A DNA stretch of 64,000 nucleotides, from positions 62,001 through 126,000 of the forward strand of contig CALDZK010000004.1 of the NCBI GenBank assembly GCA_937944145.1, in the 5' to 3' direction. The notes beneath the pieces were generated by a model. The model was not told the DNA's origin. It made no database searches and saw nothing but the letters and a program-made list of their open reading frames with translations. Below, in pieces: positions 1 through 64,000 of this stretch (its first letter is position 1; each line of letters starts with the position of its first letter). This DNA comes from an uncultured Candidatus Altimarinota bacterium. GTDB taxonomy: Bacteria; Patescibacteriota; Gracilibacteria; BD1-5; UBA6164. A program made the translations under genes and the position numbers.

Positions 1-1
1 A

Positions 2-244
2 AAAATTATAAACGCAGCAAACATAGAAGATTATTACAAAAATATATTTCAAGGTGTAGAAATATTCTCTATCAGAGATCTCTGAGCTCTCAGAAATATA
101 AATATAAAGCTCGCAGAAATAGATACCAAGTTTGTAGGGGCTTCAAAATATACACAACTCGGTGATATGATACGTGGAGTTACTGATACAGATATGAAAA
201 ACAATATTATCAAAGCAATACAAGAAATGCGTGTATCTAAATAA
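2..244 (+). CDS. Hypothetical protein, 3' fragment
   Basis: This is the last 80 codons of a gene that begins before the window and ends with TAA at 242-244. One internal TGA (reads RDL-Gly-AL) must be read as glycine for the frame to stay open. The fragment has many Lys, Asn and Ile and no recognisable motif. The next gene starts 5 bases after the stop, so the two are probably co-transcribed. Function unknown. Confidence 0.55.
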
Positions 245-249
245 TAGAA

Positions 250-2304
250 ATGAAAAAAGTATTTACTCCAGAGAAAAAATATTCTCAAGACACAGAGCTT
301 GGGAGTATTTCCTATACCAAAATACCAAAATATGTAAGAGAAAATACGGATATTAGTGACTTTATAACCGCAAAAATACACCCTATTTTAAAAGAATTAA
401 AAATAGGAAGAAAAGACTTTGAAACATTCTTCAATAATCGGATAGATTCAAATATTCTCGAATCTGATATTATTGGATTCTCGTTTTCTGATTCTACTTT
501 CAATATATTTAGTGCGACTGGAGAGGAATACACTATCAAAACTCATGAAATACGTGATTTTCTTGTAAATCAAATAACAGGTGGAGAAAAAGTATCCATT
601 ATAGAAGCTCGTATATGAACCATACTTGATGCCATAGAATGAATTTACAATGATAATGATGGTATTATATTTGATGGAGAAATAAATCATGAAGATGTCG
701 TCACAAATGGTCCCCTCAAAGGGAAAAAATTGCAAGAACTTAGAGAAATTCTAGACGTAGAAAAGAAGCAACTCTATGAGATATATCATGTCAATAACGA
801 CACACACAAACAACAAAAACTACTCAAAAGAGAGATAAATTTATTCACATGAGTAGGGGATCTATATGAAGGGGGAGCACAATATTTTGCTTTAGGAGAT
901 AAAGAAATACAACAAAAAGTAGGGCTTTTGATACAAGGAATGAGTACTCATGAGACATTTTCTACTATCATAGACTATAACAAGAAAATCAATAGTAACT
1001 GGAGAAAATCTGATATGGTAAAGCAAGTAAATGCCAAACTTATGACAGCATTTTACATACAGACTCTCGATCATCTGCAAAAAAACAATGCCTCAAACCA
1101 AGATATATTTCACTTTGTGAGAATAATAACATGAAGGGAAAATATTCAAACAACCTATAGAGATCTTTACAGTGAAAAAACCATAACATCCAAAATAAGT
1201 TTTGATAATGACATGGCAAACTATGACATTGCAAGTAAAGCCCTACTATATGCTATGCATAGACCTGGTGGGGTTTTTGATGAAATACAAAAAACTAAAA
1301 AAGGTTTTGAATTTGGAGATCCAGAAATAGAGGGTATGTCTCCGATATCTGTTGTAACACAAGCCACTGAGCAGCTCAATAAACTACAACCTAATAATCC
1401 CGAATTTTGAACAAATGTTATAAAAGTAGCAAATTTTGGTGATTTACTCACTACACAGAAGACGTATCAGGAGCTCAGTTTTGATGAAAAAATACAACTC
1501 TGAGCTATATATAGAATAGGAAAATACCTCTCTGATCTCTCTCCGGAAAAACAAAAAGATGCCGAGGTGATACATGATTATATAAAAAAAACAAGTGCTG
1601 AAGCGTTTACAGTACTCGAAGAAGATTTTAATCAAGAATTTGATGGAACAAGTATAAATCTATGGATCGCAAATCCCAATTTCTTTGGTGCAGACGCTGA
1701 GGATTTATGACTTACAGGGGATTTTGCTGAGATATTTAGTCTCTATCAAGACATACATGGAAATAGTTGATTTTTTGATCTCCACGACGCAAACCAGGAC
1801 TGGTTTCAATCACCATCAAACATCGCTACACTTGGAGTAGGAATAGTAGCTTGAGTCGTAGCACTTGCCGTGGCTCCAGCAACAATTGCCTGACTTACAC
1901 TTGCATGAGCAGGTATGTGACTCGCTACAGGAATTACTTCTCTGATAACCTCCAGAAAATGATACGATACCTATAAAGAAGCCATAATAGACAGTGGTAT
2001 ACAGTTAACATATGAAATTATTTCCTCCGCAGCATTTATGGGAATATTTGGAGGATTTCTCAAAAAGATTTGAGCCATAGATCCAATAACAAACAAATTA
2101 AAGATAAGTGTAGATCTATTGTTTAGCAGACAAGCATGGAGTAAAGCAGGACTTGGTGATAAATTCATCATCTTTGCGGAGGTAATATCTGGTATGATGG
2201 GGAATGGAATAGTAACTGGGTACATAAAACAACAGTTTCCAGAGAGTTATTTCGATACAGATACTCATCACGTACAAAATAATCAAGTCGTTCCCAAAAA
2301 GTAA
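250..2304 (+). CDS. Hypothetical protein with Gly/Ala-rich membrane-like segments (684 aa)
   Basis: The reading frame runs from ATG 250 to TAA 2302 if about a dozen TGA codons are glycine. The first 500 residues are polar and mostly helical in character, with no motif I recognise. Around residues 520-565 there is a long Gly/Ala/Val-rich stretch (for example GVGIVAGVVALAVAPATIAG), and residues 580-610 and 635-660 are also hydrophobic. It therefore looks like a soluble or coiled N-terminal part followed by membrane-inserting hairpins. Many of the Gly codons in the hydrophobic part are TGA. It follows the preceding gene by 5 bases and is followed by a promoter at 2312. Function unknown; it shares its general build with the genes at 2377 and 3020. 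Confidence 0.7.
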
Positions 2305-2311
2305 CAATTAT

Positions 2312-2340
2312 TTGACAAATTAAAAAAAATTACATATAAT
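2312..2340 (+). promoter_or_regulatory. Sigma-70-type promoter
   Basis: A consensus -35 box TTGACA (2312-2317) and a consensus -10 box TATAAT (2335-2340) are separated by exactly 17 bases. The expected start of transcription lies near 2347, about 30 bases before the ATG at 2377. This is the best promoter match I found in the window. Confidence 0.8.
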
Positions 2341-2376
2341 ATATTTATAGATATTATTACTAAAATATTTACTCAT

Positions 2377-2919
2377 ATGAAAAACGCTGTAAAAGGAACT
2401 CTTGGAGCAGGTGCGATACTCTGATGAGCGAGCCTCGGAGCTGATTACCTCAGAGATACACATCTATGAGAGACAGCAGGAGAAATAGCAGGAATAACGC
2501 ACGGTATTGTAGGAAGTATAAACAATGTTATTGAAAAATGAGTTGAACTGGTAGAAAACGTTCCCTTTGTAGGAGACGCTGCTCCATTTGCCTTTCCAGT
2601 AATAGCTGGAGCAAAATGAGCTCATATACTCGCAGATAAGATGTTTGATAAAGAAAGAAAAGTCTTGAGAGGACTTACTACTATAGCATGATGAGCTCTC
2701 GGTTGACTCGCATCTATGAGTGTCGTTGGAAAATACCTTACTGTTGCAGGACTCTGATATACTGCATGGAAATCACCAAAAGTTATCGAATGGCTCGCAA
2801 GAAAATGACTTGCATTCCCTGTTCAATGAGCAAAGTGGATAGGAGATGGATGGAAAAGATGAAAAAACGCTACTTTTGCAAAAACCTGGAAAAATGAAGA
2901 ATGATGAATTTTTGCATAA
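2377..2919 (+). CDS. Gly-rich hydrophobic hypothetical protein (180 aa)
   Basis: ATG 2377 to TAA 2917, with about sixteen TGA codons read as glycine, among the densest TGA use in the window; several occur as TGA-TGA pairs. The product begins MKNAVKGTLGAGAILGGAS and alternates Gly/Ala-rich hydrophobic stretches with short charged parts, ending in a Trp/Lys-rich tail. This resembles a small multi-pass or peripheral membrane protein, though no family was recognised. It has its own consensus promoter upstream and a strong terminator directly downstream, so it is probably a single-gene transcript. Confidence 0.7.
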
Positions 2920-2932
2920 ATAAGTTATTCAC

Positions 2933-2964
2933 AAAAAAGCTCTGCAAATTTGCAGAGCTTTTTT
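2933..2964 (+). terminator. Rho-independent terminator
   Basis: A perfect inverted repeat (AAGCTCTGCAAA / TTTGCAGAGCTT) is followed by a run of T. It lies 14 bases after the stop of the gene at 2377-2919. Confidence 0.85.
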
Positions 2965-3019
2965 GTATTTTTAAAAGATATATGATACTATTATAGCATA
3001 TAAAAACTAATATAAAAAC

Positions 3020-5107
3020 ATGGCTTTCTGAAATAGTAATGAAGTACTTTCCGTTTCGACAAACAAGCAAATTCATATAAAGAGTATCGAAGATCTCAAG
3101 GCTCAAGGTATAGATACGACAGATCTCAGACTTGAAGGGAAATCTATAAATAGAAAAACTTCTGCCCAGGAAATACAGGAACTCAAATCTGAACTCGAAA
3201 ATACTCAGAACAAAGCAGAGATAGTAGAAAGGTTTCTCTCTCTCGAGCAACAAGTAGCTTCTCGTGAAACAGTCATGGATGTAAAGACACTCAAGCAAAA
3301 GGTAGAAAAAGAAGATAAGTCAGAGCAAGAAGAAAAAGCAGTAGAAGATAATCTCCTTGCTCAAGCAGAATGAGTGCTCGAAGGAAACACAGGTACAGAA
3401 ATAAAAGAGAAGGTCACTAAAAAAGTAGAAGAAAGTGCAGAATCTCTACTGGGTGCTTCTCGTGATAAAATTACCTCTGAAAACTGGATGGCAAGCCTCA
3501 TAGGCTGACCTACATTTGACGCACTCGTAGAAATTGACAAAACTCCCGAATCTGAAAGAGGTCCTTGGGATAGTATTATAAAAACAATCTTGACCTCAAT
3601 ACTCTGAGCCATTGGGGTAGGAAAAATATATGAGTCTCACAAAGATGATATTACAAACCTTGGTCAAAAACCTAGAGGAGGTTCTGAATCTATTGATTGA
3701 GATGTGGGTACAGAAAATCCTAGAGACAATGTTTGAGAAGATAATAATACCGAAATTACACATAAAGAAAGATTAGAAGTCAGAAAGAAAAGATATTTTG
3801 AAATAGGAAAGATCTTTGTAACCCAAATGTGAGGAGAGGAATTCTCAAGTACAGATGATCCATACACAACATTTGAGAAAATAGAAAGTCTCAATATCAG
3901 TTATAGTGAACTCTCTAAAAGTTCTTATGATAGCCTCAAGGATAGACTCAATCCTATAAAAAAAGATCATTTTGAAAAAGCAAGGAGGGCCCTCCTATCA
4001 GGTGAGATGGAGATTATCTTTGGCTCTATTCTTACAAAAGAAAATATTAAACATCTCCAAACTAAAACTCATACAAAAGAACTTCTATCAAGTTTAAATA
4101 TTTCAGATCTCGAAAATACAAACTGGAAAAATCTCGAGATAGGGAAACTTCTTCCTCTCTTAGCTATTAACTTGTCAGCAATATCTATTATTCAAATAAA
4201 CTCTATTGCTGGAAATGGAAAAGACTTTCTCGCTAAAATCTTTGATTTTACACAAAATAACTCTATAGAGAGTCTGCAAGAAGACCTCAAAGAAGAAATA
4301 GATACATTTGAAAAAGAAGTACTACCAAGGGATTTTTCCAAAGAAATATTTTGAAATGGAAGATTTAATGACAACAGTTCTGTAAATATGGATAACTTAT
4401 TTCTTGCAGATATTTTAGGAGTTGAAAAAGACAATAAGCATATTGAGAAACTTCTAAATTTTAGAGATTTTGTTGTAAAGTGAATTTTGGAAAACAAGAG
4501 GTATACTCTATGAGAAGATGTTATTATAAGGAGCAATATTTCGTTTCGAGATATTACCCAGCTCTATATGGTATTTGAAGGGAATATACCAGAAAATATA
4601 GAAATAACCGACCGTGTAAAATCATCTTTTGTCTATGGGTGGATCGTAAAAATTATGAATGAAAAATCAAGTCAATGATCTTATTATTGAAAACTCATAA
4701 ACGAAATACAGAATGGTGATGAAAAATATATCAAGAATGGAGATATCCAACTTATAAAAGTCATCACAAAGAAAATCATAGATGAATCATTTGTAGAACC
4801 AATTATAAAATCAGCAAAAATAGCTGCTGGATGAGTAGGAGAGTATCTTAAACAAAATCCTGAGATTCTCTGATGGATAGCTGGAATTGCTCTTGCATTA
4901 AAATTTACCCCTACGGGGAGAGCAGTGAGTGTACTCTATGCAATGGTAGGAAAAAGATGAATCTTAGCACTTGCCACTTCATGAATATTTGCATACCTAT
5001 ATAGTCAACTTGATACAGATACACAGAAAGAACTACAACAAAACAAAACAAACTTCAAAGAAGTAACAGGTTTTGACCTAGATAAATTACTACAAACTCA
5101 CTCATAA
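3020..5107 (+). CDS. Hypothetical protein with coiled-coil and C-terminal hydrophobic region (695 aa)
   Basis: ATG 3020 to TAA 5105, with some sixteen TGA codons as glycine, including codon 4. Residues 1-130 are Glu/Lys/Gln-rich and likely coiled coil. A Gly-containing hydrophobic segment lies near residues 190-210. The middle is polar. The C-terminal hundred residues contain two more hydrophobic stretches (for example ILGWIAGIALALKF) and a polar tail. No catalytic motif was seen. It has the same build as the gene at 250: a large polar part with Gly/Ala-rich membrane segments near the C-terminus, which may reflect a shared envelope role. Function unknown. Confidence 0.68.
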
Positions 5108-5189
5108 CTTTTAGAAGAATCTCCTTAACTTACTCTTAAGGTAAATCTATAAAATGTAAATACTGATTTATAGATATAAGAGAAAAAGT

Positions 5190-5342
5190 ATGATAATATT
5201 ATGATCCAATACAAGTAAAAACAAAAATATGATCTCTCGATTGCAAAAAAGAACCTATAATTATTATAGGAAAGCTGATATGAAAAGAATTGTTTCAGAG
5301 TCAAAAAATCAAAGACTGATGAAACTCAATAGTTTTAGCTAG
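5190..5342 (+). CDS. Small basic ORF (50 aa), hidden by TGA=Gly
   Basis: ATG 5190 to TAG 5340, with one internal TGA at codon 5. The product is rich in Lys, Arg, Asn and Ser (for example MISRLQKRTYNYYRK near the middle) and resembles no family I know. A terminator starts at the base after the stop, which supports a transcript ending here. No clear ribosome binding site is visible, and an unrelated small RNA ending at the same terminator is an alternative. Confidence 0.35.
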
Positions 5343-5372
5343 AAAAATACCTCGTCAAGAGGTATTTTTTTT
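5343..5372 (+). terminator. Rho-independent terminator
   Basis: The stem AAATACCTC / GAGGTATTT has a 5-base loop and is followed by eight T. It ends the unit before queA. Confidence 0.8.
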
Positions 5373-5413
5373 ATATAATACCTTCGAAATGATTTCTTAA
5401 GTATTTCCCCCTC

Positions 5414-6454
5414 ATGAAACTCACAGAGTTTGATTATATCCTTCCTCCTGAGCAGATAGCTCAGACTCCTATAGAGCCACGTGACGCATCAAAGCTCTTG
5501 ATTCTCGATAAAGAAGGTGGAGCTATATCCGATCATGTATTTTCTGATATTGCAGATATGTTGTCTCCGAGTGATGTTTTGGTCATCAACTCAACACGTG
5601 TCCTCAGAGCTCGTCTCAAATGAAAACTCTGAGAAAAAGATATAGAGATATTTCTCCATAAACAAATCTCTAAAAACACTTGGGATTGTCTGGTGTACCC
5701 AGGAAAGAAACTCAAGCCTGGAGTAAAGGTAGATTTTTACGATCAAAACAGTAAGAAATCTCAAGTTTTACTCACAGCACACATACAAGAAATAAGTGAA
5801 AATGGAAGAATCATAGAGTTTGATACACATGGGAATGACTTTTTTGAAGTGCTTGAGATACTCGGAGAGATTCCCCTTCCTCCCTATATCAAAGAAAAAA
5901 GCCATGATGAGAGATATCAGACTGTCTACAATGACGAGATAGGAGGCAGTGTTGCAGCTCCAACTGCTGGATTACACTTCACGACAGAGCTCCTTGAAGC
6001 ACTCAAATATAAATGAGTAAAAATAGAAAAAGTACTCCTACATGTAGGTCTTGGGACATTTATGAACGTAGAGACAGAAAATATAGAGGATCATCACATG
6101 CATAGCGAATATATATCACTCTCAAAGGAAACTGCCCAAAAACTCAATACTTATAAAGCTCAGTGAAAAAGAATTATTGCCGTTGGGACAACCAGTATAC
6201 GTGTTCTAGAGAGTTTTAGTGACCATGATGGAATCCTCTCTCATGGATCAAAAGATACTGATATATTTATCTACCCTGGGTACGAGTGGAAATTCGTAGA
6301 GAGTCTCATTACCAACTTTCATCTTCCCAAATCAACCCTTCTGATGTTAGTATCGAGTCTTGCTGGAGAACAAAATATCAAAAAAGCCTATAGACACGCT
6401 ATAGACTCTAAGTATAGATTTTTCTCTTTTTGAGATGCTATGTGGATCAAATAA
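5414..6454 (+). CDS. queA: S-adenosylmethionine:tRNA ribosyltransferase-isomerase QueA
   Basis: QueA transfers the ribosyl part of S-adenosylmethionine to preQ1 at the tRNA wobble position, forming epoxyqueuosine. The 346-residue length is normal for the family. The start [17 protein letters not shown], the NSTRV...ARL motif, the [14 protein letters not shown] motif and the ending with [15 protein letters not shown] are all typical. Several TGA codons interrupt it under the standard code; one follows RARLK, where the family has a Gly-type loop. The gene stands alone between a terminator and a convergent gene whose stop is 3 bases away. No other queuosine gene is in the window. Confidence 0.95.
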
Positions 6455-6457
6455 AGC

Positions 6458-7018
6458 TTACTGAGAATCACCCTGTACCTCCTCTGATTCTTCTACCTTT
6501 TGTGCAGCCATTTCGGCATTACGAAAACTATGAGTATCTCTATAGTGATCTACGATATTGAGCATTTTACGAGATCTGCCTAGTGGCTCAGGGGCAAAAG
6601 TCATATCAAAACTCCTCGTATTTCATGCGGTCTTTACGAGGATAGTCCCGTAGTTAAATATATTTGAGAAAAAGCCCTTAGTCTCAGAAGTAACTTCTTG
6701 TATCTGTCCGAGGTTACACTCTCCAACAGTTCTATTGAGAAATGATTTTTGTTCAACACAGATAACTCTATTATTTGTAACTACAAAGAGATCGAGCTCA
6801 TGATTGAGCCACTGAATATAAAGAAATATAGAAAAAAACATCCAAAAAATACTGAGTAATAACAACACCCACGTTTGGGGCCCAAAAGCTCAGAGTAAAC
6901 ATGTCGTGACAAACAGTCCAAACGTCGCGTATAGTCCTACTAAAACAAATACAATCCAGTGTCTACGGATAACAAATTCTACTTTTTCTCCGGTTCTGAG
7001 GTTTGTGAGTTTTATCAT
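6458..7018 (-). CDS. Bacterial PH-domain membrane protein (YdbS-like)
   Basis: 186 residues starting at ATG 7018. Residues 1-20 are polar, followed by two hydrophobic helices (about 22-45 and 53-75), then a PH-like beta domain with DLFVVTNNRVICVEQKS, typical of membrane-linked bacterial PH proteins. The C-terminus is acidic. TGA occurs twice. It lies 11 bases after tsaB, so the pair is likely one operon. A second protein of the same type is encoded at 40334. These proteins are structural or scaffold-like in other bacteria; the exact role here is unknown. Confidence 0.75.
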
Positions 7019-7029
7019 AGTGTATCTAT

Positions 7030-7584
7030 TTAACTGATATTTGGTTTTTTAATATACAAAGGAGCTATTTGTTTTTCTACTCCTAGAGAAAGTCTTTTAA
7101 GAATATGCTCGTAGTTAATAGTTGTATCTACATCTAAGTCTTCCAAAATCCCGTCTCCATATACTTGGGTGTCTTTATATTTTTCTATAAAGTCATCATT
7201 TTTCATTATAGTAATTATAGCATTTTCTCCTGTTTTTACAAACAAATCCCTCCTAGAGCTTACTTTACAAATAGGATACCTATCAAAAAGATCAAAATAT
7301 ATAAGTGGAGTCAGAGATATATGAGAATACACAAAAGCAAGAGTATTTACAAAAAGGCTAATAGTACGAATTCCTGTAAAACTCCCAGGTCCATGCACCA
7401 CTACTATATTTTGGATATCATGATATGACAATCCCGAGTCTGAGAGGAAGTCTCAAACTGTAGAGATAAGCTTGGAGCTCTCATTGAGCAAAAGAGAGAT
7501 ATCGCGTTGAAATAATACCTCCCTCTGGGTATTAAAAACAATGAGTTTTCCTTCTGATGAAACAGCCTGGATAAAAAGATACAT
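7030..7584 (-). CDS. tsaB: tRNA threonylcarbamoyladenosine biosynthesis protein TsaB
   Basis: TsaB is the scaffold partner of TsaD in making the t6A modification next to the anticodon. The hallmark VVVHGPGSFTGIRT is present near residues 68-81. One TGA (reads STV-Gly-DFLSDSGLS) sits upstream of it. I chose the ATG at 7584 because the family starts with a short hydrophobic strand, here MYLFIQAVSSEG. An in-frame ATG at 7704 would add a hydrophobic stretch and would overlap the divergent mfd start. At 184 residues it is slightly short. tsaD, tsaC and tsaE are not in the window. Confidence 0.85.
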
Positions 7585-7698
7585 ACCTACAAATACTAAA
7601 AATATACTCCCAGTGTAAACAGCAAAAAGGGATTGTAAAGTATAATTGTGTTTCTCCTGTTTATACTTATACTCAGCTGACATTTGTTTGTAGATTTT

Positions 7699-10600
7699 AT
7701 GCAAATCCAGAGAGAAAAACTAGAAAAAAATACTCACTATATCGGAACGGGAAATACCCTTTCTCGATTTTTTTTGCTACATGAATCTATAAACAAGCAC
7801 TGACCTCTCATACTTTGCGTAGGAGATGTAGCATCAAAAAATATCTACCAGAAACTCGCTCAAGTGTGGAGTATCCCCCAGAGATCACTGACGAGGTGAT
7901 ATGACGTATCTAGTCTACTCAGCGAGAAAAAATCCCTCTATATCATAGACACAACTGAGGGAGAATCATATATACAGTCTCGCCTAACGCTCACTCTCAA
8001 AAGCCAGGAATCTCAAGACATAAATAGTACTATACAGCAACTCTCTGAACTCTGATATGAATTCTCAGAGTACCAAAAACCCTGAACCTATAGACGTATG
8101 GGAGATACTCTCCATATACGGGAATTCTCTGGATACTGTAGTTATATACTGAGCTACTGGGGAGACACGATCGAATCTATCCAACTACAAGATCTCAGCT
8201 GAGAAATCGTCCAAAATACACAAGAAGTGTCAACTATAATTCTGTGAAGTAGTTGATCTATTCTATCTAATACTGGGGAACAAACGTTGTTTTGTTATCT
8301 ACAAGAAAAAAAATATACCCTTGTTTTTGATCAGTTAGAGTTTTATAGTGGATACAGGCAACTCGTCGAAAAAAGTGAAAATTATATATCATTTGATATA
8401 CTCTGAGACACTCAAAAAAAGAGTATCGATATCCAGAGACAAGATCTACAAATAGGAACACTTGAAGAATTCAAAAATATCCTTACACAAAAAAGTGTAC
8501 AGATATATATCTATACCAAACACCTCAAGCTCATACAGGATTTTCTCGTTCATAACAGTATTACTTGAGTCTCTGTCTATAATGTCTATATTCCTTCGAT
8601 GAAGAGCTTTTACAAAACGGGAAAAGGGTGATACTCTATCATATGTGACGATATTATAAACAAGATATTTATCCGTAAGCGTCTCAAAAGAAAACTCTCA
8701 GAGGATATAGATCTCCTCCTAAAAATACAAAAATGAGATTATGTTATACATATCGATCATGGAGTAGGGGTATTTCAAGAAATCGTAAAAAAACAACTCT
8801 GAAATATAGAAAAAGAATACGTCGAAATACACTACAAAGATAAGGACAAACTCTTTGTACCTATAACTGAGGTAGGACGTATCAGCAAATATATCGGAGT
8901 AGAAAACCCAAAACTCACAGCACTCTCTGGAAAACTATGGGAGAAAAAGATCTCAAAGATACAAGAAGATATACAGAAAATAGCTGAAGAGCTCTTGCAA
9001 ACATACGCAGAAAGAAAACTAAGGAAAACTCCTGCCTATATCCATGATATAGAAAAAACTCAAGAATTTCAATCAACTTTTCCCTACAGCTACACTCCTT
9101 GTCAGTCAGATGCCATAGCAGATATCCTCGCAGATATGTGAAAAGATACTATTATGGACAGGCTCCTGGTAGGAGACGTTGGCTTTTGAAAGACCGAAGT
9201 AGCATTTCAAGCACTATATAACACAGTACAAAATAAAAAACAAGCTGTATTTATTGCTCCCCTTGTAGTACTTGCCTACGAACATTATGAAAAAGCACTT
9301 GAGCGCTTTCTCGATTTTGGTATCAATATAGAAATCATGACACGACTTGAATCTACCAAAAACATCACTCGAGTAAAAAAATGACTTGCAGACGGATCGA
9401 TAGATATCGTTATCGGAACTCACAAGATCCTAGGAAAAGATATAATTTTTCGAGACCTCTGACTCATAGTCATAGATGAAGAACATAAATTCTGAGTAAA
9501 AGACAAAGAAAAAATACAGATGCTTAAGACAGATGTAGACGTACTCTGCCTCTCAGCAACTCCTATTCCTCGTAGTCTTAATATGGCACTCTCTGGGATC
9601 CGCGACATCTCTCTCCTAAAAACTCCTCCCGCAGGAAGAAAAAATATAGAAACTATTATATCTCCCTACGATCAAAAAGTAATACTCGATGCTGGGGCAA
9701 AAGAATTCTCCCGTGGTGGACAAATATTTTTTGTCCACAATCGTGTCGTAAATCTAGAAGTGTATAAAAAAATGCTAGAAAAACTATTTCCAAAAAAAAG
9801 AGTTATCATCACACATGGGCAACTCCCTGGTGACGAACTCGAAAATAGAATTATTGCCTTCAAACATAAAAAATATGATATTCTCCTCTCTACTACGGTA
9901 ATTGAAAATGGGATAGATTTTTCCAACGTAAATACGATCTTCATAAATGAGTGTCAAAATTTTGGTATTTCACAACTCCATCAGTTGCGTTGAAGAGTAG
10001 GAAGAAGTGACAAAAAATGATACTGTTATCTCCTCTACAAAAAAGATACCCTGAGTAATGAAAATGCAAAAAGGCTCCAAACACTAGTGAACTATAATTA
10101 TCTATGATCTGGTTTTGAACTTGCGATGAAGGATCTCGAGATACGTGGGTGAGGAGATATACTCGGCATTAGACAAAGTGGACAAGTCCAAGAAATAGGA
10201 ATAACACTCTTTTTGAAAATGCTCGAGGAAAAAATACAAGAGCTCAAAGAAGAAGGTTCAAAGAAACATAAAAAAGGACCTATATCATCCATAGATCTCC
10301 AGATATCTGCGATGATACCCGATAGTTTCTTCCAATCAGAAACAGACAAAATACAATTCTACAGAGAAATAGAAAGTATAAGTAATCTCGAAGAACTCAA
10401 AAATATCAAAAAGGATTTCATGGAACTCCACAGTTCTATTCCTAAAGAAACTAAAAACTTTTTTGATATTCTCAGGGCCAAAATCCAAGGGCAATTCTAT
10501 AGTATACAATCCATCAAGCGTATCTGAGTAAACTATCAAATAGATTTTAGTAGAGATATTAAACTTGAACAACTCAAAAGTTTTTTAAAACTCGATGTCG

Positions 10601-10752
10601 AAGTGCGTTTCTGTGTTGTTGATATAAAACGAATCAGAGCGAGCACAAAACTTTTTGAAAACGATATAAAATTCTTACAATACATACTCGATATGTTTGA
10701 GAAAAATATTTGAAATCCAAAGATAAAAATCAAATCTAGAAACATCTCATAA
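7699..10752 (+). CDS. mfd: Transcription-repair coupling factor Mfd
   Basis: Mfd removes RNA polymerase stalled at DNA damage and recruits the UvrABC system; uvrA is also in the window. 1017 residues from ATG 7699. A UvrB-like N-terminal module contains GTYRRMGDTLHIREF near residue 130. The RNA-polymerase-interacting domain (GDYVIHIDHGVGVF) starts at residue 346. The helicase core has GDVGFGKT at 492-499, the DEEH box near 592, SATPIPR, and motif VI QLRGRVGRS near 762-770. In both the Walker A motif (Gly 497) and motif VI (Gly 765) an essential glycine is TGA. More than fifteen TGA codons in total. It is divergent from tsaB across 114 bases. Confidence 0.95.
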
Positions 10753-10785
10753 ACTATATCTCTATTTTAGTAAAACACTCATAAT

Positions 10786-11340
10786 ATGAAAGCTCATACA
10801 AAGTATATACTAGTTCTCATGTCTATCGTGCTTTTAGCAAGTTGTGGAAGTCAAGGAACAACATCAGAGACAAACATCTCTAAAACAACAAACTTAGAAA
10901 TTAACAATGAAAATATGGTACAAACAGGTAGCAAAGTAGCAGTACACTATACCGGTACACTTACAGATGGAACAAAATTTGATAGTAGTCTCGATAGAGG
11001 GACTCCTCTAGAATTTACAGCAGGAACTGGGCAAATGATCCCAGGATTTGATGCGGGTGTCATGGGGATGGAAGTAGGTGATAAAAAAACTCTTACTCTC
11101 GCTCCAGCTCAAGCTTACGGAGAATACGATGAGTCGAGAACCGAAACAGTAACGAGAGAAAACCTTGCAAGTTTCGAAGCAGCAGGATTTAAACTCGAGG
11201 TAGGAGAAAAGATACCAACTCAATTTGGAACTCTCAAAATCACATCTGTAGATGAAGAAAACATCACTCTTGATCTCAATCATGAGCTTGCTGGAAAGAC
11301 TCTGATATTTGATGTAGAGCTCGTAGAAATCAAAAAATAA
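10786..11340 (+). CDS. FKBP-type peptidyl-prolyl isomerase, lipoprotein
   Basis: 184 residues. The N-terminus has a lipoprotein signal with lipobox LLASC (Cys near 20), so the protein should be lipid-anchored on the outer face of the membrane. The FKBP domain follows: GSKVAVHYTGTLTDGTKFDSS, then GTPLEFTAGTGQMIPGFD and GDKKTLTLAPAQAYGEYD. The segment between residues 120 and 170 resembles the flap insert of SlyD-like enzymes. It would assist folding of exported proteins such as the surface proteins encoded just downstream. It has no TGA codon, unlike its neighbours. It starts 33 bases after mfd and ends at a terminator. Confidence 0.92.
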   Translation: MKAHTKYILVLMSIVLLASCGSQGTTSETNISKTTNLEINNENMVQTGSKVAVHYTGTLTDGTKFDSSLDRGTPLEFTAGTGQMIPGFDAGVMGMEVGDKKTLTLAPAQAYGEYDESRTETVTRENLASFEAAGFKLEVGEKIPTQFGTLKITSVDEENITLDLNHELAGKTLIFDVELVEIKK

Positions 11341-11357
11341 TATTTCTCTACACTCCT

Positions 11358-11390
11358 AAAAAAAGCACTTTCAAAATGAAAGTGCTTTTT
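11358..11390 (+). terminator. Rho-independent terminator
   Basis: The stem AAAAGCACTTTC / GAAAGTGCTTTT has an AAAT-type loop and ends in T. It lies 18 bases after the FKBP gene and between two convergent genes, so it may serve both. Confidence 0.82.
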
Positions 11391-11404
11391 AAGACAGTAA
11401 TTAC

Positions 11405-12745
11405 TTATCGTATGATACGAGATCAAAAGGAAATATCTTGACGAAGATCAATTTGTAGATTCTGGGAATTTTCAACGTTTGGAATACTGTAAACAATTCC
11501 ATCTGACTCTATATCTAGGAATATACTTGCGTTACTACTAATACCTCCTATAGTCATTTCAAACTCTTCTGTTGTGTTTCCATTTATAGTTCTTGAAGAA
11601 TTTGAAAACTGATTTGCATTAAAAGTCAGGATATTTCAAGAAAGTATTCACTGAATAGAGTCTCCACTATTATCAGCATTTTCTAATGAAAAAATGGGTG
11701 TATTGTCTCCAAAGCTTGATCCATTTACGTTAAACACTATACGTTCTAGTACTGCATTTGGGGTAGAGTTCGTTGTGCTAGACGCGTTAGATCAAACATC
11801 AAGTGTGAGGTCAAACTTCGTTGTCAGAGAGGCATTCACTCATCTTTCTAGGGTAGGAATAATTCTTCCTGGAAGTATAGAGTAATTATTTCCTCTCTCA
11901 TTTATAGTTGCGAGATTGACGTCCTGGTTTGATGTCTGTCATTCCCCATCTCCAAAAGATACCCTCTCTACAAAGAAATCTTGAAAAGTCTGCCCTATTC
12001 TCTGAAATCCTATTTCCTCAGTATGAATTACGAGGTGGAGTTCTTCTTCTTGTTGTTTTATTATAAAGTTAGGAATATCTCTAAATTCTATCCTAAATCT
12101 TCTACTTGAGTCTACGCGTATATCTGAATTGGAGTTTGTATCTATAAGTACTCCTCCAAGATAGATAGAAGCATTTTTTATAGTTGATTCCGCGAGTTTA
12201 GCATCGAGTGCACTGAGACTAAAGATCACCTCACCTACTTCTATCTCTTCTAGATTTGATACAACATCAACCTCATATATAGCAGCGCTTGATCCAGCGA
12301 GAATCGTACGAGGATTATCCTCAAATCATTCTAAGTTTAACTCCCTTGGAGCCTGAATACGAACAGGAGGAGATGGTGGGACTGGTGTCTGAGAAAACAC
12401 AGGAGTCTCTTTTTTAATAATTTCTTGCTCTTGTTTTTCAGCCTCTTTGCTCACTATGTCACTCAGATGCCCCTCTATAACATCTAACATATATCCAATC
12501 AGGATAGTAATATATTCTTTATTTTGAGTATTTTGATTCTCGGGGATATCTATAGATCTGAGTTTCTGTTGTATTTTGTTTAAAAGTACCTCGTCAGAAC
12601 CTCTCTTGTTAAAAAAGTTATCTATACGTATCTTGTACTCATCTCATTTTGGAATAGTTGATATACTATTCGCGTATGATGTCGACGAAAAAATAACAAG
12701 GGACAGGGTTCCTAAAATACAGAGGATTTTTAAAAATATATTCAT
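11405..12745 (-). CDS. Secreted S-layer-like protein, short paralogue (446 aa)
   Basis: Starts at ATG 12745 with a signal peptide (hydrophobic residues 3-20, then SSTSYANS). Residues 30-100 are helical, followed by a Pro-rich hinge near 110-130 and then beta-rich domains. The part around residues 170-270 matches the large S-layer protein at 14281: both carry a version of NASxYLxGVxIDxNxNSDI, then an IGFQR motif about 60 residues later. No SLH domain is visible, so it may attach by binding the main S-layer protein. It has several TGA codons, in contrast to the near-absence in its large relative. Confidence 0.7.
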
Positions 12746-12809
12746 GTAATTTTTTTGTATATTAAAAACATAGAAGATTATAACTTCCTACCATAAAATG
12801 AAACTTAAT

Positions 12810-14144
12810 TTATTTATAAATATCATTTATTTCTTGTACCACTTTTGCCCTCTCGTCACGAAATGATTCTGTGATATAATTCAGAAGTATAGCTATATCT
12901 GGATCTTTATTTTTATTTTGGATTTTATTTACACGAACAATAAGAGTATCGAAAAAATCTCTTTTTTTGATGAGTTGTTGGTCAACATATTTCTTGTTGA
13001 TATTTTCTATGACTTTTTGTAGAGCTGTTTCGAGTCTCGTAATTTGTTTGATTTTATCGTGCACTACCTCTAGACTCTCCTCTACTTCTTGTCTATCTTC
13101 ATTTGTATATGTCTCATTTAGCACGAGTTTATAGTACTTAAACGCTTCATCAAAGTCTTGCAACTGTTCTTGGGTTCTTGCTATCCCACGGTAACACAGA
13201 AATTTCTGAGAAAACTCACTCTGACAAGACTTTTCATAAAATATAAGCGCATTCTTATAGCTTTTATTTTCAAAATATCCATCTGCCTCTGCGAGATCTT
13301 TCTCCGATTGTTCTATAGAAAGTATAATCTGCTGATCCTGACGGACTTCTTCATCTGTTCTATTATCTATAAGCTCTTGTCTCTTTTGTTCTTCCTCAGC
13401 TATTACTTCACGGATCTCCCACTGCTTATCACGTATCTGTTCTGTCCACAGAAATAATTCTTCAAAATATTCTCTTTCTCTCATCTCAAAAAGAGGTTCG
13501 TATTTTCGTTTTGCAAAAGAATTGAGACAAGATATATTTCTCCTCTCACAATCATCAAGTTCACTTTGTCTCTGTTCATCAAACTCTGCTTGCATACGGG
13601 CTACGTCAGCTCCATATTGATCCACTACCTTTTGTTTTCCTATTTCGAGTTGTGCTATTTCTTTTTGAATCTCTTCTATTTTTTGAGTAGTAGAAGTCGA
13701 GAGTGAATCTGCCGATATAGGAGAAACAACCCCCTCTTGTATCTTGAGATCAAGTTCTGCTTGTTTTCTATCTATTTCTGCTTGTTGTATCTGACGTATT
13801 TGATCTGCTAAACTCTCTATACCACTCTTCCAAGGGGATATATCTTTGTCGTACTCTACTCTGAGTTCTTCAAAAATAGGAGCATATTTTCTCTCTGCAC
13901 TTGAGTTAGTACACTCTATCTCTCTTTTAGCACAATCGTTGAGTTCTACCTGTCTTTCTATGTTGAGTTTTCTCTCTATCAGGGCAAAGTCCTCTTTATA
14001 TATCTCTGATCTCTCATCTATGAGAGTCGTAAAATCCTCTATTTGTTGCTGCTTATCTGCTATCTTGTCTTCTATAGTTTCATTTCCATAAACAGGTAGG
14101 AAAGACATAACTACTATAAAACACCATCCAAAAATATATTTCAT
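12810..14144 (-). CDS. Exported coiled-coil protein with TPR-like segment (444 aa)
   Basis: Start chosen at ATG 14144, which follows AAGAGAA and opens a signal peptide (MKYIFGWCFIVVMSFLPVYG). The rest is dominated by Glu/Gln/Lys-rich helices, residues 25-280, with an internal duplication: two copies of a unit containing a Leu/Asn-Asp-Cys motif, the Cys-Asn/Leu-Ser pair and RKY(A/E)P(I/L)FE near residues 60-75 and 210-225. The Cys residues in each copy could form disulfides outside the cell. Residues 300-360 look TPR-like (NALIFYEKSCQSEFSQKFLC). There is no TGA. It lies in the surface-protein block and may be an envelope scaffold; no family assigned. Confidence 0.7.
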   Translation of the reverse strand: MKYIFGWCFIVVMSFLPVYGNETIEDKIADKQQQIEDFTTLIDERSEIYKEDFALIERKLNIERQVELNDCAKREIECTNSSAERKYAPIFEELRVEYDKDISPWKSGIESLADQIRQIQQAEIDRKQAELDLKIQEGVVSPISADSLSTSTTQKIEEIQKEIAQLEIGKQKVVDQYGADVARMQAEFDEQRQSELDDCERRNISCLNSFAKRKYEPLFEMREREYFEELFLWTEQIRDKQWEIREVIAEEEQKRQELIDNRTDEEVRQDQQIILSIEQSEKDLAEADGYFENKSYKNALIFYEKSCQSEFSQKFLCYRGIARTQEQLQDFDEAFKYYKLVLNETYTNEDRQEVEESLEVVHDKIKQITRLETALQKVIENINKKYVDQQLIKKRDFFDTLIVRVNKIQNKNKDPDIAILLNYITESFRDERAKVVQEINDIYK

Positions 14145-14211
14145 GTTCTCTTTTTTTATAAAATATCTTTGCCTCCATATTATACCCATCTGAAAAAAAA
14201 GACAACACAAA

Positions 14212-14247
14212 AAAACCCCCTCTCCTAAAAATAGGAGAAAGGGGTTT
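14212..14247 (-). terminator. Rho-independent terminator of the S-layer gene
   Basis: On the minus strand, AACCCCTTTCTCCTA pairs with TAGGAGAGGGGGTT and is followed by a T run. It lies 34 bases after the S-layer stop codon. Confidence 0.85.
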
Positions 14248-14280
14248 TCGAATACATCTATGCAGATAGAGAAGAACGAA

Positions 14281-17200
14281 TTACTCTTGGTAAGTAGTTA
14301 CTTCTAGATCGTCAGTTGCATTAGTAGTGAAAGTATCACCTGCTACGTCGTAGCTGAGACCGTCTCTTTGAAGTTCAATAGAAACAGTTACATTTTCATC
14401 ACCAGCATTTGGAGTAATTTGAAGTTCAAAGAACTCTTCGTTACCCGCTGAGATGATTCTTTCATCAAGTGCAAATCCTTCAGCAATAAGGTCAAATACA
14501 ATTGGTGGAGTACCAGCAGCAACAACAGCTTGAGCTGTAGTTGTACCATCACTATTTTGGATAGTAATAGTAGTACCTACTGTTGTACCAGATACATCAA
14601 GTGTAAGAGTATTCAGGAGAATATTTGGGATAGTATTGTCATTATCCGCTCTATTGTTTCCTAGATCAGCGTTTATTCCTATTGTAGGATTAGAAGTGTT
14701 TCCACCACTAGATACTCTAGGAACAAGTACACCTCTTGCAAATGAGAACTCTTGTCCAACAAAACCTGAAACAGTTACATCTTGTACATCTTCATCAGAT
14801 TCATCACCTTCGATTTCTTCGAAAGTTACAGCAACAACTCTAAGGTTATTGAGTGCAGAACCAACTCTTTGGAAACCGATAGATTCAGAATTGATTCTGA
14901 GTTCTAGTTCCGCAGTTTGTTCTGGGATGATGAGATCATCGAGATCATCAAATGTAATAGTAGCTTCTGTTGAACTAACAAGGTCAATATCAGAATTAGT
15001 ATTTTGATCTATAAATACTCCGTCAAGATAGAGAGAAGCATTTGAGATAGTATTTCTAATTTCATCAAGTGCAGGACCTTGAACAGTGAAGATTACATCT
15101 TCTACATCTGTTGGTTCATTTGTAGATTGTACATCTATAGAGAATACAACCGCGTCATCTGTACCAGCAAGTATAGTTTTTGGATCTTCATTCGCTTCAT
15201 TTGAATCATCAAATGCTGCAGTAAGAGCACCAGCTCCAGTTATAAGGATTCTGTTTCCAGAAGTTACTTGAGCAGGAGTTGCTTCAACATCATCGTTATC
15301 TTCATCATCGATGTCGATATCAACAACACTAAAGTTTCTAAGACCAATATTTTCAACTGTATCACCATCGATAATATCAACAGTAACTATGAAAGTTTGA
15401 GTTTCATTTGGTTGGATAAATATGTTGTCAAAGTCGTTGAACGTAAGTTCACCACCATTTTCGATTTCGTTACCACCTTCAGACTCTAGGAGATTAGAAG
15501 GAGAAACACTATCAAGGTAGATAGATATGTTAGAAAGCTCGTTATTAGAGATATTTGAAGCTCCCGTAGAAGTAGTCAAAATATCACCTATAGAAGCTCC
15601 TGCACCAAGATCAACAAATTCACCACTAATTCTAATTTCATCAATTTCAAGTGTAGATGCTTCATCAGCTTCTACTTCGAATTCTAGAACTTGAACTCCT
15701 TCAGCACCTCTTACTGCTGTAGTAGTAGCAAGTGGGTTAACAGAAAGTTCAGCTGTAGAGATAATACCTTCGAGGTTATCAAAAGATATGAAAGATGGAG
15801 AAATATCTTCTACTTCTTCATCATCATCTTGTTCTTCAACTATGAAGAAACCATTATCTCTATTGATAGTACCATCGTTATTTCTTGTAAACGTGTTAAA
15901 AGAAAGATTGATATCTATTTCATCGAAATCAGCGATTTCATCAGCAGTATCAGCTCTAATAACAAAAGTAGTAATTCCTTCTGGGATTTGGATACCAAGA
16001 CTATCGTCTTCGTATATACCTCTTTGTGGATCAAATCCTGATTGATCTGATTCAGTATCTATTTCTAGAGTATCAGTTCTTCCAGTATTTTTATTAAGAA
16101 GTTCAAAGTCATCAAAGATATTATCAACGTTTGTAACTGTACCACTTCCTGAGAATGCAGAACCAGAAAGTTCTACAACTACACCAAACTCTTCGAGATC
16201 AAGATCTCCACCAGATTGGTTTTCTACAGTAAACTCACCAAGAACAACATCGTCTTTATCTTCTTTAATCTCGTCAACTTCTGGGTTTATTCTTGTAAGA
16301 ATAAGTTCACCAGCTTCGATTTCAAGAATACCACCTAGTTCACCTTCTTCATCAACATCATCGATGTTTACAGAAGCAACTGTATCAAATTTAGTTGAGA
16401 TAGCAGTGATATCAAGATTTCTATCAACGAAGAAAGCAAAGGTATCAGTTGCACCTTCTACAACATCAGCAGTAACTACGAAAGAAAGATCAACATCTTC
16501 TTCGATTACAAACCCTTCACCGAGATTAAATGTAAGAAATTCTTCATTTGTAAACTCAGTTTGAGCAAGAACATCACCGTTTTGAGTAAGTTTAAAGTTT
16601 CTGAGGTTATCTTCTACGTCAGTTTCTGTTGATCTAAATGTAAGAGATTGAACAATTACATCTTCGTCATCAGCACCTTCGATTTCAAATTTGAAGATCT
16701 CAGCATCAGAGTCACCAAGAGTTGGGTTTGTTACTGTTCCATCATCCTGTATAGTAATGATAGGAGCATCAACACCAGCGATTCTAAATGTCTCACCGAT
16801 AAGTCTTCCTTCGAAAGAAACGTTTGCATTTGTTTCGATATCAAGAAGCTCGATAGAAAATTCATCATTTGTTACTTCAGCGTTACTTCCGTTGAGTTCA
16901 ACATCAGCAACAACTATAAATGTTCTTGTTTCACCAGCAAGTATTACTTCTTCTTCATTGAAGTTAAGATTTGCTTGATCATCATTTTCTTGAGAATCAT
17001 CTCTTGATTTAGAAACTCTTCCTTGCTCACCAAATACAGCGAGTGCAGTAAGTGTATCTTCATCAGAAAGACCTTTTCTCTTAAGAATGAATCCATCAAC
17101 TATAACGTCTGAATCACCAGCCGTTACATCAAATGCTGCAACAGGTACACCATTTGCACCACCAGGAACAGTAGAACCGTCTGGAGTAGATGGAGAGAGA

Positions 17201-17946
17201 GAAACAACTACGTTGTTACTTCCTGAAACTGTTGGAGTACTTGGAGTAGATGGAGTACTAGGAGTAGATGGAGTACTAGTAGTAGTATCTTCATCGTCGT
17301 CGTCAGTAAGACCATCAAGAAGACTTCCAAGAAGATCATCTTCTTCGTCATCAGCCGCAGGAGCTGAAACGTCACTACCACCACAAAGGTCTACAGCTTG
17401 AGCTGCAATTTGGAAAGTCCAACCTCTAGTAGCAGGAGCAGAAAAGTTTGAGAAAGAATCAACAATACCAGCGGCAACACCACCTTCTACGTAGGCAGCT
17501 TCCCATTGAGTATTATTTGTTCTTTCGATCCCTGTAGCATTCATGATCATCTTTAGCGCTTCCGCTTGAGTCACGTCTCTACCAGGATTAAAGTTTGCAT
17601 TAGCAGCAATATATCATTGCCCTAGTGCAGCTTCTGCATATTTACACCCCCAATCTGAAGAGTTTAAATCTGCAAAAGATCCGTTACAAGTGTCTACCAC
17701 TGAAACGGCTTGACAAGAAGCTAATTGCATAGCTGTCTTTACTTGCTCTCTTCTTGTAAGAGTATCTCCAAGTCTGTAATCCGCTGGATTATTAGACTGG
17801 TCAACTATTACTCCAAGTGTCGCAAGCTTGTTTGCTGCATCAAGTGAACTGATGGCAGCATTTACTCCAGCGATAGGTGTTACTATAGAAAAAGCTATAG
17901 CAAGACCAGCAACTGCTGAAGTAACTTTTTTGAACAAGTTACTCAT
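14281..17946 (-). CDS. S-layer protein with N-terminal SLH domains (1221 aa)
   Basis: Starts at ATG 17946 with a signal peptide (MSNLFKKVTSAVAGLAIAF..). Residues 30-190 hold SLH-type repeats (LGDTLTRREQVKTAM, SFADLNSSDWGCKYAEAALGQ, FNPGRDVTQAEALKMI). An acidic stretch and a five-fold Thr-Pro-Ser linker (about 200-240) lead to a series of beta-sandwich-like domains rich in Asp, Glu, Thr and Val. The protein is very acidic and almost Cys- and Lys-poor. It has a single TGA, at residue 111, inside an SLH repeat; all other Gly codons are GGN. Together with its own terminator this fits a very highly expressed surface protein. SLH domains bind a cell-wall-linked polymer; which one is used here is unknown. 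Confidence 0.88.
17228..17290 (-). repeat. Tandem repeat coding Thr-Pro-Ser linker
   Basis: About five copies of a 9-12 base unit (GGAGTAGAT / GGAGTACTA-type on the + strand) encode the (Ser-Thr-Pro)n linker between the SLH part and the beta domains of the S-layer protein. Such repeats can change copy number by slippage without breaking the frame. Confidence 0.7.
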
Positions 17947-18306
17947 AAGTAATACGAGTTACTAAAATAAAATCGCAAGACACTAAAACACAATGCACAG
18001 GTTAAAGCCTTAACCCATAGTTGTTAAAATTGCGCACAACTCTGGGAAGAAAAAAAACATTTTATTAAATATTTTCTCTCTCCCCAGAGATATGAAACAA
18101 TCGTTGCAAATCAAAGAGAAAAGAACTTTTGGATTTCGAGTACATGTTAAAGATCGAATCTATACTGGGGTATAGTACTGTTTATAACGGCTCCGTCAAA
18201 CGTTAGAGACAGCTTTTCACTCATTCTTCACATAAAACAGGAAATCTTCACTCAAGTTTACAAAAAAATAGCCAAAAAATGGCTATTTAAATCGTCAGAG
18301 TGGGAC
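17947..18306. other. 360-base intergenic region upstream of the S-layer gene
   Basis: No convincing gene. The part next to the S-layer start should hold its promoter and leader; a weak candidate is TTGTGT, 17 bases, TTATTT on the minus strand, but it is far from consensus. An imperfect GGTTAAGGCTTTAACC palindrome lies at about 18000-18016. The far end carries the pilC terminator. ORFs of 25-29 codons exist on both strands but have no support. Confidence 0.4.
18262..18288 (-). terminator. Terminator of the type IV pilus operon
   Basis: On the minus strand AAATAGCCA pairs with TGGCTATTT across a TTTTT loop and continues into a T run. It lies 19 bases after the pilC stop. Confidence 0.75.
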
Positions 18307-19491
18307 TTAACTTCACGCTACAGTATCTGCAAGATTCATGATTGGTTGCATAATAGATACAGCAATAAATCACACAACTACTGCAAGAAACACAATAATA
18401 AATGGCTCCAAAAGTTTATTTATAGTTGCTACGGTATTATCTACTTGTTCGTCATAAAAATCTGCAACTTTTATAATAGTATGATCGAGCTTTGCTGCCT
18501 GCTCTCATACCTGAATCATTTGTATCATAATATCTGGAAAGAGTTTGTCTCCGTCAAGTGACTCCCAGATCTTCATTCACTGTTTTACATCCTCTGAAAG
18601 TAAAAGAATTCTCTGTCTATATACTTCATTCCCCACAGCATCTGCAACGATCTTGAGAGACTCTACTACTGATACTCCCGAGCCTATAAGTCATGAAAAT
18701 ACGCGAGAAAATTTTGAAAGTACTACCTTATGGGTAATACTCCCAAAAATTGGTATTTTTAAAAGAATTTTATCAAAATTATACTTTCCTGTCGGAGTCT
18801 TCTTCCAAAAGCTTACACCAATACATACAAGAACTATGCTTATAATAATCAAATACCAATAATTTGTAAAAACATTAGAAATAGCTATAAGTGTCTGTGT
18901 AGTACCTGGAAGGGAGTCTTTGTCATCAAAAATATCTAAAAGTTTAGGAACCACCATAGTCATCATCACAAATATTACTCCAAAAACTACTACCATAATC
19001 ATCGCAGGATACATCAGAGCTGACTTGAGTTTTCATGATATAGAGGCTACTTTCTCTACCTGGTCTGCTAGCCCGGTAAGTGCTTCGTTGAGTTTTCCTG
19101 TTTTTTCTCCTGCTTTTATCATCCCGACCTCTGCCTCATCAAAAGAAGAAGGGTAGAGTTCTAGACACTCCGAGAGAGTTTTTCATTGCTTCAAGTCAAT
19201 AATAAAAACTTCTAACATCCTCTTAAATACCAAGTTTTTTTCTTGTCTCTCCAGTACTCCTACTCATTTGAGTAGGGGCATTCCTGCGTTGAGCATAGTA
19301 GACAAGAGTCTATAAAAAATAACTTTATCCTTGAGTTTTATATTTTGAAACCTCAATGTGAACTCATTGAGTTGATCTACAAAAGAAAGCTTTACTTTTC
19401 TTTGGGCAGCAAATCACTCTATCTGATCATCATTAATAGACGTATCAGCAGAAACATTTTTTTCTTCTCAGAGTATTATAAGGTCAGACAT
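18307..19491 (-). CDS. pilC: Type IV pilus inner-membrane platform protein PilC (GspF family)
   Basis: PilC is the membrane platform on which the PilB ATPase assembles pilin. 394 residues from ATG 19491, with about eleven TGA codons, including codon 8. Residues 50-170 form the first cytoplasmic GspF domain (KVIFYRLLSTMLNAGMPL, then FDEAEVGMIKAGEKTGKL, typical of the family). A double membrane region follows near 170-230, a second GspF domain at 250-350, and a last membrane helix (IIVFLAVVVGFIAVSIM) near the C-terminus. It lies 26 bases after pilB and ends the operon. Confidence 0.92.
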
Positions 19492-19517
19492 AATCTATAT
19501 AGTATCACAAGGTAAAT

Positions 19518-20786
19518 TTAATCTTCGTTTTGTGTTTTTGATACACGGTACACTTCCTCTAGACTCGTAAGTCCTTCAAGCGCTTTCATAACACCGTCCT
19601 GTTCAAGGGAAATCATCCCATCTTTTATAGCTTGTCTATTTATATTGAAGGCAGAGGCTCATTGGAGTATCATTTCTTTTACTCATGGACTGATTTCAAG
19701 CATCTCATATAACCCGAGTCTTCCTCTATATCCAGAACCATCACAGGTTTCACATCAAACTGGCTTATAAAAGACAGGCTTTGCAAGTTTGTCTCCGACA
19801 CGAATTTGGAGTTCTTCTTTTGGAGTAATAGAAAGAGAGTGTTTTATATTTGTAAGTGTCTTAGGGTCTATATCCGAAGAAGCCATAGGTTTTTTACAGT
19901 TAGGGCAGAGACGTTTTATAAGTCTCTGAGCAATAACGAGATTCAAAGAGGCAGGTATCAAAAATGGCTGTACTCACATATTGAGTATTCTTGTAATAGT
20001 CTCAGAAGCATTGTTGGTATGTATAGTAGACAGCACGAGATGTCATGTCAAAGACGCTTCGATCGCTATATCTACCGTCTCTTTATCACGCATCTCTCAT
20101 ACCATGATAATATCTGGATCCTGTCTCAATGCTGTTCTAAGTCCATAGGCAAAACTATATCATATATCAGGTTTTACCTGACTCTGACTTACTCCATCTA
20201 CTTGATTCTCGACAGGATCTTCGAGGGTCATGATATTTACATCAACAGCGTTGAGCATAGTAAGTATAGAATAAAGAGTGGTTGACTTCCCCGAACCCGT
20301 TGGCCCACTTGTGAGTATAACTCCGTTTGGCAAAGCTATAGCTTTTTTTATAAGTTGTAGATTTCTTCACTGAATTCCAAGTTCATTAAGTTGAGGAATC
20401 TTTTTACTCTTGTCTACAATTCTCATAACCACTTTTTCCCCGTGAACGGTTGGAAGTGTAGATACTCTAAGATCAAGAGGCTTTCCATCAATAGTTTTAC
20501 TAATACGTCCATCTTGTGGGACACGAGACTCATCGATCTTGAGATCAGAAAGAATTTTAAATCTCGCAATCACCCCCTGATGTAAAAATGATTGATACTC
20601 AAGTATTTCTTTGAGTTCCCCATCTATTCTATATCTAAGACGAACATAAGAACTCAAAGGTTCAACATGTATATCAGAAGCGCTTCCAAGAACAGCTCCT
20701 AGAATAATAAGATCACATACTTGTTGAATATCATCTCATTTATATACGAGGTCTTTGAGCTGGGCAATGACAGTTTTATAGTCCAT
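19518..20786 (-). CDS. pilB: Type IV pilus assembly ATPase PilB (GspE family)
   Basis: PilB drives pilus extension by ATP hydrolysis. 422 residues. Seen in order: SASDIHVEP at about residues 37-45, YRIDGEL, the ESRVPQDGRI motif, Walker A GPTGSGKST, the Asp box EDPVE, Walker B DPDIIMVGEMRD, the His box LSTIHTN, and a zinc-binding motif made of CPNC and CETC late in the protein. It lacks the extra N-terminal MshEN domain of longer PilB proteins. The ATG is one base after the stop of the preceding gene. No pilT retraction ATPase is seen in the window. Confidence 0.94.
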
Positions 20787-20787
20787 A

Positions 20788-22056
20788 TTATTTACTTATA
20801 GTATCAATTATTTGTTGGTTTGTTTCGAGTATCTCCTCTACTCTTTGTAGATCTTTACTTACTTCAAGAGCATCATTGTATAGTACATCAATACGAGAAG
20901 GGTCTTTTACAAGCAGTTTTTTTATTTCTTTCATATCCTCTCCTAGTTTGTCTACTATATCCAAAAGTGAATTAATAGTTGTAAGTGCAAAGAGTGCATC
21001 TGAAGAACTGATAGATTGAGATTTCTTTTTATTAGCTGAGATGGATTGAGACACAGATTTTTTGAGTTCGACTTGAGTATCAAGGGTATCAGAAATAAAT
21101 TTTTCAACTTGATATCATGGTATTCCTGCGATATAAAACCTGAGGGAAATATTTATATTAAATCTTTCTCTTCCTTGGGTAGATTTTATAAAAGTAATGA
21201 AATCTCCTGTAGTGAGTTCTGAGGAAGTATCAATATAGTCTCTCATACTGATACTTTCTATTTCAATGAGCTGGTTTCTATATATGTTATACGTCGGAGA
21301 ATTTCTTTGACCTTCTAGGCTCTTTTGTATAACTTTATCCTCATGTACTTGGAGTGTATTGTCTTCAATACTTATAGTACCTACATTCTCAACGAAATGA
21401 ATAAAGTCGAGTATATCTTTTTTTTGTCCTGTCAGCTCAAGTTGGAGAGGAATATAGAAAATACTATTATCTGAAGAAATCTGTTTTTTCTTTTCACTTT
21501 GAGTAGTACCATCATCAAAAGGAACTATATCTCCTATACCGAGGTTATCATCTGTTTGTAGGTTAAATGTGAACAATATCGACTCTATATACTTTACAAA
21601 ATCATGGTCATTAAAACTAGACTCAGGTCAGGTGTCTAGGGAATACAGTGGAAGTATCGACTGTATAGTTGCTTCTATATCTTGAAACTCCTCGCTATCT
21701 TTCTTTTCGAGTGTTTCTTGTTTTTTAACATGGAGAAAATCTGTATACTTTTCACTCCCTGTGTTTGTGAGGTGTTCTGAGTAAAACCCTCAGTCGAGAG
21801 TCTTTAGGATATTTGTCACATAAGGGTTTTTTTCTTTTGAATACTCTTTGTACAGAGACTTGAACTCTCAAAAATCTAAACCTTCTTGCTGTATACGCGC
21901 CTTTTCTGTAATGAGCTCATTTAGTTCACTTTTCTTTTGTGAAGCATCTGAAAGTCCTGGCATTACTAGAAAGAAAAATACAGCTATCAGAGCTATAAAC
22001 ACAAGCATATAAAAGACAAAAGACTGTATTATCGCGTTTTGAATTCGCTTATTCAT
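20788..22056 (-). CDS. PilO-like type IV pilus inner-membrane protein (422 aa)
   Basis: ATG 22056, with four TGA codons as Gly. A short cytoplasmic N-terminus and one membrane helix (residues 10-33, SFVFYMLVFIALIAVFFFLV) are followed by a coiled coil (SELNELITEKARIQQEG) and a beta-alpha periplasmic part near residues 180-300. This is the build of PilO, which forms the alignment complex with PilN. The C-terminal 80 residues are again helical (Lys/Asp/Glu-rich). Position directly before pilB supports the role, but PilO diverges quickly, so assignment rests on topology and context. Confidence 0.65.
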
Positions 22057-22064
22057 AAAAAATA

Positions 22065-22919
22065 TTAAAAATTTATTATATTATTTCCATTGTATCAGAG
22101 CCTTAAAACAAAAGGAGTCTTTTTTGTATATATTCACCTTCATGTGACATTTGAGGCAAAGAATACTTTTTGTTTATCAAGAACACTAAACGTTCTGTTT
22201 GGTTCGTTTTCTATAAAGTCTATAAACGAACTCGCAACTGATATAGAGGTTCCTCACGCATTTGATCCTCCGAGTATACCTTCTTGAATTTCAAGTATCT
22301 CGTTATCCCAGTCAGAAGAAAATGCTTCACAACGGGCCTCCAGTACTCCAGGCTTATTTACAACTATGGTATTACAACTTATTTTTGATTTATCTATAGG
22401 TTCATATTTATTTTTGAGTGTATCAAAAGCTGTAAGAATCTCAGTTGGTTCAAGGTTGTTTTGGCTCAAGTTCACAAGAAAACTCACTACTTCTGAATAG
22501 ATAAAATTATCTACCAAATAGATATCACCTATGAGGTTTCCTACCTCCTGTGCTTGTTGTATCTTTTCTTCTTCTAAAATATTGCTTTGAGACTGAAGAT
22601 AATAAGACACGCTGTGACAAGTGTCTAAATCCCCAGCAGCATCTCATAAAAATAGCGAACACACTGGAGTAAAAATACTATATCTCGTAGGAGATTCTTG
22701 AGATTGGAGAAATCAGTAGAGAAATAAAAACGCTATAATCACAAAGAAACAAGCATTAAAAATTTTTAGAAAGGTTCCTCCCATCTTGAGGTAGAAGTAT
22801 ACATCTCTTTTTTCTGTTTCTTCATGAGACTTTACCTCTTCTCAGAGGGATAGGTCGCTATCAAAGTCTTCAAATATATTATCACTTTGGATGTTTTTTG
22901 AATCTATATCTTTTGCCAT
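22065..22919 (-). CDS. Single-pass membrane protein of the pilus operon (284 aa)
   Basis: ATG 22919 to TAA 22065, first gene of the pilus operon proper; the next gene starts 8 bases later. About 50 polar residues, one membrane helix (IFNACFFVIIAFLFLYG) and a 200-residue external domain. Four Cys residues lie in that domain and could form disulfides. Several TGA codons, one before the conserved-looking GTSISVASSF. It occupies the place where PilM/PilN usually occur, so it may replace PilN in the alignment complex, but no sequence motif proves this. Confidence 0.65.
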
Positions 22920-23028
22920 TACTATCAAAGTTCTAGGAAGTATTGAGCTTGTTCTCTCTGTATGATATCAGAAAAAAAGTCTTTTTCCAAGAATTCAATC
23001 TTTACAAATACAGGCAAAGGTGTAAGAG

Positions 23029-25656
23029 CTATTTTTCTACGATCGACAAAAGACTCTCTGCTGAAGAAACTCTTTTTGGTACCGCAGTAGGAAAAGCAGA
23101 AAAATACCTCTCTCCCCAACGAGTAGAAAATATCCTATCATCAAGAAATATTGCTACCCCTGTATCTGACTTTGTGCGTATAAGCCTCCCAAAACCCTGT
23201 TTGAGTTTCATGATAGACTTTGGGATAGAATAATCACGAAACGCGTCATCAAATAATACACTCCTAGCTTGAAAGACTGGATCAACTGGAACCATAAATG
23301 GGATTTTATGGATGATGAGATACTTGAGATCTGAACCAGGGATGTCCACTCACTGCCACAAGCCATCAGTTCAGAGTAAAATAGTTTTTTCAGATTCTTT
23401 TTTAAATGCTTCTACTTGCTTTTGTTTGCTTCCTGAAACCGACTGGGCAAGTATCTGCGTTTCAGTATGTATCAGTCATCTACTCAGCGCAAGATAACAA
23501 TCCTGAACCATGGCTACAGAAGTAAATAATACAAGACTGTTTCCAGGAACTTTTAAGAAAAATTGTACTAAAAAATCAAATATCTCTTGGGCATTAAACT
23601 TGATACTACCAAGATTATCTGGTACAAAAACAAGGGCTTGTTTCGCGTAGTCAAAATCTGTTTCAAGTGTAAAAAAATCAAAATCTTTGAGTCCATACAT
23701 ATTTTCTATATAACTAAAACTCTCTTCTATTTGCAAAGTAGCACTCGTTAAAATCACTGAATCTAATCTACTCCAAATATATTTTTGGAGAAAATCACTC
23801 GGATTTAAAACTGTATATTCTAGAAAGATTCACTGATTATTTTTCTCTGTAAGAGTAGGAATAATAGTATCAAATACCTGCTTTTCTCAAAAGATATGGG
23901 AAAATATATCTTGAACTCACTCGAGCTCTTGAAGGTATCATGATATAAGACTAAGAGAGATATCTGAAACCTCTGATAAAAGTTCTTGGATATCTTGAAG
24001 TCATGATTGTGCCCTAATAACTACGGTCTTAAGTTCATCAAATCATACAAAAAAATCCTTTTTTATAAGTGTTGTTTTATACTTGTTATCTCGTGAAATT
24101 TTTGAAAAAAGATAGCTAGAAAAATACTCAAATACAGACCCTAGTTGAAACATATACTCCTCGCGTATATGTATAAATTCTGAGAGAGGTTCTCCGTTTT
24201 CTCTAAGTAATTTTTCTATTTCTGTAAAAGCCTTTTGAATAGATCCCAAAGAACAAGATTTTTTACAAGACTCTGTTATAACATCCTCGAGACTATGAGC
24301 CTCATCAATTACTAAGTTTTTGACACTCCCTAGAAGTTTTCCTTCACTCTGAGCATCCTGGAAAAGAATATTGTTATTTACGATTACAATATCTGCAATT
24401 TTTGCATTATCTCTGGCTTTTATAATAAATTCTTGTGATTTATAGGGATTGTTCTGATGAAAAGTATAGGCAAATCCAGCATGTATATATTGGAGATATG
24501 AGTATTCTTCTCCATAAAAATCTAGTTCTTCTAGTTCTCAAAGTTCAGTAGTAGGCAACCAAAATATAATTTTGAGTAAGAAACTGCAACTGGGCTGTTC
24601 TCGTATAACACTACTATCCAAATAGTGAAAAAGTCATGCAAGTGAAAGATAATTCTTTTTTCCCTTAAGCTTACAAAAAGAAAAATCTACCCCCAAAGAA
24701 TCTTGAAGTTGCAAAAGATCTTTTGCGTATATCTGATCTTGGAGTGTTTTTGTACTCGTGGAAATAAAAACTTGTTCTCATATCTTGAGAGAAAAAGCTA
24801 TAGCAGGAATCAAATAAGCAAAAGTCTTCCCAAGTCATGTAGGAGCTTCTATAACCGTCTTTTTAGATCTCGTCAAACTCTCAAAGACTATAGATGACAT
24901 CTTCTTTTGGTTTTCACGTATTTCAAAGTCGACAAGTTGCTTAAATAGCTTGTCAATATCGGGTATTTCTTTACTTCACAAATCATCTGATTTAAGGGGT
25001 TTTTTGACTCTTGAAATACTAGACAAAATAGTAGAAACTATCTCCTCTTTTGTGGATATATTTTTTTGATCCAGAAGATAGGTATTCCTATAAAAAATTC
25101 CCTGAGGATCACGGCACTGCTCAGAGATATAAGAAAAGACTTTTTTTTGAGCAGTGTCAATACTCTGAAGTCTTTTTATCAGCTCTCGAAATAACATAGC
25201 TGTAGCTCTCGTATCATAGATAGCACGGTGTTCTGACTCGATCTGTATTCACAAGTTACTGCAGATATATCAGAGGTTAAGGGATTTAAAATCTCTCAGG
25301 AGAAAATTTGCAAGAAAAAATGTATCGAGTACAAGATTGTCATCTATAGGAATCCCATTTTGTATAAGAAACTTTCTGTCAAACTGTGTGTTATGTCAGA
25401 GTATAGGAGCATCTCATATAAACTCTATGATTTCTTCTCTAAGAGAAGAAAAACTCGGGGCATCTCGCAGATCTTCAGGCTCAATATGGGTAATACGAGA
25501 GATAATCTCTGAAAGCTCTCCTTCAAACTTTACAAAACTATTAAACTCATCTACCACCTCAAAAGTATCCCTATCCATACGTAGGAGTGCTATTTCTATA
25601 ATAGAGTCTTTACTCGCATCTAAACCACTGGTCTCTAAATCAAGGGTGACAATCAT
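23029..25656 (-). CDS. dinG: DnaQ-type exonuclease fused to DinG helicase (875 aa, C-terminus probably frameshifted)
   Basis: Residues 1-170 are a DEDD 3'-5' exonuclease (DLETSGLD at 5-12). The helicase follows with Walker A APTGLGKT at 271-278 (one Gly is TGA), the DEAH box near 450, and late motifs GFGRLIRT and ILDDRI-like FLDDRIF. This is the exonuclease-helicase arrangement of Firmicutes DinG. The Fe-S cluster cysteines of E. coli DinG are not apparent. The frame ends at TAG 23029, yet a -1 shift in the A-run just before it adds about 35 more residues and ends at 22922, three bases before the next gene; see findings. I chose ATG 25656 because it opens the first beta strand (MIVTLDLE). Confidence 0.88.
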
Positions 25657-25782
25657 CCGTAAGTGTATTAATATCTTTCCTATGATAGGTAAAAATTTCA
25701 AAAAGAAAAATCTCAAAGAAAAACTTAGTTTGCATAAAATTTGGGAGAATATATAATAGGAAAATATTAACTTCTAGACGTC

Positions 25783-26469
25783 GTGAAACTCGTTTGAACT
25801 ATTTTCTTTTTTGTAGCACTCATTTTTTTTGCGCCTATAACTCATGGCGAAGACTACAAAAAAACCATAATCCTAGAGGTACGATCAATTGCAAACTCTG
25901 AGGAAAATATAAACAAGGCAAAGCTACTCTTGAGGTACGCTGGAGAATATCAGGATAATATCAAACAAATCCAAGAAAGGTATGAAATAGCTAAATCTCC
26001 ACTAGTGGATGATAGTCTCAGAGAAATAGACCAGATGAAGCAAGCGCTCAAAAAAATACAGACGAAACAAGTCGAAAAGTCAGATGCCGAGTGAGTACTT
26101 TCAAGTGTCATAAAAGAACTCAAAAATATCAGTACAGGTATCAATCCATATCTCAAGTCTCAACAAAAAAAATATGAAGATGAGCTCGATACTATAAAGT
26201 GAAACTACGTTCGTATAGGAAACCTTATATCCAATGCTCTCTACAATTTTATAGAGAGTTTTTCACTCAAACTCTCAGAAATCGATACTCTTACCATAAA
26301 ACAAAAACAGCTTGTTGAGAGTCTTGTAAGGCTCAATAAATCTCGAGAAAGTATAAACGCGTTCTCACGACTCAGTTTCCGAACAAAGGGAGATATGAAA
26401 GATTTTTATACCTCTATCATACAATCTATCAAAGATGAGTTCCAGACTATTCGTTGACTCTTACGTTAA
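25783..26469 (+). CDS. Exported helical hypothetical protein (228 aa)
   Basis: Starts at GTG 25783 with a signal peptide (MKLVGTIFFFVALIFFAPITHG). The rest is almost entirely helical, rich in Lys, Glu, Gln, Ser and Leu, and probably coiled coil. Four TGA codons. It is divergent from dinG and converges on rluB, sharing the palindrome TTAA in which both stop codons lie. No family recognised; an envelope-associated helical protein is the most that can be said. Confidence 0.62.
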
Positions 26470-27185
26470 GAAACTTGTTGTATACCCATTTTTTGAAACA
26501 GCCCTTCTAGTTCTCTTTTTCAGAGACGTTTTATAATTCATTCCTTGAGTCAGGAAAGTTCTACATTTTCTATGCGTATTCTCTTGAGTTTTTTGACCTT
26601 TCCTCAGACTTCTTCGACCATTCTACGTATTTGTCTATTTCTCCCTTCTGTCAAAACAATAGAGAACTTTCAAGAAGAAAGTCTCTGTACTCTACACTTT
26701 TTGGTGTATTTTCCCAATACCAAAACCCCTTCTGACAAAGTATCTAAATCTCTATCAGATATAGGTCAAAATGTTTCTACTACATATTCTTTTTCATGTT
26801 CATAACGGGGATGCATCAGATAGTTTGCTATACGTCCATCACTCGTTAAGAGTATAAGTCCTGTAGAATCCTTATCAAGTCGTCCTATGGGAAAAATTCT
26901 CTCTGGAACATCTATAATGTCTATAATAGACTTTCCTCATTTTTGAGCACAAGTAGTCTCTATACCACGGGGCTTATGAAACTTATAATAAACAAAATTC
27001 TTTTGTTCTGTGATAGCTTTATTTTTTAATTTTACTTTGTCTTTTCATGGGACAATAGATTGTCCTATTTCTGCAACTTGATTGTTTACTAGTACCTGAC
27101 CATCAGCGATAAATTCTTCTGCTTTTCTACGAGAACAAATTCCTGCCTGGGACATATACTTTTGTAATCTTACTTTTTCTACCAT
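26466..27185 (-). CDS. Pseudouridine synthase, RsuA/RluB family
   Basis: Isomerises uridine to pseudouridine in rRNA. 239 residues. An N-terminal S4 RNA-binding domain (RLQKYMSQAGICSRRKAEEFI, residues 6-26) is followed by the catalytic motif GRLDKDSTGLILLTSDG, containing the essential Asp. NRQIRRM occurs later, as in the family. The length and S4 domain fit RluB, RluE, RluF or RsuA; choice among them is not possible by eye. At least eight TGA codons. It begins two bases after the murB stop, so the two are coupled. Confidence 0.9.
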
Positions 27186-27187
27186 GT

Positions 27188-28075
27188 CTACTTTGCTTTA
27201 ATAATACGGACCTCATTTTCTAGTCTTATACCAAACCTCTCCTGAACCTTTGTCTGAGCAAGTTCTATAAGTTCTAGCATATCTCTATATGTTCCTTGTC
27301 CATCATGCATCAAAAAATTTGCATGTTTTTCACTGAAGTACGCTCCTCCTACCCAGTATCCTTTGAGTCATACTTCTTCTATCAGCATCCCTGCAGGTTG
27401 GTCTTTTGAAGGGTTTTTAAAAAAACTCCCACAACTATTTCATTTTGGTTGTTTATGTTCACGAAAGTATATATTGTCGATATCAGAATGATACTTTTCT
27501 TTTTTTTCTGAGAGATCAAACTCAAGAGAAACAATAAAATATTTCCCATTCGAGTTTTTAAGTTTTGTATTTCTATAAGAAAAAGCCATGTCATCAGTTG
27601 TCCATGCTTCTATCTTCCCTGACTCAAGGTTATATACCTGCGTTGCAACAAAGTTATGCTGTATTTCCAGACCAAAACAACCAGCATTCCCAAAAAGTGC
27701 TCCTCCTATACTTCCTGGGAGACCAATAAATCTATGCCACAGATCTTGTCTATAATCATCTTCCAATTCTTGTGCTATATCCCAAATAGATTCTTGGGAA
27801 TAACTTTTGAGGACTTTTGTCTGAGTATCATAACTCCACCCAAGGAGATTATTTTTAATAATAACTCACCTATACTCTTCAAAAGCAAAGAGCATATTTG
27901 TGCCTCACGAGACTACCAGATAGGGAATATCCTGCTGTCTACAAAAACTATATATCTCTGATAGTTTTGTTACATCGGGCTCAGAGTTGACCTCAAAATA
28001 ATACCTCGCAGTTGCCGGGGTTTTATAGTTTGATAGGTGGGTAATATCTGTGTTTATTTGAAGATAGGGAAGCAT
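27188..28075 (-). CDS. murB: UDP-N-acetylenolpyruvoylglucosamine reductase MurB
   Basis: MurB reduces enolpyruvyl-UDP-GlcNAc to UDP-N-acetylmuramate with FAD and NADPH, an early peptidoglycan step. 295 residues. Seen: the FAD-binding VSGGTNML (first Gly is TGA), the RFIGLPGSIGGALFGNAG motif, the AFSYRNTKLK region with catalytic-type Tyr/Arg, and the C-terminal SFFKNP then AGMLIEEVGLKG and EKHANFL. It starts one base after the uvrA stop (on the same strand, order murB then rluB downstream). Confidence 0.94.
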
Positions 28076-28076
28076 A

Positions 28077-30911
28077 TTACTGTTTTAGGTATTTCAAAAT
28101 AGCTTTTCCAGTATAACTCTCCTTACAGTTTTTTACTTGCTCTATATCTCAAGAAACGACCAGATTTCATCATTTATCTCCTCACTCTGGTCAGATATCG
28201 ATAATGTGATCTGCATTAAGAATAATATTCATATTATGTTCTATAACGACCACCGTATTTCCTTTATCAACAAGTCCATGGAGGATTTGCAAGAGTTTCT
28301 GGACATCTTGAAAGTGTAGTCCAGTAGTTGGTTCATCCAGTATGTAAATCGTTTTACTCGTTGATCTCTTAGAAAGTTCTGAAGAAAGCTTGATACGTTG
28401 TGCTTCTCATCATGAAAGAGTTGTTGATGACTGTCAGAGCTTTATATATCCTATTCCTACATCACAAAGTACCTGAAGTATCTTTACTATCCTTGGATGA
28501 TTTTCAAAAAACGCGCACGCTTCTTCTACTGTAAAGTTAAGAACATCTGCAATCGTTTTTCATTTATATTTTATCTCGAGTGTCTCAGAGTTAAATCTCT
28601 TTCATTCACAAGACTCACACTCTGTATACACTGGTGGCAAAAAATGCATTTCTATCTTTTTTACTCCATCCCCATCACAGACTTGACACCTTCACTGTTT
28701 CGTATTGAAACTAAATCTTCCAGGTAGATATCCTCTGAGTTTTGCATCATAACTCATAGCAAATACCTCACGTATATAGGTAAACACACCCGTATAGGTT
28801 GCTGGGTTACTGCGAGGAGTTTTTCCTATAGGAGATTGGTCGATAATAAGTACTTTATCAAAGTTCTGAGTCCCTGTTATCTTCTCCATTTTTCCAACTT
28901 TTCTTGAAGCTCTATTAAGAGTATTTGAGAGGTGATTTGCAAGAGTATCATTTATGAGGCTCGATTTTCCACTTCCAGAAACTCAGGTAACAACTGTCAA
29001 ATGTCAGATAGGAATCTGTACATGGATACTTTTGAGATTATGATGTTCAGCTCCGTGTACTTCTAAATATTTTTGTACCCTTCTTGGTCATTTGTCTACT
29101 TTCACTGTTTTTTGTCCACTAAGATACGGAGCTGTAACTGAATCTTTATTCTTCATAAATTCTTTGAGTGTCCCGGTTGCTACCACTTCTCCTCCATGAA
29201 TTCATGCTCCTGGTCCGATGTCTATTATATAATCAGATTCTCTCATGATATCCTCATCATGTTCTACAACAATAAGTGTATTTCCTATATCACGGAGCTT
29301 TTTGAGATTCTTTATAAGCATATCATTATCACGTGGATGAAGGCCAATAGAAGGCTCATCAAGAACATAAATAATCCCTTCAAGCTTTACTCCTATCTGA
29401 GTTGCGAGGCGAATACGCTGAGCTTCTCATCAGGAGAGTGTATTGGACTTACGAGAAAGTGATATATATGACAATCCTACCCCATCAAGGAATTCAAGTC
29501 TATCACTTATATTTTTCATTACCTTTGTCACAATATGTTGTTGTCCATCTGTGAGTTCTAATCTTTGAAAAAACTTTATAGAGTCTGTCACACTAAATCC
29601 AGACATCTCTCCTATATTTACACCTCCCAAAAAGACACTTAAGCTTTCAGAGTTCAACCTATGTCCATTACAATCTGGACACTCTATATTTGTGACATAA
29701 TCATCGTATATTCCTTTATCACTCAGAGAGTTATCAAAATACCTTCTCGTGAGTGTATTAATAACTCCCTCAAATTTAGAATTATACGTATTTTGTCTTC
29801 CTTGCTCATTTATAAACTCAACACTATACACATCTGTTCCTGTACCGTGCATTACCTTTTTTCTTTCTTGCTCTGAAAGCTCTCCATAAGGAACATTTGT
29901 ACGTATACTGTATTTTTTTCCGACTTGTTTTATAAGGCTCAAAAAATAATTTCAAAATCCTGGAGGCAAAACTGCTCCTTCTTCTAAACTGAGTCGAGGA
30001 TTTATGACTTTATCTTCCGTAAAAACCATCTTTTCTCCAAGTCCATGGCAGGCCTGACAGGCTCCATGATGAGAGTTAAAAGAAAAAGATGATATCGTGA
30101 GTTTTTCAGGAATATGTCCACAATTAGAACATATAAACACATTTGAAAAAGATCTTTCTTGCCTGATATCTCCAAGTACTACAACACGTATATGTCATGC
30201 TCCTGACTGAAAACATAGGTCTAAACTATCCTTGAGTCTCCTCGTATCTGAGCTCTCTGGATCAGAATAGTTCTTGACTACAAGTCTGTCTACTATGATG
30301 TCAATGCTTTGGGGTTTTGTCGCGTCAAACTCTATTTCTTGATTTACGTTATATTCTTTTTCACCTATAGAAAAACGTATAAATCCTGCATCAAGTATCT
30401 CTTTTTGTACTTTTTTTATATCGAGGTCTTTCTTATCATGATAAAGCTTTGACTGCAACATAAATTTTGTTCCCTCCGGAAACGAAGATATATAAGATAT
30501 AACATCCTTCAAAGAATCTTTTTGTATATGATGTCCACAATCAACACACTTTCTCTGTCCGATATTGAGATAGAGAAGTTTATAGTAGTCATAGATCTCT
30601 GTGATAGTACCAACGGTACTTCTAGGATTACGGTTAGTAGTTTTTTGGTCGATACTAATAGTTGGAGAAAGTCATACTATCTCATCTACTTCTGATTCCT
30701 CTTTCATTCCTCCGACAAACATACGCGCGTAAGAACTCAAGCTCTCTAGGTATTTCTGTTGTCAAATAGAATATATAGTTGAAAAAGCGAGTGAAGATTT
30801 TCCACTTCCAGATAATCCTGTAATAATTACCATCTGGTTCTTAGGAATTTTTACATCTATATTTTTCAGGTTATGTGTTTTTGCACCGTATACTTCGAGA
30901 AATTGGGACAT
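28077..30911 (-). CDS. uvrA: Excinuclease ABC subunit A (UvrA)
   Basis: UvrA finds DNA lesions and loads UvrB in nucleotide excision repair. 944 residues. Walker A1 GLSGSGKS at 32-39, zinc motifs ([22 protein letters not shown]), the ABC signature LSGGEAQRI at about 492-500 and again at 832-840, and EPTTGLH near the end. In both signatures the two glycines are the codons TGA-TGA, strong evidence for the recoding. It sits in a long minus-strand operon with murB downstream and a zinc-ribbon gene upstream. Its functional partner Mfd is also in the window; uvrB and uvrC are not. Confidence 0.96.
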
Positions 30912-30961
30912 AAAAAAAGTTAGGATTGTAGGCTAACTTATAATTGTATGGAGATTTTTTT

Positions 30962-31612
30962 TTATGCAAGGGTTTCGTTAAAAGAGATAGAATTTATCTC
31001 TCCTACTATTTTTTTTACAGACCTAGAATTTAACTCCACTATTTTTCCGTCTTTCTTTTCTCCTCCATATATAAATATTCACGACTCTATATTACTCGGA
31101 TCATAATGAATACGATACTGTTTTTTCTGCATTTTCCCTTTTGAAACTTTTTTGGTAAAAGTCATCTCTCCATCTCTTCTTCCTGTTGGTCAGAGCTTTC
31201 TCCCTTTATGAATAAATTTTTTTCCAGGGTGTGAGTGACAAATAGTAACTACTGCTACTTTGTACCAGTCTCTGTCCTCTACCGAGTGAAGTATAATTTC
31301 TCAGGGATTTTCTACGTCACTTTTATACTTATATTCTAATATCGTTTCATAATTATGGACATTGATTTCTTCTGACATTTCACTCGGGATAGCCCCGTAA
31401 GTCCTGCAATTTGTACAAAATCATCCTTCAGATTCTCAAACAAACGCTTTTTCACCACATGACCCACAGATACTGAGATCAACTATACTTCATACTGCCA
31501 AAGGGTTACTCTCCAAATTTTCTTGGATAGCAACAGAAAAGTTCTTCTCATTCTTAGATTGACAAAAATCAAAAAGAGGAAGTCATTCTATGTCTTGTCA
31601 CTCATATCACAT
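30962..31612 (-). CDS. Zinc-ribbon hypothetical protein (216 aa)
   Basis: ATG 31612, where codon 2 is TGA (Gly). A zinc ribbon CGSCG...CTNC lies near residues 50-70. The C-terminal part is basic and beta-rich (for example HPGKKFIHKGRKLGPTGRR), which may bind nucleic acid. Under the standard code only the C-terminal 90 residues or less would be seen. It lies between comF and uvrA in the same direction. No family recognised. Confidence 0.68.
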
Positions 31613-31669
31613 AAAATATAATTACATGTACTATAAAGGTATTATAAACCAAATTGATATATTTTTCAA

Positions 31670-32368
31670 CTAATCTGATGCTACAACGAGACCTATAATC
31701 TCTTTTGCTCCATAAAGCTTGAGCACAGAAGCTACTTCTCTCAGAGTTGATCCTGTAGATACTACGTCATCTACCAGGATAATATTTTTATTTTTGATAT
31801 ACTTTATATCATCTTTTTTAACTCCAAAGGCTCCTGCTAGGTTTTGAAGTCTTTCACTCCTTCAAAGATGACTTTGTTGTTTCGTGTAACGTCTTCTCAT
31901 AATAATATTTGTACTACACCTGAGTCCTAGAGACTCTGCTATCTCTTTAGTAAGTATATCACTCTGATTGTAGCCACGCTTCCATCTTCGAAGAAAATGC
32001 ATAGGAACGGATATCACGATATAGTCATCAAACTCTTGTAAATAATGATGCAAAGAGAGAAACCTACCTAACTCTCTCCCGAGATCTTGAAACACTTCTT
32101 TTTTTCCATAGTACTTTCCATCACTAATAAGCTTTTGAAGTATTGTTCTGTTGTACTTTCCATAGACAATAACTTTTGAAAGACTCCCTGAAGTATTACA
32201 TTTTTCATGAAGTAAAAATCATGTAGAGGCTTTCTTACACACGTAACAAAAAGGATCATAACAAGAAAAATCTGTGCGACACTCCGGACAAAAAAAATGC
32301 CCCTCTCTCCTACATGCGTAGCATTTTTGAGGGGCAATAATATCTCGTATATACTGAAATAATTTCAT
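31670..32368 (-). CDS. comF: ComF-family phosphoribosyltransferase-like protein
   Basis: 232 residues. An N-terminal double zinc-finger (CYACRREGHFFCPEC, then CYVCKK) is followed by a phosphoribosyltransferase fold with ISVPMHFLRRWKRGYNQ and the PRPP loop ILVDDVVSTGSTL. This arrangement defines ComF/GntX proteins. In naturally competent bacteria ComF helps incoming single-stranded DNA after passage through ComEC; comEC and pilus genes are also in the window. Two TGA codons fall outside the active site. The ATG is 9 bases after the pepA stop. Confidence 0.9.
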
Positions 32369-32377
32369 AAAAAACTT

Positions 32378-33784
32378 TTAAAGCGATTGAAATATATCAC
32401 TCAAACTTTCAACTCCAAATCACGTAGCACCTGATGGCATTTTCCCATAAGGGTCTCCTCCATTGAGATATGTTCCTGCTATATCTATATGTGTGTATTC
32501 TTCTTTATTTTCCAGGAAATTGTATAAAAAAGCTCCTCACATACTACTTCCAGCATGTACCGTTCTATCTAGGTTTTTAAAATCAGCAATTTTTGACTGA
32601 GTCTTTTCTAAGAAATTATCATCAAATGGAAGTTCTACGTACTGCTCTGTATGGTCTTTTGAATACTTTAAAAGTTTTTGAATAAAATTCTTGTCTGTTC
32701 CCATAACACCTGCGTATCTATACCCAAGAGCCACCATAACAGCTCAGGTGAGAGTCGCTATAGTAATCATATGTTTTGGTGTATAATTTTTTGATATGTA
32801 GGATACCCCATCTGCTAGTACAAGTCTCCCTTCGGCATCTGTATGTATGATTTCTACAGTTTTTCCCGTATACCCAGTACATATATCTGATGGTTTATAA
32901 GAAGTTGATGATATAGCATTTTCTGCCAGACAGAGACATGCTACCACATTGACACCAAGATCTACACTGTCTAACTGTTTCATCAGTGCAAAAGTCACAG
33001 CTGCTCCTCACATATCCCCTTTCATTTCATACATAAAATTCTCAGGTTTCACCTGAATCCCCCCTGTATCAAAAGTTATCCCTTTTCCGACAATCCCATA
33101 GCTTGGTAACTTTTTATCCTGTATTTTTTCAAGAATAACCATATAAGGTTTATTTTCACTTCCTTTTCCAACAGCATGTATGAGTCCGAGTCATTTTTTT
33201 TCTATATCTTTAGGAGAGAGAATACGAACTTTTGTATTTTTAAATTTTGTCTTTTTCACGAGTTTTGCAAATGCTTCTGGAGTTAACTCATTTGAAGGAG
33301 TTTCTCAGAGATCACGAGCAAGGGAAATATTTTCTACTTTTTCTAGAGATTGTTGTATTATTTTTTTATCGATGTCTTTTCCCGCATATACATAAACACT
33401 ATCAAGATCTCTTTCACTTTTAAATCTCTGAAAACTATATCGAGACAATAAACACGTCTCTAGAGTAGTGCTAGCTATATCAGAATTGAGGCAAAAAAGT
33501 GTATAGTTTTTTGGCAGTTTTGAAAAATGTTTTCCTAAAAATTCTGTAAATCCTTTGGGATCTTTTTTGTGTGTTATGAGGATATAAATGCCTTCAAAAT
33601 TCTTTCTTCCAAGAAAAAAGTATAAACAATTATCTTGCTTTTTTTTATACTCCTGTCGTATCTTCTTGGCAATATTTTGATCGAGCTTCAAAACTCATAA
33701 GAGCTCGATATCAGACGAGCTTGATATAATACAAACGGCATGAGAAGAACTTATATCTGATACATTTTTTACTATTTTAGTCAT
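32378..33784 (-). CDS. pepA: Leucyl aminopeptidase-type M17 metallopeptidase
   Basis: Removes N-terminal residues from peptides with two metal ions. 468 residues. The C-terminal catalytic domain has GKGITFDTGGI (metal-binding Lys and Asp), MKGDMGGAA, and the signature HTDAEGRLVLADG; family members usually have NTDAEGRL, so the first residue differs. Ends with NGGDPYGKMPSGATGFGV, as in the family. Codon 31 region and several others use TGA. The start ATG lies inside the stop region of the preceding gene (ATGACTAA overlap), so translation is coupled. Confidence 0.93.
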
Positions 33785-35054
33785 GTGTATATCTCTTTAG
33801 GCGATAATAACTCAGGAAAACAAAAATCAATTCTATCAAAACAATCAAGGCTCCTGTAAATATATGAAACTCTCAAAAAACCAAGAATAGAGTTACTCAA
33901 AATACATTGACAATATATGCAAAAATATGGAGAGCCAAAACATCATACTGATAACGTAAAATCGAAAAGTAACTGTAACCCAACATAGCAAATCCTATAA
34001 ACACAAAATTAAACAAGAGTAAAAAACTCGCTCCTTCTCAAGGAAAGAGAAAATGAAAAAACACGTAAGATATAAGAAAAAATACGTGGAGAAAAGAAAC
34101 AAAAAACGAAATATAATTTTCATAATGATAATGTACTCGATAATGAAAGATACTCCCTGATAAAAGAATAAGCAGGGGTATAAAAAACAGTCCATAGAGC
34201 ATCGTATACAACGCAGATGACACTAGGGTACTGTAGAGTAAAACAATACCTGTATATCGTAATATTTTCTTGTTTTTTGATAAAGTAGGAACATATCCTG
34301 AAATATAAAAAGCTACTATCCCCATGGTAAAGGACACGAGACTATAAGACATAAGAATACTTCCAAAGATACGGTCGAGATAGAACACCCCTGATACTAA
34401 AGCGTAAAGAAAAAAATACATCAAGAAATGAGGCTTTCATCCCTTTCCTGTGACAAGCCCCTGCTGATATAAAAATAAAACATACAAAATCGTGATGCTC
34501 AAAGAAGTCAAAAACTCAACAACTCGGAGATCGTGAGAAACATCAAAAAACGACCAAAGATAAAACAAGATATATATACCTGAAAGTATCAGTAGGTTTC
34601 CTGTGAAAATACTTCTAAAACTGGGGAGTTTTTGTCTTAAAAAAAATATAAAAAACAGAAGAAAAACAAGAAATAAAATAAAATATGAAAAGCTCCCCCA
34701 AGAAGCACTATAGAGAAATATGTAGACCAAAAGATACAAAAATCCTCATCCTAAATAATATCTGTATCTACTAATATAGCTTTGTATATCCCCAAGTCTT
34801 TCCCTAGTATTACGCTGAAATAATGGGGATTTTTCCTCATCTTCTAGATTGTCTGGAGATGTGGTAGTAGCTGAAAAGTACCAAAAGAAAAATGCTCCCA
34901 TACCTAAAAAAAAACTCGATTCTAAAAAGAGATTTCCTGAGATAGAAGCACCGTGAAGGTTTGAAAATCACAAGGAAGTATTTCCAGAAACACGTGAAAA
35001 GAGATAAAATATCCCTGCAAAAATGGAACATAATCACAAAAGGAAAAATCTCAT
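33777..35054 (-). CDS. Multi-pass membrane protein, unrecognised (425 aa)
   Basis: ATG 35054 to TAA 33777. About ten hydrophobic helices rich in Phe, Tyr, Leu and Ser, with a polar cytoplasmic-looking stretch near residues 70-105 (NLEDEEKSPLFQRN). Six or more TGA codons fall in or near the helices. Its stop overlaps the pepA start by 3 bases. It belongs to a four-gene group (33777-37039) with no known family; transport or envelope function is possible but unproven. Confidence 0.65.
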
Positions 35055-35067
35055 ATCGTAGTAGAAA

Positions 35068-36468
35068 TTAGAAGTTTACTACCGAAAATATAAGAATAAA
35101 AGCTAAAAATACAATGTTGAGAAAAAACATAATTACTCCACGGGAAACACTCCCTAGAATAACTATCATGATAGTCATAAGAAAGTAGAGTACTCATTTA
35201 TAATTAAAACTGAACTGTCAAAAATCATATCATATACGTATAAGACTCAAATAGACAAGAAAAAAGATAATATAGAATAATACTACAAAAAAGAGGACTT
35301 TTGTAAGATCTTTTATCATCTCTCACAAAAATTCAAGTACAAGTTTTCCTCCCTTACTCACAGCAGTATAAGATCCTACTGATCATGATTTCTTTGCTTT
35401 TAAGAGGGCTATATTTTGGTTTATAACTTTTCTTTTTATAAGAATTTTATCACGTTTCTCTTCGTTTTTTCAAAAAGGAAAAAATATAACTACAATATTT
35501 TTTAGAATCTCTTTTTGATTTTCTTTTCTTTTTTCTATGTATTTTTCCAATAGCAGAAGCGTCTTGAGAAAAGAGTATGATTCTTTATCTATTTCTTGTT
35601 TTTTTTGTTTTTTTCCTCCTAGAAAGTCATAGAAAGAGGCTCCTTCTCCAGACTTCTTAAACTGAGAAAAAAACGAACGAATCATATATTGTATATCCTT
35701 ATTTTTTTCTTTAAATTGTTTTCCTGATCCTATTTCTTTGAGAAGTTTATTGGTTTGATTCAGAAGTTCTTTTGAATTTTTGCTACGAGTGTCTTCGAGT
35801 TGCTCGAGTTCAATAATACCAATTTTTACAAGAGCAAGTTCTCCTATTTCTTTGAGTTTAGAGATATTTGTAGACTTTTTTATCTTTACGATACTATTGT
35901 AAATAGTTTTGAGTTTCTGTAGTCTTTCAACCGAAAGTTTATAATCAACCTCTTCTGTTACGATAGGATCAAGTTTTGTAAGTACTCTTTCTATGAGGGC
36001 ATGTGTCGACTCCAGTTCTTTTTTCTGATAAAAACTATTATCTATATCCTGTGCTTCTTTTACATCAATAACTTTTTTTTCGACTTTAGGAGATGCATTC
36101 GCCTCTATTTTCAAAGTATATCATTGTTCGAGATCACGAATAATACGTGATTTTTTTTGGTCATCGAGATACTCAGCATCTCACTCTGGATAGAGATATT
36201 TCACTGTATATCCGAGATCTTTTCTGAGTTTTACATAAGATTTAAATATATCTTCTCCTACAATAACTCCTGATTTTTCTTTTCATCCTGATATAATATG
36301 AAATATAAATTTTGTTCCTTGTATTTCACTGTTATCTGCAATTTTAATCGACAAAATAGAATATCACTCCTTGTGAATTCTTTCTCTTGCTTCGGACTCT
36401 GAGCCAGCTGTCAAAATAAGATTATACTTTTTGTTTGATTTTGATGCGACTATCCTAAATTTTTGCAT
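35068..36468 (-). CDS. Helical protein with C-terminal membrane helices (466 aa)
   Basis: ATG 36468. The first 50 residues (VASKSNKKYNLILTAGSE, then SEARERIHKEGYSILSI) resemble the small N-terminal element in front of GspF/PilC proteins. Residues 120-340 are Lys/Glu-rich helices, probably coiled coil. The last 110 residues contain three hydrophobic helices (for example VLFFVVLFYIIFFLVYLSL). It could be a membrane-anchored assembly factor. The PilC-like impression is inference from a short stretch only. It follows the upstream 83-residue gene by 4 bases. Confidence 0.62.
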
Positions 36469-36472
36469 TTTT

Positions 36473-36724
36473 CTAAGATAAAAGGTTTTTTGCTTGAGAG
36501 TTAATACTCATTTTTTCTTCAAGGAGAGAACATATTTCTGATGTTTTTCACATATCTTTTAGAGATTCACAAAACTCTGCTACTTGTGGTATTTTTTCTA
36601 CAACTTCAGCTGTTTCTATTACTCCTGATTCTATTTTTTTCAAAAGGTCTCAAAATCATTTTGGCATTTCTACTCCTTGTATTTGTTCATGTAATTGAGG
36701 AGTGTTTGGTGTATTTTTTAGCAT
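36473..36724 (-). CDS. Small helical hypothetical protein (83 aa)
   Basis: ATG 36724 to TAG 36473, with three TGA codons; two of them, PKGFGDLLKK, are only one codon apart. The product is helical and acidic with no known motif. It starts 3 bases after the upstream stop and 4 bases before the downstream start, so it is a fully embedded operon member. The standard code hides it. Confidence 0.6.
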
Positions 36725-36727
36725 TTT

Positions 36728-37039
36728 TTAGAGATTATGAAGTAAAAATGAAAAACTATTCATTTCTTGTTTTCTCTCTTCTGCTTCTTTTTTCTGCATT
36801 CCTGCTATAGTGGTAAAATTTTGTTTTTGTATATCCTGTATTTCTTCCATCTCTATCTCTTTTACAAAACTTGTAAGACTTTTATAGAGATTATTTATCT
36901 CTTTTTCTGAGAGTATATCTAGACACTGGAGATAGAGTTCTTTTTGTTCCTCAGGTATCTCTAAGGATTGTATCATCGTCTCCACAAGCTTGGCTTTATT
37001 TGAAAGCTTCTTTTGTTTTTCAAGAAAAGTAAACAACAT
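36728..37039 (-). CDS. Small helical hypothetical protein (103 aa), first gene of a long operon
   Basis: Start chosen at ATG 37039 (MLFTFLEKQKKLSNK); an in-frame ATG at 37096 would add an unlikely Tyr/Ile-rich stretch. Entirely helical, Glu/Lys/Gln-rich. No TGA. It is the first of ten same-strand genes running to rluB. No family recognised. Confidence 0.58.
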   Translation of the reverse strand: MLFTFLEKQKKLSNKAKLVETMIQSLEIPEEQKELYLQCLDILSEKEINNLYKSLTSFVKEIEMEEIQDIQKQNFTTIAGMQKKEAEERKQEMNSFSFLLHNL

Positions 37040-37339
37040 AGAGTTTTTCTTAAGATTATTCTTTACAATCGTATCATAAATATAAATATAAAACAAATAT
37101 ATTAAATATAGTAGTAGTAGTAGGGATCTATGTAAAAAACTTCTAAAGGCTTAGTATAGATATTTATATTTTTTATGGTTCTCAAAAGATGTAAAAATAC
37201 TAGATTTTTTCAGCTATTTTAAGAGCTATATATTTTTTACACATTCTTTTTATTATATTTTTAAAAAAGCATTGACTTGCTTTTGTCTTGAAAAACATAT
37301 AGTAAAAAATGTAAGTATTTTTTTTAGAGTAAATAACAT
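37040..37339. other. 300-base divergent intergenic region
   Basis: Very AT-rich. Contains five tandem TAG units at 37109-37123 and a candidate promoter for ctpA at 37272-37303. The promoter of the minus-strand operon must also be here, but I cannot place it. No gene seen. Confidence 0.45.
37272..37303 (+). promoter_or_regulatory. Candidate promoter of ctpA
   Basis: A -35-like TTGACT (37272-37277) and a -10-like CATATA (37296-37301, spacing 18) or TATAGT (37298-37303, spacing 20). The start of ctpA lies 37-40 bases downstream. Spacing is not ideal. Confidence 0.4.
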
Positions 37340-38629
37340 ATGTCAGAAAAAAATAGTGGTTTTTCAAAGATTATCTTTCTTGTTTTCACAAGTTTTTTAC
37401 TGGGGATAATATTTTCCCAATATATAGAGAAAAACCCTAGAAGTAACTTGTGAACAACTTGAGTAAAACATGATAAAAGCCTCGAAGAGACATCGAGAAA
37501 TGATTTAGATTTTTCAAATTTTTGGAAGACTTATGATATCTTAAAACAAGAATACTTTTTGGCAGAAAATGTCTCTAAGTCAGATATAGAAACAGGTATT
37601 ATACAGGGACTTGTTGAGTCACTATGAGATCCTCACAGTGATTTTTTGGATCCAGAAACAAATAAAAAGTTTCAAGAGGTTCTTTCTGGGGACTTTGAGT
37701 GAATTGGAGCAGTAGTTGAAAAAGTTCCCCTTTGAGTTCAGGTAGAGAGACTTATAAAATGATCCCCAGCAAAACAGGCAGGAATTATATCAGGCGATAT
37801 TATTATTGCAGTAAACGGTGAAGATATAGATAAACTTGATCTCTATGACGCAGTAGAAAAAATAAAAGGAGACGCAGGAACACAAGCACTTCTCAAGATA
37901 TTTAGAGCAGGAGAATCAGACTTTCTAGAAATACCTGTCATACGTGACAAGATACAGATCCCTTCAGTGGAGTGAGAAGTGCTCGATGGAGATATCTGAT
38001 ATATTGCGATAAACTTGTATGGAGAGACTACGACAGAAGAGTTCAAAAAAACTCTCCAAGAAATTCAAGACCAAGATATACAGGGACTTATTTTGGACGT
38101 ACGTGATAACGGGGGGGGATACCTACAAAGTGCTGTTGAGATACTTTCTGGTTTTATAGAAGATGGACAAGTCTTGGTTGAGACACGTTACAGAGATAGT
38201 TTCTTTGATAGGAAGTTTTATAGCTCTAACTCTGAAGTTTTTGATAAAAAAATAGTGGTTCTCATAAATAGAAATTCTGCTAGTGCGTCAGAAATAACAG
38301 CTTGAGCTCTTAGGGAGTATGATAAAGCTATACTTGTTGGAGAAAAGAGTTATGGGAAATGATCAGTACAGCAACCATTTGATATAGATGGAGGAAGTCT
38401 CCTGAAACTTACGATAGCACACTGGTTTACCCCAAAAGGAAAATCTATAGAAGAAGAAGGAATTAATCCTGATATAGAGGTAGTATTTCAAGATGAAGAC
38501 TTTGAAAATGACTATGATAGACAACTAGAAGAAGCCAAGAAAATACTAGAATCTTTCAAGAAAGTTGGGAGTATACAACTCGCAATTGACCGTTATAATT
38601 CTCTCCAAGAACAAGAGGTTCAAGAATAA
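37340..38629 (+). CDS. ctpA: Carboxy-terminal processing protease (S41, CtpA/Tsp family)
   Basis: 429 residues. One membrane helix (residues 10-28) anchors the protein with the rest outside. A PDZ domain follows at about 115-205 (GVQVERLIKGSPAKQAGI with GDIIIAVNG). The catalytic part has the NRNSASASE serine motif and the SYGKGSVQQPF lysine motif, where the Gly after Lys is TGA. It would trim or degrade exported proteins at their C-termini. About eight TGA codons. Stands alone. Confidence 0.93.
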
Positions 38630-38747
38630 AAAACAAATTTGCAACAGCTCATTTTTTGTCTATATTTAAGTATATATTTTAGTCTATTATAGAGCATATA
38701 TGAACTACAAACTCACTACGAAGCTCGTTTTATTCTCTTGTTAAATT

Positions 38748-38927
38748 ATGGGATTTACAGAAATTATTCTTTTATTACAATCAGTATATTGACTTGATTT
38801 TAATCATGATAATTTTTGTCAAAATCTCTATTTTCAGCCAAATGCCCTAGAGCAGATGGAATTATTTCACTGTGATATACAGTCGACATCCCAGATTATT
38901 TCACAAGTAAGGCAGGGAATATATTAA
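38748..38927 (+). CDS. Small ORF upstream of glyA (59 aa)
   Basis: ATG 38748 to TAA 38925 with one TGA (reads SVY-Gly-LDF). The product has a mixed composition with two Cys (NFCQNLYF, ELFHCDIQ) and reads like a real small protein. It ends 17 bases before the glyA start. No clear ribosome binding site is visible and no family was recognised. Confidence 0.45.
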
Positions 38928-38944
38928 ATCTTTACTAAAATTTT

Positions 38945-40267
38945 ATGAATTTTGATCATCTCCAAAAAACAGATCCTACTCTTTTTTGATATATACAGGA
39001 AGAAAGAGAGAGGCAAGAAACAAGCCTAGAATTGATTCCCAGTGAATGTATAGCAAGCCTCTCAACCATAGAAGCACTCGGATCTCCCTTTACCAATAAG
39101 TACTCAGAAGGATATGTTGGTAAAAGATATTATTGATGAAACGAAGTCGTTGATAAAGTAGAACAGATAGCTATAGATAGAGCTAAAGAACTCTTTTGAG
39201 TAGAACATGTTAACGTACAGCCATACTCTGGAAGCCCTGCAAACTTTGCGGTATATAATGCTATTTGTGAACCAGGGGATACCACTATGGGACTCTCTCT
39301 GGTAGAAGGAGGGCACTTGACTCATGGACACGCAGTTTCTGCTACTGGAAAGTTTTTCAATGCTATACAGTACGGTCTTAACGCAGAAGGGTATCTCGAT
39401 ATGGAGCAAGTAGAGAAACTTGCTCTTGAGCGTAAACCAAAACTTATCTGGTGTGGAACAACAGCGTATTCTCGCGCAGTGGATTTTGAAAAATTTGGAG
39501 AAATAGCAGACAAAATAGGAGCCTATCTCGTAGCAGACATCTCTCATATATCTGGACTCGTGGCTACAGGAGCTCACCAAGACCCAGTTCCTTATGTGCA
39601 TTTGATGACGACCACCACACACAAAACTCTTCGTGGACCCAGAGGAGGAATGATCATGGTCACTAAAAAAGGTCTTGATTTTGATCTAGAGCTTGCAAAA
39701 AAAATAGATAAATCTGTATTTCCAGGTCTCCAGTGAGGACCTCATAATCACCAAACATTGGCTATAGCTGCAGCTCTTTGAGAGGCCTTGAAGCCAGAAT
39801 TTCAACAAATGAGTCATCAAATAGTAAAAAACGCAAAAGCTCTCGCAAAGAGACTCATAGAGCATGGTTTTGATCTCGCTGCAGGAGGAACAGATAACCA
39901 CCTTATACTTATGGGAGTTGGAAAATGAAGGGGACAGTTTATGCAAGACGCGCTGGATGTAGCAGGAATTACTATGAATAAAAATACTATTCCAAACGAG
40001 CCATGTTCTCCATTTCACCCAAGTGGTGTCAGGATGGGGACTCCTATTATGACTATGAGAGGGATGGGAGAAGCACAAATGCTGCAAGTAGCAGACTGGA
40101 TGAAGCGAGTTTTTGATAATGTTTCAGGGTTTGAGTACTCTGAGGATAAACAGGAGAGGAAAAGAATTCTCCAAGAATTTACAAAACATATTCAAGAAGA
40201 TATAGAACTCCAAACTATCAGAAAAGAGGTTGCAGAACTCTGCAAAGGCTTTCCTATCTATCAGTAG
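38945..40267 (+). CDS. glyA: Serine hydroxymethyltransferase
   Basis: Converts serine and tetrahydrofolate to glycine and methylene-THF with pyridoxal phosphate. 440 residues. Seen: [27 protein letters not shown] (the two Gly at 64-65 are TGA-TGA), [14 protein letters not shown], the PLP-binding Lys 227 in [14 protein letters not shown], and PGLQGGPHNH with Gly 264 as TGA. These motifs are invariant in the family, so they are direct evidence for the recoding. Seven TGA codons in all. In an organism that spends an extra codon on Gly, this is also the enzyme that makes glycine. Confidence 0.97.
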
Positions 40268-40333
40268 ATTTTTTCCAAAAAATGTGTATACTCAGAGTAG
40301 TTCATTGAGGGTATTTTCTAAAAGTACACTTCT

Positions 40334-40900
40334 ATGAAAATCTTTTCAAATTTTGATACAAAATTTTTGGATGTCGTTTTAGCTAATAAACTCAAGTCTT
40401 TTAAAAAAGATGAGATTTTTGTAATAAAACGCTCCCGTTATTATTTTGTCTTCAAAGTATTATTTCATTTTATAGGATATATTTCTGTCCTTGTGGGGCT
40501 CGTATGTTTTCTTGTGTATCTGGATTGCCCTCCTATAGGTTTTGTAATACTTTGTATTGCTTGGACGATTGTTGCTTGGTTTCGCGTCGTTCATAAGCTC
40601 CTGAAGTATCTCTATGACTTTACGATTGTTACTCCCAAAGGGATAACGACTTTTAAACAAAAATGAATTCTTCATAGTATCATAAAAGAGATCCCTGCTA
40701 AGAGAATCAAAGCTATTGAGATATGTAGAACCACACTGCTAGGAAATATCTTTCGTTATGGAAATGTCGATGTCGTTGCAGATCTCTCGGATGTCTCTCA
40801 GAGAGGTTCTGATAGTGAGGACTCCTGGGTTATTGGACTGACCTATGTCGACTACCCTTATGAGGTAAAAGAGCGTATTTCAAAAACATGTTTTCATTAG
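40334..40900 (+). CDS. PH-domain membrane protein
   Basis: 188 residues. A cytoplasmic start, two membrane helices (about 40-62 and 66-88), then a beta domain with YDFTIVTPKGITTFKQK, the same pattern as the protein at 6458 (tail contains GNIFRYGNVDVV, matched there by SNIFNYGTILVK). One TGA at residue 111. Bacterial PH family by pattern; role unknown. Followed by a membrane protein gene after 52 bases. Confidence 0.68.
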
Positions 40901-40952
40901 TATATTTATCTGTAAAATAGCCTCCAAATATATCATTTGCTAGTATTTTTTC

Positions 40953-41651
40953 ATGCTTCAACAGCTCCTACAACAATCTCGTATATTTTCTCGCGAAAAC
41001 TGGTGGGTATATATTCTCTTACTTCTTTGTCTGGGGCTTATATTTTTTACCTGAAAAGGAAGCCTCATAGAAGTACTTCTACTTTTTTTGATCAACCTCC
41101 TTGGAAATATCTGTATGATGATCATGCAGGACTCCTACTCAAAACAACAGTTTCGAGTTGGCTCAACATTTTTACTTATATCCAATATGATATTTTTAGG
41201 AATTGCGCTCTACTCGTTTCTTTTCAATGAAGAAAAACAGTATTTATATTGGCAAGTATCTTTTATGCTTTGAGGGATGAGGTCTTTTCTACAGTATAAT
41301 TTTTATAAGAGTTTTTGGTTTCTCAGTGGTATAACCGTTGGTATTATAAATATATGTATCCTCTCATATATACTTTTGTTTCTGGATTTTCCATGGTATG
41401 GAATTATTCAATCCTTTGGTTTTGCAATAATTACCTATGGTCTTATACTGCTCAACGATATACATCGCTATATGTATCATTTACTAGGAACAACGATTCT
41501 TGTCATTGGGTCTATTTGATGACTTTATGTCAATTATGTATCTGGGACGATATTTTGAATTACGGTTTCCTATAGTGTGCTATCTCTTACAGTTTTGTCC
41601 TTTTATGTAAGGGTTCTACCTACTTATATTTCGAGAATTAAAAAACTATAG
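40953..41651 (+). CDS. Multi-pass membrane protein, unrecognised (232 aa)
   Basis: ATG 40953 to TAG 41649. Six or seven hydrophobic helices with few charges between them. Five TGA codons, including a TGA-TGA pair in IGGLYVNYV. It lies 2 bases before the WecA-type transferase, so the two are coupled. It may assist polymer synthesis or export; no family identified. Confidence 0.62.
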
Positions 41652-41653
41652 AC

Positions 41654-42718
41654 ATGTTGACATATATTATTTTATTTACTGTAACTATAGTTGTAACACT
41701 CCTAGCTATTTGTCTACTGCAAAGGGTATTTTATAAATTCGACATACTAGACAATCCTAAAAAATATGGGAAAGAGAGAGATGCTATTCCATATGGAATG
41801 GGAATTATTTTTTTTCTTGTATTTTTTCTGATCAGTTATTTTTTTATAGAACCTAGTTACAAGCTGTATCTGATATGGTTTTTTTGAGGACTTGTTACTA
41901 CAGTGAGTTTCATCGATGATAGACTCAAAATAAGTCCCAAACGGAGGCTCGTCATGCAAATATGTATCGGGACGATTATAGGAATCACTTCTATAAAGAT
42001 AGGATATGTGAGTAGTATATTTGGAGGTATTGTTGACCTAAAGACACATTCTCTACAGTTTTTGGGTATGGAAGTGTTTGTTATCCCTCTGCTATTTACA
42101 ATTGCTTGGTATGTATTTGTTTTCAATGCCCTGAATTGGACCGATGGGATACAGGGAAACACGACAAGTCTTTCCATTATCAGTTTTTTTGTGATTTTTC
42201 TCCTGGGGCTCAAACTCTATATCACTGATGATCACTCAGCACTGAGAAACAACGCAGAGTTTATCATGCAGATCACTCTGATACTTGTAGGGATACTTAT
42301 CCCTTTTTGGTTTTTTGATATCAAGGAAAAACTCCTAATGGGAGATACGGGAACTATGTTTTTGGGATTTATGCTTGCAACGATCGCTATCATCTCAGGG
42401 GGAAAGATCGCTACAGTTCTCGTCGTGTTTGGGATCTACGCAGTGGACGCTCTCTATGTTGTTATTAGGAGGCTGCTGCGTGGGAAAAACCCCCTGCAGG
42501 GTGATTTTACCCATCTACATCATCGTTTGCTCGATCTGGGACTGTCTCATACACAGGTACTTGTATTTGTTGGGGGGATTTCCTTTGTCTTTGGAGTGAT
42601 GGCCCTGTTTCTTGATAAGTTTGGGAAAATGCTTATCTTTGGAGTGATTGTTTTGGTAGTAGTGTTTCTCAATCAGATTTTGGAGAAGATATATCGTATA
42701 AGTAGTAGCAAGAAATAA
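41654..42718 (+). CDS. Undecaprenyl-phosphate sugar-1-phosphate transferase (WecA/TagO type)
   Basis: Membrane enzyme that loads a sugar phosphate on the lipid carrier, starting cell-surface polymer synthesis. 354 residues, about ten helices. Seen: FIDDRLKIS (the Asp-Asp motif, near residue 86), NALNWTDGIQG, LLMGDTGTMFLGF, and a His-rich loop FTHLHHRLLDLGLSHTQ, which marks WecA/TagO/RgpG rather than MraY. One TGA (WFF-Gly-GLVTT). The polymer it starts could be the anchor for the SLH-domain surface protein; that link is inference. Confidence 0.88.
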
Positions 42719-42719
42719 T

Positions 42720-42893
42720 ATGACATTTCAATTTAAGAACTTTGACCCTGATGAACCAAATCCTTATGAAAATGAGAAGTTTTGAGGTTGGCTGGAAGAA
42801 GGAGAAGATTGAGTATATAGACCTCAAAAGAGAATCGAGTATTACAAACAAGAAACCATTAATATTCTCACACATTATCTTTCATGAAAATAG
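42720..42893 (+). CDS. Small acidic ORF overlapping fmt (57 aa)
   Basis: ATG 42720 to TAG 42891, with three TGA codons (KFGGWLEEGEDGVYRPQKR, positions 21-39). It starts one base after the transferase stop and its last 10 bases overlap the fmt start, so it lies in an unbroken coupled series. The composition is acidic and aromatic. No family recognised; the standard code hides it. Confidence 0.55.
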
Positions 42894-43879
42894 CATTTTT
42901 TTGAACTCCATCATTTGCAGCTGATATATTGTCAGGTATTTTAACGTATGATGATATAGAAGTATCTCTGGTAGTGAGTCAGCCAGATAAGCCAGTAGGG
43001 AGAAAGAAAGAACTTACCATAACTCCCGTAAAAAAAATAGCTCAAGAGCATGCTATAGAAGTACAGCAACCAATCAGACTCAAAGACAATACAGATTTTG
43101 AAACAACCCTCAGAGACTTAGAGCTCGACTTTATCGTCGTCGTTGCCTACGGAAAAATCATCCCTCAAAGTATTCTAAGCATTCCTAAACACGGCTGTAT
43201 CAATCTGCATGGGAGCATACTACCCCTCTATAGAGGTGCGAGTCCAGTCCAGTCTGCTATAGCTGATGGACGCTGTGAGACATGATTGACAACTATGTAT
43301 ATGAATGCGCGTATGGATGAGGGAGATGTCCTCAAAATAGCAAAGATCGATGTAGACAAAGACGACACATCTCCTGATATTTTCCAAAAATTTACAAGAG
43401 TGTGACCAGATCTCCTATGCTCTACCCTCACAGATATCATCGCTGGAACTCTGAGCTGAACTCCTCAGGAGCATGATCAGGCAAGCTACTGTCACATGAT
43501 ACAAAAAATAGATGGAGAAGTATCATTTTCTGAGGAAAATGCTAACCAGATCTATGACAAATTTCGAGCTTTTCAACCATGGCCATGAGTGTATACATAT
43601 ATAGGGGATAAGAAATTGGGGCTGGAGAGTATATCTTTTGAAACCCTCCCCCGACCCCTCCCTGACAGGAGGGGGGTAGGCGTAGCTCCTTCTCCCCTGT
43701 TAGGGGGAGATAGAGAGGGAGGACTTGTTCCATGATTATTCCTCAAAATCAACAAAAGAACCTATGGAGTCGTATGCGCTGACAAAGAAATACTCCTGCT
43801 TCATCAGGTGAAACCTGAGTGAAAGAAGAGTATGGATATAGTGAGTTTTGTGAATGGCAATAGGGAATTATTTCAATAA
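42884..43879 (+). CDS. fmt: Methionyl-tRNA formyltransferase Fmt with inserted repeat
   Basis: Formylates initiator Met-tRNA. 331 residues. Seen: FFGTPSFAADIL (Gly 7 is TGA), VVVAYGKIIPQ, the catalytic NLHGSILPLYRGASPVQSAI and MDEGDVL. The C-terminal domain ends with VKPEGKKSMDIVSFVNG. Between two strands of the C-terminal domain, around residues 253-280, there is a GC-rich in-frame insertion rich in Pro, Arg and Gly, encoded by nested palindromes (see the repeat at 43644). About seven TGA codons, none inside the inserted stretch. Confidence 0.93.
43644..43724. repeat. GC-rich nested palindromic element inside fmt
   Basis: About 80 bases with far higher G+C than the surroundings. It contains CCCCTCC-CTGACA-GGAGGGG, then TCTCCCC-TGTTA-GGGGGAGA, and the outer CCTCCC / GGGAGG ends also pair. 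It adds no stop and keeps the fmt frame. It looks like a mobile palindromic (REP/MITE-like) element of the kind seen as CCTCCCC repeats in other bacteria. Confidence 0.7.
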
Positions 43880-43880
43880 A

Positions 43881-43917
43881 AAACTCCCAGGTGGCCTCCG
43901 AGCCACCTGGGAGTTTT
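43881..43917. terminator. Bidirectional terminator between fmt and a small minus-strand gene
   Basis: A 14-16 base perfect stem (AAACTCCCAGGTGGC / GCCACCTGGGAGTTTT) with loop CTCCGA. It is preceded by A and followed by T, so it can stop transcripts from both sides. fmt ends at 43879 and the minus gene ends at 43928. Confidence 0.88.
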
Positions 43918-43927
43918 AGGAAGGTTG

Positions 43928-44107
43928 TTATTCCGTATGAAATAACTTTTCTATTAGTAAGAAAGTTATACTTATGGCTATTCCTAATCTGAATAATAAC
44001 CAATGGGTGTTAGCTTCGCCACCTACTATTGTAGGAGGTTCACTTCCTAGAAATATCACTGTTCCCCATGATATTATAAACAGGACTATTAATATTTTTT
44101 TGAGCAT
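43928..44107 (-). CDS. Small two-helix membrane protein (59 aa)
   Basis: ATG 44107 is preceded by a good ribosome binding site (GGAGAGT, 5 bases away), and TAA is at 43928, just before the shared terminator. Two hydrophobic helices (residues 3-19, LKKILIVLFIISWGTVI; and 38-53) are separated by a Gly/Pro loop (GSEPPTIVGGEANTHW). All five glycines are GGN. It is preferred over the overlapping plus-strand frame 43974-44159, which has no ribosome binding site. Function unknown. Confidence 0.62.
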   Translation of the reverse strand: MLKKILIVLFIISWGTVIFLGSEPPTIVGGEANTHWLLFRLGIAISITFLLIEKLFHTE

Positions 44108-44291
44108 TATACTCTCCTTCCTCGCCCTTCACCTGGACGAGATTAATTGTTTCAATTAACTCGCACATGCGAGGACAAAACTATCTTACACAATATATAT
44201 ATACAAGTCAAATATATTTTTGTTTCGTCAAGCTTGATAATTTCCTCCTTTTTTTTACACTCATACACAACTACATTCTAGTTACACATTT

Positions 44292-45053
44292 ATGCTCAAC
44301 ATCGCACTCAATACATTCAAAGAAATCGTGAGAAATAAGTTTCTGTACATGATACTTTTTTTTGCGGGAATATTTATCGTATTTTCTCTCGCACTAGGGA
44401 AACTGACCATAGGAGAAGATGAGAAGGTAATAGTGGATTTTGGTCTGGGGATGATAGAGCTCTTTGGTCTTGTTGGAGTCCTATTTGTGGGGAGTCAGCT
44501 CCTGTTTCGAGAGATAGAGGGAAAGACTATTTTTTTGATTCTCAGTAAACCGATCAAAAGACAGGAGTTTATCCTGGGGAAATTTTTTGGATTTTCTTTT
44601 ACGGTGTTTTTGATTGTATTGTTTCAGGCTGGAGTATTTCTGAGCGTGTTATTACTTCGAGGAATAGAGATCAGTGAACTCATAATGATTTCTCTCTTTT
44701 TTACCTTTTTGAAACTAGAGCTTGTTTTGGGATTGGTATTTTTCCTCTCTACCTTTATGTCAAACATCCTGACGATACTGGTATCGCTCATGACCTATGT
44801 AGTGGCACATGGTTTTACACTTCTGCTTGATCTATTTTCTCGAGGAGAATCCTCTCTACTCCTGATTTCTACCAAGATACTGCAGGTGATTTTCCCTCCA
44901 CTAGAAGCCCTCAATACCAAGGATATAATCGGGAGTTTCTCAGATATCTCAGTCCAATATATGGCTTTCAATAGTATATATGCGTTTCTCTACCTTACTA
45001 TTATTCTATTTTTTACGGTGCTGATATTTGAGCGCAAGAAATTTGAAGACTAG
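44292..45053 (+). CDS. ABC-2 type transporter permease
   Basis: 253 residues with six hydrophobic helices. The start MLNIALNTFKEIVRNKFLY and the motif REIEGKTIFLILSKPIKRQEFILGK, read in two parts, are typical of NatB/YhaP-like ABC-2 permeases. No ATP-binding subunit is adjacent, so it must pair with one encoded elsewhere. It has no TGA at all, and uses more GGG and CTG than neighbours. Substrate unknown. Confidence 0.82.
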   Translation: MLNIALNTFKEIVRNKFLYMILFFAGIFIVFSLALGKLTIGEDEKVIVDFGLGMIELFGLVGVLFVGSQLLFREIEGKTIFLILSKPIKRQEFILGKFFGFSFTVFLIVLFQAGVFLSVLLLRGIEISELIMISLFFTFLKLELVLGLVFFLSTFMSNILTILVSLMTYVVAHGFTLLLDLFSRGESSLLLISTKILQVIFPPLEALNTKDIIGSFSDISVQYMAFNSIYAFLYLTIILFFTVLIFERKKFED

Positions 45054-45145
45054 AAAAACTACTCTAAAGAGAGTTCATTTTACAAACTCTCAAAAATACA
45101 TAAGCTCAGGAGCATATAACTCCATATCATAACACAACAATTGCC

Positions 45146-46015
45146 ATGAAAAAAAGTGAATTTATTACTATAGGATTGCAATACGCTCTCCAAAAGAAAC
45201 AAATAGAAGACGTTATTTGTAGTGTTATGGATATAAGTAGTGCAGATTTTATTAGGCTCGAAGACATAGATGCAGATCATCTCTATGAAGTACAAAAAGC
45301 ATTTTACAAACTCTCAAATGGGGAACCAGAGGAGTATATCTATAAAAAAGCAGAGTTTTGGGACAATGAGTTTTATGTAGATGAGAGGGTACTTATTCCG
45401 AGAAATGATACCGAAGTACTCGTAGATGAAACAATAAAAGAAATCTCTAAAAATATCTCTACCGAAGCAACCTCTTATATAGATGTGGGAACAGGGAGTG
45501 GGTGCATTGCTCTGAGTATCCTCAGAGCCATTGCCCCTCTGAAATTTGCAGAGAGTTACGCAGTCGATAGTTCGGCTGACGCTCTAAAAGTCGCACAGAA
45601 AAATACTCAAAAACTCGAACTCTCTGGAGATATTGTTCTTGTTGAGGGGGATCTCCTCTCAGAGTTTTCTCACTCGGACAAATACCCACTAAGTAAAAAC
45701 CTCTGTATCACGGCAAATCTCCCATATATAAAAGATAATGATCTTGAAAATATGGCAGCATCTGTGATCGAACACGAACCTGATAGTGCTCTATTTGGAG
45801 GGAAAAAAACAGGTTTTGAACTCTATGAAGAGTTTATCAAACAGTGCTTTCAACTGAAAAATATTCTCAAACTTGAAAATATTACGGTATTTATAGAGAT
45901 CGGTTTTGATCAATACGAAGTTTCAAAAAAATTCTTAGAGGAACTTGGGCTTCAGTTTGAGTATTTTCCTGATAGCAGTAATATACAAAGAGTCGTAAAG
46001 ATATATAATTTTTAA
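45146..46015 (+). CDS. prmC: Release-factor glutamine methyltransferase PrmC (HemK)
   Basis: Methylates the Gln of the GGQ motif in release factors. 289 residues. A helical N-terminal domain is followed by FYVDERVLIPRNDTEVLV, then the SAM-binding DVGTGSGCIALSIL (residues 112-125) and ITANLPYIK. The usual substrate-binding tetrad NPPY reads NLPY here (residues about 194-197), which is unusual. The end contains GLQFEYFPDSSNIQRVV, as in the family. No TGA in the gene. Its target in this organism would be RF1, since RF2 would misread TGA. Confidence 0.88.
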   Translation: MKKSEFITIGLQYALQKKQIEDVICSVMDISSADFIRLEDIDADHLYEVQKAFYKLSNGEPEEYIYKKAEFWDNEFYVDERVLIPRNDTEVLVDETIKEISKNISTEATSYIDVGTGSGCIALSILRAIAPLKFAESYAVDSSADALKVAQKNTQKLELSGDIVLVEGDLLSEFSHSDKYPLSKNLCITANLPYIKDNDLENMAASVIEHEPDSALFGGKKTGFELYEEFIKQCFQLKNILKLENITVFIEIGFDQYEVSKKFLEELGLQFEYFPDSSNIQRVVKIYNF

Positions 46016-46023
46016 GCGAAGGT

Positions 46024-46674
46024 ATGTGACTAGAAGACTATAGTCCCGTCGAGTCCTCCGAGTGAGGAAGTAACTCGGCTGAAATATCTGAAAAATATAA
46101 AGAGTCTGCCAAGAGGTCGGGCTCTGGTATTAAACGTACCAGAAAAGATGAAAAAAAAGCAAAAAAGCATGATTTTTTGCTTGCGAATTTTCTGGTAGAG
46201 ATCATTCTCAAGCCGGAATTTGACTCACTTCACGGGAGTATGTTTGCGTGCATGGACGTAGGACTCAACTCCAACTTTGCTCTGGGGGTACTGTCACTCG
46301 TATATGAGCCTATTAGTATCAAGATTCGTGAGATATCAGGGAAAGAGCATACTCCTTTTGTTCCCCTCACGGGAGAGTTGCAGGAATTTCATGATTATTC
46401 TATCCCTGATACTATCAAGTTCCGTATCAATGTATGGGCTGAGGACCTCGCAGACATTGTCTCGATAGAGACTTCTCATGTCTCAAAAGAAAGTAATTTT
46501 TGAGTGATTCTCAGCCAAGAAGAAAAAGTACTAGAGTTTATGTCAAAAGTCTTTTGATTTTTTCTCTCAAAAAACAATATACATATCAGAGAATCCAAAT
46601 CCCTGAGTTATAGTCTTTTTATACTTGGAGAAGTCAAAAAAACTCTCAGTTCTACCCCGACAGAGGAAATCTAA
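46024..46674 (+). CDS. Hypothetical protein (216 aa)
   Basis: ATG 46024 with TGA (Gly) as codon 2, a feature also seen at 31612 and 61443. The first 50 residues are Ser/Lys-rich and disordered; the rest is a mixed alpha/beta domain (for example GVLSLVYEPISIKIREISG) with several Ser/Thr. Starts 8 bases after prmC. No family recognised. Confidence 0.62.
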
Positions 46675-46794
46675 AATCATTTGACAGATATGCCCTTTTG
46701 TATAGAATTCTCGGGCAAAAAACCAAAACAGAATACACTCATTTGAGCTTTTCCCATCCACATGGGAAATTATTTACTTTTTATAGATATACAT

Positions 46795-48927
46795 ATGGCA
46801 AAAATTACACCTTTAGACAAGGTACGTAATATCGGAATCATCGCTCATATCGATGCTGGTAAGACGACATGTACGGAAAGAATTCTCTATTATACAGGAA
46901 AAATTCATAAAATCGGGGAAACTCATGATGGAGAAGGAACGATGGATTGGATGGAACAAGAAAAAGAAAGAGGTATTACTATTACTTCTGCAGCAACAAC
47001 ATGTTTCTGGAAAGATCACCAAATTAATATTATTGATACTCCAGGGCACGTGGACTTTACGATTGAGGTTGAGAGATCTCTTCGTGTACTTGACGGAGGA
47101 GTTGCAGTATTTGATGGTTCACAATGAGTAGAACCACAATCAGAAACAGTATGGAAACAAGCAGATAAATACGAAGTTCCAAGAATCGCATTTGTAAACA
47201 AAATGGATAAAATGGGAGGTGACTTCGACATGTCAGTAGATTCTATCAAAAAGAGACTCGCAGGAAATAAAGTAGTTGCTATCCAATATCCTATCGGAGC
47301 AGCAGAGACATTTGAAGGAATCGTAGATATCATCGAGATGAAAGCATACCACTTTGAAGGTGATAGTGGAGAAAACGTTACAGAAATCGATATCCCAGCA
47401 GATATAAAAGACAAAGTAGAAGCACTCAGACTCGAACTCGTAGAAAAAGTAGCAGAACAAGATGAAAGTCTCATGGATAAGTATTTTTCAGAAGGTGACC
47501 TCTCAGTGGATGAAATCAAAAAAGGTCTCAGAATCGGGGTGTGTACCAACGCTCTCTACCCAGTAGTATGTGGTTCAGCACTTCAAAATATCGGTGTACA
47601 AATGGTTATCGATGCAGCAGTAGAACTCCTTCCGAGTCCGATCGACGTAAACAACGGAATGATCACTGTATCTGACTTAGATGATGACGAGAAAACAGAA
47701 GACATAAAAGTAGACGCTACATCTCCACTTGGAGCTCTTGCTTTCAAAATCGCAACAGATCCATTTGTCGGGAAACTCGCATTTACCAGAGTATATAGTG
47801 GAACACTCAAATCAGGAACATATATCTATAACGCGTCAAGTGGAAAAAAAGAAAGGGTTGGAAGACTTCTCCAGATGCATGCAAATACCAGAGAAGAAGT
47901 AACAGAAATATCAGCCGGGAATATAGGGGCTGTAGTAGGACTCAAAGATACAAAAACAGGGGACACACTCTGTGATGTAAATAGAGTATTTCTCGTAGAA
48001 TCTATGGAATTTCCAGAACCAGTTATCTCTATATCTGTAGAACCAAAAACAAAAGCAGATCAAGAAAAAATGGGGACAGCACTTCAGAAACTCGCAGAAG
48101 AAGATCCTTCTTTCAGAGTAAGAACAGACGAAGAAACAGCTCAAACTATTATCTCAGGTATGGGGGAACTTCATCTGGATATCATCGTAGATCGTATGAA
48201 AAGAGAGTTCAAAGTAGAGTGTAATGTTGGAGCACCTCAGGTGGCCTACAGAGAAACGATAAAAGTACCAGCTGCAGATGTAGAACACAAATACTCAAAA
48301 CAAACGGGTGGTCGTGGTCAATACGGACACGTAGTTATTACTTTTGATCCATATAAAGAAGCAGACGAAGACGATGAAGGAGGAAAGAAGGTAAACAAAT
48401 TTGTCAACAAGATCAGTGGAGGGGTAATACCAAAAGAATATATCCCAGGTGTAGAAAAAGGTCTTAACGAAGCATATGCAAGAGGTTTTGTCGCTGGATA
48501 CCCAATGGTAGACATCAAAGCAACACTTACTTTTGGATCATTCCATGAAGTGGATTCGAGTGAACTTGCCTTCAAACTGGCTGCAAGTAAAGCATTCCAA
48601 GAAGCATGTAGAAAGGCTCAGGCTATTATCCTCGAACCAATAATGAAAGTAGAGGTAAATACTCCAGAAGAATACATGGGGGATGTGATCGGTCAGATCA
48701 ACTCAAAGAGAGGGAGAATCGAAGAAATGGGAGACAGAGGACAAGCAAAAATTATACAATGTTATGTACCACTTTCAGAGATGTTTGGGTATGCTACAGA
48801 GCTCAGATCAGCATCACAAGGACGTGCTACCTATGGTATGGAATTTGATCATTATGACGAAGTACCAAGCAACATAGCAACAAAGATTAGAGAAGAAAGA
48901 GGATTCCAACTTCCTGAAGACGAATAG
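46795..48927 (+). CDS. fusA: Translation elongation factor G
   Basis: GTPase that moves tRNAs and mRNA through the ribosome. 710 residues, starting at [15 protein letters not shown]; an in-frame ATG 33 bases upstream is not conserved. G1 is AHIDAGKT, G2 to G3 contains GITITSAAT and DTPGHVDF, G4 is NKMD. The single TGA is Gly 111 in [14 protein letters not shown], invariant in EF-G. All other glycines are GGN, mostly GGA, in line with high expression. A 5'-leader hairpin (TTTCCCAT / ATGGGAAA) lies at 46750-46769. Terminator at 48953. Confidence 0.97.
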
Positions 48928-48942
48928 GAATACAATCTATAT

Positions 48943-48970
48943 TTGACTTTTTAAATACCTTATTTATAAT
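48943..48970 (+). promoter_or_regulatory. Promoter inside the fusA terminator
   Basis: TTGACT (48943-48948) and TATAAT (48965-48970) are 16 bases apart. Start of transcription would be near 48977, about 24 bases before ATG 49001. The -10 box lies in the loop of the fusA terminator. Confidence 0.6.
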
Positions 48971-48988
48971 GATAAGGTATTTTTTTAC
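48953..48988 (+). terminator. Terminator after fusA, overlapping a promoter
   Basis: AAATACCTTAT pairs with ATAAGGTATTT, followed by T. The same stretch contains a promoter (next entry). Confidence 0.82.
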
Positions 48989-49000
48989 TTGAGACTGCAT

Positions 49001-49303
49001 ATGGAAAAAGAGCTAGATATATTTGATGAAGTATTACAAAAGACACAGGAATATTTTCCTAATGAAACGGAAGAAAGCTTGAGAATATTTTCTCAAGAGA
49101 TAGTAGACGTATTAGGAAGTCGTACTGTAAACAACATGAAAAAAGGAAGAACGATGTATAATGATCCTAATAATGGTTTTAGAATAAGAAAAAAGAGCAT
49201 GAAAATTGGTTTAGACGTCATAATGGAGGCAAGTATCCAAAATCATGAACCAAAGAAGCGTATAACTTCAGAGATTTTTTGGCCGAAGAGTACAGCGATT
49301 TAA
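49001..49303 (+). CDS. Hypothetical protein, 5' part of an apparent frameshift gene (100 aa)
   Basis: ATG 49001 (MEKELDIFDEVLQKTQ). The first 64 residues are helical and look normal. From about residue 65 the reading in this frame is less convincing and ends at TAA 49301, while the -1 frame from the same point is open and protein-like (next entry). The switch coincides with the heptamer A-AAA-AAG at 49188-49195. Together both parts give a protein of about 168 residues. Function unknown. Confidence 0.6.
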   Translation: MEKELDIFDEVLQKTQEYFPNETEESLRIFSQEIVDVLGSRTVNNMKKGRTMYNDPNNGFRIRKKSMKIGLDVIMEASIQNHEPKKRITSEIFWPKSTAI

Positions 49304-49509
49304 TTTTTCATAAATTACTTTCTAGAAAAGCTTTAATAACACTTGACCCAGAAATAGAAACACCATTAGATAACTTTTTAAGACGTATACGAGACGGTAG
49401 GATAGAAGGGTATCAGAGTAAATGAAAAAAATTAATACTTCTTTTGGAAGATATTACTCCTAGCGTACGACATAGAAGAGAACAGCTTTTTAAAAATGAG
49501 AATGAATAA
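49183..49509 (+). CDS. 3' part of the frameshift gene (-1 frame)
   Basis: Open from TAG 49180 to TAA 49507, with two TGA codons. It has no ATG early on, so it depends on a -1 shift at the A-run or on sequence error. The translation starts after the slip as EHENWFRRHNGGKYPKSG and continues with NFRDFLAEEYSDLIFHKLL, which reads as a folded helical domain. Its stop overlaps the next start as ATGAATAA, the same junction as the next pair of genes, so it is likely translated in the cell. Confidence 0.5.
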
Positions 49510-50059
49510 ACTAGAAACAATTTGGGATTGCGATAAACATGGATGACAGAGTATTGTGCAAAAATTCCAAGATAGGGTATATAAAATTTATCCACAAGAT
49601 AAGGAAGTGACGAGAGAGATACTCTCGAGATATATAGAGTACCAAAATAATCTTCCTGATTTTCGTATTCCTACAAATCATGCTGATACAAAGTTGTGAG
49701 GCCTCTCTACCATTGCTCTTTCTTTTACAAAGATATCTAAAGATATAGCTGATATATCGATTATATATCCTCATAATATACACCGTGATACCCAATCTTG
49801 AGTTATTTCAGAGATCTGATATGTAGAAGGAGAGAGTCTCGCACAATGACATCCTTTTGGGGTTCAGCTGATAGAGGAGATACGAGATTTTCTTCAGTTC
49901 CATGAAGATAAAAAAATTTCTCTTTTGCATAAGTTTATATATGCAACGAATTTCAAGATCGTTGGAGAAGAGAATGGAACCATATATATGGTGTGAACAG
50001 ATTGCTCTTCGCATATACCAAGAATGGTAGATGAATTATTAAATATAAAAGATGAATAA
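49502..50059 (+). CDS. Hypothetical protein, possibly kinase-fold (185 aa)
   Basis: ATG 49502 to TAA 50057. Seven or so TGA codons. The second half runs ISEIGYVEGESLAQGH, then a helix ending in KKISLLHKFIYATNFKI, then NGTIYMVGTDCSS. This order resembles the C-lobe of small kinase-like proteins (YrbL/aminoglycoside phosphotransferase type), where a helix, an N-x-x-I strand and a T-D pair occur, but no ATP-binding loop was seen. Treat as a weak inference. It overlaps both neighbours by ATGAATAA. Confidence 0.6.
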
Positions 50060-50669
50060 ATTAAGCCAATGAAGTTCACTACCAGGACCTCATTATTGAT
50101 GTATCCTTTGAGTAGGGAACGATAGCTTTGTTTCATATCATGGAGATAAAATAATTAAACATTATGCTTCTCATATTTCTCTACGTACTTTAAAAAAGTA
50201 TCATTCTATTCATAGAGAATTATCTCAAAAAGAAAATTTAGTATTTCCCTTTAATCAGGAAGTACAGCTCGGGGACGAAAAAGTTTTTATTAAAAATATT
50301 CATTTCTCTGTTCTAGATTTAGGAGATGAGATAGTATCAGAAATGTACTTAGCCGAAGACAAGAGAAAGTTGTGTGTTTCGGTTATTGATTATTGTAGTG
50401 ATAATAGGCTAAAGGATTTTGGTTATGCTCCGTATAATAATCCTATTATTATGCATCTTTTTGATGTCTTACCTGAACCATATAATTTTAAACGTGAATC
50501 TAATTTTTCTTGAATGACTGTTGACTCAATTACCAAGAGTAATATTCGATATAAACTTGTATGAGAGAATTTGTATCTTACAGCTACAGATTTAGGAGGC
50601 AGCATCAATTATTATGTAGAAGCATACAAAAAGAAAGTTACCGATTTATGAATATCAAAGGAACCTTAA
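50052..50669 (+). CDS. Hypothetical protein, possibly kinase-fold (205 aa)
   Basis: ATG 50052 to TAA 50667. The N-terminus LGVGNDSFVSYHGDKIIKHY looks like a Gly-rich loop followed by a strand with Lys, and the C-terminus (RYKLVGENLYLTATDLGGS) mirrors the TD-containing end of the previous protein. The two could be distant relatives or two halves of a kinase-like pair. Six TGA codons. It is the last gene of the cluster; no terminator with a T run was found right after it. Confidence 0.58.
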
Positions 50670-50868
50670 TAACTTGCCTTTTCCCAAAAACAGATACAAT
50701 AAAATAGCTGAATACACTGTTTTTAGCCACCAAAAGTTATCAAAAACATTAAAAATTTCTTTATTTTTTCAAACATTCTCTGCAAATTTTCCTTTTAAAT
50801 AGGGAAAATTTGCGATTTCGAAAAACATAGGATAACTTTCGTTATTTTATCAAATTATATATATACCA
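50670..50868. promoter_or_regulatory. Leader region of rny with a stable hairpin
   Basis: No gene. A perfect stem GCAAATTTTCC / GGGAAAATTTGC lies at 50782-50813 without a T run on the plus strand, so it is more likely a leader structure than a terminator. It is 56 bases upstream of the rny ATG. Confidence 0.4.
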
Positions 50869-52407
50869 ATGGATTTATTTACCACTTTGATGGGGATAAT
50901 CTTTTGAATGGCACTCAGTGTCGTGGTATTTTTTCTATGGGAAAATAGAAAAGTAGGAAAAGCCAATTCAAAATCAGATACTATCCTCCAAGACGCAGAA
51001 ACAAAAAAAGATAGGCTCCTATTTGAAGCAAGAAAAGAATCAGATGAACTGCTCAGAGAAGCAAAAAAAGAGGCAAGTGAAATAGTAGCAAAATCAGAAA
51101 AAGTAGAGAAAAGAGCCGTAGAAGCAGAGGCAAGAATCACCGAAAGAGAAGGGAAAATCGAGAAAAAATTCGATGAAATCTCTCAAAAACAAGATGATCT
51201 CTACAAGCAAGAAGATGATCTCAAAAAGACGAAGGATACCCTCAAGAAAAAATCAGACGAACTCGATGGGAAACTCGCAGAGCTCTCAAAACTCAGTGAA
51301 AAAGATGCTCGCAAACTCTTTCTCAAACAGATAGGAGACAAATACGAAGATGACGCAAAAGGAGTGATTATCAAACACAAGAAAAAACTCGAAGAACAAA
51401 AGACAGATCTCGCAAAAGAAATCGTTCTCAAATCTATTCAACAGTATGCTGGAGATGTAACCAGTGAGGTTACTACGACGGTTATCCAGATACCGAGTGA
51501 TGATCTGAAGGGAAAACTGATAGGAAAAGAAGGAAGAAACATATCTACATTTGAAAAAAATGCTGGAGTAGCCCTGATTATTGACGATACTCCTGATACT
51601 GTGTTTATCTCAGGGTTTGATCTGTTTCGTAGATATGTTGCAAAAAAATCACTCGAAAAACTGATAGAGGATGGACGTATCCAACCAGCAAGAATAGAGG
51701 AAGTCATCAGAACTACCGAATCAGAAGCAGATGTTCTCCTGAAAGAGCTTGGTATGAAAGTGCTCGATGAGCTCAATATCAATGATATACCAGAACCAAT
51801 TATCCCGATTATTGGAAAACTCAGATTTAGAACCAGTTATGGCCAAAACATGCTCAAACACAGCAAGGAAGTAGCTATTATCGCAGAAGCGATAGGGAGA
51901 GAGATCGGAGTAGATACAGCACTTCTTCGTAGAGGAGGACTTCTGCATGATATAGGAAAGGCTCTTGATCATGATATAGAAGGAACACATCCAGAGATAG
52001 GAGCAAAGCTGGGTCGTAAATATGGACTCCCAGAAGAGGTAGTAGATATGATTGAAAACCATCACGGAGAACCTTTTAGTATTTCTATCTATGCAGCTAT
52101 TGTTCAAGTAGCAGATGCCATCAGCTCTGTGAGACCATGAGCAAGACGTGAAGCTATAGAACAGTATCTCAAAAGAGTACAGGAAATGGAGGCCCTCGTA
52201 CAGAGTTTTAGTGGTGTGGACAAAGCTTATGCTCTTAGTGCTGGACGTGAGGTACGTGTGTTTGTAAATGCTGAGACAGTGTCAGATATGGACGCTCAAA
52301 ACACAGCCAAAGAAATAGCCGAAAATATAGAACAAAACCTCCAGTACCCAGGAGAGGTAAAAGTATCTCTCATAAGAGAGATGAGATGTATCGAGTATGC
52401 AAAATAA
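50869..52407 (+). CDS. rny: Ribonuclease Y
   Basis: Membrane-anchored endoribonuclease that starts mRNA decay. 512 residues. N-terminal helix (residues 5-22), a long Lys/Glu coiled coil to about 190, a KH domain with GKLIGKEGRNISTFEK, and the HD domain with LLHDIGKALDHD near 360. Ends with VSLIREMRCIEYAK, as in the family. Two TGA codons (residues 13 and 424, the latter in SVRPGARRE, a conserved Gly). Followed by efp after 19 bases. Confidence 0.95.
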
Positions 52408-52426
52408 TTATTAAAAACTCTTATTT

Positions 52427-52984
52427 ATGTACAACGGAAATGACCTCAAAGTAGGGAAAAAATTTGTGATGGATGATATGCCATTTGAAATCGTGAGCTA
52501 TGCTCAAAAAGTGATGGGAAGATGAGGAAGTATCATCAATATCAAGGCAAAAAATCTCCTCAATGGAGGAACAATAGCAAAGACTATTTCAGATACTGAC
52601 AAGTTTGCACCAGCAGATATATCTACCAATAGTTATGATTATCTCTACAATGATGGAGAGAATTATTACTTTATGTCTCAGGATACTTTTGAGCAAGTGA
52701 GTCTTGATAAAGCTTCTTTGGACGGAGCTGAGTATTTTCTTAATGATGGGGACAAAGTAAAGCTCCAAGAATATAATGGGAATCCTATAAATATACATCT
52801 TGAGACGAGTTGTGAACTCGAGGTAGTTGAAACTCCCCCAGGAGAAAAATGAGATACAGCAACAGGAGGGAAGAAACCAGCAACTTTTACTACAGGACTT
52901 GTGGTACAAGTGCCCCTTTTCGTAAATGTTGGTGATATACTCAAAATCGATACAAGAACCAAAGAATATCTTAGTAGAGCCTAA
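52427..52984 (+). CDS. efp: Elongation factor P
   Basis: Relieves ribosome stalling at polyproline. 185 residues, three beta domains. The tip loop of domain I reads KVMGRGGSIIN, so the residue at the modification position is Arg 32, not Lys; Gly 33 next to it is encoded by TGA. Arg 32 is the type modified by rhamnose in some Proteobacteria (EarP), though no such gene is in the window. The middle part ([20 protein letters not shown]) is standard. Two TGA codons in total. Confidence 0.95.
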
Positions 52985-53103
52985 AGAATTATTCTCATCG
53001 AGGCATAATAAACAGCCCTATGTCTGCAGGAAACAGTTTGCTTTTTATGTGAGAAATCTTACAATAATTCCATCAGAAAATTTTATTTTTGTAGCTTGTC
53101 AGT

Positions 53104-53898
53104 GTGTTTCCATTTTTTCAAATATTTGGCATAGAGATATACACATTTGGTATCACGCTTACTATTTGTTTCTTTGCATTTTTGTATGGGATCAAGTATC
53201 TCTCTCAGAGATTTGGGTATAATCCTGGATTTTTTTTCAATAATATTATTTGGTACTTTCTCTCAGTATTCATCTTTTCTCGTTTATTTTTTGTTATAAG
53301 TAGATGGGATGATCTCAAGTTTATCAAAGACCCTTTTGAGTTTTTTATTATGAGTAATTATAACTTTTCCCTCTTTTGAGCTATGTTTGGGTTTTTGCTA
53401 GTAACTCTGATAAACATAAAAATCGAGAGATCTACTCTCCGTAAATATATAGATGGCCTGACTTTATCGTTTATATTTGTTCTATGTATTGGATTTGTCT
53501 GAGCACTGCTTTGAGGGCAAGTTTATGGTCGTGAAACAACTTTTGGTATAGAGATACTTTATAGTCATCCTTTTACTCCTGTACCGTATCAAGTACCTAT
53601 TTTTCCTCTTCCGATAGTGTATGCTATTATGAGTTTCTTGTTGTTCTCTGTACTATATATTCTTTCAGCCTTGGTACATATACGTGGTCTTATTGGATAT
53701 CTTGGGCTTTTAGTATTTTCAGCAATGGTACTGATTTTTGAATCTTTTAGTGGGAGGTTTGATATCCTTTCTGCGTATGTATTTTTTAATCTCAATCAGG
53801 TATATGCTCTCCTACTTGCAGGATGGAGTATCTATGAACTTTGGAAGATCTATATAATAGACAATGTACAAAGTGAGGTAATCAATTCTGAGAAATAA
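53104..53898 (+). CDS. Divergent prolipoprotein diacylglyceryl transferase-like protein
   Basis: Begins at GTG 53104; an upstream in-frame TAG rules out a longer start. 264 residues with seven hydrophobic helices. The opening (IFGIEIYTFGITLTICFF), the GGQVYGRETTFGIE motif and the HPFTPVPYQVPIFPLP region match the topology and order of Lgt motifs. Key family features (GRxGNFxNxE, HGG) are missing or altered, so activity is uncertain. Several TGA codons. An Lgt is needed for lipoproteins such as the FKBP at 10786. Located between efp and comEC. Confidence 0.6.
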
Positions 53899-53904
53899 TT
53901 TTTG

Positions 53905-55380
53905 ATGAAACATAGATATTTTCAACTTACTCTTTCTAGTTTTTTAGGAGGAGTCTTTTTGTCTAACATGCTTGAGGAGCTGTTGTTGATCATGTATATA
54001 GTACTATTATTCTTGTTATTGTTTGTAGGTATTACTCTCTATATCAGACAATATCGACAATATATATTTCCTTTTATTATAGGGATAGTTATAGGAATAA
54101 TGTCTTCTTTATGGACACAGGGAGAAATACAAAGAAACCTTGATATCCTTTGAGAGTATTCCTATGGAGATGTCGAGATAGTAGGAAGCATAGTAGACAT
54201 AGAGAAACGAAACCAAGAATCAGTAGAATATAGAATAAGTATTGAGAAACTCTCAAACCATAGTAATATAGACAATATGTCGAGTTTGCTACGTATTCCG
54301 TCAAACTTTGTCCTTGGAGTGGGAGATAGAATATCATATACTTCACCGATTTATCTTATAGAAGATTTTGAAGGTTTTTCTTATCAAGACTATATGTTGT
54401 CTCAAGGAGTGTATTTTCGAAGTTATGTATCTCGTTTTGATCGAGAATGAAGAGGGGACGTGGCTAAAATATTTGTATTTTTCTCTCAGTGGAAACAGTA
54501 TTTTCTTGAGAAAATCGATCAATTGTATCCTGAGACAGAGTGAGTGTTTCTCTGAGGGATACTCCTGTGAGCTCGTGAGGATCTGTCAGATGAGTTGAAA
54601 GAAAACTTTAATAACTCCTGACTGACCCACTTTATCGCAGTAAGTGGTTTCAACATTACGATTCTTGTTATATTTTTTGGGTTTTTATTTCAGTATTTTC
54701 CTCTGACGATTCGACTCGTTCTTGTGGTTGCTTCGATAGTGAGTTTTACTTTGCTCGTTGGGACTTCCCCTCCTGTGGTGAGGGCTGCTATTATGGGTAT
54801 TATTGGGTATATTGTCTTATCCCAGTGACGTACGGCTCAGAGTTTAACTCTGATACTTATTACAGCTTCTGCTATGACTTTGTATTCTCCTCTTTCTTTG
54901 AACTACGATGTGAGTTTACACCTGAGTTTTTTAGCTGTCGTTGGGATCGTTTATACGCAAGGATTTTTTAAATATATATTTTCCTTTTTGCCAGATTTCC
55001 TGGCTATTCGTGAAGCATTTGTTTTGACCCTTGCAGCACTCAGCTTGACCCTCCCTATTATGATGTTTCAATTTGGACAGGTGTCTCTGCTTGCTCCTAT
55101 TGCAAATATTGCGGTAACTTGGACGATACCTATTGCGATGTTACTTGGATTTCTGTCCTTGTGTCTTTTCCTAGTATTTCCACCACTGTGATATGGAATT
55201 TGATTTTTTGCATGGATATTTTTGAAATATGATATGCTCATGGTTGAGTTCTTTGGAGGACAGGAGTTTGCACTACTCCAGATAGACATATGAGCGTATA
55301 GTATCTACATACAAGCCCTGTATTTTATTGTATTAGTATTTTGTATATGTTGGTATAGACTGAATAAAAAATCGGCCTAA
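53905..55380 (+). CDS. comEC: ComEC/Rec2-type competence membrane protein
   Basis: Channel for DNA uptake in competent bacteria. 491 residues. An N-terminal helix pair and OB-like part (about 85-170) are followed by the Competence domain with LTHFIAVSGFNITIL and TSPPVVRAAIMGIIGY. Ten or so helices. There is no C-terminal metallo-beta-lactamase domain, so this is the shorter form. The stop at 55378-55380 overlaps the stop of the convergent gene and lies inside a bidirectional terminator. ATG chosen at 53905; a TTG one codon earlier is possible. Confidence 0.9.
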
Positions 55381-55393
55381 GCCGATTTTTTTT
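55367..55393. terminator. Bidirectional terminator containing two stop codons
   Basis: AAAAATCGGC-CTAA-GCCGATTTTT with A and T runs on both sides. The CTAA loop is where the TAA of comEC and the TAG of the minus gene overlap. Both proteins therefore end in the same residues, KKSA. Confidence 0.88.
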
Positions 55394-56612
55394 CTGAACT
55401 AGATGGAGAGATATCTCAGAGCATATCAAGTATATCTCCTCACATCCCTCCTTCCCCTGTTTCTATAGTGTCTTTTTTTTCCAGCATTTGTGCTTGCATC
55501 ACTTCCTTGATTCTTTGTTCTTGTTTCTTGTCAGCATTGGCTTTGGCTCTTTCTATCAATTCTGCAAAGGTAGTTTTTTGTTTTTCTAATCCAGAGCCCT
55601 TTTTTGCTTTTGAGTTTTGTTCTTTGAGCTTTTTAGATCTTGCTGCTTGGTAGGTGTTTACTTCTTTATGTATATATTTGAGTGCAAGATAGACTTCTCA
55701 TTTGTCTGTGGAGGTCTGGAGAGTTTTCAGTGTTGCTTCAAACGTCTCAGATTTTGGGAGATGTTTCCCCTCGATTACTTTGTTTCCAGCTTCTCTAGCT
55801 GCGATGATGAAATCTATATTTTTATCTGACTCTTCTCATCATTTGAGAGGAAAGGCTCTATAGTTTTCTGCTATAAGTTCTGTGACAGGGTCTTCCTTGT
55901 TATTTGCTGCTTCTTTGGGCATATCTGCAAAGAAACTCTCTGAACGTTCTTCTGGAGTTTTTCCTCATTCTAGGAGTTTTATGGCTTCTTGAGATTTTCA
56001 TGCATCAGATATATTATTAGTAATTGCTGTTTGTGGAGCAGTATTTCATTCAAGATCTGTACGTATATTTGCGAATTCTTCAGGACTTATATGTCCTGTA
56101 TCTACGAGTCTCTCGATACTTGGGAAACCAGGGACTTCTTCTATATGGGATTCTCTTGATTCTTTTTCTGGAGAAGATTCTATAGCTTCTTGTGGTTCTT
56201 TCTCTAGACTATTAGATTCTTCAGAGATGTTGTTTGGTGTTTCTTCTAAAAATATATCAGTTTGTGTTTTATTTCATACAGGTACTTCTCAGATAGCAGA
56301 CATCAGAGTAGCTATAGTTTTCTGATTTTGACTATCTTCAAATTCTAATCCGAGTTTTTGGAGAGATATAGGATCAAGGAACGTATATTCTATAGCTCCT
56401 TGTATATCCTGACCGTTTTTTGAGTACTGATAGACGATGCTATCAAGTATATCTTGGTGTTGTCCTATTTCGTCTTCGAGTTTTTTGTAGTCTTCACTAC
56501 TACGAAACTCTTCTATTATAGTATCTTGTTTCTCCTGTTCCTCTGCTTGTATAGCTTCGGATTTTTTGTCCCAATTTTCGAATTGTTCCTCTGGATTTGC
56601 TGTTGCTAGCAT
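55377..56612 (-). CDS. Acidic hypothetical protein (411 aa)
   Basis: ATG 56612. No signal peptide or membrane helix. Very acidic N-terminal half (Glu, Ser, Gln), a helical middle part with YLALKYIHKEVNTYQAARS, and a Gly-rich C-terminal tail ending in SSSEKKSA. Several TGA codons. Similar proteins in Gracilibacteria may exist, but I recognise no family. Preceded by a terminator, so it has its own promoter. Confidence 0.62.
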
Positions 56613-56627
56613 GTTTTTCTTTCAAAA

Positions 56628-56664
56628 AATAATCCCTATAATTGTATCATATAGGGATTATTTA
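56628..56664 (-). terminator. Terminator downstream of gatA
   Basis: On the minus strand AATAATCCCTATA pairs with TATAGGGATTATT, followed by T. It ends the gatA transcript (stop at 56721). Confidence 0.75.
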
Positions 56665-56675
56665 TGTCAAATCTT

Positions 56676-56713
56676 GCGTTGTCATCTTGAGCGAATAAAG
56701 AGAAGAATGACAA
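56676..56713. repeat. Short imperfect palindrome, GTCATCTTGAGCGAA-type
   Basis: GTCATCTT and AAGAATGAC frame the sequence GAGCGAATAAAGAG. The core resembles the GTCATxCTGAGCGAA repeat scattered in many bacterial genomes. One copy in this window. Confidence 0.45.
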
Positions 56714-56720
56714 AGACTTG

Positions 56721-58178
56721 TTAGACCTTGAATTTTTCAGGAATCATCTGTTTTCTCCAATTTGTTGCTCTCTCATAAACTCCTGCGATTTCAAAGACTT
56801 TTTGCTCTCACATTCTTGGTCCTATGAGTTGGAGTCATACAGGGAGGGTTTCTTTTTCACTATCTTCACTCTGAGCAAAACCACATGGTATACTCATACC
56901 TGGGAGTCCAGCAAGTGATGCTGGTATAGTATAAGCATCCTCGAGATAGAGTTTGAGAGGATCATCGACTTTGTCTCCTATCTTCCAAGCAACACTTGGT
57001 GATACGGGACAAGCCAGAATGTCTACTTGTTCAAAGGCCTTTTCAAAGTCTTGGATGATGAGTGTACGTACCTGGGAAGCTTTTTTGTAATAGGCATCGT
57101 AGAAACCTGCAGAGAGTACATAACTTCCCAGGATGCTTCTACGTGTTGGCTCATCTCAGAGTCATTCTCCTCTATTATTGAGGTAGAGTTCTTCGAGACC
57201 GTTTCTCTCGGACGATGAGTTATGTCCATAGCGAATACCATCGAGTCTTGCGAGGTTTGTAGAGACTTCTGCAGGAACGATGATATAGTAGGACGCGATT
57301 GCGTATTTGGTCATAGGAAGGGATACTTCGACTACTTCAGCTCAGAGTTCTTTTAGTTTTTCTATTGCTGTGTTTATAGTTGTTTTGACTCACTCTTCGA
57401 GACCTTCTTCAAAGTATTCTTTTGGGATTCCTACTTTTTTTCATTTGAGATCGGGGGTTTTCCAGATTTTTGGGTCTATGATATCTTTCCCGGGAAGAGT
57501 AGTATTTTCGAGAGGATCTTCTCCATTCATTATGTTGTATAGGAGAGCAGCGTCCTGTACGGTGTATGTTATGGTTCCAGGACAGTCAAAACTCGAGGCC
57601 ATGGGCATTACTCAGAAGCGACTATTTCTCCCATATCCTGGACGAAACCCGACTACTCCACACATGCTTGCGGGTTGACGGAGACTCCCACCTGTATCTG
57701 TCCCGAGAGCAGCAGGACAGAGTCCAGCTGCGACAGCTGCAGCAGAGCCAGAGCTCGAACCACCAGGGATACGATCGGTTCCATATGGATTTTTTGTTGC
57801 TCAAAACGCAGAGTTCTCTCCACTAGAACCCATAGCAAACTCGTCCATATTGAGTTTTCCTAGCGAATTCATTCCTGTTTTTTCGAGTCTTTCGATAACA
57901 GTCGCACTATATGGAGGGATGAAATTTTCGAGCATTTTCGAACATCCTGTTGTTGGAATATTTTTTTCACAGAAGAGGTCTTTGATCCCGAGAGGAATCC
58001 CCATGAGTTCTCCATCTGATTCTACGAAGTCTCTCAGCCCAATAGAGGTAAATGCTCAGATTTCTTTGTTATATGTATGATTTCTTTCTATAAAATACTG
58101 CCATAGTTCTTTTTGAGAGATGTCTCCATTTTTGATGAGTTCTTGAAGTTCGTGTATGCTTTTAAATGCGAGTTCCAT
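56721..58178 (-). CDS. gatA: Aspartyl/glutamyl-tRNA amidotransferase subunit A
   Basis: Frees ammonia from glutamine for making Gln-tRNA or Asn-tRNA. 485 residues. Seen: [12 protein letters not shown] with catalytic Lys, then [11 protein letters not shown] and the amidase signature [18 protein letters not shown] with the Ser residues, and [16 protein letters not shown]. Ends with IPEKFKV. The usual GSSTENS appears as GSSGENS, where Gly is GGA, a minor variation. Many TGA codons, one in GSLRQPAS-type conserved parts. gatB and gatC are not in the window. Own terminator downstream. Confidence 0.94.
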
Positions 58179-58230
58179 ATGTGGGAAATAGGTAAGGGAA
58201 TATGTATCTAGAGAAGTATATAAAAAAAAT

Positions 58231-58262
58231 AAAAATCTAGAAGAGAAACTTCTAGATTTTTA
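58231..58262 (-). terminator. Terminator of rplS
   Basis: Perfect stem AAAAATCTAGAAG / CTTCTAGATTTTT, continuing into a T run on the minus strand. Confidence 0.85.
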
Positions 58263-58296
58263 TGTAAGTAAGCGAGTGAAATTATTTTTTCTCTTC

Positions 58297-58833
58297 TTAT
58301 TTTTCTTCCGTTTTTACTTCTTCCTTTGGAGTAGATTCTTCTGTCTTTTCAGTAGGAACTTCAGCTTCTTCTTCTGCTTTTACTTCCTGGTTTGTTGTTT
58401 CTACTTTTTCTTCCTTTTTAGGCGCCTCTGGCATTTCTACTACTGGGAGTACTCTTTCAGCGTTGAGGGCAACCTTGTCTCATGATACTTCTTTGAGTCT
58501 TGCAGCTTTACCAGTGAGATCTCTGATAAATTTGATAGATTTTCTTCTCACTTTAAATTGTCTGAGTACATCTATCTTGTCGATAGTCGGAGAGTGTATT
58601 GCAAAGATCTTTTCTACTCCAAATGCACCTACCTTTCTTCTTACGGTCATAGTTTTTTCGAGTTCTGATTTTCCAGCTGTTTTTATAACAACTCCTTTAA
58701 ATCTTTGAATTCTTTCTTTGTTTCCTTCTTTAATTTTTTGGTGAACTTCGATTTCCATACCAGTTCTTATCTCTGGTCTTCCCGATTGCAAAAAGCTTGA
58801 CTGAGCTTTTCTTACGATATCTACGTTTGTCAT
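58297..58833 (-). CDS. rplS: 50S ribosomal protein L19 with acidic C-terminal extension
   Basis: 178 residues. The L19 core spans 1-115 (MTNVDIVRKAQ, then RFKGVVIKTAGKSE, TVRRKVGAFGVEKIF, SPTIDKIDVLRQFKVRRK). A 60-residue tail rich in Glu, Lys, Thr and Pro follows (VEMPEAPKKEEKVET and similar), which standard L19 lacks. The only TGA is residue 119, between core and tail: read as stop it would give a normal-length L19. Its divergent promoter is described at 58864. Confidence 0.93.
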
Positions 58834-58863
58834 TATTATATATAAGGTACTAAAACGAGCCAT

Positions 58864-58891
58864 ATCATATAGAAAAAGACTTTTATTGCAA
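58864..58891 (-). promoter_or_regulatory. Promoter of rplS
   Basis: On the minus strand TTGCAA (58886-58891) and TATGAT (58864-58869) are 16 bases apart. The -35 box overlaps the first copy of a 17-base direct repeat (58873-58889). Confidence 0.6.
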
Positions 58892-58921
58892 AGTTTTCTT
58901 TGTAAAAAAGACTTTTATTGC
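58873..58921. repeat. 17-base direct repeat in a divergent promoter
   Basis: AAAAAGACTTTTATTGC occurs at 58873-58889 and again at 58905-58921, 32 bases apart, about three helical turns. Each copy touches the -35 box of one of the two divergent promoters. Confidence 0.7.
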
Positions 58922-58946
58922 TTAAAAAGTATTTTTGGAGTATAAT
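58918..58946 (+). promoter_or_regulatory. Promoter of the gene at 58976
   Basis: TTGCTT (58918-58923) and consensus TATAAT (58941-58946) with 17-base spacing; the ATG lies 30 bases further. Confidence 0.72.
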
Positions 58947-58975
58947 TTTCTTTCTATTTACTATTTATATACATC

Positions 58976-59467
58976 ATGGATTTTGACGCGTTTAGGAAAA
59001 AAGCTCTTGAACTCAAGGATCAAGCAGTAAAAAAATCAAAAGAAGCTGTAGATTATGGAGCGAAAAAACTCGGAGAGTCATCTCTAACGCTCAAGGATAC
59101 AAAACAATTACAAGACTTTATCACGAGTTCAAAAAATACTCAGACAAAACTCGAAGATGGAAGCCACAGGGAGAATAAAAAAAGAGTAGTGGTTATATTT
59201 GCAGATGTGAAATCAGATTTTTTTGAGAGTGTGCTCTATATGCTACCGGTCCTTATGACCAAGGCTTTTTCCCAAAATGTTTCTCTGAAACTTGCAGATA
59301 TATCTATGAAAGACCTGAAGAAAAGAGACTATGAAATTATGCAGTGACCGACTCTCAGTGTTTTTGAAAATACAAAATATATAAAGTCCTTGCAGTGAGA
59401 ACAAGAAATACAAAAAGTTGTAAAAGACGCGTCTTTGGATATAAATAAGACTATTGATAGTATTTAA
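58976..59467 (+). CDS. Helical hypothetical protein (163 aa)
   Basis: ATG 58976 (MDFDAFRKKALELKDQAV). The N-terminal 60 residues are a Lys/Ala-rich amphipathic helix. The middle (KKRVVVIFADVKSDFFES) has an alternating beta-alpha pattern. Two TGA codons near the C-terminus. Followed after 8 bases by a membrane-helix gene, so both may act together at the membrane. Function unknown. Confidence 0.66.
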
Positions 59468-59475
59468 ATGACTTC

Positions 59476-59748
59476 ATGATTTCTCTTACGATACTTGAGC
59501 TCCTGTACTTAGTACTGACGTTATTTGTTGTTGTTATTGGGGTACTTTTGACTCTAGTACTTATCCGTGTTCTGAGAATACTTAGAGTCGGTACAGAGCT
59601 TGCAGATATGTATTTTTCTGTAAAAGATATGCTGGCAAACATACATCTGATCCCAGAGATATTGAAACAAAAACTGCTCGAGACCTTTTGAGACAAACGA
59701 GAGCAATCAGAGGAAGAACAATGAGAAGAACAAAAAAAAGAGTCATAG
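59476..59748 (+). CDS. Single-helix membrane protein (90 aa)
   Basis: ATG 59476. One long hydrophobic helix (residues 3-32, LELLYLVLTLFVVVIGVLL), then an amphipathic part and an acidic, Gln-rich tail with two TGA glycines. The TAG stop is inside the terminator hairpin. The ATG at 59468, out of frame, leads nowhere. Function unknown. Confidence 0.64.
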
Positions 59749-59765
59749 TATATGACTCTTTTTTT
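59733..59765. terminator. Bidirectional terminator
   Basis: AAAAAGAGTCATA-GTA-TATGACTCTTTTTTT. It contains the stop codon of the upstream gene and is 17 bases from the stop of the convergent glutamate-synthase-like gene. Confidence 0.85.
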
Positions 59766-59781
59766 AATATCTACGAGATTA

Positions 59782-61443
59782 TTATTTTTTTGCGAGATGT
59801 TCTGGAGTAAACAGGCTTGGACTCTTGAGTCCTGCTATAGCAGCTACTTGTATGAGTCCATGATTGTGTGCGTGGACAAAGTTGGATATTTGTTTTACTT
59901 TTTTATCCCAGGCTTGTTGAAATGCCCTTCTATTTGCTTTTTTCATAGTGGCAATTCCTACAGGACAGCTTCCATGTTCCCCCGAACAGTGCCCAGCTCT
60001 GATACATCCAGCCGATATCATGATAGAACGCGCATTTCCTATAGCGTCTGCTCAGATAGCCATAGCTCTAGCTGACATAAACGGGGTATAGAGTTTTGCA
60101 GCTGCAAAGAGTTTTACCTTATCTCTGACACCGTTTTCTGTGAGAATAGCATTTGCCATCTCCAGTGCTGCATAGATCCTCTTTCCAAAAAGAGTTGAGA
60201 GGTATATAGGAGCAGCTCCAGAACCACCATCTCCTCCATCTATAGTAATAAAATCAGGAGCTATATCTGGTGTTTTGACGATTTGTTTTGCGAGAGGTTC
60301 TATGTTTTTTGCATCTGAGATAACGATCTTACATCCGATTGGTTTTCCTCCTGCTTTTTCTGAGAGTTCATTCATAAACTCAAAGAATTCTTTTTCTTTT
60401 CCTTCATTGTAAAAAGGAAATCTATTTGGTGATATCAGGTCGTGTCCTGGTTCTACTCCACGTATTTCGGCAACAGTTGGAGTATTTTTTATAGCTTTGA
60501 GGATTCCCCCACTTTGCTTTGCTCCTTGGGCGAGTTTTATCTCTATAGCTCTACAAAAAGAAGTGATTTTTTTAAATCTATCCCAGTTGAACTCTATACT
60601 TCAGTCAGTGGTGTGTTTCTTGAGTCCATAGAGTCATGATCCTACTTGGAGTATAACGTGACCGAACTCGTCTGTGAGTTCTGATGGTTTTGGAAATACC
60701 TCGAGTGGGGCACTCCAGTCTATAGCGTAGAAACAAAAGTGTTCTTTTGAAAAGAGATATAAATCTACTTTTCCGTCACGTATGAGCATACTTTTATATA
60801 TATCTATGATACGATTTTTGAGTCTATTTCCTGGAGTAAGTACGTAGATGGGTTTGAAGATCTTTGGTATATATATAGATTTGAAGAACTTTCTCTCAGG
60901 AGAAAATGCTACTCTTGGTATATGATGTATCGCAAATCCTCACTCTCCTGTATTGAACGGAGCTTTTGCGTCAGCGCATCCTGCTGCCATCGCTGCAGTT
61001 GCCTCAAATCCTAGAGCTCCAAGACTCATAGCACTTCTATATATATATGATTGAAATTGAAATGGGTGTTTTCTTTTTTTTCCTACGAGTGGAAACTCTG
61101 GTGCTGTCTCATCTTGATTCAGAGGAGTAGCAGAGTGAATCATGTCAAAATCACCATTATGCAGCTCTCTTGCAGAATCAAATTTATCAAAAGAAAAATA
61201 CCCTGTTTTTCCAGAAGCTACATGGAGTATCCAATCGATCACGATACGGTTTACAAAATCATTGTCGTCGAGAAAATACTGTCTGATAAATGGACGCAAA
61301 TTGTGACTGAGGTAACGAAACCTCCCGAGTAAAGGGAAACGAGCGATAACAACATTTCCATTTTGTACAAATCTATCGTACACAACGATGAGAAGACAGA
61401 TACTCACTATCACTCAAAGCACACTTAGTATAATAATTCACAT
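59782..61443 (-). CDS. FMN-binding glutamate synthase-like protein with N-terminal membrane helix (553 aa)
   Basis: ATG 61443, with TGA as codon 2. One membrane helix (residues 3-22), then the GltB synthase domain: RSAMSLGALG and FNTGEGG for FMN and substrate, ITIDGGDGGSGAAP, GADAIGNARS, and the [3Fe-4S] motif CIRAGHCSGEHGSCP near 478-492. This is the YerD-like stand-alone form: no amidotransferase domain and no GltD partner nearby. It may be an oxidoreductase acting on an amino acid or amide rather than a true glutamate synthase. It is the last gene of the ligase operon. Confidence 0.88.
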
Positions 61444-61461
61444 AGCTCAAATGGTTATAAA

Positions 61462-62631
61462 TTAATTTTTCAAGGATATATCTCCTGTATGGTACACAAA
61501 ATACAGTAAGCTCAAAGGACATACGAGTAGATAGGACCATAAAAGGAGTTCTTCGAGTGGCATATCTATATATATACTCGCAAAAGCAAATAGAGAAAAT
61601 GTTATTGCAACCATAGCCTGGGAATAATAACTCTTGAGTAAGAGGTACTTTTGGGATGGACTTTCTTTTGAGAGTACAAAAAAATTTTTATTAAACACAA
61701 GTCGAAAGAAAGTTGAAAAGAACGTAATACAAATAATTATAGCATAGAGAATGGAAGTGTATTCTATGTCGTTTGTAATTGATCTTAGTCCCCATCATAT
61801 ACTATACAAAATTACAGCGAGAGTAAAGAGTTTTTTTGCATTGAGATGATCAATGTATTCTTTTATAAGCCAAAAAATAATACTAAAGCTCAGAGCTAGT
61901 CATATAGCCAAGAGTCAGAGGTCTCGAAAACTTTCCTGACTAATAAAAAATAGTGTGAGTACCCAAAAGAAACTCTCGAAATACAAAAAAGGCCCATCAA
62001 GTATAAACACGTATTTTGAATTGTAGTTATCTTTGAAAGAAATAATATCCCGCAGCTTAAGAGGAACTTCTTGCTGTTTTTTGCTGCGGATTTTGAGGTC
62101 TTGTTCGTACTTGAGGAAATGCCATAGGGAAAAGAGACTGATAGCTGTCATCAGAGCAAATATATATCAGTAGACATCATACTCTAGGAAAAAAGAGGAA
62201 AATAATATCCCTACCTTTACGAGTATAAATCAGAGAATTTGAATATTTCCAAAAGCGTTCCCTACTGATTTTTTTTCGGTGTACATAGAAAATATATACC
62301 TCTTTGTAATCCAAAAGAAACAATTATAAAACCCATAAAATATTGCTAGAATGATGAGAAAGAAGATGTTTTTTTCGAGATATCATAAACTGACTAAAAT
62401 AATCTGAAGTACAAAGGATATAATGACAATAGGACGGTATCCGTACTCATATCGTATATGATCCCAGATATACATGGCAACGAGGAAACTCACTCCAGTA
62501 ATAGCTATAAACGTACTGATATGAGTTATGTTGAATCCATTAGTATAGAGAAATACAGGAAGAAAAAACAAAAAAAGCCCCCCGAGAAATGAATGAGTTC
62601 CAACAAAGTTGTATAGGAGGCTATTTTTCAT
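61462..62631 (-). CDS. MFS-like transporter (389 aa)
   Basis: ATG 62631. About eleven or twelve helices with a polar loop near the centre (KIRSKKQQEVPLKLRD). The start MKNSLLYNFVGTHSFLGGLF and the helix-loop pattern with WDHIRYEYGYRP fit the major facilitator superfamily. At least seven TGA codons. It lies 3 bases after the ATP-grasp gene and 18 bases before the glutamate-synthase-like gene. It may export the product of the ligases; that is inference. Confidence 0.72.
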
Positions 62632-62634
62632 AGT

Positions 62635-63537
62635 TTAGAATATATCAGTATTATCTATATTTAGGGCATTGAGTTTGTCATACATAGGTTTGAGATTGTG
62701 AGGTTTTCCATATCTTGGGACATGGTGCATCTTGAGATATGGACGAGAGTTCAGTTCGAGAAAGATAGTTTTTTGTTTGTCATAATTTGTTTCTATTCCT
62801 TTTTCCATGATGACATCTATCCCAAAGATATTTGCTTCAAATCAGTCGAGTATCTTGAGGAAGAGTTCTTTGTTTTTCTTGCTAATGGTTTTGAGGTCTA
62901 TAGTCTCGAGCACTCACCCTGGAGCAAGAGATACTCTATGGAAGAGTTGTACTTTTTCTCATTTTTTTGGTACCGTTGAAAAGTTTTTTCCATGTTTTTT
63001 GAGGTGAGCTTTTACCACTCATTTTTTTTCTATCTCGTGTATGACAGGAGTCAGTTCCATGTCTCTACGGATTTTGTTTTCTTCATCGATAAGAGTAGAG
63101 ATAGTCTTTTCCCCGTCCCCGATAACAAAACTCGGCATACGCTCAATCGCGCTATTTACTTCTCAAGCAGTCACTACAACCCTATAGTTTTTTCCAAGGA
63201 GGTATTGTTCTATAACACTATTTGGCCACCATACTTTTACCCATAATGCAGCATACCAGAACTCTTTCCAGGTCGTAATAGGAAAATAACTTCCTCTTGA
63301 GTATCCTCCAACATTTGGCTTGATACACACAGGGAATCAGTGTTGTTTTACAAATTTGTAGGCTGTGTAGGGTGAAAAAAAAGTTGTTCCTTTTGCGTGA
63401 GGAACTCAGAGTTTTTCAAACATATCTCGAGCTTGTTTTTTTGATCTCGAAGCTTTTCTGACGGGTAGGGGATTGTAGGCACTACATCCATCCATAAATG
63501 TATCAGAAATCCATTTGTAGAGTATTTTTTTTATCAT
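62635..63537 (-). CDS. ATP-grasp ligase (300 aa)
   Basis: ATG 63537. Seen: SRSKKQARDMFEKLGVPHAKG (start of the ATP-grasp fold, residues 33-53, read with one TGA), HGFPVCIKPNVGGYSRG with the ATP-binding Lys, then EQYLLGKNYRVVVT, and the metal-binding ILELNSRP-like LELNSRPYLKMHHVP. The order resembles cyanophycin-synthetase-like or glutathione-synthetase-like ligases, which join an amino group to a carboxyl group. About nine TGA codons. Start overlaps the end of the upstream gene (ATGATAA). Confidence 0.82.
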
Positions 63538-64000
63538 GTTTTTTTTGAGGTAAGGGAATGGATCTTCATCATATTCCAAAATATTTTTTTCTTTTGTATG
63601 TCTTTACTATCTGGGATGATGCAGACGAGTTGTTTTGCAAAGTTTTTTGCCATGAGATTCCTGGTTTCTGAGCTGAGTGTCTCATCCATAAGAGCAAGCA
63701 AGAGAGGGAGAAATATATTTATTTCAAATACTTTGAATTCTCACCTAGCTATAGATGTGAGAGAATCTGCTTTTACTCCAACGCGAGCCATAGAATATTC
63801 TCACATTTGTAGCATCATTTTTTTGATCTTGTTTTTTTCTAATGAAGATAACTGTGAACTATAGTCTTTGTAGATCGAACCATTATGAATGCCTTCTATA
63901 TGGTACTTTTCAGGAATTGTGTTTATTGTTTCGGTGATAGAAAACACAGAAAATTCCTGAGGATTTTTTTGGGATCTGATATAGTATATCTCAAATTCTT
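63531..64000 (-). CDS. Probable second ATP-grasp-type protein, 3' part
   Basis: Starts beyond the window; the last 155 codons are seen, ending at TAA 63531. The stretch GVKADSLTSIARGEFKVFEIN carries an E-I-N pattern like the metal-binding E-x-N of ATP-grasp enzymes, preceded by a helix and followed by a long helical C-terminus. Three TGA codons, one directly before the stop. The partial view limits certainty. It is coupled to the ATP-grasp gene downstream. Confidence 0.55.

Follow-up and report, generated by a model that had tools for sequence, protein, structure and literature searches.

Does the gene that begins at position 49001 change frame as it is expressed, or has it lost its frame by mutation? 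The question arises at a slippery heptamer, A-AAA-AAG, that lies within the gene at a point where the -1 frame is open as well. We addressed it in a window of 64,000 nucleotides, the whole stretch of DNA analysed, which spans positions 62001-126000 of contig 4; the genome measures 1.18 Mb, is 98% complete and is assembled in 18 contigs. The earlier note had reported that the gene meets A-AAA-AAG in its zero frame, and the motif does lie there, in frame. It had also described a -1 frame that continues and joins the next gene. This description holds in that the frame stays open until the TAA at 49507-49509 and meets the next start in the overlap ATGAATAA, but it holds in code 25 only. The last upstream stop in the -1 frame is a TAG at 49180-49182, and a change of frame is possible only between 49183 and 49303. 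The features of the locus are collected in Table 1.

Table 1. Features of the locus at 49001, in positions of the window.
Feature	Position	Strand	Remarks
Zero-frame ORF	49001..49303	+	100 aa; TAA stop at 49301-49303; no family match
Heptamer A-AAA-AAG in the zero frame	49189..49195	+	A6 run at 49189-49194
-1 frame	49183..49509	+	open only with TGA as Gly; no ATG or GTG start
T6 run	49275..49280	+	within the frame-change interval; second candidate indel site
TTG, first possible -1 frame start	49279..49281	+	would give 76 aa
ATGAATAA overlap	49502..49509	+	overlap between the end of the -1 frame and the ATG at 49502, where the second ORF starts
Second ORF	49502..50059	+	185 aa; one distant relative in the family
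Third ORF	50052..50669	+	205 aa; weak relatives in the class

NCBI code 25, in which TGA is read as glycine, is the code of Gracilibacteria and SR1, and the genes of the window read through only under this assignment. The fusA gene just upstream of the 49001 ORF also requires it: in code 25 its 745-748 codons form a single ORF, as against two pieces in table 11. The -1 frame holds two TGA codons, at 49246 and 49423, and is open because the genome reads them as glycine. A tRNA search of this genome (loci L082-L110) gave 29 matches; no tRNA-Gly(UCA), tRNA-Val or tRNA-Asn was found among the typed ones, and a UGA-reading tRNA was not seen. The missing tRNAs probably escaped the search or fall in an assembly gap. 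Elsewhere in the window, two gaps of ~0.8 kb (25657-26465 and 36469-37339) are without a long ORF on either strand.

Downstream of fusA, a terminator-like hairpin is followed by the ATG at 49001, the first of a row of three ORFs that sits between fusA and rny. In several members of the family (L043, L044, L045 and L046), fusA is followed directly by rny, indicating that the row is accessory. The contig of the only genome from the same genus breaks off 139 bases past fusA, and this remnant bears no resemblance to the 49001 gene. Read by eye with TGA as glycine, the remnant (L049:1-140, G001) carries an ORF starting MSGLRAICYGDWAEDSTVFC directly 3' of fusA. This ORF faintly resembles the one at 49502, and the insert after fusA may thus differ between species. 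The second and third ORFs of the row are orphan-like and gave no family match. By eye, a degenerate pattern like that of protein kinases is seen in their relatives, with a Gly-rich start, a Lys, 'EGESL' and 'RDIDIHNIKF...VDLG' (L080).

If the -1 frame were open by accident, the gene would simply end at 49303. Such accidents are frequent in this DNA, as only TAA and TAG serve as stops: the -1 frame of real genes is open in 31% of 32-codon windows. In keeping with an accident, the -1 product had no relatives that we could find. However, the frame extends ~70 codons past 49303 with gene-like codon usage, and it ends in the same ATGAATAA junction that links the ORF at 49502-50059 to the ORF at 50052-50669. 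Its codon score after 49300 is 0.055 per codon, and those of the next two ORFs are 0.113 and 0.059. Among open same-strand shadow frames of real genes, only 0.6-1.9% attain this score; on the other hand, 11% of windows from real genes score at or below it, and for one antisense shadow frame the proportion of open windows attaining it is 13%. The gene-like score and the shared junction indicate that the end of the -1 frame is likely a genuine gene end, and we consider an accidentally open frame very improbable.

Where the frame might change was assessed from codon usage. The zero frame is gene-like over 49001-49186, with a codon score of 0.298 per codon, and its tail (49196-49300) has an acceptable score of 0.103. 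Among ~40 switch points, the codon-likelihood posterior for the heptamer region was 22% under a codon model and 49% under a model of the codon plus the previous base, and simulated deletions indicated that the switch point is beyond the resolution of this test. The earlier impression of an odd zero-frame sequence past the heptamer was therefore not borne out. Log-odds codon scores had seemed to disfavour the heptamer; these were dropped, the likelihood comparison with simulated deletions having had no deciding power.

Codon usage that remains acceptable up to the zero-frame stop, together with a codon analysis that cannot place a switch, would also suit two small overlapping genes, one encoding the 100-aa product that ends at 49303 and one a 76-aa product from the TTG at 49279, with the remaining two ORFs downstream. 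The row already contains short gene overlaps, and orphan frame transitions commonly arise in this way (PMC3711429). By contrast, the -1 frame offers neither ATG nor GTG, and a start at the TTG would produce an overlap of 25 bases, in contrast to the ATGAATAA junctions elsewhere in the row; most neighbouring long ORFs in the contig overlap less. We rank this arrangement, which the earlier note had not put forward as a reading, second and regard it as possible, if unlikely.

Recoding, whether by programmed -1 frameshifting at A-AAA-AAG or by RNA polymerase slippage on the A6 run, would give a 169-aa fusion beside the 100-aa product, and some ribosomes would reach the overlapping next gene. The heptamer is correct, in frame and directly past the last -1 stop, and in one codon model it is the best switch point. 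By chance, an in-frame A-AAA-AAG is expected in ~1.7% of 40-codon stretches, and any XXXYYYZ heptamer in ~29%. A-AAA-AAG belongs to the most efficient class of heptamers in E. coli (PMC4066793). However, intact genes in this contig are not depleted of it: 170 long ORFs contain 32 in-frame copies, compared to 29.9 expected from codon use. Two of these lie in uvrA, which is full-length with a full-length family match, and others are found in mfd, a DinG-like helicase, leucyl aminopeptidase and the third ORF of the row. Furthermore, the A6 run is itself a natural indel site, and the coincidence accordingly does not favour recoding over mutation.

The lysine tRNAs also bear on slippage. A-AAA-AAG is slippery in E. 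coli because AAG is read there by the sole lysine tRNA (UUU), with weak pairing; Thermus has two tRNAs for lysine and is expected to hold AAG tightly (PMC5009743). Both tRNA-Lys(CUU) and tRNA-Lys(UUU) are present in this genome, and with a separate tRNA-Lys(CUU) for AAG, slippage at A-AAA-AAG should be weaker.

A downstream stem-loop, which the earlier note had named as a check, was not seen: the 50-100 bases past the heptamer (pseudoknot-free folds of 49196-49245 to 49201-49300) formed no structure more stable than shuffled sequence, with z values of +0.73 to -0.65. Nor did the segment 6-17 nt upstream, AATGATCCTAATAATGGTTTTAGAATAAGA, contain an SD-like stimulator from the motif list of PMC4066793 (GAGG, GGAG, AGGA, GGNGG or AGGKG). 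SD-like stimulators occur in only some cases of programmed -1 frameshifting. SD-like motifs are rare 5' of the long ORFs of contig C4 when the first ATG is taken as the start, with AGGA at 9/170 and AGGAG at 2/170. The dnaX gene of this genome is a single frame of 490 codons without an XXXYYYZ site.

The programmed -1 frameshift of E. coli dnaX uses the identical zero-frame heptamer. Unlike that system, the 49001 gene has no SD-like stimulator or stable hairpin that we could find, its genome has tRNA-Lys(CUU), and a shift would lengthen the product, not shorten it. The -1 frameshift cassettes of IS orfA/orfB likewise have an A-rich heptamer between two overlapping frames; however, neither frame here matches a transposase or mobile-element family, and this identity was rejected. 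No relative was found in which the frame transition could be seen to recur. The in-frame heptamer remains in favour of programmed frameshifting, which the earlier note had offered alongside a homopolymer error, and the structure, SD-like motif, heptamer depletion, tRNA set and dnaX results all count against it. We place recoding third and judge it improbable. Most of that small probability falls to a genuine programmed -1 frameshift or A6 slippage, in a candidate-phyla bacterium that reads UGA as glycine, that would dispense with recognisable stimulators and, despite tRNA-Lys(CUU), would set the share of ribosomes passing to the overlapping gene downstream.

Neither frame had a relative in 353 genomes of the class or in 380 sampled from the phylum, and family searches returned no match for either. 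With the heptamer fusion as the sole query, 60 near genomes, phages, and GTDB and viral contigs likewise gave no relative; the scans of the two contig sets used short peptide patterns whose reach is limited to close relatives. Marginal matches to the fusions within the class (E 0.003-0.09) were set aside as scattered fragments with inconsistent alignments, and no partner for the 49001 gene was present next to relatives of the second and third ORFs. An identity as a CYTH protein (class IV adenylate cyclase, cyaB), which would place the switch at the T run, was rejected after comparison with a lineage profile and shuffles. The NCBIfam CYTH model gave E values of 0.028 for the zero frame and 0.0062 for a fusion at the T run, at 14-16 bits against a cut-off of 58, and against a profile built from the relatives' CYTH proteins the candidate did not outscore its own shuffled copies. 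CYTH-like proteins are frequent in the lineage (G000:C10:110993-111343 and relatives L157-L170), and a distinct conserved CYTH-like group of ~220 aa has the motifs AKWSRxRxEY and DKNAGYGYxxEFE. Single-sequence structure predictions were of low confidence and were therefore not used.

In these respects the 49001 gene resembles the orphan frame transitions, or singletons, of Antonov et al. 2013 (PMC3711429), which likewise have no homologue and occur in one genome only; we know of no feature that distinguishes it from them. From a survey of 1106 prokaryotic genomes, errors or indels were expected to account for two thirds of orphan frame transitions and gene overlaps for the remaining third (PMC3711429), and our negative tests for recoding fit this expectation.

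Both frames are open, the -1 frame has gene-like codon usage downstream, and its ATGAATAA junction is shared with the row. We infer that the two frames were once one gene, separated by an indel. The explanation that we rank first, and toward which we lean, is that an orphan accessory gene of ~170 codons was broken by a one-base indel in 49183-49303. After 49300 the -1 frame has the codon usage of the next two ORFs and the same junction, and it has no ATG or GTG start of its own; the region is accessory, no search found a relative, and the interval contains two hexameric runs. The acceptable codon usage of the zero-frame tail, on the other hand, fits a normal gene end as well. Under the indel explanation, the reading frame would have been lost through insertion or deletion of one base somewhere in the interval, with natural hot spots in the A6 (49189-49194) and T6 (49275-49280) runs. 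The cell would then make a truncated product of 100 aa, and the remainder of the gene, in the -1 frame to 49509, would be translated rarely or never.

Such an indel could be real, as an early pseudogene or a strain variant, or it could be an assembly error. A rough scan of 266 kb, which has little sensitivity for short genes and passed over the 49001 gene itself, revealed no other gene with a convincing frameshift. This makes a general assembly problem unlikely, and a real mutation likelier than an assembly error.

The 49001 gene matters mainly as a caution. A-AAA-AAG is common in intact genes of this A-rich genome and reading UGA as glycine lengthens chance frames, such that the pairing of a heptamer with an open -1 frame argues only weakly for recoding. 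Were recoding true here, the lineage in which it occurs would be one whose genetic code has changed and that has two tRNAs for lysine.
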